Below, piece by piece: positions 1-64,000 of a stretch of 64,000 bases of DNA (positions are counted from its first letter, which is position 1; each line of letters opens with the position of its first letter). A program made the translations under genes and the position numbers. Source of the DNA: Woeseiaceae bacterium. Its GTDB lineage: Bacteria > Pseudomonadota > Gammaproteobacteria > Steroidobacterales > Woeseiaceae. The stretch is from assembly GCA_013042375.1 (NCBI GenBank), contig JABDQH010000094.1, positions 19,573 to 83,572 on the forward strand. The letters are read 5' to 3'. Under the pieces are notes generated by a model. That model searched no databases and was not told the origin of the DNA. It worked only from the letters and a program-made list of their open reading frames with translations.

Positions 1-2
1 TG

Positions 3-2252
3 GTGACCTACTCGGTCGCATTCGGCGTCGAAGGCAACGTCTCTGCGATGCCGCTCGATACGACAAGCCCGTTCGCCTGGCCGGCGCCATTGACGAACAA
101 CGCGCTCATCGACGATCTGCGCCACGCCGCCTGGAACGGGCGCGGCGAATACTACAGTGCGCAGGATCCGGACGAACTCATCACCGGGCTGCGCGGCGCA
201 CTGCGCTCGATCGAGAGTCGACTCGGATCGGCCGCTTCGGTCGCATTCAACACGGGTGCGCTGAGCACGAATTCCGAGGTTTACCTGTCACTGTTCAACA
301 GCGAAAAGTGGAGCGGTGACCTTCTCGCCTATGCGCTCGACCCGAATACCGGCGACGTCAGCACGACGCCGCAATGGTCGGCCGCACAGCGATTGACCGC
401 GCGAGATCTTGGCGCCAGTCCGCGAACCATCCTGACCTACGATGGCAGCGACGGCATCCCGTTCCAGTGGTCGTCCCTGACGAGGGAACAGAAGCGGGAT
501 TTCCGCACCGATTCGTCCGGCACCCAGGACACGGAAGCATCGGGCATGGCCCGGCATGCCTGGATGCGCGGCGAGCGCGCCTGCGAATTCTCCTCGAGCG
601 AGACGTGCCTGCACGAAGACGGCGGCGACACCTTCGACACCAAGTCGCTGCGTGAACGTGCCACCCGCCTCGGTGACATCGTGCACTCGGGCCCAGTGTT
701 CGTGGGCGCCGCGGAATCGGACTGGCCCGACGTGCCGCCGTTCCCGAGCACGGTAGGCAATACCTATGGCGAGTTCCGCGATGCAACGGCATCGCGGGCC
801 GCCGTCGTCTATGTCGGCGGCAATGACGGCATGCTGCACGCATTCGCCAAGGAAAGCGGCCAGGAACTCTTCGCGTATGTCCCCGCATCGCTGTACTCCG
901 ACAGCGCTTCCGACGGACTGCACTACCTGTCCGATCCGGGTTATGCGCACCGCTACAGCGTCGACCTGACGGCGGCGATCGCCGACGTGTATGCGCCGAC
1001 GCGCGCCGGGGCCACCGCTGCGTGGCGCACGATCCTGGTCGGCGGCCTGCGCGCCGGTGGGCGGGGCCTGTTCGCACTCGACATCACGAACCCGACCGCG
1101 ATCAGCGAGAGCGCCGCAAGCGCCAGGAACACGGTCATGTGGGAATTCTCGAGCGTCGACGACGCCGACTTCGGGCACTCCTTCAGCCGACCGTCGATCG
1201 TTCCGATGAAAGGCACGGGCAACACGATTCGCTGGGCGGTCATTACGGGCAACGGCTACAACGATCTCGGTAGCGGCGAGGCAAAGCTGTTCGTTCTGTT
1301 CATCGAGGCAGGCCTCGACGGCACGTGGTCGGCGGGCGACTACGTCGAAATTTCGACGGGCGTCGGCAATAGGTCGGATCGCAATGGCCTGTCGACGCCA
1401 GCCGTGATCGACTCGGACGGCGACGGCCTCGCTGACCGCGCCTATGCCGGCGACCTTTACGGCAACATGTGGGCCTTCGACCTGTCCGGCACGAATACCG
1501 GCAGGTGGGACGTCGCGTACAAGCGTGGCCGCACGGCGCAACCGCTGTTCACGACCGCGGCCAACCAGCCGATCACGACGACGCCGGCCATCGTTCGCAA
1601 CAGCTCAATACCCACATCCTCACGCAATTCGCCGAACACGATGGTCATCTTCGGCACCGGCCAGTACCTGACGACGGGTGACGTTGCGTCGACCGACCTG
1701 CAGTCGATGTACGGCATCTGGGACTCGGGCGATGGTCAGCTGACGCGCAGCGACCTCGTCGAACAGGAGATCGACGAGGGCCTGACGGACGACGGTGTCG
1801 TCGGCCGCACGCTGACCGACAACAGCATCAACTTCGCGTCCGACCACGGCTGGTACATCGACCTGGCCGACTCGGGCGAGCGCATGGTGTCCGATGCCGT
1901 CATCCGTGGCGACCTCGTGTTCTTCAACTCGATGAATCCCGATACCGACCCTTGCCAGGCGGGCGGTTCCGGCTGGCTCATGGTCGCCAAGTGGATCAAC
2001 GGCGGCCGACCCGGTGAGATTGCTTTCGACCTGAACGGCGACAGGCAGCTCAACGACGAGGACACGATCAATAGCAATGCGGTGGCCGGTGTCCAGGTCG
2101 TCGGCATCCCGACCGCACCCGTGAACCTGTCGAACATTCGCTACACGTCGACAACCCAGACACGAGGCGGCAGCACGATCGAGACCACCGACATTCTCAA
2201 GTCCGGCGGGCCCAGAACAGGCCGCCTGTCGTGGGAAGAGCTGACACCTTGA
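3..2252 (+). CDS. pilY1: Type IV pilus PilY1-family protein, C-terminal part (5' end outside window)
   Basis: ORF open at window edge; beta-propeller-like VYVGGNDGMLHAF, FGTGQYL and Ca-loop DSDGDGLAD typical of PilY1; followed by pilin gene. Confidence 0.85.
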   Translation: MTYSVAFGVEGNVSAMPLDTTSPFAWPAPLTNNALIDDLRHAAWNGRGEYYSAQDPDELITGLRGALRSIESRLGSAASVAFNTGALSTNSEVYLSLFNSEKWSGDLLAYALDPNTGDVSTTPQWSAAQRLTARDLGASPRTILTYDGSDGIPFQWSSLTREQKRDFRTDSSGTQDTEASGMARHAWMRGERACEFSSSETCLHEDGGDTFDTKSLRERATRLGDIVHSGPVFVGAAESDWPDVPPFPSTVGNTYGEFRDATASRAAVVYVGGNDGMLHAFAKESGQELFAYVPASLYSDSASDGLHYLSDPGYAHRYSVDLTAAIADVYAPTRAGATAAWRTILVGGLRAGGRGLFALDITNPTAISESAASARNTVMWEFSSVDDADFGHSFSRPSIVPMKGTGNTIRWAVITGNGYNDLGSGEAKLFVLFIEAGLDGTWSAGDYVEISTGVGNRSDRNGLSTPAVIDSDGDGLADRAYAGDLYGNMWAFDLSGTNTGRWDVAYKRGRTAQPLFTTAANQPITTTPAIVRNSSIPTSSRNSPNTMVIFGTGQYLTTGDVASTDLQSMYGIWDSGDGQLTRSDLVEQEIDEGLTDDGVVGRTLTDNSINFASDHGWYIDLADSGERMVSDAVIRGDLVFFNSMNPDTDPCQAGGSGWLMVAKWINGGRPGEIAFDLNGDRQLNDEDTINSNAVAGVQVVGIPTAPVNLSNIRYTSTTQTRGGSTIETTDILKSGGPRTGRLSWEELTP

Positions 2253-2272
2253 GGCGCGGTCCGCAGGAGGAC

Positions 2273-2617
2273 ATGTACATGCGTAAACTTCGACTGACCG
2301 CGGCTATAGTCGCACTGGCACTGACCGGCATCGCGGCGGCCCAGGGACTTCCCAACTATTATCCGGCGGAAGGATTCCAGCGCACGGCGATGGTCGACAT
2401 GCTGTATCCCGAGGCCCAGCGCATCGTTATCGGCGATCTCAGTTACACCTACTCATCGAACGTCGTCGTGCACTCGCTGAAATCGTTCAGCGTGCCCTTA
2501 TCGCGCCTCAAACCGGGCACTCGCGTCGCCTTCAAGACGCTGGAGAATCGCGGCCGCGTGATTACCGAGATCTGGCTGCTGCCCGACAACTACGACGATG
2601 GCGCGGGCCGTCGTTGA
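2273..2617 (+). CDS. Small secreted protein, PilY2-like
   Basis: Signal peptide MRKLRLTAAIVALALTGIAAAQ; position between pilY1 and pilE. Confidence 0.55.
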   Translation: MYMRKLRLTAAIVALALTGIAAAQGLPNYYPAEGFQRTAMVDMLYPEAQRIVIGDLSYTYSSNVVVHSLKSFSVPLSRLKPGTRVAFKTLENRGRVITEIWLLPDNYDDGAGRR

Positions 2618-3090
2618 GACAAGGAACCCATGCATTGAAAACACCGGATAACAGGCGACAACGGGGCGTAACGCTCGTGGAACTCATGATCGTCGTGTCC
2701 ATCATCGCGATCATCGCGGCCGTGGGCTACCCGAACTACATCGAGAGCGTGCGCAAGACGCGGCGGGCCGATTGCGCCGGCGCCCTGGCGCTCCTGGCGA
2801 ACGCCATGGAGCGGCACTACTCGATCACGGGCAGCTACCTGGGCGCGGCGGATGGCGGCGGCAACACGGGCGCACCCGCCGTTTTCAACACGGCCTGCCC
2901 GATCGACGGCGGCAACGCAACTTACAACCTGACGATTTCCGCCGCGACCGCAACGACGTACAGCCTGCAGGCGGCACCGACGGGCGGACAGGCTAACGAC
3001 AAATGCGGCACGATGACGTTGACCAACACGGGCGTGAAAGGCGTCGCGGACGCCTCATCGGGCTACGACTGGCAGAAGTGCTGGCGCTGA
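2614..3090 (+). CDS. pilE: Type IV pilin (PilE-like)
   Basis: Prepilin motif RGVTLVELMIVVSIIAIIAAVGYPNY; C-terminal Cys pair. Confidence 0.9.
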   Translation: MRQGTHALKTPDNRRQRGVTLVELMIVVSIIAIIAAVGYPNYIESVRKTRRADCAGALALLANAMERHYSITGSYLGAADGGGNTGAPAVFNTACPIDGGNATYNLTISAATATTYSLQAAPTGGQANDKCGTMTLTNTGVKGVADASSGYDWQKCWR

Positions 3091-3103
3091 TTGGGACCAA
3101 GGT

Positions 3104-3439
3104 TCAGGCGGAGCACTCGGCCTCGCCGCAGTAGATGTCGTGCAACAGGTTGATGATGCGGTCGGTCGGTCCGCTCGCCAGCGAATAGTAAATCGTCTGT
3201 GACTCGCGCCGCGTGTCGACGAGTCCCTGCTGGCGCAGCCGGGCGAGTTGCTGAGACAGCGCCGACTGGCTCAGCGGAATCAGTTCGTTGAGCTCCCCGA
3301 CAGAGCGCTCGCCCTCGGCCAGCAAACACAGGATCATCAGGCGGCTTTCGTTACCCAGCGCCTTCATGAGGCCGGCCGCATCCGATGCGTGGTCCTGCAT
3401 GTCGGCGGCCGCGGGAACTCGAGTGTTTTTCTTGCTCAT
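3104..3439 (-). CDS. ArsR/SmtB-family transcriptional regulator
   Basis: LMKALGNESRLMILCLLAEGERSVGELNELIPLSQSALSQQLARLRQQGLV helix-turn-helix. Confidence 0.88.
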   Translation of the reverse strand: MSKKNTRVPAAADMQDHASDAAGLMKALGNESRLMILCLLAEGERSVGELNELIPLSQSALSQQLARLRQQGLVDTRRESQTIYYSLASGPTDRIINLLHDIYCGEAECSA

Positions 3440-3597
3440 GAAGCTCGAATATAAGGAATAATATATTAGAAGTCCATAATTTAGCATTTTCTTGTGTTGC
3501 TGCGCACCCTCGCGCGGACACTTGTTATATAATCGCCGGCCTCCGCCGGGCCGCCGCGCCCGCACCGAATAAAGATCGATACCCTCCGGAGCAAATC

Positions 3598-4110
3598 GTG
3601 AGTCGGGACCAGAAATTTTTTGACATGTATTCCCTCATCATCGGCGTGCTGGTGGTCTTCGCCCTCGGCATTTTCGTGCTGGCCACGAAGATGTCGGACA
3701 GGACGCAGGGCGTCTACAAGCGCGATACAGCCGAGTACCAGGCCGCGGTCGCGGAGCGCATTCGCCCGGTGGGCGCGGTCTACATGCCCGGCGAGGAACG
3801 GGAGGCGCCCGTTCCCGTTGCCGAGACGATAGCGGAACCCGAACCGGTTGCCGCGGCCATGACGGGCCCGCAGGTCTACAACATGGCCTGCAACGCCTGT
3901 CACGGCACAGGCGCGGCCGGCGCGCCGATCCTCGGTAACGTGGATCAGTGGACCGACCGCATCGCGCAGGGCATCGACGTGCTCAGGAAACACGCAATCG
4001 AGGGCTTCGCGGGCTCGGCAGGCGTCATGCCACCGAAGGGCGGCTTCGTGAACCTGTCGGACGCGGAGGTCAGCGACGCCGTCGACTACATGGTCGAAGA
4101 ATCGTCTTAG
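3598..4110 (+). CDS. Cytochrome c5-family protein
   Basis: N-terminal TM helix, single CNACH haem motif, GVMPPKGG. Confidence 0.88.
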   Translation: MSRDQKFFDMYSLIIGVLVVFALGIFVLATKMSDRTQGVYKRDTAEYQAAVAERIRPVGAVYMPGEEREAPVPVAETIAEPEPVAAAMTGPQVYNMACNACHGTGAAGAPILGNVDQWTDRIAQGIDVLRKHAIEGFAGSAGVMPPKGGFVNLSDAEVSDAVDYMVEESS

Positions 4111-4121
4111 GGACGAGGCAT

Positions 4122-4190
4122 TGTGGGAGGGCCTTCAGGCCCGAATACATTCGCGGCCCAGGTGCCCTCGGGGTATGAAGCCGCTCCCAC
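4122..4190. repeat. REP-like palindromic repeat copy a
   Basis: TGTGGGAGGGCCTTCAGGCCC...GAAGCCGCTCCCAC; shares interior CGCGGCCCAGGTGCCCTCGGGGTAT with inverted copy at 36020-36105. Confidence 0.8.
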
Positions 4191-4201
4191 GAGATTGGCT
4201 C

Positions 4202-5704
4202 CTACGTACGTCGATCAAAACATCGTAAAGACAGCGCCTCCGCGATGTGCGGGGGACCTATTTCTTTGCTCGCCGCTAAGTCGGCGATCGTGCGCGACAC
4301 GCGCAGCACCCGATGGTGCGAACGCGCCGACAGGTTGAAGCGCTCGGTTGCCGCCTCGAGCAGGCGCCAGCTCTCGTCGTCGAGTTCGCAGAAGTTATCG
4401 AGATCGCTTCCTTCGAGGCGCGCATTGGTGACGCCGGCACGCTCGATCTGCAGGGCCTGAGCGCATTGCACACGCCCGGCGACAGTCGCGCTGTCTTCGC
4501 CGCATTGGTCTCGATTGCGAAGCACCTGCGCCGCCGGTCTCAGGACCTCGACGTGCAAATCGATGCGATCGAGCAGCGGGCCGGAGACCTTGTTGCGATA
4601 GGTGGCGACGCGGTCGCGGCTGCAGCGGCAGTCGGCCTGCGCGTCGCCGAGGTAACCGCAGGGACACGGGTTCATCGCCGCGACCAGCTGGAAGCGCGCC
4701 GGGAAGCTCGCGTGTGCGCCGGCGCGGGCGATGCGAATCACGCCCGTCTCGAGCGGTTCACGCAGCGCCTCGAGCACATTGCGATTGAACTCGGGCAACT
4801 CGTCCAGGAACAGTACGCCGTTATGCGCCCGCGAGATTTCGCCCGGTGACAGTATTCGCCCCCCGCCGACGAGCGCCGCCGCGGATGCCGAATGGTGCGG
4901 CGCCCGAAATGGCCGGGCGCGCCAGCGGCTCGCCTCCACGGGCGCACCGGCGAGGGAACTGACCGCCGCCGATTCGAGTGCCTCGTCGCGTGACATCGCG
5001 GGCTGGATGCCGGCCAGGCGACGCGCCAGCATGCTCTTGCCCGTGCCCGGCGGCCCGACGAACAGCAGGTTGTGATTACCGGCCGCGGCAATCTCGAGCG
5101 CGCGCTTGGCGAACGGCTGCCCCTTCACGTCGGCGAGGTTGGCACGACACTGGGATGTCGCGGGTAACGGCGCAGCCGTCGCAGGCGCGATCGGCTCGCT
5201 GCCGACGAGATGTGCCGTCACCTCTCGCAAGGACGATGCCGGGTACACGGTCGCTTCGGCCAGGACCGCCTCACTCGCATTGGCGCTCGGCACGATGACG
5301 CTGCGCTGCGCATCGTGTGCCCGGATGACGGCCGGCAAGAGTCCGGGCACGGGGCGCAACGTTCCATCGAGCGCGAGTTCGCCGTATACCTCGACGCCCT
5401 CGAGTGCGGCAGCCGGAAAGCGCTTCTGGGCGGCCAGCAGGCCGAGCGCGATCGCGAGATCGTAGCGCCCGCCGGTCTTGCGCATCTCGGCCGGGCCGAG
5501 GCTTACCGTGATGCGCGACTGCGGCCAGTCGAAACCCGAGCTGATGATGGCGCCGCGCACGCGGTCCTTGCTCTCGCGCACGGCCGTTTCGGGCATACCG
5601 ACGAGATTGAAGACCGGCAGGCCGCCGGACAGGAAGACCTCGATCGTGACAGGTGGCGCCTCGGTGCCGTACTGCGCGCGGCAATGCAGTATCGCAAGTC
5701 CCAT
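4202..5704 (-). CDS. yifB: YifB/ComM-family Mg chelatase-like AAA ATPase
   Basis: GPPGTGKSMLARRLAGI Walker A, NPCPCGYLGD, ISRAHNGVLFLDELPEF. Confidence 0.93.
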   Translation of the reverse strand: MGLAILHCRAQYGTEAPPVTIEVFLSGGLPVFNLVGMPETAVRESKDRVRGAIISSGFDWPQSRITVSLGPAEMRKTGGRYDLAIALGLLAAQKRFPAAALEGVEVYGELALDGTLRPVPGLLPAVIRAHDAQRSVIVPSANASEAVLAEATVYPASSLREVTAHLVGSEPIAPATAAPLPATSQCRANLADVKGQPFAKRALEIAAAGNHNLLFVGPPGTGKSMLARRLAGIQPAMSRDEALESAAVSSLAGAPVEASRWRARPFRAPHHSASAAALVGGGRILSPGEISRAHNGVLFLDELPEFNRNVLEALREPLETGVIRIARAGAHASFPARFQLVAAMNPCPCGYLGDAQADCRCSRDRVATYRNKVSGPLLDRIDLHVEVLRPAAQVLRNRDQCGEDSATVAGRVQCAQALQIERAGVTNARLEGSDLDNFCELDDESWRLLEAATERFNLSARSHHRVLRVSRTIADLAASKEIGPPHIAEALSLRCFDRRT

Positions 5705-5733
5705 CGGCCCTCCGTGGCCAACCAGCAATGGGT

Positions 5734-5758
5734 GGATGGGCTAAAAGCCCTCCCACAT
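5734..5758. repeat. REP-like repeat copy b (partial)
   Basis: TGGATGGGCTAAAAGCCCTCCCACA between yifB and ubiK. Confidence 0.6.
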
Positions 5759-5998
5759 CTAGTCGCGGCTTTCCATTTCCGCTACGCGCGCCTCGAGCGC
5801 CTCGAGCTTCTCGCGCGTCCGGGCTAGCACGGCCTCCTGGACATCGAATTCCTCGCGCGTGACAAGGTCGAGCTTGTTGAGCGAGGTGCGCAATACGCCA
5901 CGAAAATTCTGCTCGAGATCCTCGCGCATCGCGCGCAGGCCGCCCGGCACCGCATCGGCGAGTTTCCTCGCAATGTTTTCCAGTGATTCGTCGTTCAT
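5759..5998 (-). CDS. ubiK: Ubiquinone biosynthesis accessory factor UbiK
   Basis: MNDESLENIARKLADAVPGGLRAMREDLEQNFRGVLRTSLNKLDLVTREEFDVQ; adjacent to yifB. Confidence 0.88.
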   Translation of the reverse strand: MNDESLENIARKLADAVPGGLRAMREDLEQNFRGVLRTSLNKLDLVTREEFDVQEAVLARTREKLEALEARVAEMESRD

Positions 5999-6063
5999 GG
6001 CGACGTGATACCCGAGCGACCCGCAAAACGCCAGACCCAAAACGGTGCGAACCCCGGATTTAT

Positions 6064-6080
6064 TGCACCACAGGCGTGCG
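6064..6080 (+). promoter_or_regulatory. Candidate NtrC-binding site
   Basis: TGCACCACAGGCGTGCG versus TGCAC-N7-GTGCA (one mismatch), about 70 bp upstream of sigma54-like promoter. Confidence 0.5.
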
Positions 6081-6132
6081 CGGCCGATGCGTGCGCTATC
6101 TCAACACACGGATTAATAACGGGTTTTTATTT

Positions 6133-6149
6133 TTGGCACGGAATCTGCT
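6133..6149 (+). promoter_or_regulatory. Candidate sigma54 (-24/-12) promoter
   Basis: TTGGCACGGAATCTGCT versus YTGGCACGrNNNTTGCW (one mismatch). Confidence 0.7.
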
Positions 6150-6190
6150 CCAGGGAGACTGAATTCGAAATCTTCAACGGAGTTTGAGCC

Positions 6191-6844
6191 ATGAAAGTCT
6201 TTGCAAAAACCACCGTCGCCGTGCTGCTCGCGACCTCATGCAGCCTCGCACAGGCCGACGTGTCCGCGAATCTCGGCTACATGAGTGAGTACCATTTCCG
6301 CGGCATCCTGCAGAAGGTCTCCTCGGTCAGCGGCGGGATCGACTATGAATCCGGCGGCTTTTACGTCGGGACCTGGGCCGCCGACGTCGGCGACAACTAC
6401 TACGAGTCCGGTAGCGGGCTGGAGATCGACGGCTACTTCGGCTACGGCACGGAAGTTGGCGACGTGGCCCTGAGCATCGGCTACACGGGCTACTTCTATA
6501 CGGGCGACTTCGACGACACCTACCAGGAGATCAACCTGGGCGCGGGTTTCGGGCCGCTGTCGCTCGACGTCGCCATCGGCACCTGGGACAACGACTTCGA
6601 CCCGCTTACGGACGGCGACCAGGACGACTACACGTTCGTCTCGCTCACCTTCGAACACGAAGGCTTCTACGGCACCCTCGGAACGTTCTCGCAGGACGCC
6701 GACGGTGACTACCTGGAGCTCGGCTACGGCACGACGATTTCCGAGATCGACGTCGGCCTGTCGCTCATTTTCGCGAACGACGATCTCATCGGAGAAGCCG
6801 ACGAGTCGCTCGTATTCACGATCGGCAAGTCCTTCGATCTCTGA
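6191..6844 (+). CDS. TorF-family putative porin
   Basis: Signal peptide then VSANLGYMSEYHFRGILQ and repeated beta-strand pattern ending in aromatic/F-type terminus (GKSFDL). Confidence 0.85.
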   Translation: MKVFAKTTVAVLLATSCSLAQADVSANLGYMSEYHFRGILQKVSSVSGGIDYESGGFYVGTWAADVGDNYYESGSGLEIDGYFGYGTEVGDVALSIGYTGYFYTGDFDDTYQEINLGAGFGPLSLDVAIGTWDNDFDPLTDGDQDDYTFVSLTFEHEGFYGTLGTFSQDADGDYLELGYGTTISEIDVGLSLIFANDDLIGEADESLVFTIGKSFDL

Positions 6845-7201
<357 letters not shown>

Positions 7202-7219
7202 GAACACGGAGGAAATATC

Positions 7220-8494
7220 GTGGACGCAACCAATATAGCGGCGCAGGTCACCGAACTCTCGTACGCGCTGGACACTTTTTACTTTCTCGTCTGTGGCGCG
7301 CTCGTCATGTGGATGGCGGCGGGCTTCACAATGCTCGAGTCGGGCCTCGTGCGCGCCAAGAACACGGCCGAGATTCTCACCAAGAACGTCGGCCTCTACT
7401 CGATCGCCTGCATCATGTACATGCTGGTCGGTTACTCGATCATGTACCCGGGCGACTTCGAAGGCGGGATCTTTCAATCGCTCTCGACCATCGGTTCCGG
7501 CCTGCTCGGTTCCGACGATAATAATGCCGCGACCGTCATGGCCGGCGACGCTTACTACTCGAACCTGTCGGACTTCTTCTTCCAGGTCGTGTTCGTCGCC
7601 ACGGCGATGTCGATCGTCTCGGGTGCCGTCGCCGAACGCATGAAGCTGTGGTCGTTCTTCATGTTCGCGGTCGTCCTAACCGGCTTTATTTACCCGGTGC
7701 AGGGCTTCTGGAAGTGGGGCAGCGGCTGGCTCAACACAGGCGGGTTTCTCGACTTCGCGGGATCCGGCGTCGTGCACATGTGTGGCGCAGCAGCCGCGCT
7801 GGCAGGCGTGCTGCTGCTCGGCGCACGCAAGGGCAAGTACGGCCCGGGCGGCCAGGTCAACGCTATACCAGGCGCCAACCTGCCGCTCGCCGCAATCGGT
7901 ACCCTGATCCTGTGGCTCGGCTGGTTCGGCTTCAACGGCGGTTCGCAGCTGCAGGTCACGGGCGTCGACAACGCCAACGCCGTCGCGCTGATCTTCGTCA
8001 ATACCAACATGGCGGCGGCCGGCGGCCTGGTCTTCGCGCTGCTGCTGTCGCGCTTCTGGTTCGGCAAGGCCGACCTGACGATGGCGCTCAACGGCGCGCT
8101 CGCCGGCCTCGTCGCCATCACGGCAGAACCGCTGACGCCGTCGCCGTTCGCGGCCACGCTGATCGGCGCCGTGGGCGGCCTGCTGGTCGTCGCATCCATC
8201 GTCACCCTCGACAAGCTGAAGATCGACGATCCGGTCGGCGCCATCTCGGTGCACGGCGTGGTCGGCATCTGGGGCCTGCTGGCGGTGTGCTTCACAAACG
8301 AAGACGCTTCGCTGTTGTGGCAGCTGATCGGCATCGTCTCCATCTTCGCCTGGGTATTCGTGACCAGCCTCGTGGTCTGGTTCGTCCTCAAGAAGACCGT
8401 TGGAATCCGGGTCTCCGAGGAAGAGGAGTACGAAGGCGTCGATCTCGGCGAGTGCGGCCTCGAGGCCTATCCCGAGTTCACCTCGGCCGAGTAA
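7220..8494 (+). CDS. amtB: Ammonium transporter
   Basis: AGFTMLESGLVRAKN, GSGVVHMCGAAAALAG, GWFGFNGGSQL. Confidence 0.95.
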   Translation: MDATNIAAQVTELSYALDTFYFLVCGALVMWMAAGFTMLESGLVRAKNTAEILTKNVGLYSIACIMYMLVGYSIMYPGDFEGGIFQSLSTIGSGLLGSDDNNAATVMAGDAYYSNLSDFFFQVVFVATAMSIVSGAVAERMKLWSFFMFAVVLTGFIYPVQGFWKWGSGWLNTGGFLDFAGSGVVHMCGAAAALAGVLLLGARKGKYGPGGQVNAIPGANLPLAAIGTLILWLGWFGFNGGSQLQVTGVDNANAVALIFVNTNMAAAGGLVFALLLSRFWFGKADLTMALNGALAGLVAITAEPLTPSPFAATLIGAVGGLLVVASIVTLDKLKIDDPVGAISVHGVVGIWGLLAVCFTNEDASLLWQLIGIVSIFAWVFVTSLVVWFVLKKTVGIRVSEEEEYEGVDLGECGLEAYPEFTSAE

Positions 8495-8533
8495 ACGATC
8501 CCCCTGACCGGACTTTCCATAATCCGGTACCTT

Positions 8534-8562
8534 GTGGCGGGCCTTCGGGCCCGCCACTTTTA
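8534..8562 (+). terminator. Rho-independent terminator after amt
   Basis: GTGGCGGGCC-TTCG-GGCCCGCCAC-TTTTA perfect stem with T-run. Confidence 0.9.
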
Positions 8563-8643
8563 CTTCCGGGGTGCACCAATGTCCGAAATCGCCCGTGACC
8601 ACGATCACAGCCTGTCGGAGCCAGACATGCTTTAATTCCCTGT

Positions 8644-9111
8644 ATGGACAGCAGAAAGACAGCGCTCACCTTCCTGATCGCGGTACTGGCTCTCGCCGGC
8701 GCCGCGGCCGCCAGCGAGACGATCTACAAGTGGACTGACGACGATGGCAACGTCCACTACGAGGATCGTCCGAGCGGCGCCGCATCCGAGGAACGCCTGA
8801 AACTCAGCTATCAGCGCACGAGCGGTGCATCGGTTCAGCAGCGCGTGCAGGCCAGGCTCGATCGCCAGGCGGCGCGCGCTGAGGAACAGAGCATCAAGGA
8901 AGCGGCCCGCCAGGATGACGCCGACAAGACGGCAGCAGCAGCCGAGCGCGAGCAGGCCTGCGCTAACGCCCGTGCGCGGCTCGAGTCCTATCTCCAGTCC
9001 CGGCGCCTGTATCGCACCAGCGCGAGCGGCGAACGCGAATACCTCGACGATGCGGCGCGCGAGGACGCGCGGCGTAAAGCCGAGGAAAAAGTCAGCGAGT
9101 ACTGCTCCTGA
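8644..9111 (+). CDS. DUF4124 domain-containing protein
   Basis: Signal peptide, ETIYKWTDDDGNVHYEDRP. Confidence 0.85.
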   Translation: MDSRKTALTFLIAVLALAGAAAASETIYKWTDDDGNVHYEDRPSGAASEERLKLSYQRTSGASVQQRVQARLDRQAARAEEQSIKEAARQDDADKTAAAAEREQACANARARLESYLQSRRLYRTSASGEREYLDDAAREDARRKAEEKVSEYCS

Positions 9112-9161
9112 TCGCGACTGCGCCCGGGCGGTAACCGCCTGCGGGCGCTACAATGCCCGCC

Positions 9162-10208
9162 ATGTCCGAATCCGACGACACCCAGGTCTACCTGCCGGAT
9201 TTCTGCGCGGCCGGTACTCTGTTCGTCATCCTGCTCGTCGCCGAACTCGTGGCGATCGCGCTGACGCTGGCCGCGCATACACCGGACGGTGAGTTCCTGC
9301 TGGCACTGTCGCGCACGTCGTTCTTCGTTCTGTGGCTTGCACTGCTCGGTACGGCCGTCATGTGCCAGCTGCGCGGGTGGCTGGAAAGAGCCGGCAAGAC
9401 ACGCGCGTTCGTCATCAGTTTTCTCGTACTCGAGGCGCTGTGCCTGGTGGTCGCCGAACTTGCCTGGCAGATCCCGGTTCGCATCGTCGGTGTCGTCGTC
9501 ATCGAGGAGCCGCATGCGACGTTCCTGTTGCGCACGATGGCCATCAGCTCGATCTTCATCGCGCTCGCGATGCGCTACCTGTACGTATCGAGTGAATGGC
9601 GGCGCAGTATCGTGCTCGAGGCCCAGGCACGCATCAGCGCACTGCAGGCACTCATTCGCCCGCACTTCCTGTTCAACAGCATGAACACGATCGCGTCGCT
9701 GACCCGCAGCGATCCGCGCCAGGCCGAAGAGGCGGTCGAGGACCTGTCCGACCTGTTGCGCGCGAGCCTGTCCGGTACGCGCGACCGTACCAGCATCAAG
9801 GAAGAGCTCGAGGTATCGGCTATCTACCAGCGCATAGAGAAGCTCCGCCTCGGCGAACGCCTCAACATCCGCTGGGACATCGAAGACCTGCCGATGCGGG
9901 CGCGCATACCAAGCCTGACGATACAGCCGCTCATAGAAAACGCGATCTACCACGGCATCGAACTGCTGCCCGACGGCGGCGAGGTCGTCGTGAGCGGCAG
10001 GCGCGACGGCAAGTACCTCGAAATCTCGGTGGCGAATCCCGTCGCTCCCGGCAAGTCACGCGATGCCGCCGGGAACAAGATGGCCCTGTCCAATATTCGC
10101 CAGCGCTTCGAACTCGCCTACGGCCACCGCGCGACTGTCGATATCGACGACAGTAGTGATGCCTACAAGGTAACGCTGCGTTTTCCCGCGACGGAGGATG
10201 ACGCGTGA
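9162..10208 (+). CDS. algZ: Sensor histidine kinase, LytS/AlgZ (FimS) type
   Basis: ARISALQALIRPHFLFNSMNTIASL; paired with LytTR regulator. Confidence 0.88.
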   Translation: MSESDDTQVYLPDFCAAGTLFVILLVAELVAIALTLAAHTPDGEFLLALSRTSFFVLWLALLGTAVMCQLRGWLERAGKTRAFVISFLVLEALCLVVAELAWQIPVRIVGVVVIEEPHATFLLRTMAISSIFIALAMRYLYVSSEWRRSIVLEAQARISALQALIRPHFLFNSMNTIASLTRSDPRQAEEAVEDLSDLLRASLSGTRDRTSIKEELEVSAIYQRIEKLRLGERLNIRWDIEDLPMRARIPSLTIQPLIENAIYHGIELLPDGGEVVVSGRRDGKYLEISVANPVAPGKSRDAAGNKMALSNIRQRFELAYGHRATVDIDDSSDAYKVTLRFPATEDDA

Positions 10209-10945
10209 ATGTCCTGATCGTCGACGACGAAAAGCCGGCACGAGACCGCCTGCGGCAGATCCTCGCCGACGAAGCACCCTGGGACGTGGTCGGCGAAGCC
10301 GCCAACGGCCTCGAGGCGCTGAAGCTTGCCGGCGAACTCGCCCCCGACATCGTACTGCTCGACATCCGCATGCCGGGCATGGAGGGCATCGAGGCAGCAC
10401 ACCACCTGAACGCGATGGAGCGGCCGCCCGCCGTCGTGTTTACCACGGCCTACGATGAGTACGCGATCGATGCCTTCGAGGCACGCGCGATCGGCTACGT
10501 GCTCAAGCCCGTGCGCCGCGCCCGACTCGTGCGCGCGCTGGAGCAGGCCGGCCGCCTCGCGCCCGGCGCCCTGGGCGAGGCCGCTGCGACGCTCGATGCC
10601 CAACGCAGGCACGTGTGCGCGCGTGCCCACGGCGAGCTCAAACTGATACCTGTCGACGAGGTAACCTGCTTTCGCGCCGACCAGAAATACGTTGCGGTCG
10701 ACCACGATGGTGGTCGTGACCTGATCGATGATTCGCTAAAATCGCTGGAAGCCGAGTTCGGCGATCGATTCGTGCGCGTGCATCGCGGCGCGCTCGTCGC
10801 CGTCGACCGGATTCGGCGCATCGACAAGAATGCCGAGGGCAAAAGCCGCGTCGTGTTACGCGATGACTCGCAAGTCGACGACGAACAGCTGATAATCAGC
10901 CGCCGGCACGTCGCCGAAGTGAAACGCCGCCTGAAAGGCTCGTAG
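10205..10945 (+). CDS. algR: LytTR-family response regulator (AlgR)
   Basis: MNVLIVDDEKPARDRLRQIL receiver plus LytTR domain; precedes hemC. Confidence 0.9.
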   Translation: MNVLIVDDEKPARDRLRQILADEAPWDVVGEAANGLEALKLAGELAPDIVLLDIRMPGMEGIEAAHHLNAMERPPAVVFTTAYDEYAIDAFEARAIGYVLKPVRRARLVRALEQAGRLAPGALGEAAATLDAQRRHVCARAHGELKLIPVDEVTCFRADQKYVAVDHDGGRDLIDDSLKSLEAEFGDRFVRVHRGALVAVDRIRRIDKNAEGKSRVVLRDDSQVDDEQLIISRRHVAEVKRRLKGS

Positions 10946-10957
10946 TGGAACCAACCC

Positions 10958-11004
10958 TGTGGGAGGGCCTTTAGGCCCGATTCGCGGCTAAAGCCGCTCC
11001 CACA
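10958..11004. repeat. REP-like palindromic repeat copy c
   Basis: TGTGGGAGGGCCTTTAGGCCCGATTCGCGGCTAAAGCCGCTCCCACA between algR and hemC. Confidence 0.85.
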
Positions 11005-11018
11005 ATGACAGTCAAATC

Positions 11019-11945
11019 ATGAAAATACGAATTGCCACCAGAAAGTCCGCGCTCGCGCTGTGGCAGGCCAAGCACGTGGCTGCTCGCCTCGCCGACCTGC
11101 CGGGGGTCGGGGCGGTCGAGCTCGTGCCGATGTCGACACGCGGCGACGAGATCCTCGATCGCAGTTTGCAGAAGATCGGCGGCAAGGGCCTGTTCATCAA
11201 GGAACTCGAGCTCGCGATGCAGCGCGGCGAGGCCGATATCGCCGTGCACTCGATGAAGGACGTACCGGCCGAGATGCCTGACGGCTTTTGCCTCGCCGCC
11301 ATGCTCGAGCGGGCCAACCACGCCGACGCGCTTGTTGCACCAGGCGGCAAGCAGCTCTCCGACCTGCCAGACGGCGCGCTTATCGGCAGCTCCAGTCTGC
11401 GCCGCCAGGCACAGCTCCGGATGCTGCGCCCCGACCTGCGTATCGAGCCGCTGCGCGGCAACGTGAACACGCGCCTCGCCAAGCTCGACGCCGGCGACTA
11501 CGACGCGATCATCCTCGCCGCGGCCGGCCTCGAACGCCTCGGCTTCGAGGATCGCATCAGCCAGCAGTTCACGCCCGACGAAATGCTCCCGGCCGCCGCG
11601 CAGGGCGTGGTCGGTATCGAGTGCCTCGACACCGCGGCCGAACTGCGCGAGGTACTCGCACTTCTGGATCATCCGGCGTCCGTGCAGACCACGCTGGCCG
11701 AACGCGCCATTGCGCGCGTCCTCGAAGCGAGCTGCCAGTCACCCGTCGCCACCTACGCGCGCCTCGACGGCGACGCGATGACGGTCAGGGCGCTCGTGGC
11801 GATGCCCGACGGCAGCGAGTACATCCGCGACAGCGTCAGCGGCGCAGCGCAGGACGCCGAAGCGCTGGGCGAGCGACTCGCCGCGCGCCTGCTCGAACAG
11901 GGTGCGGCGGCACTGCTCGCAGCAACGGAAGCGAACAATGACTGA
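11019..11945 (+). CDS. hemC: Hydroxymethylbilane synthase
   Basis: RIATRKSALALWQAKHV, VHSMKDVPAEMPDGF. Confidence 0.95.
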   Translation: MKIRIATRKSALALWQAKHVAARLADLPGVGAVELVPMSTRGDEILDRSLQKIGGKGLFIKELELAMQRGEADIAVHSMKDVPAEMPDGFCLAAMLERANHADALVAPGGKQLSDLPDGALIGSSSLRRQAQLRMLRPDLRIEPLRGNVNTRLAKLDAGDYDAIILAAAGLERLGFEDRISQQFTPDEMLPAAAQGVVGIECLDTAAELREVLALLDHPASVQTTLAERAIARVLEASCQSPVATYARLDGDAMTVRALVAMPDGSEYIRDSVSGAAQDAEALGERLAARLLEQGAAALLAATEANND

Positions 11946-12717
11946 CCGTAATCTCGAAGGCACCGGCGTGCTCGTAACGCGGCCGCGAGCGCAGGCCGAA
12001 GATCTGGTGCGGGCCATCGAAGCACAGGGCGGTACCGCCTGGTGTTTCCCCGTACTCGAGATTGCCCCGTTCGACGCGCTGGACGTCAGGAACAGCGTCG
12101 CGCGCCTCGGCAAGCCGGATATCGTCATATTCGTCAGCCGCAACGCGGTCGAGCACGGTATCGAATTCACCGACGGTGGCGACATCGCCGTCATCGGCCC
12201 CGCCACGGCCGCGGCGGTCAACGATGCAGGCCGCGTCGTCGACATCCAGCCCGCGCAGGGCTACGACAGCGAGCATCTGCTGGCCGAGGAGCAACTCCGG
12301 GACGTCGCCGGCAAACGCGTGCGCATCGTGCGCGGCAAGGGCGGGCGCGAGCTGCTCGCCGATACGCTCAAGGGGCGCGGCGCCACGGTCGAGTACCTGT
12401 CCGTATATGAACGACGCCTGCCCAGGGTCAGCGCCGAGGCCCTCGCGAATGTCGAGGCGCACTGGCGTTCCGGGGACATCAACGTCGTCACCGTCATGAG
12501 CGTCCAGTCGTTCAGAAACCTCGTCACCCTGCTGCCTGACTGGTGCAGGGAACAGCTCGAAGCCACGCCGCTGGTGACGCCGGCCGGTCGTGTGATAAAA
12601 GAGGCGCTGGATCGCTTCCCGGCGTCCCGCCCGATACTCGCACCCGGACCGGGCGCCGATGACATGGTCCAGGCGATCATCGCATTACAGGGTACCGACC
12701 CCGGAACAGCACCATGA
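11938..12717 (+). CDS. hemD: Uroporphyrinogen-III synthase
   Basis: VLVTRPRAQAEDLVRAIEAQGG; overlaps hemC end. Confidence 0.9.
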   Translation: MTDRNLEGTGVLVTRPRAQAEDLVRAIEAQGGTAWCFPVLEIAPFDALDVRNSVARLGKPDIVIFVSRNAVEHGIEFTDGGDIAVIGPATAAAVNDAGRVVDIQPAQGYDSEHLLAEEQLRDVAGKRVRIVRGKGGRELLADTLKGRGATVEYLSVYERRLPRVSAEALANVEAHWRSGDINVVTVMSVQSFRNLVTLLPDWCREQLEATPLVTPAGRVIKEALDRFPASRPILAPGPGADDMVQAIIALQGTDPGTAP

Positions 12718-13916
12718 GCGAAACAGACACCAGATCCCCCGACACCGAAGAGACTGCTGAAGAGCATCCCGTGGAAGAGACTGCGGAAGAGCAGCCCATG
12801 GAAGAAACGGCTGAAGAGCAGTCCGCGCCCGAAGAAGAAGAGCCCTCACCGGCACCCGAGGAGCAGCAGGAGCAACCCGCACGCCGCGGCAATGGCGTTG
12901 CCTGGCTGGCTGTGCTCGTCTCACTCGTCGCCCTCGTGGCGGCCGGGTATACGGGATGGCAGTCGTGGCAGGCCGCCGGCGATACGACCGTCGACGACAG
13001 CGTCGCGCGCCTCCAGGACCGCCTGTCCTCTTCGACCTCGTCAGTAGCCGACCTCGAGGCGCGTGTCAGCGAGCTGGCCGGTCGTGATTCCGGCGTCGAC
13101 GCCGCGCTCGACGGGCTACGCCGCGACGTTGACGAGCGCGTCTCCCTGCTGGATTCCCTGCCCGCCCGCATGTCGACGCTGGAGAGCTCGGTCGCGTCGC
13201 TTGCCGGCGTGTCCGAGGGTGCGCGCGACGCCTGGGTACTGGCCGAGTCGGAATACTACATGCAGATCGCCAACGCGCAGCTGCAGCTCGCCAACAATCC
13301 GCATCTCGCTGCGCATGCGCTTCGCCTGGCCGACGAGCGCATCGTGCAGCTGGCGAACCCCGCGCTGACCGATGTGCGGCGCGCCATCGCCGACGAGCTT
13401 GCAGCCCTCGACGTCATGGAGAAGCCCGATGTCGAGGGCGTAACGCTGACGCTCGCCAGTCTCGCACGCGTCGTCGATTCGCTGCCGCTCGCTGCCGCCG
13501 CCGAGTCCGGCGAGGAGAGCGGCGAGGTTGGCGACGAGACCAGCGGCGCCGCGCGTGCCTGGGCATCGGTGAAGAACGCGTTCTCGGGGATGGTCAAGGT
13601 GACGCCCCCCGACGAAGCGAGGCTCGTTCGCCTGTCGCCCGATGCCGAGTACTTCCTGCGCAACAACATCGCGCTGCAACTACAGGCGGCACGCCTCGCG
13701 TTGCTGCGCGGCGAGCCGGCGATTTTCGAGCAGACGCTCGACGACACGAGCGCGCTGCTCAGCAACTATTTCGACACCGACAGTCCGCAGGTCGCCGGTG
13801 CACTGGAGACGATCACCGAGATTCGCGGCCAGGCATTCGTCACCGTCGTTCCGGACATTTCGGAGTCGCTGCGCCTGTTGCGCCAGTTCCGCACGCTGAA
13901 CGAGAACGCGCAGTGA
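12714..13916 (+). CDS. hemX: HemX-like protein (uroporphyrinogen-III C-methyltransferase annotation)
   Basis: Acidic N-terminus, single TM, coiled coil, LAESEYYMQIANAQLQLANN; in hem operon. Confidence 0.88.
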   Translation: MSETDTRSPDTEETAEEHPVEETAEEQPMEETAEEQSAPEEEEPSPAPEEQQEQPARRGNGVAWLAVLVSLVALVAAGYTGWQSWQAAGDTTVDDSVARLQDRLSSSTSSVADLEARVSELAGRDSGVDAALDGLRRDVDERVSLLDSLPARMSTLESSVASLAGVSEGARDAWVLAESEYYMQIANAQLQLANNPHLAAHALRLADERIVQLANPALTDVRRAIADELAALDVMEKPDVEGVTLTLASLARVVDSLPLAAAAESGEESGEVGDETSGAARAWASVKNAFSGMVKVTPPDEARLVRLSPDAEYFLRNNIALQLQAARLALLRGEPAIFEQTLDDTSALLSNYFDTDSPQVAGALETITEIRGQAFVTVVPDISESLRLLRQFRTLNENAQ

Positions 13917-15109
13917 AACTCGGCATCATCGTTCTCGTCGTCCTGTTCGTCACGGCCTTCGGGTCGCATTTTCTGCTTGCCGACCCCGGCTACGTCGTTA
14001 TCGGTTTCCGCGGCTACCTCATCGAAATGTCGGTGCCGATACTCACGTTGCTGATCTTTGCGCTGTTCGTCGCAATCTGGGTCATTCGCAAGATCTACCT
14101 GGCGCCGCGTCGTCTCGGTGAAACCTATGGTCGCCACCGCGCGGCCCGCTCCGGCAAGAAGCTCACGCGCGGCATGATCGAGGTCGCCGAAGGCAATCTC
14201 GCGCGCGGCGAGAAGCTCCTCGCGCGCGCCGCCAGCACCAGCGACTCGCCGCTGTTCAACTACCTGCAGGCAGCACGCGCCGCACACCTGCAGGGCAAGG
14301 ACGAGCGCCGCGACGAGTGGCTGCGCATGGCCTACCGCGATGCGCCCGAGGCCGCGAACGCCGTGCTCTTGACGCAGTGCGAATTCCAGCTCGACCGGGG
14401 CCAGTACGAACAGGCACTCGCAACGCTGCGACGGCTGGATGAGGACACCAAAGACAATGCACAGGCGCTCGCGCTCATGGGCCAGCTCTATTATCGCCTC
14501 GAGGACTGGGAAGCCCTGGCGGAACTCTTGCCGCGTCTGCGCAAGAACGCGCAGGTAAGGCCGGACTGGCTCGAGACATGGACCGAACGCGTGCACCGCG
14601 AAGCGCTCGACAAGGCCGACGACGATGCCGCGCTCGGCGCGGCGTGGCGGACGATACCGAAGAAGCTAAAAGGCAAGGTGTCACTGCTCGAGTCCTACTA
14701 CCAGGGCCTGATGCGCCTCGGCCTGCACGATCGCGCCGAGAAAGAGCTCGCCAGCGCGATCAAGTCGAACTGGCAGGCCCCGCTCGTACGCCTGTATGGG
14801 CTCGTCGAGGCGACCGACGCGTCGAAACAGCTGAAGAAGGCCGAAGGCTGGCTCAAGAATCGCGGTGAGGACCCCGACCTGTTGCTGTCGGCCGCGCGGC
14901 TCTGCCTGCGCAACGAGCTATGGGGCAAGTCCCGCAGCTACCTGGAGACCGTCATCGCCCTGCGCCCGACACCCGAAGCCTACCGGGAGTACGGCGCGCT
15001 ATTGACGCAAATGGGCGAGGCGGACGCGGCCGCCGACGCCTATCGCGATGGGCTCGGGATGATCGCGCCCGAGCCCCTGCCGGCTATCCCGCACATCGAA
15101 CCGCAGTAG
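13913..15109 (+). CDS. hemY: HemY-family TPR membrane protein
   Basis: GYVVIGFRGYLIEMSVPILTLLIFALFV, TPR repeats; in hem operon. Confidence 0.9.
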   Translation: MKLGIIVLVVLFVTAFGSHFLLADPGYVVIGFRGYLIEMSVPILTLLIFALFVAIWVIRKIYLAPRRLGETYGRHRAARSGKKLTRGMIEVAEGNLARGEKLLARAASTSDSPLFNYLQAARAAHLQGKDERRDEWLRMAYRDAPEAANAVLLTQCEFQLDRGQYEQALATLRRLDEDTKDNAQALALMGQLYYRLEDWEALAELLPRLRKNAQVRPDWLETWTERVHREALDKADDDAALGAAWRTIPKKLKGKVSLLESYYQGLMRLGLHDRAEKELASAIKSNWQAPLVRLYGLVEATDASKQLKKAEGWLKNRGEDPDLLLSAARLCLRNELWGKSRSYLETVIALRPTPEAYREYGALLTQMGEADAAADAYRDGLGMIAPEPLPAIPHIEPQ

Positions 15110-15937
15110 ATGTTCACGCTGGTAGCGGGCACCGGATACCTCGGCCGCCGCGTACTCGACCGGCTCGACGACGGCACCGGACTCAACCGCCCCGAGGTCG
15201 ACTTCGACACCATCGAGACCCTGCCCGTGGCCGTCCCGGAGCGCTACGCGGTGCTCTACACCTGCCCACCCGGCGGCGAAGGCGACGAGCGCCTACAGCG
15301 ATTCATAGACGCCCTGCCTCTTGCCCCGGCTCGTTTCGTCTACATAAGCACGACCGGCGTCTACGGCGATTGCGATGGCCAGGTCGTGACCGAGGAATCG
15401 CCGGTCAACCCGGGCAGTCGCATGTCGGTACCGCGCGTCGCGGCGGAGAGCTTCCTGCTGGACTGGGCCGCCCGCAATGACTGCGGGCTCGTGATTCTCA
15501 GGGTGCCCGGCATCTACGGCCCGGGTCGGCTCGGTATCGAGCGGCTCGCCGCCGGCCGTGCCGTGCTGAGCGAGGACGAGTCCTATCCGGGCAACCGCAT
15601 CCACGTCGATGATCTCGTGACCTGCTGCTTCGCGGCATTGGCAGAGGATGCGCCCCCCGGTATCTACAACGTCGGTGACGGCGACCACCGCAGCGCGACG
15701 TGGTTCGCCGACGAGGTCGCGCGCCAGGCAGGCCTGACGGCGCCACGCAAGATCAGCCGCGCACAGGCCGCGCGCGAGTTCTCACCGATCCGGCTGGCCT
15801 TCGTGTCGTCCTCGCGAGTCGTCGATACGACAAAGATGCGCGAGGTCCTCGGGGTCGAACCGCTTTATGCCGACCCGGCGGCGGGCATTCGGGCAAGTAT
15901 CAGGGCTGAGAGCGCTTCGAACGGAGCCAGGCGGTAA
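15110..15937 (+). CDS. NAD-dependent epimerase/SDR-type protein
   Basis: YISTTGVYGDCDGQVVTEESPVNP, LRVPGIYGPGRLGIERL. Confidence 0.82.
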   Translation: MFTLVAGTGYLGRRVLDRLDDGTGLNRPEVDFDTIETLPVAVPERYAVLYTCPPGGEGDERLQRFIDALPLAPARFVYISTTGVYGDCDGQVVTEESPVNPGSRMSVPRVAAESFLLDWAARNDCGLVILRVPGIYGPGRLGIERLAAGRAVLSEDESYPGNRIHVDDLVTCCFAALAEDAPPGIYNVGDGDHRSATWFADEVARQAGLTAPRKISRAQAAREFSPIRLAFVSSSRVVDTTKMREVLGVEPLYADPAAGIRASIRAESASNGARR

Positions 15938-16538
15938 GCGGCTCCCACTCTTCCCAGTCGGGCCAGGCAAGATACTCGGGCAGCTCGAAAATGCCCAGGC
16001 CGCGCGTGTACGCACGCACGTAGTTCTGTGCCTCGCGCAGCGCGGCGATATAAGGCGCCCTCGCCTTCGTCAGGTACTCGTCGAGATCGTCGAAAATCAA
16101 CGTATTGTCGCGTACACGATTGGCGACGAGGCCGAACTTGGCCTGCTTGCGCTCGATCTTCCCTACCTTGCGAAGCTCCTCGAGAAACGTGGTCGTCGCC
16201 TGCATGTCGATCGTCGACGGCAATACGGGAACGACGATGGTCTCGGCATGGCGCACGAGATCGGTTAGTTCGCTCGAATGGGTTCTCGCCGGCGCATCGA
16301 TGATGATGAAGTCGGCGCTGCGCGGTGCGTGCCGCAGGCCGTCTTCAAACCCGGCGACGCGCGCGATCGCAGGCCTTTCGGCGGGCCGGCGGTCCAGCCA
16401 GTCGAGGCTCGAACGCTGTGGATCGTAATCGGCAAGCGCAACGCTGGCGCCTTCGTTGGCAAAATAGGATGCGATGTTGGTGGCGAGGGTGCTTTTTCCG
16501 CAACCACCCTTCGCGTTCATTACCACGATGTGTCGCAT
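15900..16538 (-). CDS. ParA-family ATPase
   Basis: MRHIVVMNAKGGCGKSTLATNIASYFA deviant Walker A. Confidence 0.88.
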   Translation of the reverse strand: MRHIVVMNAKGGCGKSTLATNIASYFANEGASVALADYDPQRSSLDWLDRRPAERPAIARVAGFEDGLRHAPRSADFIIIDAPARTHSSELTDLVRHAETIVVPVLPSTIDMQATTTFLEELRKVGKIERKQAKFGLVANRVRDNTLIFDDLDEYLTKARAPYIAALREAQNYVRAYTRGLGIFELPEYLAWPDWEEWEPLTAWLRSKRSQP

Positions 16539-16607
16539 GACACCTCTCCAATAGCGAAGTTGTTGGAGTTATAAGAGGTTTATGTAAACTACAGGCGCTA
16601 ACCACAA

Positions 16608-17444
16608 ATGTCCATGAACGTCTCTTACACCAGAATGCACGGCACGGGTAACGTGATACTCGTCGTCGACATGCGCGCCGGCACGATCGCCCCGCCCACG
16701 GCGCAGCGCATTCGCGAACTTGGCAACGAGGCGACAGGTCCGGGTTTCGACCAGCTCATGTGGGTGAGCCCATCGGAGGACCCGGCGCATGCGGCGCGCT
16801 ATCGAATCTTCAACGCGGACGGTTCCGAGGTTGAACAATGCGGCAACGGCGTGCGCTGCGTTGCCGCGATGCTCGCCAATACGGGCACGCATGCCCGGTC
16901 TTTCACGCTCCTGAGCCCGGCCGGGCCCGTCGAGGCCCATGTCGACGACGACGGCCTTGTCGAAGTCAGCATGGGGGTTCCTGAGTTCGAGCCGTCGCGC
17001 GTGCCGTTCGTCGCCGAACGACGCCAGGACCGCTACGAGCTCGACGTCGACGGGCTTTCCTACGACGTCTGCGTCGTGTCGATGGGCAACCCGCACTGCG
17101 TGCTGCAGGTGGACGACGTCGCGACGGCCCCGGTCGCTGCGCTCGGCGCGAGGATCGAGCGTCACGAGCGATTTCCCGAGAAGACCAACGTCGGTTTCGT
17201 CTGCATCACGGGCCGTAACAGTATCGACCTGCGCGTGCACGAGCGCGGCGTCGGCGAAACCGCTGCCTGCGGCACGGGTGCGTGCGCAGCAGCTGTCACG
17301 GGACAGTTGCTCGGGCTCCTCGACACCGAGGTCAGCGTGCGCCTGCCGGGCGGGCTGGTCGTGGTAAGCTGGCGCGGTGGTCAGGAGCCGGTCTGGCTCA
17401 CGGGCAATGCCGAAACGCTTTCTGAGGGGACAATCGATCTATGA
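16608..17444 (+). CDS. dapF: Diaminopimelate epimerase
   Basis: EVEQCGNGVRCVA, ERGVGETAACGTGACAAAV. Confidence 0.95.
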   Translation: MSMNVSYTRMHGTGNVILVVDMRAGTIAPPTAQRIRELGNEATGPGFDQLMWVSPSEDPAHAARYRIFNADGSEVEQCGNGVRCVAAMLANTGTHARSFTLLSPAGPVEAHVDDDGLVEVSMGVPEFEPSRVPFVAERRQDRYELDVDGLSYDVCVVSMGNPHCVLQVDDVATAPVAALGARIERHERFPEKTNVGFVCITGRNSIDLRVHERGVGETAACGTGACAAAVTGQLLGLLDTEVSVRLPGGLVVVSWRGGQEPVWLTGNAETLSEGTIDL

Positions 17445-18145
17445 GTACGCAACCCAGGGCCGAATTCGTCGCCGAGGAACTGTCGGAGCAGGCTGTCCAT
17501 GACTATCTCGCGGCCCACCCGGACTTTTTCGAGCAACATGCGGCCCTGCTCGACAGGCTGAACCTGCCGCATGCCTCGGGCAGCGCCGTGTCCCTGATCG
17601 AGCGCCAGGTCTCGATGCTGCGGCAGAAAGACCTCAAGCTCGAGCGGCAGCTCAAGGACCTGATCCAGGTCGCGCGCGAGAACGACGTCCTGGCGGCCAA
17701 GATCCATGAACTCGCCCTGCAGCTGATGGCGGCTGGCGATCTCGGCAGCACGGTTGCGGCCATCGAGGAGGCGCTGCGCTCGGGCTTCGGCGCCGACCAG
17801 GCCGTGCTCGTGCTGTTCGGCAACGCCGACCTGTTCGATGACATCGATGCCGGGCGTTTCTTCCGGGTGGTGCAGCGCGAGGACGAGAGCTTGAGTCCTT
17901 TCAGCACGTTTCTCGAGGGCAGCAGCGCCCGCTGCGGCCGCATCCGCGATTCGCAGCGCGACTTCCTGTTCCACCAGGACGCAAACGACATCGGTTCCGG
18001 CGCGCTCGTGCCGCTCGGTGACGACGCGGAAATCGGTTTTCTCGCGGTCGGCAGCGTCGACGGCGACCATTTTCATCCCGGCATGAGCATCGATTTCCTG
18101 ACGCGCCTCGGCGACATGATCGCCGTCGCGCTCAAGCGCTTCTAG
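17441..18145 (+). CDS. DUF484 family protein
   Basis: VHDYLAAHPDFFEQHAALLDRLNLPHASGSAVSLIERQVSMLR; between dapF and xerC. Confidence 0.9.
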   Translation: MSTQPRAEFVAEELSEQAVHDYLAAHPDFFEQHAALLDRLNLPHASGSAVSLIERQVSMLRQKDLKLERQLKDLIQVARENDVLAAKIHELALQLMAAGDLGSTVAAIEEALRSGFGADQAVLVLFGNADLFDDIDAGRFFRVVQREDESLSPFSTFLEGSSARCGRIRDSQRDFLFHQDANDIGSGALVPLGDDAEIGFLAVGSVDGDHFHPGMSIDFLTRLGDMIAVALKRF

Positions 18146-18157
18146 AGTACCGCGCGC

Positions 18158-19057
18158 ATGGACGATGCCGGCTGGACAGGCCGCTTCATCCGGCACCTCG
18201 AATTCGAGCGCCGGCTATCACCGCTGACCTGCGCGAATTATCGTCGCGACCTCGAAGCACTGGCCGCATACCTCGCACAGCAGGACGTCGCCGACTGGGC
18301 ACAAGTCGACGGCGAGCACATTCGCGCATTTTCGGCCGCGTGCTTTCGCAAGGGCCTCAGCGCGCGCAGCATCCAGCGACGCCTGTCCGCCGCGCGGACC
18401 TTCTACCGCTACCTGATTCGCGAGAAGGAAGTCGGGAAGAACCCGATCGCGTCCGTGTCGGCGCCGAAGGCGAAAAAGCGCCTGCCCGGCAACCTCGACG
18501 CCGATCGCATGGCGCACCTTCTCAATATCCCGGGCGAGGGGGCCCTCGTCGACCGCGACCGGTCGATGCTCGAGCTGCTGTACTCATCGGGCCTGCGTCT
18601 CGCCGAACTTGTCAGCCTCGACCTCGACGACATCGATGCGCAGGATGCCACCGTGCGCGTGACCGGCAAGGGCAGCAAGGAACGCGTCGTTCCCGTCGGG
18701 CGTCACGCGCTCGCGGCGCTCAGGCGGTGGCGCTCGACGCGCGGCGACCTGGCCAACGCCGGCGAAAAGGCGCTGTTCGTCAGCAATCGCGGCAAGCGCA
18801 TCAGCCCGCGCGCCGTACAGGCACGCGTCAAGCACTGGGCCAAGCGCCAGGGCATCGACACCAATGTCTACCCGCACCTGTTCCGCCATTCCTTCGCCAC
18901 CCATGTGCTGGAGTCGAGCCATGACCTGCGCGGGGTCCAGGAACTGCTGGGCCATGCCAACATCGCGACGACCCAGGTGTACACGCACCTTGATTTCCAG
19001 CATCTCGCCCAGATTTACGACCAGACACATCCGCGGGCACGCCGTAAGGACAAGTAA
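18158..19057 (+). CDS. xerC: Site-specific tyrosine recombinase XerC
   Basis: [61 protein letters not shown]. Confidence 0.94.
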
Positions 19058-19587
19058 TGGAACAATTCAGAGGGACGACGATCGTCTCGGTCCGCCGGGG
19101 CGGCAAGGTCGCCATAGCCGGCGACGGCCAGGTCAGCTTCGGCGACACGGTTATGAAAGGCAACGCCCGCAAGGTGCGCCCGCTCGCCGGCGGCCGCGTC
19201 ATCGCCGGGTTCGCCGGTGGCACGGCCGACGCGTTCACGCTGTTCGAGCTGTTCGAGTCGAAGCTCGAGCAGTACGGCAACCTGACGCGCGCGGCCATCG
19301 AGCTGGCCAAGGACTGGCGCACCGACCGGCGCCTGCGCCGACTGGAGGCGCTGCTGTGTGTCGCCGATAAGGACAGCTCGTTCATCATCTCGGGTAACGG
19401 CGACGTCATCGAACCGGAAAACGACCTGATGGCGATCGGTTCGGGCGGACCCTACGCGCAGGCCGCCGCGCTGGCGCTCATTCAGAATACCGACCTCGGC
19501 GCACGCGATGTCGCCGAGCGAGCGCTGCAGATTGCCGGCGACATCTGCGTCTATACCAACCAGCAGATCACGATAGAAGAACTCTGA
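19057..19587 (+). CDS. hslV: ATP-dependent protease subunit HslV
   Basis: [38 protein letters not shown]. Confidence 0.96.
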
Positions 19588-20885
19588 TGTCACAGATGAC
19601 CCCTCGCGAAATCGTCCAGGAACTGGACAAACACATTATTGGCCAGGACGAGGCCAAGCGAGCCGTCGCGATCGCCTTACGCAACCGCTGGCGGCGCGTG
19701 CAGGTCGACGAGCCGCTGCGCAGCGAGATCACGCCGAAGAACATTCTCATGATCGGCCCGACGGGCGTCGGCAAGACCGAAATCTCGCGACGCCTGGCGC
19801 GGCTTGCCAAGGCGCCGTTCATCAAGGTCGAGGCAACCAAGTTCACCGAGGTCGGTTACGTCGGGCGCGAGGTCGACAGCATCATCCGCGACCTCGTCGA
19901 CGTCGCGGTCAAGATGACGCGCGAAGATGCCATGTCGAAGGTTCGCTATCGCGCCGAGGACGCGGCCGAGGAACGCATACTTGACGCGCTGGCCCCGCAA
20001 CCGGCCAGCGACGATACGCGCCAGAAGTTTCGTAAGCTCCTGCGCGAGGGCAAGCTCGACGAAAAGGAAATCGAGATCCAGATCCAGTCGGTTCCGGTCG
20101 GTGTCGAAATCATGGCGCCGCCCGGCATGGAAGAGATGACGAGCCAGCTGCAGGGCATGTTCGCCAATCTCGGCGGCAACCGGCCGCAGGCGCGCAAGCT
20201 CAAGATCCGCGATGCGTTCCGGCACCTGACCGACGAGGAGGCGTCCAAACTCGTCGACGAGGAGGAGCTGAAATCGCGGGCGCTCGAGGCCGTCGAACAG
20301 CACGGCATCGTCTTCCTCGACGAAATCGACAAGGTCGCGAGGCGCTCGGATACGCAGGGCGCCGACGTGTCGCGCGAAGGCGTACAGCGCGACCTGCTGC
20401 CGCTCGTCGAGGGCTCGACGGTCAACACCAAGTACGGGATGGTCAAAACAGACCACATCCTGTTCATCGCATCGGGCGCATTCAATATCGCCAAGCCCTC
20501 GGACCTCGTCCCGGAGCTGCAGGGCCGTTTCCCGATTCGTGTCGAGCTCAAGTCGCTGACGACCGAGGACTTCGTGCGCATCCTGACCGAGCCCGACGCA
20601 TCGCTGACGGCACAGTACGGCGCCCTGCTCAACACCGAGGAAGTCACGCTCGAGTTCGAAGAAAGCGGCGTGCGCCGTATCGCCGAGGTCGCCTACCAGG
20701 TCAATGAGAACACCGAGAACATCGGCGCACGGCGCCTGCACACGGTGATGGAGCGACTCCTCGAGACCGTTTCTTTCGAGGCATCGGACAAAAGCGGCAC
20801 GCAACTGACGATCGATGCTTCTTACGTCGACGACCATCTTGCAGAACTCTCGCGCGACGAGGACCTGAGCCGGTATATCCTCTAG
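19587..20885 (+). CDS. hslU: ATP-dependent protease ATPase subunit HslU
   Basis: [49 protein letters not shown]. Confidence 0.96.
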
Positions 20886-20895
20886 AATACCGGCC

Positions 20896-21651
20896 ATGGC
20901 CGAGCAGGATCCCGACAAGCCGACGCATTTTGGTTACCGTAACGTAGAGTCGACCGAGAAGGCCGGTCTCGTGCGCGGCGTTTTCGACTCGGTCGCAACC
21001 CGCTACGATCTCATGAACGACCTGATGTCGGCCGGGCTGCACCGCCTGTGGAAACGCTACACGATCGGCCAGGCTGCAGTACGGCCGGGCGACGTCGTGC
21101 TCGACCTGGCCGGCGGCACGGGCGACCTCGCGCGCGCGTTTGCATCGAGGGTCGGCCCGGAAGGCCATGTCGTACTCGCCGATATCAATGCCGCGATGCT
21201 CGAGCAGGGCCGCAAACGGCTCGTCGATGCCGGCGTCGCCGGCAACGTGACCATCGCCCAGGTCGATGCGCAGAACCTGCCGTTCGCCGACGGCAGCTTC
21301 GATTGCATCACGATCGCTTTCGGCCTCAGGAATGTCACCGACAAGGACGCCGCGCTGCGCTCGATGTACGGCACCCTGAAGCCGGGCGGCAAATCGATGA
21401 TCCTCGAGTTCTCGCGCCCCGCGCAGGCGATCAAGCCGGCCTATGACCTGTACTCGTTCAAGGTGCTGCCGGCGCTCGGCAGGCTGGTCGCGAACGATAC
21501 GGAAAGCTACCAGTACCTGGCCGAGTCGATCCGCATGCACCCCGACCAGGCGACGCTGCAGTCGATGATGGAGGACGCGGGTTTCGAGCGCTGCCGTTAC
21601 CACAACCTCGCGGCCGGCATCGTCGCCCTGCACATCGGCTACCGGGTCTGA
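20896..21651 (+). CDS. ubiE: Demethylmenaquinone/ubiquinone methyltransferase UbiE
   Basis: [42 protein letters not shown]. Confidence 0.95.
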
Positions 21652-21656
21652 CGGCA

Positions 21657-22262
21657 GTGTCCCCGCTCGAAGCCGCACTGCGACCGCTCGCGCGCGTCCT
21701 CAATCGCAATATTCGCGAGACGACGCCCGCGCGCGAGTTGTGCGAGAAGCTCGACGGCGCAGCGATCGCGGTGCGCGTGCGCAACACGGGTCTCGTCACC
21801 TGGTTCGTCGTTCACGACGAGGTGCTCGAACTCGTGACCGACTACGACGGCGAACCCGATGTCGTCATCACGGGCTCGCTCCTGACGCTGGCCCGCATGG
21901 GGTTTGCATCGGGCCTCGAGGACCTGCGCGACGGCTCGCTCGAACTGACAGGCGATGCACATACGGCCGAACGCCTGCAGCGTCTGCTCGCCCTGGCGAA
22001 GCCGGACGTCGAGGAAGAACTCTCGGGTGTCGTCGGCGACGCGGCAGCACATCGCGTCGGCAGCGTCGCGCGCGGCGTCGGCCAATGGGCGCGCGATACG
22101 CGCGCGACGATGGGCGCCAACATCCGCGAGTACCTGCAGGAAGAAAGCCGCGGCGCGCCGAGCCGCTACGAGGTCGAACGTTTCGGTGCCGAGGTCGGCA
22201 CGCTGCGCGATGACGTCGAGCGCCTTGCGGCGCGCATCGACCGGCTGCAGGAGCGCGACTGA
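21657..22262 (+). CDS. ubiJ: Ubiquinone biosynthesis accessory factor UbiJ (SCP2 domain)
   Basis: SCP2-like fold sequence; ubiE-ubiJ-ubiB order. Confidence 0.85.
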   Translation: MSPLEAALRPLARVLNRNIRETTPARELCEKLDGAAIAVRVRNTGLVTWFVVHDEVLELVTDYDGEPDVVITGSLLTLARMGFASGLEDLRDGSLELTGDAHTAERLQRLLALAKPDVEEELSGVVGDAAAHRVGSVARGVGQWARDTRATMGANIREYLQEESRGAPSRYEVERFGAEVGTLRDDVERLAARIDRLQERD

Positions 22263-22263
22263 C

Positions 22264-23892
22264 ATGGCTCGGCACCGCACGCTGTTCCGCATGCTCGCGA
22301 TCCAGCGCGTGCTCGTGAAGTACGGGCTCGACGACATCATCAAGGAAACGCACCTGTGGCGGCCGCTGCGTTTTCTTTTCTACCTCGCGCCTCGCGGCCG
22401 CGATCGCGAGGCACCGGTCGGCGAGCGCATTCGTCTCGCCCTCGAGGAACTCGGCCCGATATTCGTCAAGTTCGGCCAGGCGATCTCGACCCGCCGCGAC
22501 CTGCTGCCGCCCGACATCGCCGACGAACTCGCCAAACTGCAGGACGCCGTACCGCCATTTCCCGCCAAGCAGGCCATCGCGATCATCGAGGGCGCCTACG
22601 GCGAGCCCGTCACCTCGGTTTTCGAGCGCTTCGACGAGGAACCGCTCGCCGCTGCATCGATCGCGCAGGTGCACACGGCCAGGCTCAAGGCGGGCACCGA
22701 GGTCATCGTCAAGGTCCTGCGGCCTGGCGTGGAGGAACAGATCGATCGCGACCTCGCGGTGCTGCGCACGGTGGCCGGTCTCGCCGCGCGTTACTGGGAG
22801 CACGGCAAGCGCCTGAAACCGCTCGAGGTCGTCGACGAGTACGAACACACGGTCCTCGACGAGCTCGACCTGATGCGCGAGGCCGCGAACACGGCGCAGC
22901 TCAAGCGCAACTTCCAGGGCTCGGAAATGCTGTACGTGCCCGAGGTCTACTGGGACTACTGTCGCCCCGAAGTGCTCGTCCAGGAACGCATCTACGGCAC
23001 GCCGATCAGTGACATCGAGGCGCTGCGCGCTGCCGGGACCAATATCCAGGTGCTCGCCGAGAACGGCGTCGAGATCTTCTTCACGCAGGTATTTCGCCAC
23101 AACTTTTTTCACGCGGACATGCACCCGGGCAACATCTTTGTCATTCACACGGACCCGGAACGCCCGAAATACGCCGCCGTCGATTTCGGCATCGTGGGCA
23201 CGCTGAGTCCCGAGGACCAGCGCTACCTGGCCGAGAACTTCCTCGCGTTCTTCGATCGCGACTACCACCGCATTGCGAAGCTGCATATTGATTCGGGCTG
23301 GGTGCCGCCCGGCACGCGCGTCGACCAGCTCGAGTCGGCCGTGCGCACGGTCTGCGATCCGATCTTCTCGAAGCCGCTGGCAGAGATCTCGTTCGCGCAG
23401 GTGCTGATGCGCCTGTTCCGGGTCGCGCAGCGCTTCGACGTCGAGATCCAGCCGCAGATGATCCTGCTGCACAAGACACTGTTCAACATCGAGGGCCTCG
23501 GCCGCCAGCTCTACCCGCAGCTCGACCTGTGGAAGACCGCGCACCCGGTATTGAGGCGCTGGATGGACGAGCAGGTCGGCGGGCGCGCGATGCTGCGCGA
23601 CGTGCGCGCGAACCTGCCGCAGGTACGCGACGCCCTGCGCGAACTGCCGACGATCCTGCACCATCTCGGCGAGCAGGCCGCCGAGGGCCGTATCCGCTTC
23701 AACCTGCAGTCACCCGAACTCAGGGCCATCCGGGAACAGCTCGACACGCAGCGCCGCCAGCGTTACTGGCTGACCGCGGCGGCGACCGCGATTATTGCCG
23801 GCACTGTCGTCATCACGTTCGGGTCGCTGCCGTGGCTGGGCTGGGCCCTGCTCGGCGGCGGCGGTGTCGCGGCCTGGGTCGCCCGGCCCTGA
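22264..23892 (+). CDS. ubiB: Ubiquinone biosynthesis protein UbiB (ABC1/ADCK kinase-like)
   Basis: GPIFVKFGQAISTRRDLLPPDIADELAKLQD, FFHADMHPGNIFV, AVDFGIVGTL. Confidence 0.94.
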   Translation: MARHRTLFRMLAIQRVLVKYGLDDIIKETHLWRPLRFLFYLAPRGRDREAPVGERIRLALEELGPIFVKFGQAISTRRDLLPPDIADELAKLQDAVPPFPAKQAIAIIEGAYGEPVTSVFERFDEEPLAAASIAQVHTARLKAGTEVIVKVLRPGVEEQIDRDLAVLRTVAGLAARYWEHGKRLKPLEVVDEYEHTVLDELDLMREAANTAQLKRNFQGSEMLYVPEVYWDYCRPEVLVQERIYGTPISDIEALRAAGTNIQVLAENGVEIFFTQVFRHNFFHADMHPGNIFVIHTDPERPKYAAVDFGIVGTLSPEDQRYLAENFLAFFDRDYHRIAKLHIDSGWVPPGTRVDQLESAVRTVCDPIFSKPLAEISFAQVLMRLFRVAQRFDVEIQPQMILLHKTLFNIEGLGRQLYPQLDLWKTAHPVLRRWMDEQVGGRAMLRDVRANLPQVRDALRELPTILHHLGEQAAEGRIRFNLQSPELRAIREQLDTQRRQRYWLTAAATAIIAGTVVITFGSLPWLGWALLGGGGVAAWVARP

Positions 23893-23895
23893 CGC

Positions 23896-24612
23896 CTAAT
23901 CGAGCACGAAGCTGACCTCACGCCCTGTCTCGGATATGCCGGAAATGCTGTAGCCGAGGTCGCGCAGGTTCGCGATGCTCTCTAGCGTTCTGCGCTTGCC
24001 GATACCGGGAAACCGATGGTGGAACTCGACCAGCAGCTGTCTGGGCAGTGCCCCGTCGCGACGCAGGCTTGCCAGGATCTCGTACTCGGCGCCTTCGACA
24101 TCTATCTTCAGAAGATCGACGCGCTCGTGACCCAGCTTTCGCATCACCGTCTCGATCGTATAGGCCGGCGCGTCGATGAAATCGCCGACATCGCCGGCCG
24201 CTTCATCGGCCGTCCACATGACCGCCGAGCGCTTGCCGCGCTCGCTGACGCGCCGATAGAGGCGCAGGGTGCCGTCGGCACCCGCGGCCGCCCACGGGTG
24301 GAACACGAACCGATCGGGCAATGCCTGCTGTTCGACCCAGTCCCTGGCGAACGGGGTCGGGTCGAACGCGTGCACGGTCACATTGTGATCATCGATCAGG
24401 CCGAGATCGAAGTCGATGAGATCGCCGACGCCCACGGAATAGACGATGGCATCGCTGTCGAGCAGCTCGGAAATGTACTTCCAGCTGTCGCGCTGGCGCA
24501 GATCGAAGTCAACTTCGCGCCGCAGCCACAACTCCTTGCCGGAGATTCTCTTCAGGAACAGCTTCGCTGGCCAGAACCAGGGCTGGCGCTTCATCCATCC
24601 GGACGTTCTCAA
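23896..24612 (-). CDS. FkbM-family methyltransferase
   Basis: YSVGVGDLIDFDLGLID, VDLLKIDVEGAEYEIL. Confidence 0.85.
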   Translation of the reverse strand: MRTSGWMKRQPWFWPAKLFLKRISGKELWLRREVDFDLRQRDSWKYISELLDSDAIVYSVGVGDLIDFDLGLIDDHNVTVHAFDPTPFARDWVEQQALPDRFVFHPWAAAGADGTLRLYRRVSERGKRSAVMWTADEAAGDVGDFIDAPAYTIETVMRKLGHERVDLLKIDVEGAEYEILASLRRDGALPRQLLVEFHHRFPGIGKRRTLESIANLRDLGYSISGISETGREVSFVLD

Positions 24613-24678
24613 TGGTAACCCCTCCTTGCGGATATCCGATTATACGATTGCCCGGCGTTCAGGTACCCTCGATCGTCG

Positions 24679-25230
24679 ATGGACAAGGCAACCGCGAGGA
24701 CCATTGCCGATGCGCTCACGTGGGCACGCGTCTGGAGCGCGATACCGATCACGATTTGCGCACTCTACGATCTCAGGTGGTGGGTGTTCGGGCTGTATGT
24801 CGCCGCTGCGATCAGCGACAACCTCGACGGCCGCTTCGCCCGCATCGGTGACCCGCCCAAGAGCGACGTCGACCTCGACGGACACGCCGACACGCTCATC
24901 GGCGTCATGACGCTTGTCTGGATCTGGATGCTGATTCCCGGTTTCTGGGAAAAGTACTGGCTGCCCTACCTCCCGGTCCTGTTCGGCGTCCAGTCCTGGC
25001 TGTGGTTGACCGAGCACCGCTACCCGGCGCTCGGCACACCGCACTTCCAGGTCGGCCGCTACATGATGGCGCTGTTCTTCTGTCTCTTACCCGTGCTCAT
25101 CGCGTTCGGCGACGTCGAGTGGTTCGTCCACGCGGTCCTCATCGGGTCCATCACTGGCAAGCTGCGCACGGTCTGGTATTACGTGACAACCGACAAAACC
25201 GCGCTCGCAAAACAGGCGGAAACGAAATGA
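24679..25230 (+). CDS. CDP-alcohol phosphatidyltransferase-like membrane protein
   Basis: AAISDNLDGRFARIGDPPKSDVDLDGHADT resembles the DGxxAR...GxxxDxxxD motif; multiple TM. Confidence 0.75.
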   Translation: MDKATARTIADALTWARVWSAIPITICALYDLRWWVFGLYVAAAISDNLDGRFARIGDPPKSDVDLDGHADTLIGVMTLVWIWMLIPGFWEKYWLPYLPVLFGVQSWLWLTEHRYPALGTPHFQVGRYMMALFFCLLPVLIAFGDVEWFVHAVLIGSITGKLRTVWYYVTTDKTALAKQAETK

Positions 25231-25790
25231 AAGCATGGCTCGGACGATTCGTTCTCAGGCTCGGCGGTTGGGAGCCCGTCGGCGGCATCCCCGACGACCC
25301 CGAAGCCGTGATCATCGCGGCGCCACACACGTCCAACTGGGATGCCCTCTGGGCGATTGCCTACAAGCTCGCGGTCGGGCTCGACGTGAAATGGTTTGCC
25401 AAGCACTCGGCGTTCTGGTTCCCGCTCGGCAACCTCCTGCGCGCCTTCGGCGCGATCGACCTCAACCGCGAAAAGGCCGGCACGGCCGTCGAGGAGGCTA
25501 TCCGGTTGTTCGATGAAAAGGATTCGTTTTACTTCGCGCTGGCCCCCGAAGGGACGCGCACGAAGATGCCCGGCTGGAAGACCGGCTTCTACCGCATCGC
25601 CACGGGGGCAACCGTGCCGGTCTATCTCGGCTTTCTCGATTTCGGGAAACGGCAGATCGGCATCGGCCCCGCGATTCACCTGAGCGGCGACCCCGAGGCC
25701 GACCTGGCCGTCATCCGTAACTTCTACGAAGGCATCGAAGGGCGCTGGCCCGAGAAGGCCAGCCCCATCGAATTTCCCGATTACTCGTAG
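25227..25790 (+). CDS. 1-acyl-sn-glycerol-3-phosphate acyltransferase family
   Basis: IIAAPHTSNWDALWA (H-x4-D), ALAPEGTRTK. Confidence 0.88.
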   Translation: MKAWLGRFVLRLGGWEPVGGIPDDPEAVIIAAPHTSNWDALWAIAYKLAVGLDVKWFAKHSAFWFPLGNLLRAFGAIDLNREKAGTAVEEAIRLFDEKDSFYFALAPEGTRTKMPGWKTGFYRIATGATVPVYLGFLDFGKRQIGIGPAIHLSGDPEADLAVIRNFYEGIEGRWPEKASPIEFPDYS

Positions 25791-28102
25791 CTGTAGTTCA
25801 CCTCGAAGCCGATTATGCGGCCCTTCTTCATCGGGCCGGCCGTCCACAGGCCCGCGATCGAGGTCAGGTTGCCCCAGTTTGCTTCGTCCGTAAGGTTCTT
25901 GCCGTACAGCGATACCATCCAGCGATCGTCACCCGGGAACCAGTTGACGCTCGCGTTGGTGCGCTCCTGGTCGTCGAACAACTCGGTGTTCGAATCGTTA
26001 TACGGATGCCCTTCGCGGAAGCTGTGGTTCGCGGCTACGTTGACGAGTCCCTCGCCAACCGGTATGTCCCACAAAAAGCCGAGGCTGTAGTTGGTCGGCG
26101 CAAGACGCGGCAGCTCGTCACCGATGACCACCTCATCGGGGTCGATCGCGCCGGCGGCCCGCAAGGCACTCTCCAGTGCCGGCACGAACGGGTCGAGGCT
26201 GTCGTACTCGCCGTCCTGCCAGCCGAACGAGGCCGTGATCGAGAAGTTGTCGGTCAGGAGCGCGGCGAAGTCGGCCTCGACACCTGTGATCGTCACGTCA
26301 CCGGCGTTGATCGTCGCCTGCAGCACGATGACCTGCTGGTCGCCAATGTTCAGCTCTCGCTGCATGTCCTTGATGTCGTTGTGGTACGCAGCGACATTGA
26401 GACGCATCTTGCCGTCATTGAACTCGGTCTTGAGACCGATCTCGATCGTGTTGCTTTCCTCTTCCCTGGTCGGTCCCGGCGGGATGAACTGGGGCTTCGC
26501 ATTACGGAAGTTGACGCCTCCCGAGCGGAACCCTTTCGACCAGTAGCCGTAAATACGAGTGTCGTCGCTGAGGTGGTACATCGCGCCGAGGCGCGGCGTA
26601 ATGTTCTGCCAGTCGTCCTTGACGTCCACGAATGAGCAATCGAAAGTCTCGTTATCCGTGCACACGCCAGGGCCTTCGATTTCCGGCGTGCCGGGATCGT
26701 CGGGCGTGCTGTCGATGATCGACGCGGTCTTCTCCTCGTCCGTGTAGCGCAGTCCGGCCGTCAGCGTCAGCCTGTCGCTGATATGGAAATCGTTGGTCCA
26801 GAATATGCCGAGGTTCTTCGAGAACATGTCACCGCCGAGTGCGGCCTGCAGGTTAATGCCGAATGGCGCCGGCCCGAGCGGTGGCGGCAACCAGATGTAG
26901 CGCGCTTCCCGATACTCGATGTCCTGCTCGAAGTAATACAGGCCGATGGTCGCGTCCCAGTTCTCGCGCAGCGATCCCGACCAGCGCAGTTCGTTGCTGA
27001 TCTGGTCCTGCTCGGTATAACCCGGTGCCGCGAAGATCGGCAGGTCGGTACCGTCGATGTCCGCGGCCGAGTCCGCCTCAACCTCGCGAATACCGAAGAT
27101 GTTGGTCAGTGTGCCGTTACCCACCTCGGCGATCGACACCTCGAACATGATCTGCGTCCAGTCGAGCGACGTGAAGCCGGTTTCGTCGGACAGGGTCTCA
27201 AATTCCGGGACCGCACCGGCGCGTTGTGCCGTGACGTTCGACCATGCAGCGCCGTCACCGTCCATCTGGCCGCGTTCGACCATCAGCGTCCATTCGGAAT
27301 TGTCGCCCGGCGTAAACACGAGCGAAGGCCGAACCAGCAGCGTCTCCATGGCGCCGACCCGGCCGCCAGCAGCCGGGTTGATATAGAACGGCTGCAGCGG
27401 GCTCGGCGCCGTCGTGTTGATCGACTGGTAGTAGCCGCGATCGTCGTCGAAGAGAACGGCGAGCTTGCCGGCAAGCACGTCCTCCATGAGCGCGCCTTCG
27501 ACGGCGAAGGCCAGGCTGTTCTGGTTCTCGTCGGTGCCGCCGGCGCGCAGGCGCAGGCCGAACTCGCCGCTCGGACGCGCGTTGCGCAGCACCACGGCGC
27601 CGCCCGTTACGTTACGGCCGAACAGGAGGCCCTGCGGACCGCGCAGCACTTCCACGGACTCGAGATCGAAAGTGTCGATGACGACGCCATAGGTCGTACC
27701 CATGTAGAGACCGTCGACGAACACGCCGACCGTGGGATCTACCGACGGAATCGAGCTGTTGATGCCCTGGCCGCGAATCGAGAAGTTCTGCACGCCCGGG
27801 AACGTGCCGACCGACTCGAGCTGCACATTTGGCATCAGGTAACTGAGGTCGTCGATCTTCTTGACGAACATCGCCTCAATCTGCTGGGCGCCGAACGCGC
27901 TGACGGCGACGGGCACATCCTGCACAGTCTCGGCCGTGCTGCGTTTACGGGCCGTCGTGACGATCTCCTCGAGGAACACGCCTGCAGCACCTTCCTGGGC
28001 CATAGACGGACTCGTCGCGAACAGCGAGATGAGCGCCGTCGATGCGGCGGCCATGGCGGCGGCGCCCACACGGAACCGCCGGTCTTCAGTTTGACTAGAC
28101 AT
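25781..28102 (-). CDS. TonB-dependent outer membrane receptor
   Basis: Plug TARKRSTAETVQDVPVAVSAFGAQQIE, RGPQGLLFGRNVTGGAV, C-terminal barrel ending NYSYE. Confidence 0.92.
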   Translation of the reverse strand: MSSQTEDRRFRVGAAAMAAASTALISLFATSPSMAQEGAAGVFLEEIVTTARKRSTAETVQDVPVAVSAFGAQQIEAMFVKKIDDLSYLMPNVQLESVGTFPGVQNFSIRGQGINSSIPSVDPTVGVFVDGLYMGTTYGVVIDTFDLESVEVLRGPQGLLFGRNVTGGAVVLRNARPSGEFGLRLRAGGTDENQNSLAFAVEGALMEDVLAGKLAVLFDDDRGYYQSINTTAPSPLQPFYINPAAGGRVGAMETLLVRPSLVFTPGDNSEWTLMVERGQMDGDGAAWSNVTAQRAGAVPEFETLSDETGFTSLDWTQIMFEVSIAEVGNGTLTNIFGIREVEADSAADIDGTDLPIFAAPGYTEQDQISNELRWSGSLRENWDATIGLYYFEQDIEYREARYIWLPPPLGPAPFGINLQAALGGDMFSKNLGIFWTNDFHISDRLTLTAGLRYTDEEKTASIIDSTPDDPGTPEIEGPGVCTDNETFDCSFVDVKDDWQNITPRLGAMYHLSDDTRIYGYWSKGFRSGGVNFRNAKPQFIPPGPTREEESNTIEIGLKTEFNDGKMRLNVAAYHNDIKDMQRELNIGDQQVIVLQATINAGDVTITGVEADFAALLTDNFSITASFGWQDGEYDSLDPFVPALESALRAAGAIDPDEVVIGDELPRLAPTNYSLGFLWDIPVGEGLVNVAANHSFREGHPYNDSNTELFDDQERTNASVNWFPGDDRWMVSLYGKNLTDEANWGNLTSIAGLWTAGPMKKGRIIGFEVNYSYE

Positions 28103-28180
28103 GATTTCCCCCTGGTATCTCGAATGAGAATAATCACAGCTTACTGTCACGCACGGCCAGTTTCCAATAGCATTCGCGGG

Positions 28181-28864
28181 ATGAGAACGATTCGTAGTTT
28201 CGTGCGGCGGGCCGGGCGCGTCACGGCGTCGCAGCAGCGCGCGCTCGAGGAGCTCTGGCCGCTCTACGGCGTGGATGACGACGGGCAGGTGCTGTCCTTC
28301 GCCGGGCTGTTCGGGCGCGACGCGCCGGTCGTTCTCGAGATCGGTTTCGGCAACGGCGAGACTTTTGTCAAACAGGCGGCCGCCGATCCCGACCGCAATT
28401 ATCTCGGCATCGAGGTACACGAACCGGGCATCGGGCACTGCCTGATCAAGGCGCACGAGGCCGGGGCTGGCAACCTGCGCGTGCTCGCGCACGATGCCGT
28501 CGAGGTGTTGCAGACCCGGGTGCCGGCCGGCTCCCTGGCACGCCTCAACCTCTACTTTCCCGATCCCTGGCCAAAAAAACGCCATCACAAGCGGCGCATC
28601 GTGCAGGACGCGTTCGTCGAGTTGGTCGCCGACCGGCTCGGGGACGGCGGCACCTGGTACATCGCCACCGACTGGGCCAACTACGCCGAGCATATCGACG
28701 ACGTTTTTGCCCACTCGGACCGATTTACCTTAATCGAGCGCCGGGAACATGACGGCGAGGCGCCGCTGGATCGTCCGCGCACGAAATTCGAGCGCCGCGG
28801 CCTGGGCAAGGGCCACCGCATCGTCGACTGGTGTTTCCGCAAAAATGGGCGCTCTTGCGGCTAA
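28181..28864 (+). CDS. trmB: tRNA (guanine-N7-)-methyltransferase
   Basis: VLEIGFGNGETFVKQAAADPDRNYLGIEVHEPGI, FPDPWPKKRHHKRRI. Confidence 0.95.
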   Translation: MRTIRSFVRRAGRVTASQQRALEELWPLYGVDDDGQVLSFAGLFGRDAPVVLEIGFGNGETFVKQAAADPDRNYLGIEVHEPGIGHCLIKAHEAGAGNLRVLAHDAVEVLQTRVPAGSLARLNLYFPDPWPKKRHHKRRIVQDAFVELVADRLGDGGTWYIATDWANYAEHIDDVFAHSDRFTLIERREHDGEAPLDRPRTKFERRGLGKGHRIVDWCFRKNGRSCG

Positions 28865-28943
28865 TAACTATGTGTTTCTTGCGCTCCGCGCTGCATGATC
28901 TATAACGGTAATAGAGGCAACGCAAAGGAAGAGGACGAAGAAA

Positions 28944-29234
28944 ATGGCAGTCCGGTATCCCGTCATCGGTCATTGGTTTCGCCGGCCAAACGGGACGCTG
29001 TTCGAGGTAGTCGCCATTGACGAAGTCGCCGGGACCATAGAAATCCAGCAGTTCGACGGCACGATCGACGAGATCGACAACGAGCGCTGGCCACAGCTGC
29101 TGCTGGCGGAAGTCAGTGCGCCTGAAGACTGGTCCGGCTCCGTCGATATGGACCCCGAGGACTTCGGTATCAAGAGCGACGCCGAACTCCCGAACGGCTA
29201 CCACGATCCGCTGGCGTTCCTGGACAAGCTCTGA
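28944..29234 (+). CDS. Conserved hypothetical protein
   Basis: MAVRYPVIGHWFRRPNGTLFEVVAIDEVAGTIEIQQFDGTIDEID; ORF with codon structure and upstream purine-rich RBS. Confidence 0.7.
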   Translation: MAVRYPVIGHWFRRPNGTLFEVVAIDEVAGTIEIQQFDGTIDEIDNERWPQLLLAEVSAPEDWSGSVDMDPEDFGIKSDAELPNGYHDPLAFLDKL

Positions 29235-29235
29235 T

Positions 29236-29580
29236 CTACATACTGGTCGGGCCTGTCACATAGATAACGCCGTCGCGCACCGCGACGTCGACCCTCCTCA
29301 GTGTGCGCCCGTTTCCCGGCCCCGCGAAACAATACCCCGTCTCGATTTCGTAGCTCGCGCCGTGCGACGCGCAGATCAGCGCACTCTTGTCCCTGGTCAG
29401 GAACTTGTCGGGCGACCAGTTGAGCGGGTGCCCGACGTGCACGCAAAAATTCTGGTACGCGTAGACCGTCTCTCCCTTGCGCACGACGAAACCGCGAAAG
29501 GGCCAGTCGCCGTCGCCGATCTGGAACTCACGGCAACCGGGATCGTCGAGCTCGTCGATGCGACCGACGGCGATTTCCAT
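29236..29580 (-). CDS. Rieske [2Fe-2S] domain protein
   Basis: CVHVGHPLNW...ICASHGASYE (CxH...CxxH). Confidence 0.88.
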   Translation of the reverse strand: MEIAVGRIDELDDPGCREFQIGDGDWPFRGFVVRKGETVYAYQNFCVHVGHPLNWSPDKFLTRDKSALICASHGASYEIETGYCFAGPGNGRTLRRVDVAVRDGVIYVTGPTSM

Positions 29581-29585
29581 TTCGC

Positions 29586-30851
29586 TCAATTCGCATCCTC
29601 GTTCCATGGCGCTACCTTGAACAGCAGCAACATTCCCGGAACCGCCAGCAATGTGCAGATCAGGAAGAAGGTCGTCCAGCCGGTTCGCTCGACAATGAGT
29701 CCGGTCGTCGCGCTGGCCAGCACCCGTGGTACCGAGACCAGCGCCGTGAACAGCGCAAACTGGGTCGCCGCGAATGCTACGTTCGTCGACTTGGCCATGA
29801 AAGCTGTCAGCGCGGCCGTTCCGAGGCCAACACCGAGGTATTCGAAAGCCATCGCAAACGCCAGCATCCATGGATTTGGTCCGACGATCGACAACAAGGC
29901 GAATCCGAGAATACTCGCGATTTGCACGAACCCGAACAACCACAGCGCGCGATTGATCGAGACCTTGACCATGATCAATCCGCCGACCAGGCCCCCGACA
30001 ATTGCCGCTGTCGTGCCGACAAACTTGGCGATCGTGCCGATCTGCGTTCCCGTGAACCCGACATCGTGAAAGAACGGCGTCTGCAACGCAGTCGCCATAT
30101 TGTCACCAAGCTTGTAGAGGAACAGGAATGCCAGCACGAGCAGTGCCGAGCCGAGTCCGGCACGGCCGATGAACTCCCGGAACGGTTCGATTACTGATTC
30201 CTTCAGCGATCGCGGCGGTGACGGCTCCTTGATCGCCTCGGCAATAACCAGCGTCATCACAATTCCCACCAGCATGAACAACGCCACGATGACGAAGACC
30301 ATGTGCCACGGGAGCCGGTCAGCCAGGATGAGTCCAAGCCCGCCCGGAATGAGTCCTGAGAGACGGTACGCCTGCACGTGGACAGAGTTCCCCAATCCGA
30401 GCTCGACGTCGGGCAGCAATTCGCGACGAAAAGCATCGAGGACGACGTCCTGGCTGGCACTGAAAAAGGCGACAGCTACGGCCAGGTAGGCAACCGCCCA
30501 GAGCGACAGCGCCGGCTCGTAAAAACCGAGGGCGGCAATCGAAACGAGCAAAGCCAGTTGGGTCACGAGGATCCAGCCGCGCCGGTGACCGAGAAACGGC
30601 AGGGTGTAGCGATCCATGATCGGAGCCCACAGGAACTTCCATGTGTAGGGGAACTGCACCAGCGCGAAGAACCCGATTTCCGCGAGGCCCACACCTTCCG
30701 TGCGCAGCCAGTACGGGACCATCTGGAACAGCAAGTAGAGCGGCAGCCCTGAAGAGAATCCGGTGAACACACATATCAGCATGCGCCGGTTCAGCACGGC
30801 TTCTTTCAAGCTCTCCTTGCGCGTTCTGTCGAGGTTGGCGTCAGCCGTCAT
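29586..30851 (-). CDS. AmpG-like MFS transporter
   Basis: FTGFSSGLPLYLLFQMVPYWLRTEGV, FLWAPIMDRYTLPFLGHRRGWIL. Confidence 0.87.
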   Translation of the reverse strand: MTADANLDRTRKESLKEAVLNRRMLICVFTGFSSGLPLYLLFQMVPYWLRTEGVGLAEIGFFALVQFPYTWKFLWAPIMDRYTLPFLGHRRGWILVTQLALLVSIAALGFYEPALSLWAVAYLAVAVAFFSASQDVVLDAFRRELLPDVELGLGNSVHVQAYRLSGLIPGGLGLILADRLPWHMVFVIVALFMLVGIVMTLVIAEAIKEPSPPRSLKESVIEPFREFIGRAGLGSALLVLAFLFLYKLGDNMATALQTPFFHDVGFTGTQIGTIAKFVGTTAAIVGGLVGGLIMVKVSINRALWLFGFVQIASILGFALLSIVGPNPWMLAFAMAFEYLGVGLGTAALTAFMAKSTNVAFAATQFALFTALVSVPRVLASATTGLIVERTGWTTFFLICTLLAVPGMLLLFKVAPWNEDAN

Positions 30852-31623
30852 GCGCCCAATCGTAATCCATGATCAGTGGCGCGTGGTCGGAGAAGCGCTG
30901 CGACTTGTAGATCTCGGTGCGCTGCACCTTGTCCCTGAGGCCGGGCGTCACGACATGGTAGTCGATGCGCCACCCGACATTTTTGTCCCAGGCGGCCCCG
31001 CGGTTCGACCACCACGTGTATTGTTCGGGCTCCTGCTCGAGCGTGCGAAACGCGTCGACCCACCCGAGTTTGCCGAAGACCTGGTCCAGCCAGGCGCGCT
31101 CCTCGGGCAGGCAGCCCGAGTTCTTCTGGTTCTGCTTCCAGTTCCTGATGTCGCCTTCCTTGTGCACGATGTTCCAGTCGCCGCAGATAACGTACTCGGC
31201 GCGGCGTCGCTTCAGTTTTCGCATGTGCTCGGTGAACGAGGTCATGCACCGGTACTTGGCCGCCTGGCGTTCCTCGCTCGAGGAACCCGACGGCAGGTAC
31301 AGCGACACGACGTTGATCCCGCCGAGCTGAACTTCGAGGTAGCGTCCTTCCTTATCGAACTCCTCGTCGCCGTAGCCGCGCACGACTCTCCGGGGCTCGT
31401 GCCGCGTGTAGATGGCCGTACCCGAGTAGCCTTTCTTCTCGGCGTCTTCGTAGAAGCAGTGATAGCCGGCCGGCGAAAACACGTCGTCGGTGAGCTGGTG
31501 CTCCTGCGCCTTGGTCTCCTGGATACAGACGACGTCGGCATGCTGCGCGCGCATCCACTCAAAGAACCCCTTGCGGGCGGCGGCGCGGATACCGTTGGCA
31601 TTGAGGGTGATAACGCGGAACAA
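30841..31623 (-). CDS. xthA: Exodeoxyribonuclease III
   Basis: [39 protein letters not shown]. Confidence 0.92.
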
Positions 31624-31681
31624 CCGGGGTCTCCTGTGTCATACTCGGTTGGAAAGCGGCAATCATACAGAACCCCCTCCA

Positions 31682-32329
31682 ATGCGTGGCTACAAGAGAG
31701 AATTTATCGAGCTGGCGCTCGAACTCGGCGTGCTGCGGTTCGGTGAGTTTACGTTGAAGTCGGGACGGCTCAGCCCCTACTTCTTCAACGCCGGCCTGTT
31801 CAATACCGGCTATGCCGCCGCCAAGCTCGCCCGTTATTACGCTGCCGCGATCGCCGAATCCGACGTTCGCTTCGACATGTTGTTCGGCCCGGCGTACAAG
31901 GGGATTCCCCTGGCGACACTTGCGGCGGCTGCCCTGGCCGAACATCACGACATCGACGTGCCGTACTCGTTCAACCGTAAGGAGGCGAAGGCGCACGGCG
32001 AGGGCGGCAATATCGTCGGCGCGCCGCTCAGCGGGCGCATACTGATCGTCGACGACGTCATCACGGCCGGGACGGCCGTCCGCGAGGCCTGCCAGATCAT
32101 CTCGGCGGCCGGCGCCGAGATCGCGGGGCTCGTCATCTCACTCGATCGCCAGGAGCGCGGACAGGGTGCCTATTCGGCGGTCCAGGAGCTGAAACAGACG
32201 CTCGGAATCCCGGTCATAAGTATTGTGCAGCTCGATGACCTGGTCGACATCTTAGAGGAATCAAGCGAGTATGAGCGTTATCTGGAACCGGTACTGGCTT
32301 ATCGCAAGCAATACGGCGTTATTACATAA
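31682..32329 (+). CDS. pyrE: Orotate phosphoribosyltransferase
   Basis: [37 protein letters not shown]. Confidence 0.95.
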
Positions 32330-32446
32330 CCCCATGATTTTTGTGCGATTGCGCGAATTTTACAGCGCACCCAAAGGCAGTTAAGCTGGCATCAAAACGA
32401 GAACCAGTCACGGTACCAAAAAGACATTTACTGGCATAGTCAAGCG

Positions 32447-33103
32447 ATGCGGAAACTGCTCACCATAATCCTGCTGCTCAGCGTTGGTCTCACGGCACAT
32501 GCCCAGGGCGCCAAGAAGGTGTACAAGTGGGAGGACGCCGACGGCAACGTCTACTACGGCGACAGCATCCCCGCAGAATTCGCCGAGCGTCCCAAGAAAG
32601 TCCTCAACGACCAGGGTGTTTCGGTCGCGGAACTCGAGGGCAAGAAGACGGCCGAGCAGCGCGAGCAGGAACGCATCGACAAAGAGCGTCGCGTCGCCGC
32701 AGAACTGCAGCGCCGTGCCGACCAGGCCCTGCTGGCAACCTACCTGTCGGTCGATGAAATCATCATGCACCGCGATCGCCGCGTCGAGCTCTTCCAGGCC
32801 CAGTCCCGCGTCACCGAGCTGTACCTCAAGAACCTCGAGCGCCGTCTTGTCGACCTGCGCACCGAGGCTTCACGTTTTCAGCCCTACAGCAACGATGCCG
32901 ACGCGCCAATGATCGACGCGGATCTCGCAGCCGACCTGCGCGATACCAAGGACACGATTGCGCGCCACCAGCGCAACCTCGAGAAGTATTCCGCCGACGA
33001 GAAACGCATCGTCGATCGCTTCGACGGCGACATTGCCCGCTTCAAGCGACTGAAGGGCATCGAAACGACGGCGAACAATGCGAGCGGCTCAACCGGTACC
33101 TGA
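32447..33103 (+). CDS. DUF4124 domain-containing protein
   Basis: Signal peptide, [20 protein letters not shown]. Confidence 0.83.
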
Positions 33104-33544
33104 GTGACCGAAACCGCCGTCGCCACGCTGGCTCGACTCGAACTCCTCCACCACGCGAAACTCGACCTGCTCTACCGGGACGAACACCATTTGTGCGATG
33201 CGCTCGCCCGGCTGCACCTCGTAGGGCTTGCTGCCGCGATTCCAGCACGAGATGAACACCTGCCCCTGGTAATCGGAGTCGATCAGGCCCGTCAGGTTGC
33301 CGAGGACGAGCCCGTGCTTGTGGCCGAGGCCCGAGCGCGGCAGCAGGACCGCCGCGAGGCCCGGATCGGCGACGTGAATCGCGAGCCCGGTCGGCACGAG
33401 CACGGTCTCGCCCGGTGCGACCGTGACGGCATCGTCGATGCAGGCCCGCATGTCGAGGCCGGCCGAACCATGCGTCGCGTAATGCGGTAAGGAGATCGTG
33501 TCCCCGACGCGCGGGTCCAGGATTTTAAGTTCGATGGATCTCAA
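33089..33544 (-). CDS. dut: dUTP diphosphatase
   Basis: [42 protein letters not shown]. Confidence 0.95.
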
Positions 33545-33549
33545 GGGCC

Positions 33550-34794
33550 TCAGGTCCGCCTGTTCTTGTTCGAAATAATGCTCAGCCGCGGCTGCGTGCC
33601 GGTGCCGCGGAGAGCATAGTAGCGTTCGGCGACGAGCTCAACGAGTTCATTGGCGAGTTCCGATTTCCGCGCCTCCGGAAACTGTCTCTCACCCGCTGCC
33701 CAGAATACGGTAGCCGCATTGTCATCGCGGTCGAAGCCCCGATCGGCACCCACGCGATTGGCGATGATCATATCGAGCTTCTTATTCACGAGCTTGGCGC
33801 GCGCGTACTCTTCGAGCCTCTCCGTTTCGGCGGCAAAGCCGACCGTGAACGGTCCGCCATCGAGTGCCGCGACCGAGGCCAGGATATCGGGGCAGCGCAC
33901 GAGCTCAATTGTCATGGCCTCGCGTTTCTTCTTGATCTTCTGCTCGGCAGGCGCCACCGGACGATAGTCGGCGACGGCCGCCGCCGCGATGAAGATGTCG
34001 GCGTCCTCGATCACGGCGTGCGTAGCTCCGTACATCTGTTCGGCCGTCGTGACCTCGCGGACCTCGACGCCGGGCGGCGCCGGCAGATCGACCGGGCCGC
34101 TGATCAGGATGACCTCGGCGTCCTGGGCGACGGCCGCGCGCGCCATCGCGTAGCCCATCTTGCCCGAGCTGCGATTGGAGATGTAACGCACCGGATCGAT
34201 GCTCTCGCGCGTGGGGCCCGCGGTGATCACGACCTTCTTCCCCTTGAGCAGACCTTCGCCGTGGCTGATGCCGAGATCGAACACGGCCGCCGCGATCGCA
34301 TCGGTTTCGAGCATGCGGCCCGCGCCTTCCTCGCCGCAGGCCTGCGACCCGACGCCGGGGCCGAGAATATGCACGCCGCGCTGCTCGAGGACCGCGCGGT
34401 TCGCCTGTGTCGCCGGGTTGTTCCACATGACGTGGTTCATCGCGGGCGCGAGCGCGAGCGGCGCCTCGGTCGCGAGGCAGATCGTCGTCAGCAGATCGGG
34501 CGCGCCGCCCGAGACGATGCGCGCCATGACCTCGGCCGTCGCCGGCGCGATGAGCACGACGTCCGCCCAGCGCGCGAGCTCGATGTGGCTCATGGCGCGC
34601 TCGGCTTCCTTGTCCCAGAGGTTCGAGCGCACGGCCCTGCCCGAAACGGCCTGCAGCGCCGTGTCGGTGACGAATTCCTCCGCCGAAGCGGTCATGACGA
34701 TCTGCACGTCGGCGCCCCGCTCCTTGAGACGCCTGACGAGATCGGGTGCCTTGTACGCGGCGATGCCGCCCGTGATGCCGAGAACGATGTTCAT
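33550..34794 (-). CDS. coaBC: Bifunctional phosphopantothenoylcysteine decarboxylase/synthase
   Basis: [54 protein letters not shown]. Confidence 0.95.
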
Positions 34795-34885
34795 GCGATT
34801 AGCTTATCGCGCAAGCGCCGAAACCGGCAATTTTGCTTAGATTTCTTCGTTGTTTCGATATGCGTGCGTGGCAGAACCTGTGCCC

Positions 34886-35491
34886 ATGGACGACGACTTC
34901 CCCAGGGACTGGAGTGACGCGCGGCTGCTCGGCGCGCTGGTCGGCATGCGCGCCGCCGCATCGCTGCTCGGACGATTCGGCAGCCTGCGCGGGCTGTTGC
35001 ACGCGGAATCGAGATCGCTCCTCGACTGCCGCAGCATCGGCCCGGGCAGGCTCCGGGCCCTGCGCGTGGTCCCGGAGCTTGCTCGTCGCTACTTCGAGGA
35101 GTCGCTGTCCAGTGGCGAGACCATCCGCAGTCCGGCCGACACGGAGACCTTTCTCAAGGCCCGCATGCGCCACCTCGACCACGAACTCTTTTGCTGCCTG
35201 TTCCTCGACAACCGCCATCGCGTGCTGCGTTTCGACGAGATGTTCCGCGGCACGATCGACGGCACCAGCGTCTATCCGCGCGAGGTCGTCAAGGAGGCGC
35301 TGGCCGTGAACGCGGCCGCCGTGATTCTCGCCCACAACCATCCGAGCGGCGTCGCCGAGCCCAGCCAGGCCGACGAGCGCATCACGCGGCGCCTGAAATC
35401 CGCCCTCGAACTCGTCGATATCCGCCTGCTCGATCACCTGATCATCGGGGACGGGGCGGCGACGTCGCTGGCCTCCCGCGGTATGCTGTGA
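34886..35491 (+). CDS. radC: RadC-like JAB/MPN domain protein
   Basis: ILAHNHPSGVAEPSQADERITRRL, RLLDHLIIG. Confidence 0.93.
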   Translation: MDDDFPRDWSDARLLGALVGMRAAASLLGRFGSLRGLLHAESRSLLDCRSIGPGRLRALRVVPELARRYFEESLSSGETIRSPADTETFLKARMRHLDHELFCCLFLDNRHRVLRFDEMFRGTIDGTSVYPREVVKEALAVNAAAVILAHNHPSGVAEPSQADERITRRLKSALELVDIRLLDHLIIGDGAATSLASRGML

Positions 35492-35587
35492 CCCTGCCCT
35501 TGAAGTGGACGGGCCGGGCTGGTATAAAGTCTCGCTCTTTGCCCGCCCTTCGCGGGTAACATGCAATAAAATCAGAGACTTAATGTC

Positions 35588-35824
35588 ATGTCCAAGGTTT
35601 GCCAGGTGACCGGGAAGCGGCCGATGAGCGGCAACAACGTTTCCCACGCCCACAACAAGACGCGCCGTCGCTTTCTGCCCAACCTGCAGAACAAGCGTTT
35701 CTGGCTCGAATCCGAGAACCGCTGGGTACGCCTGCGCGTATCGCACAAGGGTATGCGCATCATCGACAAGCACGGCATCGATAAGGTCGTCGCCGACCTG
35801 CGCGCTGCCGGCACGCACGTGTAA
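35588..35824 (+). CDS. rpmB: 50S ribosomal protein L28
   Basis: [39 protein letters not shown]. Confidence 0.97.
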
Positions 35825-35842
35825 CCCCGGGAGGATTCAGCC

Positions 35843-36010
35843 ATGGCTAAGGGAAATCGCGACAAGATCAAGCTGGTGTCGAGTGCCGGCACGGGCCACT
35901 ACTACACGGCCACGAAGAACAAGAAGCTCCATCCCGGAAAGATGCAAACGAAGAAGTACGATCCGACGATCCGCAAGCACGTGATCTACAAGGAAGCGAA
36001 GATCAAGTAA
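35843..36010 (+). CDS. rpmG: 50S ribosomal protein L33 (absent from supplied ORF list, 55 aa)
   Basis: Translated by eye: [55 protein letters not shown]. Confidence 0.97.
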
Positions 36011-36019
36011 AGCGCCCCT

Positions 36020-36105
36020 TGTGGGAGCGGCTTTATACCCCGAGGGCACCTGGGCCGCGATTTCGGGCCTTATAATCCCGCTTGACGGGAGAAGGCCCTC
36101 CCACA
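36020..36105. repeat. REP-like palindromic repeat copy d (inverted relative to copy a)
   Basis: TGTGGGAGCGGCTTTATACCCCGAGGGCACCTGGGCCGCG...GGCCCTCCCACA. Confidence 0.85.
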
Positions 36106-36121
36106 ACTAAAGGATCCAGGA

Positions 36122-36146
36122 AGCCCGCTTTCACGCGGGCTTTTTT
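36122..36146 (+). terminator. Rho-independent terminator after rpmG
   Basis: AGCCCGC-TTTCAC-GCGGGCT-TTTTT. Confidence 0.9.
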
Positions 36147-36189
36147 GTACATGGATGTGCGAGAGCGGCGTTTTGGGCACAATCCTCGT

Positions 36190-37002
36190 ATGCCCGAACT
36201 ACCCGAAGTCGAAACCAGCCGCCGCGGCATCGAGCCGTGGATCGTCGACCGGACCATCGTCGACGTCGTCGTGCGCGACCGCCGCCTGCGCTGGCCCGTG
36301 GCACGCGGCACCGAAAGCAGGCTGCGCGGCCAGCGCATCGACTCGGTCGCAAGACGCGCCAAATACCTGCTGATCAACACGGCGTCGGGCACGGCGCTCA
36401 TGCACCTCGGCATGACGGGCAGCGTGTTCATCGTCGAGCGCGGCACGCCGGCCGGCGTGCACGATCACATCGACGTCGAACTCGACTCGGGAAAAGCGCT
36501 GCGCTTTCGTGACCCGCGACGCTTCGGCAGTTTCTTCTTCAGCCAGCGACCCTACGAGCACCCGTTGCTCGCCAGGCTCGGGCCCGAGCCGCTCGGCGAG
36601 GCGTTCGACGGCGAGTACCTCTGGACGGCGTCGCGCGGTCGCAGGGTCAGCGTCAAACAGTTCATCATGAACGCGCAGGTCGTCGTCGGCGTCGGCAACA
36701 TCTATGCGAGCGAGTCACTGTTCCAGGCCGGCATCAACCCGAAGCGTGCGGCCGGGCGTATCGCGCGCCGTCGCTACGATGCGCTCGCCGGCTCGATCAG
36801 GGACGTCCTCGCGCGCGCGATCGAGGCCGGCGGCACGACGCTAAGGGACTTCTACGGCGGCGACGGCGAACCCGGTTACTTCAAACAGGAACTCGAGGTA
36901 TACGACCGCGAGGACGAGCACTGTCGCCGGTGCGACACGCTCATCACGGCGATCGTGCAGGGACAGCGTACGACCTACTACTGCAAACGCTGCCAGACCT
37001 AG
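36190..37002 (+). CDS. mutM: Formamidopyrimidine-DNA glycosylase
   Basis: MPELPEVETSRRGIEPW, C-terminal CxxC zinc finger EHCRRCDTLITAIVQGQRTTYYCKRCQ. Confidence 0.95.
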   Translation: MPELPEVETSRRGIEPWIVDRTIVDVVVRDRRLRWPVARGTESRLRGQRIDSVARRAKYLLINTASGTALMHLGMTGSVFIVERGTPAGVHDHIDVELDSGKALRFRDPRRFGSFFFSQRPYEHPLLARLGPEPLGEAFDGEYLWTASRGRRVSVKQFIMNAQVVVGVGNIYASESLFQAGINPKRAAGRIARRRYDALAGSIRDVLARAIEAGGTTLRDFYGGDGEPGYFKQELEVYDREDEHCRRCDTLITAIVQGQRTTYYCKRCQT

Positions 37003-37010
37003 TCACTGGA

Positions 37011-37033
37011 TGTGGGAGGGCTTCAGCCCCGAA
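37011..37033. repeat. REP-like repeat copy e (half element)
   Basis: TGTGGGAGGGCTTCAGCCCCGAA. Confidence 0.65.
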
Positions 37034-37522
37034 CTACGACGAGTTTGTGACCCCGTCCAGCGCGTGTTTCACCTTCGGCGACACGAAACCCGATACGTCG
37101 CCGCCCAGGGAAGCGACTTCACGCACCAGCGTCGAGGAGATATACGTGTACTTGTCGGTCGGCGTCAGGAACACGGTCTCGACCTCCTCGGTCAGGGCAC
37201 GGTTCATGTTGGCGAGCTGGAACTCGTACTCGAAGTCGGACACGGCCCGGAGGCCGCGGACGATGGCCTGGTAGCCGTGCGTGCGCGCATACTCGACGGT
37301 TAACCCTGAGTAACCGCGAACCTCAACGTTTTCGTACTCCGCAAGCGCGTCTTCGGCCATCGCCAGACGTTCGTCGAACGAGAACATCGGCTGCTTGCTG
37401 CCCGTGTCGCGAGCGATCGCGACGACGACCGTGTCGAAAAGGCGCGCTGCACGCCTGACGAGATCTTCGTGCCCGAGCGTGATCGGGTCGAAGGTGCCGG
37501 GGTACATCGCGGATATCGCCAT
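37034..37522 (-). CDS. coaD: Pantetheine-phosphate adenylyltransferase
   Basis: MYPGTFDPITLGHEDLVRRAARLFD, YTYISSTLVREVASLGGDV. Confidence 0.95.
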   Translation of the reverse strand: MAISAMYPGTFDPITLGHEDLVRRAARLFDTVVVAIARDTGSKQPMFSFDERLAMAEDALAEYENVEVRGYSGLTVEYARTHGYQAIVRGLRAVSDFEYEFQLANMNRALTEEVETVFLTPTDKYTYISSTLVREVASLGGDVSGFVSPKVKHALDGVTNSS

Positions 37523-38131
37523 CTAGTCGCTCCTGTTCGCCTGGACGAGCATATAGCGGACCTTGCCCGCCGTCTTGTTCTTCTCTGTCTGCCAGCCGCC
37601 CGGCAACTCCGGTTCGGCCTCCTTGCGGTCGAGCTCGAGGTAGACGCGTGCATCGTCAGCGAGCAACCGCGTCCCGGCCAACAGTCTACACGTTTCCTCG
37701 AGCAGGCCGGCCGCGTAGGGCGGATCGAGAAAGACGATGTCGAAGGGAGCTCCGGGCGCACTGCGCAGGTAGTCCAGCGCGTCGGCGCGGATGGTCTCTG
37801 CTGTGGGAGGGCCTTCAAGCGCTCCCACAAGAATGTCGATGTTCTTCTCGAGCTGCCGGGCGGCGACCGCGGACTTCTCGACGAACACGACGGAGGCGGC
37901 GCCGCGCGACAGTGCCTCGAGGCCGAGCGCACCCGTGCCGGCGAAGAGGTCGAGGCAGCGTGCCCCTGTGATGCGTGGTGCGAGCCAGTTGAACAGCGTC
38001 TCGCGTACGCGTTCGGCGGTCGGTCGCAGGCCTTCGACATCGGCAATATCCAAAAGGCGACTGCGCCAGTTTCCGGCTACAATACGCAGCCTTCCGGCCC
38101 TGGATGCACGCTGTTTGTTTCGTCTCACCAT
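37523..38131 (-). CDS. rsmD: 16S rRNA (guanine966-N2)-methyltransferase
   Basis: LRPTAERVRETLFNWL, CLDLFAGTGALGLEALSRGA, DIVFLDPPY. Confidence 0.94.
   Translation of the reverse strand: MVRRNKQRASRAGRLRIVAGNWRSRLLDIADVEGLRPTAERVRETLFNWLAPRITGARCLDLFAGTGALGLEALSRGAASVVFVEKSAVAARQLEKNIDILVGALEGPPTAETIRADALDYLRSAPGAPFDIVFLDPPYAAGLLEETCRLLAGTRLLADDARVYLELDRKEAEPELPGGWQTEKNKTAGKVRYMLVQANRSD
37802..37829. repeat. REP-like repeat copy f, inside rsmD coding sequence
   Basis: TGTGGGAGGGCCTTCAAGCGCTCCCACA; translated in rsmD frame as VGALEGPPT. Confidence 0.85.
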
Positions 38132-38167
38132 CGCGTCCTGCCTTCGAGAATTAGGAATCGTAATCGC

Positions 38168-39112
38168 ATGTTTGGCAAAAAGGAAAAGCCCGAGAAGAAA
38201 AAAGGCTTCGTCAAACGACTGCGTGCGCGCCTCAACCGCGGCGACAGCTGGCTCACCTATGACCTCGCGAACCTCGCACCGGGCGGCAAGATCGACGAGA
38301 ACACGCTCGAGGAGCTCGAGAGCCTGCTCGTCATGGCCGACGTCGGCGTCGATACGACCGAACGCATTATCACCGACCTGCAGAAACGGCTCGCGCGCAA
38401 GGAACTGGGGGACGTCGACGCGTTGCGACGCGGCCTGCGCGATGACGTCGAAAAGATCCTCACACCGGTGGAGCAGCCGCTGGTCATTGACAAGCGGGAA
38501 GGGCCTTTCGTTATCCTCATGATTGGCGTCAACGGTGCGGGCAAGACGACGACGATCGGCAAGCTCGCGCGTCGGTTCCGCGACCAGGGTCTCTCGGTCA
38601 TGCTGGCGGCCGGGGACACGTTTCGCGCAGCCGCCGTTGAACAGCTGCAGGCCTGGGGTGAGCGCAATGACGTGCCGGTCATCGCGCAACAGGCGGGCGC
38701 CGATCCCGCCGCCGTGATCTTCGATGCCATGGAAGCGGCCAAGGCGCGCGGCATCGATGTCCTGCTCGCCGATACGGCCGGGCGCCTGCAGAGCCAGGCC
38801 GGTCTCATGGATGAACTGGCGAAGGTCAGGCGCGTCATCGGGCGGCACGACGAGACGGCGCCGCACGAGGTTATGCTCGTGCTCGACGCGAGCCAGGGGC
38901 AGAACGCGCTCGTCCAGGCCGAGAAGTTTCACGAGGCCCTCGGACTGACCGGCATCGCGGTCACCAAGCTTGACGGCAGCGCCAAGGGCGGCATTTTGCT
39001 CGCGATAGCGGATCGCCTCGGTGTGCCGGTGCGCTTCATCGGCATCGGCGAGGCGGCCGAAGATATGCAACCGTTTTCGGCCAGCGAGTTCGCGGAAGCA
39101 CTGCTCGGATGA
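38168..39112 (+). CDS. ftsY: Signal recognition particle receptor FtsY
   Basis: GVNGAGKTTTIGKLARRF, AGDTFRAAAVEQLQ, TKLDGSAKGG. Confidence 0.96.
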   Translation: MFGKKEKPEKKKGFVKRLRARLNRGDSWLTYDLANLAPGGKIDENTLEELESLLVMADVGVDTTERIITDLQKRLARKELGDVDALRRGLRDDVEKILTPVEQPLVIDKREGPFVILMIGVNGAGKTTTIGKLARRFRDQGLSVMLAAGDTFRAAAVEQLQAWGERNDVPVIAQQAGADPAAVIFDAMEAAKARGIDVLLADTAGRLQSQAGLMDELAKVRRVIGRHDETAPHEVMLVLDASQGQNALVQAEKFHEALGLTGIAVTKLDGSAKGGILLAIADRLGVPVRFIGIGEAAEDMQPFSASEFAEALLG

Positions 39113-39795
39113 TCCAGCTCGACAACGTGACGAAACGCTTCCCCGGGGGCCAGGAGGCACTGTCAGGCTTGAGCCTCTCGATCGATTCGGGCGAGATGGT
39201 TTTCGTGACCGGGCATTCGGGTGCGGGCAAGAGCACGCTACTGCGCCTGATTGCGTTGATCGAGCGTCCTACCAGCGGGCAGGTCATCGTCAATGGCCAG
39301 AACACGCGCCGCGTCAAGCGCCGGCGCATCCCGAAGTACCGGCGGCACATCGGCATGGTGTTCCAGGACCACAAGCTGCTCGACGATCGTCCCGTCTTCG
39401 ACAACGTCGCGCTGCCGCTGATCATCTCAGGTGTAGGTCGTCGCGATGCCGCCCGCAAGGTCCGCGCCGCGCTCGACCAGGTCGGCCTGCTGCACAAGGA
39501 AAAGCAAAATCCCGAGACCCTGTCGGCCGGCGAGCAGCAACGCGTCGGCATTGCGCGCGCGATTGTCACGCGCCCCAGGTTGTTGATTGCCGACGAGCCG
39601 ACGGGCAACCTCGATCCGGACCTGTCGCTCGAGGTGATGCGCATTTTCCGTCGTTTCAACGAGGTCGGCGTGACCCTGTTGATCGCGAGTCACGACATCG
39701 CCCTCATCGACAAGCTGGGCTGCCGGCGCATCGAACTCGACGAGGGGCGCCTGCGGAACGGCTACAAGGACGACGACGAATGGCTGCCTGGCTGA
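39109..39795 (+). CDS. ftsE: Cell division ATP-binding protein FtsE
   Basis: GHSGAGKSTLLRLIAL, LSAGEQQRVGIARAIV; between ftsY and ftsX. Confidence 0.95.
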   Translation: MIQLDNVTKRFPGGQEALSGLSLSIDSGEMVFVTGHSGAGKSTLLRLIALIERPTSGQVIVNGQNTRRVKRRRIPKYRRHIGMVFQDHKLLDDRPVFDNVALPLIISGVGRRDAARKVRAALDQVGLLHKEKQNPETLSAGEQQRVGIARAIVTRPRLLIADEPTGNLDPDLSLEVMRIFRRFNEVGVTLLIASHDIALIDKLGCRRIELDEGRLRNGYKDDDEWLPG

Positions 39796-40691
39796 CGGGG
39801 CACGCGAGTTCGTCGATTGGCGCGCTCGGCCGGATCGCGCGCCATCCGCTGTCGAGCTTCATGATTATCCTCGTGATCGCCGTGACGCTGGCACTGCCGG
39901 CCGCGATCAACCTCGTCGTCAAAAATGCACGCACTCTGAGCGCCGGGTGGGACAACGCGCTGGACTTTGCCGTGTTCCTGAAGCTAACCGTCGCCGAAGA
40001 CGAGGCCGCGGCGCTGGGCCGGCTCCTCGAACAGCGCGCCGACATCGATGCGGTTCAGTTCGTCTCGTCGACGCAAGCGCTCATCGATTTTCGCGAGCAG
40101 TCGGGGTTCGGCGCGGCGCTCGACCAGCTGCCCGACAACCCGCTGCCCCACACACTCGTCGTGCGGCCGGGCCCCGGCAATACGAGCGCGTCGCTCGTGC
40201 TCTTGCAGGAAGAACTCGCCAACCTCCCCGAGGCAGAGTACGTACAGGTCGACACGGAGTGGGTGCAGCGATTCCACGCGATCCTCGACATCGTTCGCCA
40301 GGCGATTGCGATCGGCGCCGCGCTGCTCGGCATCGCGATAGTCGTCATCATCGGCAACACGATACGTCTCGACATCGAGAACCGCCGCGAGGAAATCGAG
40401 GTGACGAAACTCATCGGCGCCAGCAATGCATTCGTGCGGCGGCCCTTTCTTTGGTCCGGCTTCTGGTACGGATTGCTCGGTGGCCTGCTGGCGCTCGGGC
40501 TGGTCTGGTACGGGCTGTACCTGCTGGGAGGACCCGTCGCGCGACTCGCCGGGCTTTACCAGGGTAACGTCAGTATCACGTCGATGAGCCTCGTCGAGGC
40601 GGCAGCGGTCGTCGCCATCGGCGTCGTACTCGGGCTCGCCGGATCCTGGCTCACGACGGCCCGGCATATGCGCCGCATCGAACCGCGCTAA
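39780..40691 (+). CDS. ftsX: Permease-like cell division protein FtsX
   Basis: Four-TM FtsX architecture, NRREEIEVTKLIGASNAFVRRPFLW. Confidence 0.94.
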   Translation: MAAWLTGHASSSIGALGRIARHPLSSFMIILVIAVTLALPAAINLVVKNARTLSAGWDNALDFAVFLKLTVAEDEAAALGRLLEQRADIDAVQFVSSTQALIDFREQSGFGAALDQLPDNPLPHTLVVRPGPGNTSASLVLLQEELANLPEAEYVQVDTEWVQRFHAILDIVRQAIAIGAALLGIAIVVIIGNTIRLDIENRREEIEVTKLIGASNAFVRRPFLWSGFWYGLLGGLLALGLVWYGLYLLGGPVARLAGLYQGNVSITSMSLVEAAAVVAIGVVLGLAGSWLTTARHMRRIEPR

Positions 40692-41281
40692 GCCACTCGG
40701 CTGCGCAACCCGTTCAGCACCCCGTCGACGATCGCATCGAGGCTGGCGCGATCGGGCCGGCTCTTGCACATGACGCGCAGGCCCCACAGGTTGTTGAGGA
40801 CGAAAGATGCGAGCTGGTTGGCATCGCGCGCCGTGTGAATGTCGCCCTCGGCCTGGGCGTCCTTGACGAGCCATACGAACGCCTTGCGCAGCTGAGCATT
40901 GTAGGCGCGTAGCTTATCCGCTATCTCGTCATCGTGCGTCGACAGCTCGAGTAACGCATTGACGGTCAGGCAGCCGCGCTCGGCTCGCCCGGCGGCGGCG
41001 TCGTCGACGATCTGGCGCAGGAGGCCCTCCACCTTGTGGATGGAACGGCCCGGCGCATCGCGCAGTCCGTTGACCCGGGCAATGAAGCGCCGGTTGTAGC
41101 GGTCGATGACCTCGACGAACAGGCCTTTCTTGTTGCCGAAGGCCGCGTACAGGCTGCCGGGCTGCAGCCCGGTCGCCGAAACGAGGTCGCCGATCGAGGT
41201 CTTGCCATAGCCGCGGTCCCAGAAGACCGCCGTCGCCTCGGCAATCACGGCGTCGCGATCGTATTCAGCATGTCGTGCCAT
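40688..41281 (-). CDS. TetR/AcrR-family transcriptional regulator
   Basis: VIAEATAVFWDRGYGKTSIGDLVSATGLQPGSLYAAFGNKKGLF HTH. Confidence 0.92.
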   Translation of the reverse strand: MARHAEYDRDAVIAEATAVFWDRGYGKTSIGDLVSATGLQPGSLYAAFGNKKGLFVEVIDRYNRRFIARVNGLRDAPGRSIHKVEGLLRQIVDDAAAGRAERGCLTVNALLELSTHDDEIADKLRAYNAQLRKAFVWLVKDAQAEGDIHTARDANQLASFVLNNLWGLRVMCKSRPDRASLDAIVDGVLNGLRSRVA

Positions 41282-41300
41282 GGTGCTATTGTAGGGATAC

Positions 41301-41344
41301 TTGAATTATTATTCAACAATGTGTAATATTGAATAGTTGTTCAA
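41301..41344. promoter_or_regulatory. Tandem palindromic operator candidates upstream of TetR gene
   Basis: TTGAAT-TATT-ATTCAA (41301-41316) and TTGAAT-AGTT-GTTCAA (41329-41344). Confidence 0.65.
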
Positions 41345-41433
41345 GAAAGAAGCGGCAGTTGCGCGATGTTCGGCCGCCGGCCGACGCCGCCAGGCCGCGC
41401 GAGGGGCCTGTCCTGAGGAACTTGCACAACGCG

Positions 41434-41460
41434 TTAGCACTCCACATACGCGAGTGCTAA
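41434..41460 (+). promoter_or_regulatory. CIRCE element (HrcA operator) upstream of rpoH
   Basis: TTAGCACTC-CACATACGC-GAGTGCTAA, exact 9-N9-9 match to CIRCE consensus. Confidence 0.93.
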
Positions 41461-41490
41461 GATTTGGAACCAGTTTTGAGGAGGGAGTAG

Positions 41491-42354
<864 letters not shown>

Positions 42355-42361
42355 GCCGCGC

Positions 42362-42610
42362 CTACTCGTAGGTCCGCCGCCCGAACCGAATCCACCCGCC
42401 GTCCTCGATACCCAGGGGATCGTGGTGCGTCCAGTGCACGAGCCCCCCCAGGTCGTTCCATTCGTACATGCCGCGCACGACGACGCGATCCCCGAGACCG
42501 ACGGGGACGCGGCTCGCGAGATCGAGGTTGTGCGCGATCAGCAGGGTCTGGCGATCGCCGATATCGACGATGAATCGCTGGTGTCGCGAGTCGTCGTTGT
42601 CGTCATGCAA
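42362..42610 (-). pseudogene. DUF3465-like domain lacking a conventional start and signal peptide (possible fragment)
   Basis: SRHQRFIVDIGDRQTLLIAHNLDLASRVPVGLGDRVVVRGMYEWNDLGGLVHWTHHDP; in-frame domain sequence extends upstream to the ompA-like stop without ATG/GTG. Confidence 0.6.
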
Positions 42611-42674
42611 AAGGCGGCGGACGAAGCCCGTGACTTCGATCCACCGCCCGTCATCGCGCTTTTCGAACTTTATG

Positions 42675-43352
42675 CTAGCTCGCCGTTATCGGCACCATCG
42701 TGATCTCGACGCGACGGTTGGCCTGGCGGCCATCCGGCGTGCCGTTATCGGCGACCGGCCGAAGCTCGCCCATTCCCAAGGTAATAATGCGCTGGGAAAT
42801 GACGCCCTGTGCGTTCAGGTACCTGGCGACCGATGCGGCACGGCGCTCCGACAAGGACTGGTTGTAGTCTTCCGAACCGGTACTGTCGGTGTGGCCGGCG
42901 ACCTCGACGACCGTCTTGTCGTACTCACCCAGCACCTTGCCGACCGAGTTGAGGACGTCGAAGAACGCAGGACTCAGGTCCGCGCTGTCAGTGGCGAACG
43001 TGACGTTGCCCGGCATGTTGAGCGTGATGTTGTCGCCCATGCGCGCAACGCTCACGCCCGTACCCTCGAGTTCGGCACGCAATGCGGCTTCCTGGCGATC
43101 CTGGTAGGCGCCGACGGCGCCGCCCGCAAGTGCGCCGATGCCGGCACCGATGAGTGCCCGCTGGCGACGCTCGACGGCATCGTCACCCGATATAAGACCC
43201 ACGACGGCACCGATGCCGGCGCCGATGAGTGCACCCTTGGTGGTCTGGCTGGTCCCCTCTTCACGTGTATACGGATCCAGCGTTTGACAGCCGCTGACGA
43301 AAACCGTCGCCGTCGCCAGCGCGACAACGAGCTTCGTTGCTTTATTGTTCAT
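42675..43352 (-). CDS. OmpA-family lipoprotein with glycine-zipper domain (YiaD-like)
   Basis: Lipobox VFVSGCQ; GALIGAGIGAVVGLISG; VAGHTDSTGSEDYNQSLSERRAASVARYL. Confidence 0.9.
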   Translation of the reverse strand: MNNKATKLVVALATATVFVSGCQTLDPYTREEGTSQTTKGALIGAGIGAVVGLISGDDAVERRQRALIGAGIGALAGGAVGAYQDRQEAALRAELEGTGVSVARMGDNITLNMPGNVTFATDSADLSPAFFDVLNSVGKVLGEYDKTVVEVAGHTDSTGSEDYNQSLSERRAASVARYLNAQGVISQRIITLGMGELRPVADNGTPDGRQANRRVEITMVPITAS

Positions 43353-43440
43353 GGATTGCCCTCTTGCTTGCGAAGATAAAGGCGCATTTTACGCCCTGCC
43401 AGCCTGAACCGAGCCTTAATATGCGGGTAAACTGTGACGC

Positions 43441-43908
43441 ATGCCCGATAACGACAACTGGCTGCAACGCTATGAGGCAAGCCACCAGGGCCTCATGAAC
43501 CCGGTCGTGTACTGGGCAGCCGTGCCGATGATCGTGGTGGGCACCGTGGGCCTGCTCTGGTATCTCCCGGTACCCGCCGAATTCTTCGAGATTTCCCCAC
43601 TGCTCAACTGGGGCAGCGCGTTCCTGATGGCGACCGCCATCTACTATTTCGTCATATCCGTGCCGCTGGCCATCGGCATGCTGCCGTTCCTGCTCGGACT
43701 CGCAGCCATCCAGGTCTGGCTGTCGGAGTCGGCCTGGCCGCAGCTCGGCGTTGCGACAGGCCTGCTCGTCGCGGGCGCGGTCGGCCTGTGGCTGGGCCGG
43801 CGCGGGCCGGGCAGCCTGCGCGGCGTGCTCGAGGATTTCCAGCTCATGATGATCGGGCCGGTGTGGCTGCTCTCGGTCATGTACCGACGCCTGAGGATTC
43901 CGTACTAG
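43441..43908 (+). CDS. Mpo1/YGL010w (DUF962)-like membrane protein
   Basis: NWLQRYEASHQGLMNPVVYWAAVPMIVVGTVGLLW. Confidence 0.75.
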   Translation: MPDNDNWLQRYEASHQGLMNPVVYWAAVPMIVVGTVGLLWYLPVPAEFFEISPLLNWGSAFLMATAIYYFVISVPLAIGMLPFLLGLAAIQVWLSESAWPQLGVATGLLVAGAVGLWLGRRGPGSLRGVLEDFQLMMIGPVWLLSVMYRRLRIPY

Positions 43909-43975
43909 CGCCTAGTGCAAGTCGGCCCAATCGGCACTAGAATCAACGCCCCTCACCCTAGCCAGGACCGCCGCC

Positions 43976-45148
43976 GTGAGCGCCAACGCACTCGATCCGC
44001 TCGACCTCTACGACATTCGCTCCGAGCTCTCCGAAGAAGAACTCATGGTCAGGGACACGGTCGGCCGCTTCGTCGACGACCAGGTCATCCCCGTGATGCG
44101 CGAAGCGTTCGAGAAGCATGAGTTCCCGGCACACCTCGTCGCCGAGGTCGCCGGGCTCGGTCTGCTCGGCAGCTCGATCGAGGGCTATGACTGTGCGGGC
44201 ATGAACAGCGTCAGCTACGGACTCATTTGCCAGGAACTCGAACGCGGTGACTCGGGGCTCCGCAGTTTCGTCTCGGTGCAGTCGAGTCTCGTCATGTTCC
44301 CGATTCATGCCTACGGTTCGGACGAACAAAAAGACCGCTGGCTGCCGGCCATGGCCCGCGGCGAGGCGATCGGCTGCTTCGGCCTGACCGAACCTCACGG
44401 TGGCTCCGACCCGGGCAACATGAAGACGCACGCCAGGCGCGACGGCGGCGACTGGATCCTGAACGGCTCCAAGATGTGGATCACGAACGCCACGATCGCG
44501 GACGCCGCCGTCGTATGGGCGCGTACCGACGAAGGCATCAAGGGCTTCATCGTCGAGAAAGGCATGCCCGGCTTCGAGGCACAGGAGATCGAAAACAAGT
44601 TTTCGTTGCGCGCATCGATCACAGGCGCGCTGTTCTTCGACAACGTGCGCGTGCCGCAGGAGAACGTCCTGCCGGGCGTGTCCTCGCTCAAGGGCCCTTT
44701 GAGCTGCCTGACCCAGGCGCGCTACGGCATTACGTGGGGCGTCATCGGCGCCGCCCAGGCCTGCCTCAGCGAGGCACTCGACTACGCGCAGGATCGCGTC
44801 CTGTTCGGCAAACCGATCTCGCACACACAGACGATCCAGGTGCGCCTCGCCGACATGGCGCGTCGCATCACGTCGGCGCAGCTCCTGTCGCTGCGCCTCG
44901 GCCGACTCAAGGACGCGGGCAAGCTCAATCCGACGCAGGTGTCGCTGGCCAAGTGGAACAACTGCCGCGCCGCCCTCGACATCGCCCGCGACGCGCGCGA
45001 CATCCTCGGTGGCGCGGGCATCAGTGCCGAGTACGTCCCGGTCCGCCACATGCTCAATCTCGAGAGCGTCATCACCTACGAAGGCACGGAGACGGTTCAC
45101 CAGCTCGTCGTCGGCAAGGAGCTGACGGGCGTGAATGCCTTCGGCTAG
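43976..45148 (+). CDS. Acyl-CoA dehydrogenase (glutaryl-CoA dehydrogenase-like)
   Basis: CFGLTEPHGGSDPGNMKTHA, ARDILGGAGISAEYVPVRHMLNLESVITYEGTETVHQLVVGKELTG. Confidence 0.92.
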   Translation: MSANALDPLDLYDIRSELSEEELMVRDTVGRFVDDQVIPVMREAFEKHEFPAHLVAEVAGLGLLGSSIEGYDCAGMNSVSYGLICQELERGDSGLRSFVSVQSSLVMFPIHAYGSDEQKDRWLPAMARGEAIGCFGLTEPHGGSDPGNMKTHARRDGGDWILNGSKMWITNATIADAAVVWARTDEGIKGFIVEKGMPGFEAQEIENKFSLRASITGALFFDNVRVPQENVLPGVSSLKGPLSCLTQARYGITWGVIGAAQACLSEALDYAQDRVLFGKPISHTQTIQVRLADMARRITSAQLLSLRLGRLKDAGKLNPTQVSLAKWNNCRAALDIARDARDILGGAGISAEYVPVRHMLNLESVITYEGTETVHQLVVGKELTGVNAFG

Positions 45149-46463
45149 TCGCAGGATGTGGCGCATCGCTGCGCCGATGATCCTGTCCAATATATCCGTG
45201 CCGCTGCTCGGCATGGTCGACACAGGCGTCGTGGGCCACCTCGAAAGCCCGGTCTACCTCGGCGCCGTGGCGATCGGCGGCATGATATTCACGTTCCTGT
45301 ACATCGGCATGAACTTCCTGCGCATGGGCACGACGGGCATCGCAGCGCAGTGTTACGGCGCCGCCGATTACGACGGACTGCGCGTTGCGCTGGGGCAGGC
45401 CCTGGTCGTCGCCATGTTCATTGCGCTCGCTATCCTGGTGCTGCAAGTGCCGCTCGCCCGTATCGGGCTCGATCTCCTCGGCGGCGAAGCCGACGTGCGC
45501 GAACATGCGGCCACCTACGTCGCCATACGTGTGTGGAGCGCGCCGGGTACACTCGCCAACTACGCACTGATCGGCTGGTTCCTCGGCCTGCAGAACGCGC
45601 GCCTGCCGCTGGCGATCTTCCTCACGATTAACATCACCAACATCGTGCTCGACCTGGTGTTTGTTCTCGTACTCGGTATGCACGTCGACGGCGTCGCGCT
45701 GGCGTCGGTCATCGCCGAGTATGCGGGCCTGGCCGTGGGTGTGAGCTTCGCGGTCAGGATGTTGCGGCGACACGAAGGTCACTGGCCACTCGCCCGGCTC
45801 ACCCGGTTCAGCGCCTACCGTGCCTTCTTCTCCGTCAACAGCAACCTGTTCGTGAGGACAATGGCGCTGATGTTCGCGTTTGCATTCGTGACGGCACAGG
45901 GCGCGAGACTCGGCCCCGTGATTCTCGCCGCCAACGCCGTACTCATGAATTTCCAGAACCTAACGTCGCTGGGCCTCGACGGCTTCGCGCACGCCGCCGA
46001 GGCCATGGTCGGCAAGGCCGTCGGCGCGAAAGACAAGGCTGAGCTCTCCGCCACCGTGCGGCTGACGCTGCGCTGGTCACTCATCTTCGCCGCCGGGTAC
46101 ACGCTCGTCTATCTCGGCGCCGGCGTCTCGATCATCCACCTGCTGACCGACCTGCCCGACGTACGCGCAACCGCCACAGCTTATCTCCCGTGGTTGATCG
46201 CCGCGCCATTGATCTCGGCCTGGTGTTTCCTCTACGACGGCGTCTACGTCGGCATGACGATGGCACGACAGATGCGCAACATCATGCTGTTCTCGACGTT
46301 CGTGGTCTTCGTTCCGACCTGGTTCCTGTCACAGCCTCTCGGCAACCACGGTCTGTGGTTGGCGCTCATGCTGTTCTTCGCGTCACGCGGTATCGGCATG
46401 CACCTTGGATATCGCAAGGCGATGCGCAGCGGACCGGGCCCACAGGTAACCCACCACGCCTGA
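45135..46463 (+). CDS. MATE-family efflux transporter (DinF-like)
   Basis: MWRIAAPMILSNISVPLLGMVDTGVVGHLESPVYLGAVAIGG. Confidence 0.9.
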   Translation: MPSASRRMWRIAAPMILSNISVPLLGMVDTGVVGHLESPVYLGAVAIGGMIFTFLYIGMNFLRMGTTGIAAQCYGAADYDGLRVALGQALVVAMFIALAILVLQVPLARIGLDLLGGEADVREHAATYVAIRVWSAPGTLANYALIGWFLGLQNARLPLAIFLTINITNIVLDLVFVLVLGMHVDGVALASVIAEYAGLAVGVSFAVRMLRRHEGHWPLARLTRFSAYRAFFSVNSNLFVRTMALMFAFAFVTAQGARLGPVILAANAVLMNFQNLTSLGLDGFAHAAEAMVGKAVGAKDKAELSATVRLTLRWSLIFAAGYTLVYLGAGVSIIHLLTDLPDVRATATAYLPWLIAAPLISAWCFLYDGVYVGMTMARQMRNIMLFSTFVVFVPTWFLSQPLGNHGLWLALMLFFASRGIGMHLGYRKAMRSGPGPQVTHHA

Positions 46464-47750
46464 TACCAGGTTGGCGAGGCAGTAGGCCGCGAAAATCCCG
46501 ACGATTCCGAACAGGGCCTTGCCGAGAAACGCCAGCGGTATGTAGATGGCGAGTACGCGCAGCGTGCTGATCGCGACGCCCGGCATCGGGTTGCCGAGGC
46601 CGTTGAAGGCGGCATTGACCACCATGACGATGCCATAGGCCCCGTAACCGAGCGGCGCGACCCAGAGGAAGGTGCGTGCAACGTCGGTGACCTCAGGGTT
46701 CTCGCTGAACAGCGATGGCAGGAAACCCGACCCCAGCGCGAGAACGGCCGCGATGACGAGACCACTTGCAATGCAGAACTTGGCACAGAGGTTCAGCGAT
46801 TCACGGATGCGGTCGTCCTTGCCGGTCGCCAGGTTTTGGCCGACGAACGGGCCGATGATGGCCGACAACGCGTAGTACGGCACGAGCACCATTGCTTCGA
46901 TACGGCTCGCAACACCGAAACCCGCGACCGCGTTCGGGCCGTAGCTCGCGACCATGGCAGTGACCAGGGCGAGGCCCATGGGCACGATGACGTTGGTGCC
47001 GGCCGCGGGCAACCCGACGTGCAGCACGTCGCCCCACGAACTCCGCATCTCGGCGGGATCGGGTTTTGCATAGGTGACGAGGTCGAGCCGGTGGCTCAGG
47101 TAATAGAGGCTGACGAAGAAGAACAGGGCGCGCGAGACGAGACCTGCGATCGCCGCACCGTTCAGTCCCAGCGCCGGGATCGGCCCGAAACCAAAAATGA
47201 AGATCGGGTCGAGGATGACGTTGAGGATCGCCGCGGCAATCATGAGCTTGCTCGGCAGGACCGTGTCGCCGGTCGCGCGCATGCTCGACGTTGCGACCAT
47301 CCCGAGGATCATGAACGGCACGGCGCCATACATGATCGTCATGAAGACGCGAATCTCGGGGATCATCTCGGGCGGGGCGCCGAGTGCGAGGAACAGCGCA
47401 TCGATCGTGAGCACGCCCACGACCACGCAGACCACGGCGATCAAGAGCGACAGAATATGGCTGTCGGTCACGAGGCGTTTGGCACGTTCGTGATCGTGCG
47501 CGCCGATGGCGCGGGCGACGACCGAGGAGGTGCCGGCGCCGAGCCCGATCGCGACACTCATGACGATCATGATGATCGGGAAGCCGAAACTGTAAGCGGC
47601 GAGCGCGTCGTCGCCGACCAGCCCGAGGAACCAGGTGTCGATAAACGCCTGCGCCATGATCATCGTGATACCGACCAGCATCGGCCAGGCCATGTTGAAG
47701 ATGTGACGGCCTACCGGTCCTTCGGTCAGCATTGCGGGGCGCGAATTCAT
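46383..47750 (-). CDS. MATE-family efflux transporter (NorM-like)
   Basis: NMAWPMLVGITMIMAQAFIDTWFLGLVGDDALAAYSFGFPI. Confidence 0.9.
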   Translation of the reverse strand: MNSRPAMLTEGPVGRHIFNMAWPMLVGITMIMAQAFIDTWFLGLVGDDALAAYSFGFPIIMIVMSVAIGLGAGTSSVVARAIGAHDHERAKRLVTDSHILSLLIAVVCVVVGVLTIDALFLALGAPPEMIPEIRVFMTIMYGAVPFMILGMVATSSMRATGDTVLPSKLMIAAAILNVILDPIFIFGFGPIPALGLNGAAIAGLVSRALFFFVSLYYLSHRLDLVTYAKPDPAEMRSSWGDVLHVGLPAAGTNVIVPMGLALVTAMVASYGPNAVAGFGVASRIEAMVLVPYYALSAIIGPFVGQNLATGKDDRIRESLNLCAKFCIASGLVIAAVLALGSGFLPSLFSENPEVTDVARTFLWVAPLGYGAYGIVMVVNAAFNGLGNPMPGVAISTLRVLAIYIPLAFLGKALFGIVGIFAAYCLANLVSGVVGYLWARSAAHRLAISKVHADTA

Positions 47751-47838
47751 GCGCGACGAATACAGGTATTGGCACGCAAACACAAGCGCCGCTTGCGGTA
47801 CCCTATACGCCCCGTCGACAACTCCGAGGAGAACCGGC

Positions 47839-49044
47839 ATGACCGATGCCGTCATCGTTTCCACCGCGCGCACTGCAATGAGCAAGTCGGTGCGCGGCCT
47901 CCTTAACAACACCCACGGGATTACGCTGGCCGGTCACGCCCTGCAACACGCCATCGAGCGGGCCGGGCTCGACCCGGCCGACGTCGAGGACGTCATCCTC
48001 GGCTGCGCCTATCCCGAGGGCGCGACGGGGTTCAACATCGGCCGCAACGCGGCGATGGCTGCAGGTTGCCCGTCGAGCACGGCGGGCGCGACCGTGAATC
48101 GCTATTGCTCGTCGGGGCTGCAGGCAATCGCCATGGCCGCGGGCCGCGTTCTCAACGAAGGTGTGCCGATCGCGGCTGCAGGCGGCGTCGAATCGATTTC
48201 ACTCGTCCAGTTCGGTGGCACGACCAACCAGGGGAACGCTACCGAGAAGGAACTCTTCAAGCGCATGCCCGCTCTCTGGATGACGATGATCGAGACGGCC
48301 GAGATCGTCGCCGAACGCTACAACGTCAGCCGCGAGAGCCAGGACGAGTTTGCCCTCCTGAGCCAGCAGCGCACCGCGGCCGCGCAGGAGGCCGGCCGCT
48401 ATGACGACGAGATCGTGCCGCTCGAGACGACCTGGAAAAAGGTGGACAAGGAAACGAAGGAAGAGTCCTTCGAATCCGTCGTCGCCGAGCGTGACGACTG
48501 CAACCGCCCCGACACGACCCTCGAGGGTCTGGCCTCGCTGCAGCCCGTGTTCAAGGACGGCCAGCAGGTCAAGGAAGGCAAGTACGTAACCGCGGGCAAT
48601 GCCAGCCAGTTCTCCGACGGCGCCAGCGCCTCTATCGTCATGAACGGCAAGGAGGCGGAGAAACGCGGCCTCGAGCCGCTCGGCGCCTTCCGCGGTTTCG
48701 CCGTGCACGGCTGTGACCCGGACGAGATGGGGATCGGGCCCGTGTTCGCCGTGCCGCGCCTGCTCGAACGTCACGGGCTCGACATCGACGACATCGACCT
48801 GTGGGAGCTTAACGAGGCCTTCGCCGCGCAGGCCGTCTACTGTCGCGACCAGCTCGGCATCGACCCCGGGAAGCTCAACGTCAACGGCGGCGCGATCTCG
48901 ATCGGCCATCCCTACGGCATGACGGGGGCGCGCTGCACCGGCCACCTGCTGCTCGAGGGCAGGCGCCGCGGCGCGAAGTACGGCGTCGTCACGATGTGCG
49001 TCGGCGCCGGCCAGGGCGCCGCGGGCCTGTTCGAGATCTTCTGA
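47839..49044 (+). CDS. Acetyl-CoA C-acyltransferase (thiolase)
   Basis: VNRYCSSGLQAIAMAA, NVNGGAISIGHPYGMTGARCTGHLL, CVGAGQGAAGLFEIF. Confidence 0.94.
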   Translation: MTDAVIVSTARTAMSKSVRGLLNNTHGITLAGHALQHAIERAGLDPADVEDVILGCAYPEGATGFNIGRNAAMAAGCPSSTAGATVNRYCSSGLQAIAMAAGRVLNEGVPIAAAGGVESISLVQFGGTTNQGNATEKELFKRMPALWMTMIETAEIVAERYNVSRESQDEFALLSQQRTAAAQEAGRYDDEIVPLETTWKKVDKETKEESFESVVAERDDCNRPDTTLEGLASLQPVFKDGQQVKEGKYVTAGNASQFSDGASASIVMNGKEAEKRGLEPLGAFRGFAVHGCDPDEMGIGPVFAVPRLLERHGLDIDDIDLWELNEAFAAQAVYCRDQLGIDPGKLNVNGGAISIGHPYGMTGARCTGHLLLEGRRRGAKYGVVTMCVGAGQGAAGLFEIF

Positions 49045-49047
49045 CGG

Positions 49048-49623
49048 TCAGAGCCGGCGCGCCGTGATGACGTAGCGCAGCGGCCCGCCGGCATCGAGCG
49101 CATCGAACGGGTAGCAGGTCACCAGCGTAAGGAAGGCGCCGTCCGTGTCGAGCACGAGGCTGCCCCTGCGCGAGTCGACGACGTTCGTGCCGATCACCTC
49201 GTAAGCGTGCTTCCTGCCATCGGGTGTCTCGAGATTCACGCGCTCACCGATCGCGACATCGCGCAGGAATGCGAAATGCGTGTCGCGATGCCCCGCAATG
49301 ATCGAGTTGCCGGCCGCGCCTGGCGGCGCGCTCGCCGCGAGGTGCCCCGGAGCAAACGCCAGCGTCCGACCCGAACCGCCCGACAGGACGATCAGCTCGA
49401 CGTCGTGCGCCGGCGCACTCAGCCGCGCGACGGGCCAGCTGTCGGCCCACGGCCACGGGGCCGCGCGGTCGTCGCCAGCCGTCATGCGCAGCCATGCGTG
49501 CTGCATGAGTTCCTGCGCCAGCCAGGCCTTCGCCGGGATGTACGCGCCCTGGCCGAGCTGCCAGAACCCGAGTGCGAGCAACGCGGCCACCGCCCCGTAC
49601 CGCGCCCTAGTAACGCTGCGCAC
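49048..49623 (-). CDS. Class GN (Gram-negative) sortase
   Basis: NSIIAGHRDTHFAFLRDVAIGERV and LVTCYPFDALDAGGPLRYVITARRL (sortase His/Cys/Arg motifs). Confidence 0.9.
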   Translation of the reverse strand: MRSVTRARYGAVAALLALGFWQLGQGAYIPAKAWLAQELMQHAWLRMTAGDDRAAPWPWADSWPVARLSAPAHDVELIVLSGGSGRTLAFAPGHLAASAPPGAAGNSIIAGHRDTHFAFLRDVAIGERVNLETPDGRKHAYEVIGTNVVDSRRGSLVLDTDGAFLTLVTCYPFDALDAGGPLRYVITARRL

Positions 49624-51580
49624 GGGGACGGCTCGTGCGAATCATGACGAGTAGCAGCAGTGCCGCGAGTAGCCAGCCCGCGCCCATAATGCGCAGGGCC
49701 GGGGCGCTCGTCGCCGTGGCCGGGAAGCCCATGAGCGCGCCCTGGCCATAAGGCATGAGGTTCGGCACGCGTTCGCTCGCCAGCGGCTCGCCGGCCGGGC
49801 GCACGGGCGTCTTGTCGACCGCGACAAGGCTTGTGTACTTGCTGACGAGCCGGTGCGTCAGCGCCGTGGCGACGATGTCGGCGCGCAGCAGGCTCGTGTC
49901 GCCGCCGCGCCGCTCGGCGTCGAGGAGCTCACCGATGCGCGCACGCGCCCACAGGGCGGCTACGCCCTTGGCTGATGCCGAGGCGTCGAGCGGTACGCCC
50001 GCTCGCCACGCACCGGCCACCGAATTGCCGCTGACGTAGAGCGCGTCACCCGGACGAAAGCCGCCCAACGCCCGCGTTCTGACCGTTATCGGTTGACCGA
50101 GATACAGGTCGGGGACGACCGACGGATACGCATCAACCTGGACGCCACTCGGCCAGGCGAGCTCGATGTCGGTCACCTGCGGGTTCTCGAGTTTTCTGAA
50201 CAGCGCGCTCATTTTCTCGTTCACCTCGTGCAGCACGCTGATGAACGTGTACGAGCCGCGCCCGGCCTCGGCGGCCTTGCGCATGAACAGGCTGTTGGGC
50301 GCGGACCCGATGCCGACCGTGAACAGTCGCGCATTGCCGAGCTTGCGCTCGATCATCGAGAACATCTCGTCTTCGTAGCCGACGCTGCCGTCGGTGATGA
50401 ACACGATCTGCCTGAGGTGCGAGTCTCGCGCCGGTGACTCGAACGCAAGCTTCAGCGCGGGCCGCATCTCGGTGCCGCCGTCGGCCTGCAGCGCCTGCAC
50501 GAAGCTGACCGCCTGGCCGACGTTCACGCTATTGGCCGGCATGCTGTACGGGTACAGGGCACTCGTATAGGAATCGAATTCGATGACGTTGAACAGGTCC
50601 CCCGGCCGCAGCGACTCGATCGCGAGCCGCACCGCCTTCTTGGCCTGGGTCATCGACACGCCATGCATCGAGCCCGACGTGTCGACGACGAACAGCATCT
50701 CGCGCGGCACGCGGGCGAGTGCCGTGTCGCGCTGATCCGGCGGCATGACCATGAGCAGGTGATACGGCTCACCGTCGATCGTCTCGGTGAACGCCATGGC
50801 GCGCGGCTCGGCCGACGGCACCGGTCTCCAGATGAGTTCGAAGTCGTGATCCATCGGCGTGTTCGGAATCGCCAGTTCGACGTGGTAGCGGCCGCCGTTT
50901 TCGCGGACGCTGACCGGGTGATAGCGGCTCGCGACGAGTGCCAGCGGCATGCCCGCGTTGATGTGCGCTTCGAGCGTGATGCGGTGCCGCCTGGACGCCA
51001 TGACCTGCACTGGCGTGATCGCCGCGCTGTCGTCGACGTCCTCGTTGCTATAGCGCGGCGCGAGCGTCATCGGCAAGCGGATGCTGAATTGGCCATCCTC
51101 GAAACGAAGGTCCTCCAGGTACTCGATCTCGACGACCACCAGTTCGCCCGGTGCGACGTTCGCCACCTGTGTCGTAAACAGGTTGGCGCGTTCCTGGCGC
51201 ACGAGGCTGGCTTTCCTGCCTTCGCGCTTGGCCTGCTCGTACTCGCGTTCTGCCTGTTCCTTTTCACGGATCTCTCCTTCGATGTAGCGATCGCCGATGT
51301 GCAGCCGCATGCGATCCACGGCCGCCCGGTCGGGCAAGGGAAAAACGTAGATGCCCTCGGTCCACTCGTTGCCGTCGTTCTGGAATTCCTGGCGTACCGC
51401 AACGCGCGCCACGAGCCCGTTGATCTGCATCTCGACCGCCGTGTCGAGCGCTGTCGCCGTCGTATACCCCTGCCCCGTCGTCCACCTGAGTTCCTGCGCG
51501 TCGGCCGGCCAGGCCTTGAGTACGCACACGAGCGCCAGCACCCACAGCCACGAGCGCACGTCCGTCTTATTTGTCTGCAT
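49607..51580 (-). CDS. Marine proteobacterial sortase target protein (VIT + vWA domains)
   Basis: VIT domain at N-terminus, vWA MIDAS FVVDTSGSMHG, C-terminal FPATATSAPAL-TM-RTSRPRAQR sorting-signal-like tail. Confidence 0.9.
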   Translation of the reverse strand: MQTNKTDVRSWLWVLALVCVLKAWPADAQELRWTTGQGYTTATALDTAVEMQINGLVARVAVRQEFQNDGNEWTEGIYVFPLPDRAAVDRMRLHIGDRYIEGEIREKEQAEREYEQAKREGRKASLVRQERANLFTTQVANVAPGELVVVEIEYLEDLRFEDGQFSIRLPMTLAPRYSNEDVDDSAAITPVQVMASRRHRITLEAHINAGMPLALVASRYHPVSVRENGGRYHVELAIPNTPMDHDFELIWRPVPSAEPRAMAFTETIDGEPYHLLMVMPPDQRDTALARVPREMLFVVDTSGSMHGVSMTQAKKAVRLAIESLRPGDLFNVIEFDSYTSALYPYSMPANSVNVGQAVSFVQALQADGGTEMRPALKLAFESPARDSHLRQIVFITDGSVGYEDEMFSMIERKLGNARLFTVGIGSAPNSLFMRKAAEAGRGSYTFISVLHEVNEKMSALFRKLENPQVTDIELAWPSGVQVDAYPSVVPDLYLGQPITVRTRALGGFRPGDALYVSGNSVAGAWRAGVPLDASASAKGVAALWARARIGELLDAERRGGDTSLLRADIVATALTHRLVSKYTSLVAVDKTPVRPAGEPLASERVPNLMPYGQGALMGFPATATSAPALRIMGAGWLLAALLLLVMIRTSRPRAQRY

Positions 51581-51701
51581 TGCCGTCTCCCTTTGCCTGA
51601 TCTCTATTCAAGCGAGGCAATGCGCCGTGACGGGGCCCGCGCCATGGCAATGCACGGGCGTAATGTGGCAAATTGTGACGCTCAGGAGCTAAGGAACCGA
51701 T

Positions 51702-52394
51702 GTGGCCAAGCGAATAGCAATCGTCGAAGACGAAGCGGCAATACGAGAGAACTACGCGGCGGCGTTCCGGCGCGAGGGGTATCTCGTGGACGACTATGCG
51801 GCGCGCCAGCCGGCGCTCGACGCGTTCGACATCCGCCTGCCCGACCTCGTCGTCATCGACATCAATCTCGAGAACGACGTCGAGGGCGGTTTCGAGCTGT
51901 GCCGCGAGCTGCGCGCGCGCTCGGCCGATTTACCGATCATCTTCCTGACGGCCCGCGACAGCGAGTTCGATGCCGTATCCGGCCTGCGGCTCGGCGCCGA
52001 CGATTACCTGACCAAGGACATCAGCCTGCCCCACCTGATGGCGCGTATCGCGGCATTGTTCCGGCGTCTCGACGCCTTGCAGAAACCGCACGACGGCGCA
52101 GGCCGCATTACGCGCGGCGATCTCGAGATCGACACCGAACGCATGACGATTCACTGGAAGCAGCAGTCGGTCGGCCTGACCCTGACCGAGTTCTGGCTCG
52201 TGCACGCGCTCGCGCGCTATCCGGGTCACGTCAAGAATCGCCAGCAGCTCATGGACGCGGCGCAGGCCGTCCTCGACGACAACACGATCACGTCACACGT
52301 CAAACGCATCCGCCGCAAATTCCATGCCATCGATCCCGACTTCGACGCGATCGAAACGGTGTACGGCATGGGCTACCGCTGGCTGAGCGGCTAG
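51702..52394 (+). CDS. pdsR: Proteobacterial dedicated sortase system response regulator
   Basis: Receiver plus winged-helix output; GTG start; divergent from sortase target gene. Confidence 0.85.
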   Translation: MAKRIAIVEDEAAIRENYAAAFRREGYLVDDYAARQPALDAFDIRLPDLVVIDINLENDVEGGFELCRELRARSADLPIIFLTARDSEFDAVSGLRLGADDYLTKDISLPHLMARIAALFRRLDALQKPHDGAGRITRGDLEIDTERMTIHWKQQSVGLTLTEFWLVHALARYPGHVKNRQQLMDAAQAVLDDNTITSHVKRIRRKFHAIDPDFDAIETVYGMGYRWLSG

Positions 52395-52404
52395 TCACGG
52401 AACC

Positions 52405-54387
52405 GTGAACCTCAAGCGCCAGCTGCTCCTCGTCAGCGTGCTGACGCTGATGCTGCCCTGGGCCGGCTGCGAGTTCATCCGCGAAACCGAAGTGGCGCTG
52501 CGGGCGGGCCAGCAGCAGATGCTCGCGGGTCTCGCGCGCGCCATCGCAAGTTCGATGACGCAGCACAGCGACGAGTTCCCGGTGCGCGACGGCATGTTCG
52601 GCGTCGACGACCAGCTCTACGTGCACGAGCTTGACGCCCGCCCGGAGATCGACGGCTATTTCAACGACTGGCCGTTGGGCGAGCCCGCCCTGCGGACCCT
52701 GCGCGGACCGGACGGCCCGGTCCGTTTCGCCGTCGGCAAGTACGGCGGGGCGACCTACCTGTACGTGGAAGTCTCCGACCGGAACGTCGTCTACGGCAGG
52801 GATCGCGTCGTGCTGGCGAGCAGCAACCCACCTTACCTGCGCGAGGCGTTTTTGTTCGCAGCCGAGGCGCCCGGGCGCCTGCTGAGCTACCGACAGACGG
52901 CCAGCGATCCCGAGCCTGTCGCCGAAGCGACGGTCGCGGCCTACTGGCAGGACTATCCGCGCGGCTACCGGCTGGAAGCCCGCATACCCGCGGGTCAACT
53001 CGGTACGCACCTCGGTATCACCGTCGTCGCGGCCGATGATGCAATCGATGGCGGGACGCAGGTCAGCTCGTTCATCGGCCGCTTTCCGGGACCAGCCCGA
53101 GGCGAGATCGCCGAACTGATGCGGATCGCGGCGGAGCGGGTCCAGTCCGACATGCGGTTGATCCTGACCGACGCCGACGGCTGGCGCATCGCGCATGCCG
53201 GTGAACTCGGGCCCGGAAACGGCGGTGGCGACGGGCCGCGCTTCGTCCAGCGCCTCTATGAGTTGTTGCTCGAGAAGGGCGACGAAGCGGCGCTGGCCGA
53301 GCCGCATTCATCCGGCCGCGAACAACAGCCCTACGTAACGGCCGCGTTGCAGGGGCGCGAGAGCGGCGCCTGGTTTCGCAGCACCGAGACCGGCCGCGCG
53401 GTCGTCGCCGTCGCCGCACCCATCATGGATGGCGATCGGACCGTCGGCGCCGTCGTGCTGCAGCAGGGTACCGAGGCGATCCTGAGCCTGACCAACGAGG
53501 GACTGTCGCGCCTGATCTACCTGACCCTGGTCACGACGCTGGTCGTCGCCGGCGTGCTGCTCGGCTACGCGACCTGGCTGTCGCGGCGCATCCGCGCGCT
53601 GTCGGTCGCGGCCGAGGACGCGCTCGAACACGAGGAACTGAACAAGGCGCTGCCGAGCGCGCTCGCCGACGACGAGATCGGCGACCTGTCGCGCAGTTTT
53701 TCGTGGGTGCTCAGGCAACTTGGCGATTACAACGAGTACCTGCGCACGCTCGCCTCGAAACTCTCCCACGAACTGCGCACGCCGCTCGCGATCGTCACGT
53801 CGTCGCTCGAGAACCTCGAGCACGAGTCGCTCGATGAGACCGCACTCGGCTACACGGGGCGCGCCCGAGAAGGCGCGGACCGCCTGCGCAGGATCCTCAA
53901 CGCGATGAGCGAGGCGAGCCGCGTCGAGGAACTCATGAAGGACGCCGAACCGGAGCGCTTCGACCTGCGTGCCGTGCTCGACTCGACGGTCGCGGCTTAC
54001 CGCGACGCCTACGACAATCGCACCTTTGTATTCTCCGGCGACGTCGACGATGCGTTCGTCAAAGGCTCCCCTGAGTTGCTGATCCAGATGCTCGACAAGC
54101 TCGTCGACAATGCCGTCGATTTCTCAGGCAGCGGGGACACCATCGACATCGAGCTCGCGCGCGACAATGACGCCCTCGCGCTGACCGTCACCAACCCCGG
54201 TCCGCCGCTACCCGAACGCATGCGCTCGCAGCTGTTCGATTCGATGGTCTCGATGCGAAGCGGCAAGGACTCGAAGCACCTGGGGTTAGGCCTCTACGTG
54301 GCAAAACTCATCGCCGAAGGGCATGGCGGCACGATCAGCGCCGACAATGTCGAGGGTGGTGTATGCTTCAGAGTCACGATCCCCTGA
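52405..54387 (+). CDS. pdsS: Proteobacterial dedicated sortase system histidine kinase
   Basis: HAMP, LASKLSHELRTPLAIVTSSLENL, HATPase; large periplasmic sensor. Confidence 0.85.
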   Translation: MNLKRQLLLVSVLTLMLPWAGCEFIRETEVALRAGQQQMLAGLARAIASSMTQHSDEFPVRDGMFGVDDQLYVHELDARPEIDGYFNDWPLGEPALRTLRGPDGPVRFAVGKYGGATYLYVEVSDRNVVYGRDRVVLASSNPPYLREAFLFAAEAPGRLLSYRQTASDPEPVAEATVAAYWQDYPRGYRLEARIPAGQLGTHLGITVVAADDAIDGGTQVSSFIGRFPGPARGEIAELMRIAAERVQSDMRLILTDADGWRIAHAGELGPGNGGGDGPRFVQRLYELLLEKGDEAALAEPHSSGREQQPYVTAALQGRESGAWFRSTETGRAVVAVAAPIMDGDRTVGAVVLQQGTEAILSLTNEGLSRLIYLTLVTTLVVAGVLLGYATWLSRRIRALSVAAEDALEHEELNKALPSALADDEIGDLSRSFSWVLRQLGDYNEYLRTLASKLSHELRTPLAIVTSSLENLEHESLDETALGYTGRAREGADRLRRILNAMSEASRVEELMKDAEPERFDLRAVLDSTVAAYRDAYDNRTFVFSGDVDDAFVKGSPELLIQMLDKLVDNAVDFSGSGDTIDIELARDNDALALTVTNPGPPLPERMRSQLFDSMVSMRSGKDSKHLGLGLYVAKLIAEGHGGTISADNVEGGVCFRVTIP

Positions 54388-54409
54388 CTATTTCTTGCCG
54401 GAAAACACG

Positions 54410-54910
54410 ATGCGTGCCCTGACTGCCTTTCTCATCCTGTTCCTTTGTTGCGGCCTGGCCATGGCCGACCTGTCTTCTCACGAAGCGGCGGCGAGGAAGT
54501 TGCTCGAGGTCACGCGATCCGACCAGGTGCTCGACACCACCTACGATGCCATGATTCCCTATCTCGAACAGATGGCCGCGCAGCACCGTATCGAGGGCGA
54601 TACAGAGGCGATCTTCGACCGCCATCGACAGCGCGTCTGGCAAACGCTGCGCGAGGAGCTCAACTGGGCAAAGATGGAACCCCTCATGATCGCTACGTAC
54701 ACGACCGTCTTTACGGAACAGGAGTTGCTGGAACTGGCCGCATTTTACGAGACGCCGATCGGGCAGAAATACCTCGACAAGACGCCCGAGATGATCAGCG
54801 AAACGATGGCAATGACGCAGCAACTCATGGCCGAATTCTCGCCGCGCCTGGAAGAACTCAACACCGAGCTGCAGGCGGAACTCAAAGAACACAGAGAGAA
54901 CAGGCAATAA
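54410..54910 (+). CDS. DUF2059 domain-containing protein
   Basis: Signal peptide; YTTVFTEQELLELAAFYETPIGQKYLDKTPEM. Confidence 0.87.
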   Translation: MRALTAFLILFLCCGLAMADLSSHEAAARKLLEVTRSDQVLDTTYDAMIPYLEQMAAQHRIEGDTEAIFDRHRQRVWQTLREELNWAKMEPLMIATYTTVFTEQELLELAAFYETPIGQKYLDKTPEMISETMAMTQQLMAEFSPRLEELNTELQAELKEHRENRQ

Positions 54911-54986
54911 GGTTCCGCCCGGCCTACCGTACCCGGCAGCTGCTCTGCATCAGCACGACCCGCAGGATGGACGAACGGCTCTCCGG

Positions 54987-55607
54987 CTAGGCGGCCGCGC
55001 GCGCGGCGTAGTACGAGGCTACGACCGGGTCGGCGAACACGAGATCCTTGTGCGCCGACAGCCGGGGCGACAGGCGTTTGACGAGGTCCGTCGGGATGTG
55101 ATCGAGGCCGCCGGATTCGATCCATGCCGTGATGCCCGCGACCTTGAGATCGGCGACCGTCAGGCGATCGTCGGCGAAGTAGTCGCCGCCGCGCTCGAGC
55201 ATTTCATCGAGCCCCTTGAGGAAGGTCGTCAGCCATCCATCGACGAGTGTCTCGCGCGCCGCTTTGAGCTCCTCGCCTTCGAGCCCCATCGATAGAACCA
55301 CCTGGTGCAGCAGGTCCTCGATCGCGCCCATGGCTTCGTCGCAATACAGCGCCTGCACGTCGTCCTCGGGATACAGGCCGGCCATCTTGCCGATATAGCG
55401 GGCCATGGCGTTGCTCTGCGTGAACGGCGCGCCATCGATCTCGAGAATCGGCGCACAGCGGAAGCGAAAACCTTCGCGCATCTCGGCGAATTCGGGGAAC
55501 GAGATGCGCACGTCCTCGAACTCGATGCCCGCCGCATGGAACGCGATCCGGATAGGTTCGGCGCGGCCACCGTCCATGTCGAAGTAAGTGAGTCTGTAGC
55601 TCGTCAT
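54987..55607 (-). CDS. Glutathione S-transferase family protein
   Basis: YRLTYFDMDGGRAEPIRIAFHAAGIEFEDVRI, QSNAMARYIGKMAGLYP. Confidence 0.9.
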   Translation of the reverse strand: MTSYRLTYFDMDGGRAEPIRIAFHAAGIEFEDVRISFPEFAEMREGFRFRCAPILEIDGAPFTQSNAMARYIGKMAGLYPEDDVQALYCDEAMGAIEDLLHQVVLSMGLEGEELKAARETLVDGWLTTFLKGLDEMLERGGDYFADDRLTVADLKVAGITAWIESGGLDHIPTDLVKRLSPRLSAHKDLVFADPVVASYYAARAAA

Positions 55608-55641
55608 CGCTCGTTTTCCTTTTTATCGTTAATTACCGACG

Positions 55642-55663
55642 TACTGTTAATATTTGAACAGTA
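55642..55663. promoter_or_regulatory. 22-bp palindrome in divergent intergenic region
   Basis: TACTGTT-AATATTTG-AACAGTA. Confidence 0.5.
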
Positions 55664-55804
55664 TAGTACGTGCAGTGTTCGCCGCTGCAATGATCGCACA
55701 GGATATCCGCAGGCAGGCTCCGGAACGCGCGGTAACAGCCGGTGGACGCTGAACTTTTTTTTTCGTATGTTTTCTCGCAACGCGTCTCCCCAAGAGCTCC
55801 AATC

Positions 55805-57499
55805 ATGCGGCGAATCCTGTTCTGCCTTCTTGTCCTCGTTTTTCTTTCTGCGTGCGCGACTGTCCCGAATACGAGCATCGAGAATATGGAAGGCGAGATT
55901 CCGGCGGGCAGCGGTCTCGTCATCGCCGAGACCGTCACCAATGGCGAGCGCATCACCGGTGTGGTCCGCCACTGGACCGAGGTCATCCTGGTACGCGTCA
56001 ACTACGAAGGCGAGGACGACACGTTCAGCATTGATTCCCTGAGCCACAGCTTCTCGACCCAGGCGTACATGGGAGTCGTCCCCGCCGGCACCTATCGCGT
56101 CGGCGCGTTGTACGCCTTCCTGCGGCGCGGGGACTACACATTCACAGCGTACGCGATTGCTCCGCCGGCGCTGGGTACGTTCGAAGTCAGGCCGGGCCAG
56201 GTGACCAACCTCGGGACCCTTCTTTACCAGCCGTTCCAGGACAGGAACTGGGCCGAGGACGAGTATCCCGACTACGCGATGTCGCGGATCGGGAATGATG
56301 ACCTGTGGCGAACCGCGAGTAAGACCAATCCGCAAATCGCGGCGCAGATCGATGCCGGCGCGCCGGTCCTCGGCTGGAACCCGGACAATCTCGACGAGAT
56401 TCGTAATGCGGCGGCAACGATTATCAAGGGCGCCGGATTGCCGACCCGCATGTATGCCTTGGCCGACGGTGGCATCCTGATGAGCGGCCACCTCGGCGGG
56501 CTCTACCTGCTGCGGAACGGCGAAGTTCAAAATCGTTCGGCGGAGGGTCACTACAAGATCACCGATCTCGCCGAGTTGCCGGACGGACGACTCCTCGTCG
56601 GAGGGGAATTCGGCAGGCTCTTCCTGACGGATCCGCTCGCCGAGAATGTCCGTCACCTGCCTCACCAGCAGGACCGCACACACGTGCTCGATATCGAGCT
56701 GAGCGATCGCGGCCAGGCCTACATTGCGGTCCTTGCGCCGGATGGTTACGCGGTGTACCAGTATCAACCCGCAGCTGATTCGCTGGTCTCGATCAAGGCG
56801 TTTCCGCCGAAAAAGATCGGCTTCTTCGAACAGGGCTACGATATGTATGCCGAAGAGCTTCGGCATCCGATACTCCTCGGAACACCTGAAGGCATCACAG
56901 TGTTCTTCGAGAAGTTCGCATACCGCTACGACGAGTCCGCCGACCAGTGGTCCGAGTCGGAGTCGGTCGAATTCAGCACGATGCACCAACAAGCGGACGG
57001 CGTTGTATCCGGCATACCGCACTCATCGTGGAGCGGTACAAACCCACCTCGCTACAGCATGGACAATGGCAATAGCTGGCAGGAAACCGAAGAAAAAGGC
57101 GGCATTTTCAGCTGGTGGAAAGTCCCGACGTACCGCTTCGCCAACGGCGAGTTCCTGCGCACCGGCGAGGACACGGATTTCTCCTTGTGGAAGGGCTACA
57201 CGGCGCTTGATGACGTGCCCGTATTGTTGTCACAGGACAACGGGGTGAGCTGGGCACCGGTCGGCTCGGTCCCTCGAGGCTGCATTACGATCGCACCCGA
57301 AGTATCGACCGACGAGCTCCTGTACATCCTCTGCACCGACGGCAGTACGTTGTCATCGAGCGATCGTGGCGTCAGCTGGCGGCCATCGTCGTCGAAGAGA
57401 ATCCCGGAGTTCGACGAGTTCCCAGGCGCGCTCAAGATTCGGTACAACAGGGAGAAACTGGACAGCACGAGTCCTGCGCCGCCGGTCATTCCGGATTAG
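55805..57499 (+). CDS. Hypothetical lipoprotein with sialidase/BNR-like repeats
   Basis: Lipobox LSACA; DNGNSWQE, QDNGVSWAPV, SDRGVSWRPS Asp-box-like repeats. Confidence 0.7.
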   Translation: MRRILFCLLVLVFLSACATVPNTSIENMEGEIPAGSGLVIAETVTNGERITGVVRHWTEVILVRVNYEGEDDTFSIDSLSHSFSTQAYMGVVPAGTYRVGALYAFLRRGDYTFTAYAIAPPALGTFEVRPGQVTNLGTLLYQPFQDRNWAEDEYPDYAMSRIGNDDLWRTASKTNPQIAAQIDAGAPVLGWNPDNLDEIRNAAATIIKGAGLPTRMYALADGGILMSGHLGGLYLLRNGEVQNRSAEGHYKITDLAELPDGRLLVGGEFGRLFLTDPLAENVRHLPHQQDRTHVLDIELSDRGQAYIAVLAPDGYAVYQYQPAADSLVSIKAFPPKKIGFFEQGYDMYAEELRHPILLGTPEGITVFFEKFAYRYDESADQWSESESVEFSTMHQQADGVVSGIPHSSWSGTNPPRYSMDNGNSWQETEEKGGIFSWWKVPTYRFANGEFLRTGEDTDFSLWKGYTALDDVPVLLSQDNGVSWAPVGSVPRGCITIAPEVSTDELLYILCTDGSTLSSSDRGVSWRPSSSKRIPEFDEFPGALKIRYNREKLDSTSPAPPVIPD

Positions 57500-57557
57500 C
57501 CGGACGAACGATAGCGACGATCCGGTTTCGACTCCCGGGCGCTGCGCCGTAGTACAG

Positions 57558-58046
57558 CTAATTCGAGAATGCTATTTCGCCGCTATGGGACAACCGGATC
57601 TTGCGCTTGAACGCACCTGGATCGAGCTTGGCATCGAAGCGGTAGTCGAAGCCGTCGCCGTCCTTTTTCATGAGCGAACGGAACAGCTGTATTCCCGCCA
57701 TCAGGTTAAAGCCGGCATTTAGCGTAAACGTGCCTTCGCCGTAACCATCGATCACCGGCAGCTGGTTGCCGACGCCCTTGATCAGTTGCTGGCCGTTCAG
57801 GCTGATCGTATAAGAGACGCCGGCGAGCTCGAGCGGTTCCAGGTTCGGGTTGATGACGTGCAAGATAATTTCGAATCTCGGCAGCCCGCTGCTATCGTCA
57901 GACGCGAGCGGGCGAAACGACTGCACGGATACCGTCGGCGACTCGTATCCGGCGCCCATTCCAGCACACCCGGACAAGAACCAACTGACGGCGAGGAATG
58001 AGGCAGCCAATATGCCCGAACGTGGAATGACTGGTTTTGCTCGCAC
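57558..58046 (-). CDS. LEA type 2 (WHy-domain) family lipoprotein
   Basis: Lipobox WFLSGCAG; FEIILHVINPNLEPLELAGVSYTISLNGQQLIKGVG. Confidence 0.82.
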   Translation of the reverse strand: MRAKPVIPRSGILAASFLAVSWFLSGCAGMGAGYESPTVSVQSFRPLASDDSSGLPRFEIILHVINPNLEPLELAGVSYTISLNGQQLIKGVGNQLPVIDGYGEGTFTLNAGFNLMAGIQLFRSLMKKDGDGFDYRFDAKLDPGAFKRKIRLSHSGEIAFSN

Positions 58047-58053
58047 GGTTGAT

Positions 58054-58242
58054 ACCTGAAGTTAAGCTTACTTGCCGACCAGTGTCTGGCGCTGGGGTTG
58101 CGAATGCAAGCCTCGCGCTCCTTAGCCGGTTCGGCTCGGAACCTGCGACGACCTTCTGCCGGCTGCAGCGCATCGAACACTGACTTCGGCCGAAGTGCCA
58201 GGTGCATCCTGCCAACGAATCATGCCACCTGCGCGGTCAGGT
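58054..58242 (-). repeat. attC-like site A (long, degenerate)
   Basis: ACCTGAAGTTAAGCTTACTTGCCGACCAG...TTGCGAATGCAA...GTCAGGT; stop codon of 58237-58740 gene inside the right-hand box. Confidence 0.5.
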
Positions 58243-58740
58243 GCCATTTCGCATGCCCTCCACGAGCAGCGAGTTTTCCTGATGCCTTTGCTCATCCTGA
58301 TCGCGCTGATGTGCAACTTCCCGGACCTTTTGAGTATATCGGTCCGGGAAGCCATGAAACTCACACCCCAGGAGCACCATCGCTTTGTACCAGGTGTATG
58401 AAATCAGTGTAGGTTCAATATGCGAATCAATCGCTTTGTAGGCCCAGCAGCCACCTACACCGGGTACAGCAATTTGCATTTCATCGTATCCGATGCCGAG
58501 ACCCTCAACCTTGTCCAGAAGAGGCTTTTCTTTCAGCAGGATTTCGAAGACCGCCACATGGATCTCACCGGCAGCCGCGACAATGTCACATTTTGCAGAA
58601 CCATCAACGCTTCTCTTATGAAAGTGCAGATCGAACCCCGGGACTCTCGCGGTATCGATAAGTTTCGCCGACGGAACTCTCCTGACGAGGCGCGTCGGGT
58701 GCAGGTTGCTTCCGTATGCTGCGTATAGGTAGGTCGTCAT
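58237..58740 (-). CDS. Gamma-glutamylcyclotransferase-family protein (cassette gene)
   Basis: YLYAAYGSNLHPTRLVRRVPSA; lies between attC-like sites A and B. Confidence 0.88.
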   Translation of the reverse strand: MTTYLYAAYGSNLHPTRLVRRVPSAKLIDTARVPGFDLHFHKRSVDGSAKCDIVAAAGEIHVAVFEILLKEKPLLDKVEGLGIGYDEMQIAVPGVGGCWAYKAIDSHIEPTLISYTWYKAMVLLGCEFHGFPDRYTQKVREVAHQRDQDEQRHQENSLLVEGMRNGT

Positions 58741-58743
58741 GAC

Positions 58744-58849
58744 ACCTGACATTAAGCTGAATTGCGACAAGTATCTGGCGCGGCGGTTACGCAGGCAAGG
58801 GCCGTGACAGATATCCCGGAGACCCAGTGCGGGGCTTGCTCGGTTGCGC
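58744..58849 (-). repeat. attC-like site B
   Basis: ACCTGACATTAAGCTGAATTGCGACAAGTATCTGGCGCGGCGGTTACGCAGGCAAGGGCCGTGACAGATATCC...GTTGCGC. Confidence 0.75.
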
Positions 58850-58850
58850 T

Positions 58851-59273
58851 TTACTCCTGGCCCTCCGGGTCTCTAATAACGATGCGTCCAAGCTGGGACA
58901 GCGGAATCTTACTGAGGTAGCTAATCGAAGGTTTCTTCAATACCGCCAGGAACCCATCAGGTGATTCCTCGAGCCAAATGACCTCCCATCGCTCATTGCC
59001 GTACTCATTGAGCTGAGATTCAAGATCTTCGGGCGACGAATAAGAAAGATTGATCACCCGATACTCCCAGTCACCAATGTTCTCGAGGTCCTCTGCTGCC
59101 CAGTCGACAGGAATATCGACCTTGTCTTTGACCAGCTCATCGTACTTGCTTTGCAGCTCGTCGAGGGCGCGTTGGGCAGCAGACGGTTCCTGTGACTCGT
59201 TTTCGCAACCGGACAGCAGGTGGCTAAGAAGAACTGCTCCCACTAACAAGACGACCCGGTTTCCATAGACCAT
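58851..59273 (-). CDS. Hypothetical lipoprotein (cassette gene)
   Basis: Lipobox HLLSGCEN; stop two bases from site B; WEYRVINLSYSSPEDLESQLNEYGNERWEVI resembles DUF4177-like fold. Confidence 0.7.
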   Translation of the reverse strand: MVYGNRVVLLVGAVLLSHLLSGCENESQEPSAAQRALDELQSKYDELVKDKVDIPVDWAAEDLENIGDWEYRVINLSYSSPEDLESQLNEYGNERWEVIWLEESPDGFLAVLKKPSISYLSKIPLSQLGRIVIRDPEGQE

Positions 59274-59284
59274 CGTTCTGCGCT

Positions 59285-59386
59285 ACCTGACGTTAAGCTA
59301 ACTTGCGAACAGTATCTGGTGGCTTTCTTGCGGATGCAAGAAGGATGAAAGATGCGTGGGAGACCAGGTGCAGCGTCTTGTTAGTT
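59285..59386 (-). repeat. attC-like site C
   Basis: ACCTGACGTTAAGCTAACTTGCGAACAGTATCTGGTGGCTTTCTTGCGGATGCAAGAAGG...GCAGCGTCTTGTTAGTT. Confidence 0.85.
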
Positions 59387-59391
59387 GCCGT

Positions 59392-59718
59392 TTACGACAA
59401 TCTGGAAGACACCAACCGATTGAGGCTGACCCCAGCTTCGGCTGCCCGGAGCACGAGCATCCGATGTACTTCGGGAGGAACTCGTACCATGAATTTGCCA
59501 CTGTATGGCCGAGTTGAAATTGGCTGGGGCACCGTCTCCTTGCTTCGCTCCAGATCTTCGACCGTATCGGCTACCAGCTTTCGGACGCCGACCAAAGCCT
59601 TCTCTTGCGATTTGTCCAACCAGCTCAGGCTTGGGAATTCCGCACACAATCCGACGTACTCCTGATCCTCTTCGGACCAGGTAACACGATAGGTATACCG
59701 ATCTACTTTCTTAGCCAT
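59392..59718 (-). CDS. hicB: HicB-family antitoxin (cassette gene)
   Basis: YRVTWSEEDQEYVGLCAEFPSLSWLDKSQEKALVGVRKLV, C-terminal RHH-like SGKFMVRVPPEVHRMLVLRAAEAGVSLNRLVSSRLS. Confidence 0.92.
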   Translation of the reverse strand: MAKKVDRYTYRVTWSEEDQEYVGLCAEFPSLSWLDKSQEKALVGVRKLVADTVEDLERSKETVPQPISTRPYSGKFMVRVPPEVHRMLVLRAAEAGVSLNRLVSSRLS

Positions 59719-59837
59719 CACTACTCTCTAGTCGGTAGTTTGCCAAAATAATGATCGCAGACTTTGGTGAGCTCGTTGAAGCGAATCCCTTTCGGATTGC
59801 ACCGCATCTTCGCCAGAATGTCCTCGATCGAAGCCAT
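59711..59837 (-). pseudogene. hicA: hicA toxin remnant, out-of-frame internal deletion
   Basis: Start-frame MASIEDILAKMRCNPKGIRFNELTKVCDHYFGKLPTRE* ; other frame RLESSDG* overlaps hicB ATG; middle part missing. Confidence 0.8.
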
Positions 59838-59908
59838 TCGAGAATGGTATCAATAATGATACTATTACGGAATGCGAGAATCTAGAGGTTTCGCCGAGGA
59901 ATGGCGGT

Positions 59909-60009
59909 AACTAGCGTTAAGCTAACTTGTCACCAGTGTCCGGCGCGGGGGTTGCGAATGCAAGCCCTGTGACAGACAGCCAAGGAACAAGTGCAGCGCC
60001 TTGTTAGGC
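59909..60009 (-). repeat. attC-like site D
   Basis: GTTAAGCTAACTTGTCACCAGTGTCCGGCGCGGGGGTTGCGAATGCAAGCCCTGTGACAGACAGCC...GTGCAGCGCCTTGTTAGGC. Confidence 0.85.
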
Positions 60010-60114
60010 TGCATTGCGCGACATTCCGAATGACCGCTTCTTCCCAGACCAGTCATTCGCGTCACTGAAAATCGAGCAAATCGAAGGGCCGCAAACGGCC
60101 AAAAGCGGACGTCG

Positions 60115-60892
60115 CTACTCGGCGGAGATCACGGTATGCAAGCCATCTAATGCCGTGCTGGTATCAATCACAATGCGATGCTCGCCGTCAGTATCCGAGT
60201 AAGTCAGCTCGATCGTTTTCGGCGATGGCGCAATCGGAAAGAACATATCCAAAGCAATCTCTTCGCCTGCTACGAGATTCACCGGCAGTGCTGTCTGGCG
60301 CGACTTAATAACACCGTTGACCTTGCTTTGGTTTACACCACGCATTACACCGCCAATGGCGAGAACTGGAGCCAGCACCATCCCGCCCACAACGATAGCC
60401 CCGCTGGTTGCTCCAACAAAAGACCCGGCCCCCATCGCGGCTCCGACTCCCGCGCCTGTCGCTGTTACAGCTGCGACTTTCATGGTCCCTCTACCCGAAC
60501 CCGCTTCCACTTCGATGCCTGATTTCTTGTAGCGACGGGCGGTTTCCTTGCTGCTCTTGACGAGCTGTTTTCGGTCAGCTACTGATTCAGTCGGCATGCC
60601 GAGCGAATCCACAACAATTAGCCGAATTATCCGTACCGGTTGATCCGATTCGCTCTTAACTCTCAGCAAATATTCGTCCCAGCCGGCCTTTCTGGACCAG
60701 GTTCCTGGACCGTCTCGAACAATCACCCAGTCGAGCGCGACGGAGAGTCTCTGATCAGACGCAGCTGCCAGTGGTTGCGTGGCTACAATCGGTTCAGATT
60801 CCTTTAGAACCTTACTACCACCACAAGCAGACAGGGCGATGAGAAAAAAGAGGGCGCCATATTGATACAATAATCTCTTCATAGCGTCACTC
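60115..60892 (-). CDS. Hypothetical lipoprotein with glycine-rich hydrophobic segment (cassette gene)
   Basis: MKRLLYQYGALFFLIALSACGG lipobox; GAGVGAAMGAGSFVGATSGAIVVGGMVLAPVLAIGG. Confidence 0.7.
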
Positions 60893-61076
60893 GCTTGGCA
60901 GGGTGTGCCGATAATAGGCGCGATCACCATTACTGAGCGGCGTTGAGATTTATGTCAATTCGGGAAGGTACGTAATTTTCGCTTTGGGTCATTTGCAGTC
61001 GTCGAACATCGTAACATCTGGCCGGCCAGTTTCCGGTGCATAGCGGACGTTCGAAGTTAGCGGAGACCTCTCTGCT

Positions 61077-61178
61077 GCCTAACGTTAAGCTAACTTGCGA
61101 CCAGAATCTGGCGCGGCCGTTGCGCATGCAAGGGCCGTGACAGATAGTCAGGCGGCACAGTGCAGCGCCTTGTTAGGC
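61077..61178 (-). repeat. attC-like site E (best-conserved copy)
   Basis: GCCTAACGTTAAGCTAACTTGCGACCAGAATCTGGCGCGGCCGTTGCGCATGCAAGGGCCGTGACAGATAGTCAGGCGGCACAGTGCAGCGCCTTGTTAGGC. Confidence 0.92.
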
Positions 61179-61574
61179 GGCGCTTCCACGAATAGCCGCT
61201 GCGATGATGAGCCCACCTAGTACCAAGGAGCACAACCCAATCAGCGTGATGTACCGAGTTGCCCGAGGTACGACGTATTGCGCGAACCGTTGATGCCACC
61301 GCCAGGGTAGGAGGAAAAGACATGCACTGGTGATAATGAGGGCCCAGCCAAAGGCGGTAAAAACCGCTGTGGCGAACATTCGAGGCGCATAGATGACAAG
61401 AGACCACCCGACCAGTAGACGAATGAGAAGTTCGATGTAATGGGCGCGTTGAGAGCTGGCAAAGCCCAGTAGAAATCGACTGCTCTCAGCCGGCATCGTC
61501 AACGAAGTCACGGCAAAGACGCAGAAGTACAAACCAGCGAGGACGACAACCGAGAGCGCCAATACTTCAGTCAT
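61173..61574 (-). CDS. Hypothetical 4-TM membrane protein (cassette gene)
   Basis: Hydrophobic segments; TAA stop inside attC box GCCTAAC of site E. Confidence 0.75.
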   Translation of the reverse strand: MTEVLALSVVVLAGLYFCVFAVTSLTMPAESSRFLLGFASSQRAHYIELLIRLLVGWSLVIYAPRMFATAVFTAFGWALIITSACLFLLPWRWHQRFAQYVVPRATRYITLIGLCSLVLGGLIIAAAIRGSAA

Positions 61575-61593
61575 TGGCAGTGGATGGCGCGCC

Positions 61594-61695
61594 GCCCAAC
61601 GTTAAGCCAACTTGCGACCAGTACCTGGCAGCCTTCTTGCGAAAGCAAGAACGATGACAGATAGGCAGGAGGCTACATGCAGCGCCTTGTCAGGT
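61594..61695 (-). repeat. attC-like site F
   Basis: GCCCAACGTTAAGCCAACTTGCGACCAGTACCTGGCAGCCTTCTTGCGAAAGCAAGAACGATGACAGATAGG...GCAGCGCCTTGTCAGGT. Confidence 0.88.
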
Positions 61696-62094
61696 GGCTT
61701 CAAAGAAACTCCTAACGTTGGGCTTGGCGTAGAGATACCACACGACGAGTCCGCTCACGGCAACTACGAGCGGCAATTCTATGTAGCGCTGGCGTAAAAC
61801 AACTGCCATCAGAAGTAGCACAAGTAGCAACGCCAAGAAAAAATGTCGGGCGATCGATTTGCCGCGCCACAACCCTACACCGACGTACGCCGTGAAAACA
61901 GTCCAGGCAATCAGCACCGCTAGAAGTTTGTAGCGAACGTCTCCGATCAGCATCGAATCACCAATTAACTGCAAGGTGCTTTCAGGAGTCGCGAGAATCG
62001 TGACAAAAATTGGGATAAGAAGTAAGCAAGCCTTGAATACGACCAACAGGACGAAAACCGATACAAGAAATGGTCTTTTCGGATTACCGAGCAA
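61690..62094 (-). CDS. Hypothetical 4-TM membrane protein (cassette gene)
   Basis: Hydrophobic segments; TGA stop inside box ACCTGAC of site F. Confidence 0.72.
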   Translation of the reverse strand: MLGNPKRPFLVSVFVLLVVFKACLLLIPIFVTILATPESTLQLIGDSMLIGDVRYKLLAVLIAWTVFTAYVGVGLWRGKSIARHFFLALLLVLLLMAVVLRQRYIELPLVVAVSGLVVWYLYAKPNVRSFFEAT

Positions 62095-62105
62095 TTTGGA
62101 AAGCC

Positions 62106-62206
62106 ACCTAACGTTTAGCTAACTTGATCTCAGCTTACGGCGCGAAGCTTGCTCGCTGCAAGCTTCGTGACGGAAGCCAGGACACAAGTGCAGCGCCTTG
62201 TTAGGC
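62106..62206 (-). repeat. attC-like site G
   Basis: ACCTAACGTTTAGCTAACTTGATCTCAGCTTACGGCGCGAAGCTTGCTCGCTGCAAGCTTCGTGACGGAAGCC...GTGCAGCGCCTTGTTAGGC. Confidence 0.9.
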
Positions 62207-62281
62207 ACAATATGGGCAATTTATTAACATTGGTAAAAGAGGGCACGGAGGGACTATTTCAAAATCAACAAATAAGGTTGT

Positions 62282-63265
62282 TCAGTAATAAAACGCCCCG
62301 TCTCTTTTTTGCATCCGTCGACGCTTAGGGTATTGCAGCAACCAGTTATATACATCATCACCCGCATACACCCTGTTCCAGACATCATGCGACATGTCCT
62401 GTTCGGTGGTGAATCGTATCGTCGCGCCGAGTTCATCCATCCTGTTCATGCCCGCGAAGAAGTACTTCGTCTCGACAGTAGGATCTCTTCCGCCTGAGAA
62501 GATCCATACGGGGATATCCGCTTTGGCAACTGCCTCTGCCTGTTCGACAGATGGATAACCGACAACAGGTAAGAGTGCAGCGAATCGTTCAGGATACACG
62601 CTGGAGTAGTGCCAGATGCCGAAAGCGCCTTCGCTCGCGCCTGTCAGATAGACCCGGTCAGCATCGGCGTTATACGTCTTGAGTATCGAATCCAGTATGT
62701 TGATGACATCGGGGTCAGTTCGCTTCCAGCCGAACTTGTTATCGTAATCCGTGTAGTCAGGTAATAATTCATCTGCCACAGCTCCTTGCATTGGTCCGAA
62801 GATTTGTAATGCCGGCATATCTGTATTGTGTGGTGGCGTGCCTTCTTCCAGTCTTCCTGGAATTCCCTCTTTAGTGCGGTTGAGGATATATGAAGGTCCA
62901 TCTGGACCATCTCTTCCGAACATATGAAGCTGTGGGACGATCAGGATAAATGGCATATCCTTCTTCTGAACCCAGGCTTCGTATAGCGGACCATAAGCCA
63001 TGACATAATCAAGTTCTTCTTTGCCATCACCGCGCTCACCATCGCCGTGAAGATATATCATAACCGGCCAATTATGAGACGAGTCATCATCGTATCCTCT
63101 GGGAAGATAGATATAGGCATCTCGCTCTAGGTTATCGACGAAACTGGTATATGTGTGGCGCAGGAGTTGCTCTTCAGACAAGCTGTCGGGACTGTTTGTG
63201 TGCGAATCTTGGGGTGTGCCGCAACCGACGAGCAGGGCGATGAGGAAGATGGTTAGAGATCTCAT
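62282..63265 (-). CDS. Lipoprotein alpha/beta-hydrolase, PHB depolymerase/esterase-like (cassette gene)
   Basis: Lipobox ALLVGCGT; MIYLHGDGERGD; nucleophile elbow LTGASEGAFG; conserved PVWIFSGGRDPTV. Confidence 0.85.
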   Translation of the reverse strand: MRSLTIFLIALLVGCGTPQDSHTNSPDSLSEEQLLRHTYTSFVDNLERDAYIYLPRGYDDDSSHNWPVMIYLHGDGERGDGKEELDYVMAYGPLYEAWVQKKDMPFILIVPQLHMFGRDGPDGPSYILNRTKEGIPGRLEEGTPPHNTDMPALQIFGPMQGAVADELLPDYTDYDNKFGWKRTDPDVINILDSILKTYNADADRVYLTGASEGAFGIWHYSSVYPERFAALLPVVGYPSVEQAEAVAKADIPVWIFSGGRDPTVETKYFFAGMNRMDELGATIRFTTEQDMSHDVWNRVYAGDDVYNWLLQYPKRRRMQKRDGAFYY

Positions 63266-63319
63266 TGTCTGGTCTACTTTTGCTTTTGTAATTTTGTGTT
63301 CATTCTTTCTCTCCCGCGT

Positions 63320-63372
63320 GCCTGACGTTCAGCTAACTTGCGACCAGTATTTAGTGCAGCGCCTTGTTAGGC
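63320..63372 (-). repeat. attC-like site H, internally shortened (53 bp)
   Basis: GCCTGACGTTCAGCTAACTTGCGACCAGTATTTAGTGCAGCGCCTTGTTAGGC; both ends present, central hairpin missing. Confidence 0.8.
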
Positions 63373-63846
63373 CACATTTTTTCTCCGTCGCCAGCGCGCT
63401 GAGTCCAGGTATTTGGACAGTTCAGCAAGTATGAAGCGGCAGGCCGCTTCGTTGCGCACGAAGGTTATTCCGAAGCCCAGGGCCACTATTCCCGCGAGTA
63501 AGGTGACAAACCAGCCAGTCCGGACATAGACCAGCGGCAACGAAGCGAAAACTAGGACTGATAGAACCAGAAAAATCGTGTTCGGAAAGTAGGCGTATCC
63601 AAACTCGACTCTCACAACGGTCCTTCCGTACTCGACCGTCACCAACCCGTTTCCGACCGGTGCGCCGCCCATTCCAGCATTTTGAGAGATTTGAAACTGG
63701 TCCCCAGTGACACGAGTGTAGGTACGATGCAGAGACGCGCCGGCGATCGGACCGGCCGCAAAATCCGATCCCCGCTCCTTCGGCATTTTCTTAATTGCAG
63801 CGAGGACGGACGATTTCGATTGCGCGAGAACGGCTTCGAAAACCAA
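63367..63846 (-). CDS. Hypothetical membrane protein, about 2 TM (cassette gene)
   Basis: TAA stop inside box GCCTAAC of site H; hydrophobic segments FPNTIFLVLSVLVFASLPLVYV, WFVTLLAGIVALGFGITFV. Confidence 0.7.
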   Translation of the reverse strand: MVFEAVLAQSKSSVLAAIKKMPKERGSDFAAGPIAGASLHRTYTRVTGDQFQISQNAGMGGAPVGNGLVTVEYGRTVVRVEFGYAYFPNTIFLVLSVLVFASLPLVYVRTGWFVTLLAGIVALGFGITFVRNEAACRFILAELSKYLDSARWRRRKNVA

Positions 63847-63851
63847 ATGGG

Positions 63852-63953
63852 GCCTGAAGTTAAGCTAACTTGCGACCAGTATCTGGCGCGGCCGTTGCGG
63901 ATGCGAGGGCCGTGACAGATAGCCAGGAGACACAGTGCAGCGCCTTGTTATCC
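63852..63953 (-). repeat. attC-like site I
   Basis: GCCTGAAGTTAAGCTAACTTGCGACCAGTATCTGGCGCGGCCGTTGCGGATGCGAGGGCCGTGACAGATAGCCAGGAGACACAGTGCAGCGCCTTGTTATCC. Confidence 0.88.
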
Positions 63954-64000
63954 ATCTCGTTCGCCTTTGTGCATCATGATCTCGAAGATCTCCTGCACCC
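63948..64000 (-). CDS. C-terminus of a further cassette gene running off the window
   Basis: Minus-strand reading ...VQEIFEIMMHKGERDG* with TAA inside site I. Confidence 0.55.
   Translation of the reverse strand, partial: VQEIFEIMMHKGERDG

Follow-up and report, generated by a model that had tools for sequence, protein, structure and literature searches.

Near one end of the 64-kb window analysed here (the whole stretch of DNA under study, bases 19573-83572 of contig C30), nine related imperfect palindromes alternate with small genes and no integrase is in view. This raises the question of whether they form an integron and, if so, where its integrase gene (intI) has gone. The host is a Woeseiaceae metagenome-assembled genome (MAG) of 2.76 Mb (120 contigs, 84% complete), whose closest relatives by acyl-CoA dehydrogenase are mostly Woeseiaceae MAGs; the flank protein at 55742, compared with genome contigs, brought up no relatives.

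A repeat search and a covariance model (R1) both recovered all nine repeats as attC sites on the plus strand of the 64-kb window (Table 1), in agreement with the positions and identity given to them in an earlier note made from the DNA alone. Since the Rfam search returned no match in the window, the model was built from the window's own sites and trained on six of them plus one site of contig C83. The six trained sites had E-values of 5e-26 to 2e-33, and R1 also found the three outside the training set (58744, 63320 and 58054). With the opposite strand of two sites set aside, the next best match in the 64 kb had an E-value of 0.48. Because the cassette genes lie on the minus strand, the plus strand corresponds to the attC bottom strand. 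In coding orientation the sites run GCCTAACAAGGCGCTGCA ... GCAAGTTAGCTTAACGTTAGGC, their R'' and R' boxes conform to RYYYAAC/GTTRRRY, and GCCTAAC ... GTTAGGC or close variants stand at the ends of seven window sites. The earlier description of the palindromes holds, with the qualification that 63320 measures only 53 bp and that the two leftmost sites (58054 and 58744) are degenerate at R''.

Table 1. Features of the cassette array and its distal flank (window coordinates; E and bits from model R1 unless another source is named)
Feature	Position	Strand	Evidence
Sensor-kinase gene, conserved distal flank of the locus	52405..54387	+	synteny in relatives
LEA_2 lipoprotein gene	57558..58046	-	Pfam LEA_2 8e-11; starts 7 bp from last attC
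attC-like site, degenerate, distal end of array	58054..58160	+	26.9 bits, E 1.1e-5, untrained
AIG2/GGACT-like cassette gene, 167 aa	58237..58740	-	Pfam AIG2_2 and GGACT below cut-off
attC site, R'' degenerate	58744..58845	+	57.2 bits, E 2.9e-15, untrained
lipo3, small lipoprotein cassette gene	58851..59273	-	77% identical gene near array end in G097 and G035
attC site	59285..59386	+	97.6 bits
hicB cassette gene	59392..59721	-	Pfam HicB 1.1e-14; 83% identical cassette in L122 (G060)
Truncated hicA reading frame, 38 codons	59721..59837	-	translation; family by eye
attC site	59909..60009	+	104.9 bits
Lipoprotein-like cassette gene, 271 aa	60115..60930	-	no family found in profile search
attC site	61077..61178	+	114.9 bits; fold z -3.8
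TM6, DUF2065-like membrane protein	61173..61574	-	Pfam 23.3 bits, just below cut-off; stop inside R''
attC site	61594..61695	+	93.2 bits
TM7, membrane protein cassette gene	61690..62094	-	stop inside R''
attC site	62106..62206	+	91.3 bits; fold z -5.3
PHB-depolymerase-like hydrolase (esterase) cassette	62282..63265	-	NCBIfam NF050058 1.3e-13, below cut-off; start common to C83
53-bp attC without most of the terminal hairpin	63320..63372	+	40.7 bits, E 4.9e-10, untrained
TM9, membrane protein cassette gene	63367..63846	-	stop inside R''
attC site; further cassette gene ends inside and runs off contig	63852..63953	+	108.6 bits; translation ...QEIFEIMMHKGERDG*

The consensus fold comprises 33 pairs, of which six, mostly in the inner hairpin, are changed on both sides; the outer pairs vary little and therefore say little about structure. 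Full attC sites fold better as DNA than their dinucleotide shuffles (z -2.3 in addition to the two values in Table 1, and -3.0 for the C83 site), and the 53-bp site folds no better than its shuffles (z +0.25). The window sites thus share a conserved fold of the single strand in which the terminal hairpin varies, except for the fold of the 53-bp site, which is short by about 50 bp of terminal hairpin. The same cassette boundary carries a full 102-bp version on contig C83 (L014:10158-10259), and the 53-bp copy on C30 looks like the product of a terminal-hairpin deletion. A filter-off search beyond the LEA_2 gene yielded no convincing attC, and of seven relatives examined by way of locus handles, five gave no attC match. 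A connection to plasmid integrons found no support, as one attC compared with plasmids by blastn had no match.

Each interval between sites holds one small gene on the minus strand, as the earlier note had described, and in every case the attC lies in a single orientation on the 3' side of the gene. Stop codons fall -6 to +105 bp from R'', and those of TM6, TM7 and TM9 lie within it. Small minus-strand genes each with a 3' attC and stops in R'' represent the gene-cassette layout. Four cassette families were found (HicB, AIG2-like, DUF2065-like and PHB-depolymerase-like hydrolase), the last three below curated cut-offs; the remaining products are membrane proteins or lipoproteins, judged by sequence. 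The proposed GGCT-family gene matches AIG2_2 and GGACT, below the Pfam cut-off, and has a relative of 45% identity as a cassette in L122 (the G060 array). The hicAB pair seen previously stands for hicB and fails for hicA, whose frame is cut to 38 codons by a stop codon. This hicA-like frame ends before the conserved C-terminal part, and the adjoining hicB is intact. Among the cassettes of the window PADLOC detected no defence protein; its only match was the HicA of C83, to a HicA-like model. The LEA_2 gene next to the last attC is possibly a terminal cassette without its own attC, or part of the flank. LEA-type lipoprotein genes flank the locus on both sides, the other lying by gltB at L014:2704-3192; the two may be distant paralogues, and both match the same place in L038.

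Outside C30, a single attC was found in the assembly. It lies on C83, 76 bases from the contig end, between hicAB and the start of the esterase gene, and the order on this contig is gltB-gltD-GFA-hicAB-attC-esterase start. Around the start of the esterase cassette C30 and C83 are identical at 113 of 117 bases. The gene is preceded on C30 by the TM9 cassette and the shortened attC, and on C83 by hicAB and the full attC, so the assembly holds two arrangements, either two haplotypes or a repeated cassette. Because relatives carry these flanks around an array or an empty site, we infer that C30 and C83 are, in matching orientation, the two flanks of one array. With the array split over two contigs of an 84% complete MAG, its middle part may hold further cassettes.

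The earlier note had expected intI, if present, to the right of the window. This was not borne out: contig C30 stops exactly where the window stops, and on the C83 flank neither intI nor attI lies beside GFA, where no GTTRRRY core was seen by eye between GFA and hicA. Elsewhere in the MAG no integron integrase was found, as TIGR02249 gave only XerC- or XerD-like matches below its cut-off. The window's genome therefore shows neither an intI beside the array nor an attI, the two marks of a complete integron. Within this draft assembly, nine attC sites on C30 and one on C83 without any integron integrase found constitute a cluster of attC sites lacking an integrase (CALIN), and the reading as a chromosomal integron array or CALIN is supported.

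The course of events can be followed in relatives. In G097 (CALZJH010000008.1) a single 248-kb contig carries gltB, gltD, GFA, ORF171, about 15 attC sites, a lipo3 relative and the sensor-kinase gene, and G035 (SHLT01 MAG) and G079 have the same flanks, but on separate contigs. In seven further relatives (L033, L035, L040, L044, L070, L072 and L076) gltD faces the kinase gene with at most 15 bp between the aligned regions, an arrangement that, by its gene order, is read as the empty site. G035 encodes an intact IntI (TIGR02249, 448 bits against a cut-off of 265); here GFA is followed by the 171-aa ORF171, then by intI, tail to tail with ORF171, and then by AATTAACGTTAGGC, an attI-like core. 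G079 has intI at the same place, short by about 88 bp and out of frame. At this place G097 is without intI; directly after its ORF171 stands an apparent cassette remnant, and attC comes next. The window's genome has only a short remnant of ORF171, about 13 codons, before the hicAB cassette: of the first 41 bases after GFA, 28 are identical between C83 and G079 (maximum 24 in 100,000 shuffles), and the identity then falls to background. Because ORF171 breaks off near codon 13 and runs into hicAB, it is most likely that a deletion removed intI and attI and that they do not simply lie beyond the 64 kb. The ORF171 family (L109:9418-9933, L143:12575-13081, L120:1102-1617) has no Pfam match; its members adjoin intI in G035, G079 and G058 and lie beyond the far array end in G060 and G048.

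Cassette presence and absence across relatives, a comparison suggested in the earlier note, differs almost completely at this one place. The only window cassette gene found in the G097, G035 and G079 arrays is lipo3, common to G097 and G035, in a count from which tblastx matches of about 45 aa between arrays were left out, as they fall mostly on attC sites. The G060 array contains relatives of hicB (83%), TM6 (53%) and AIG2 (45%), with hicB before TM6 in G060 and after it in the window, a difference that fits reshuffling from a shared pool.

Taken together, these observations very probably reflect a sedentary chromosomal integron, located between gltB-gltD-GFA and the sensor-kinase gene, that was left as a CALIN by deletion of intI and attI. 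That the CALIN arose by integrase loss is argued by the intact or broken intI of relatives at that place. The living strain could instead still possess intI, either on another haplotype or between C30 and C83, in sequence that was not assembled or not binned. CALINs are overstated in draft assemblies, where attC sites break contigs (PMC9024848), the esterase cassette has different neighbours on C30 and C83, and the contigs of several relatives also end beside intI. We nevertheless regard a surviving intI as unlikely, since in both intI-bearing relatives with the locus the gene lies directly beside GFA-ORF171, a region that C83 reads through without intI.

It is also improbable, and slightly more so, that this lineage never had an intI here and that an integrase elsewhere inserted cassettes off target. 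Such insertion has been proposed as one way in which CALINs arise (PMC8618304), and ORF171 relatives occur away from intI too; however, G035 and G079 have intI or its remnant at this very place, and the beginning of ORF171, which borders intI in both, survives in the window's genome. As imperfect palindromes between unrelated small genes, the repeats themselves could be taken for REP-like elements or terminators, a reading made scarcely credible by their RYYYAAC/GTTRRRY ends, their fixed orientation 3' of each gene with stops inside R'', and the occurrence of the same site family beside intact intI in relatives.

Under loss of the integrase from a sedentary integron, the window array would be the distal part of an integron at a fixed Woeseiaceae locus. 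Integrase recombination of the folded attC bottom strand has been shown for other integrons, and the cassettes here would have been gathered in the same way. A deletion that began near codon 13 of ORF171 and reached as far as the hicAB cassette, or into it, would then have removed intI and attI. The array could presumably no longer be changed by its own integrase; an integrase supplied in trans would be required for excision or exchange, and the cassette genes would have to rely on promoters of their own or on nearby ones.

Of 107 genomes of the family, 18 matched TIGR02249 with an E-value of at most 1e-60, 16 of them above the cut-off, and 39 matched the attC model. At least two attC sites were present in 35 genomes, 18 of them without an intI match (eight of these at least 95% complete), counts that rest on MAGs, where some intI breaks may be assembly errors. 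CALIN counts are also inflated in draft assemblies, whose contigs break at attC sites that resemble one another (PMC9024848). G058 and G060, too, have broken intI copies, and the inactivation routes would comprise whole-gene losses with different end points (G000, G097), internal deletions (G079, G058, G060) and an IS3-type insertion (G059). The intI genes of G079, G058 and G060 (L120:201-1105, L121:9029-9960 and L122:9480-10360) carry three different deletions, all within one stretch at around residues 205-255 of IntI from G035, although a hot spot cannot be claimed from three cases. In G059 (L119:1731-3613) an IS3-type transposase pair, identified by eye, directly precedes an intI that lacks roughly the first 100 residues; after it comes a tryptophanyl-tRNA synthetase-like gene, which indicates another chromosomal place. 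Only tentatively can it be suggested, as a rather doubtful generalization, that intI loss in Woeseiaceae is recurrent and favoured, with an active integron building arrays that separate intI inactivations then freeze.

A close parallel is found in Xanthomonas, where integrons at the ilvD locus keep a fixed place, their intI is repeatedly inactivated, often by truncation or deletion, and their lineage-variable arrays contain mostly unknown genes (PMC12444791). A LEA-family protein has been reported from a cassette there (PMC12444791), and the window has its LEA_2 gene by the last attC. The present system differs in its family, in its locus (gltBD-GFA to sensor kinase) and in losses seen across species-level MAGs rather than strains. 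Like the sedentary chromosomal integrons of Vibrio, it combines many similar attC sites in one array with toxin-antitoxin cassettes, but the window array is far smaller and its integrase is missing. A 2008 survey classed roughly one in three intI genes as pseudogenes, compared with only 4% in Vibrio (PMC2426708). The array agrees with the IntegronFinder definition of a CALIN, two or more attC sites with no intI next to them (PMC9024848), and intI loss is one of three proposed routes to this state (PMC8618304).

The kind of system is thus already known, and the Woeseiaceae array is a new and unusually clear example of it in another family. Neither Woeseia nor integron occurred in the title of any paper returned by one literature search that combined the two. 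For most CALINs nothing is known beyond an array that lacks an integrase. Here one and the same locus occurs as an empty site, as an intact integron, with a disrupted integrase gene and after loss of that gene, so that, unlike in a typical CALIN, the route through intI deletion can be read directly from relatives at the same place, and integrons are documented in the largely uncultured family Woeseiaceae.
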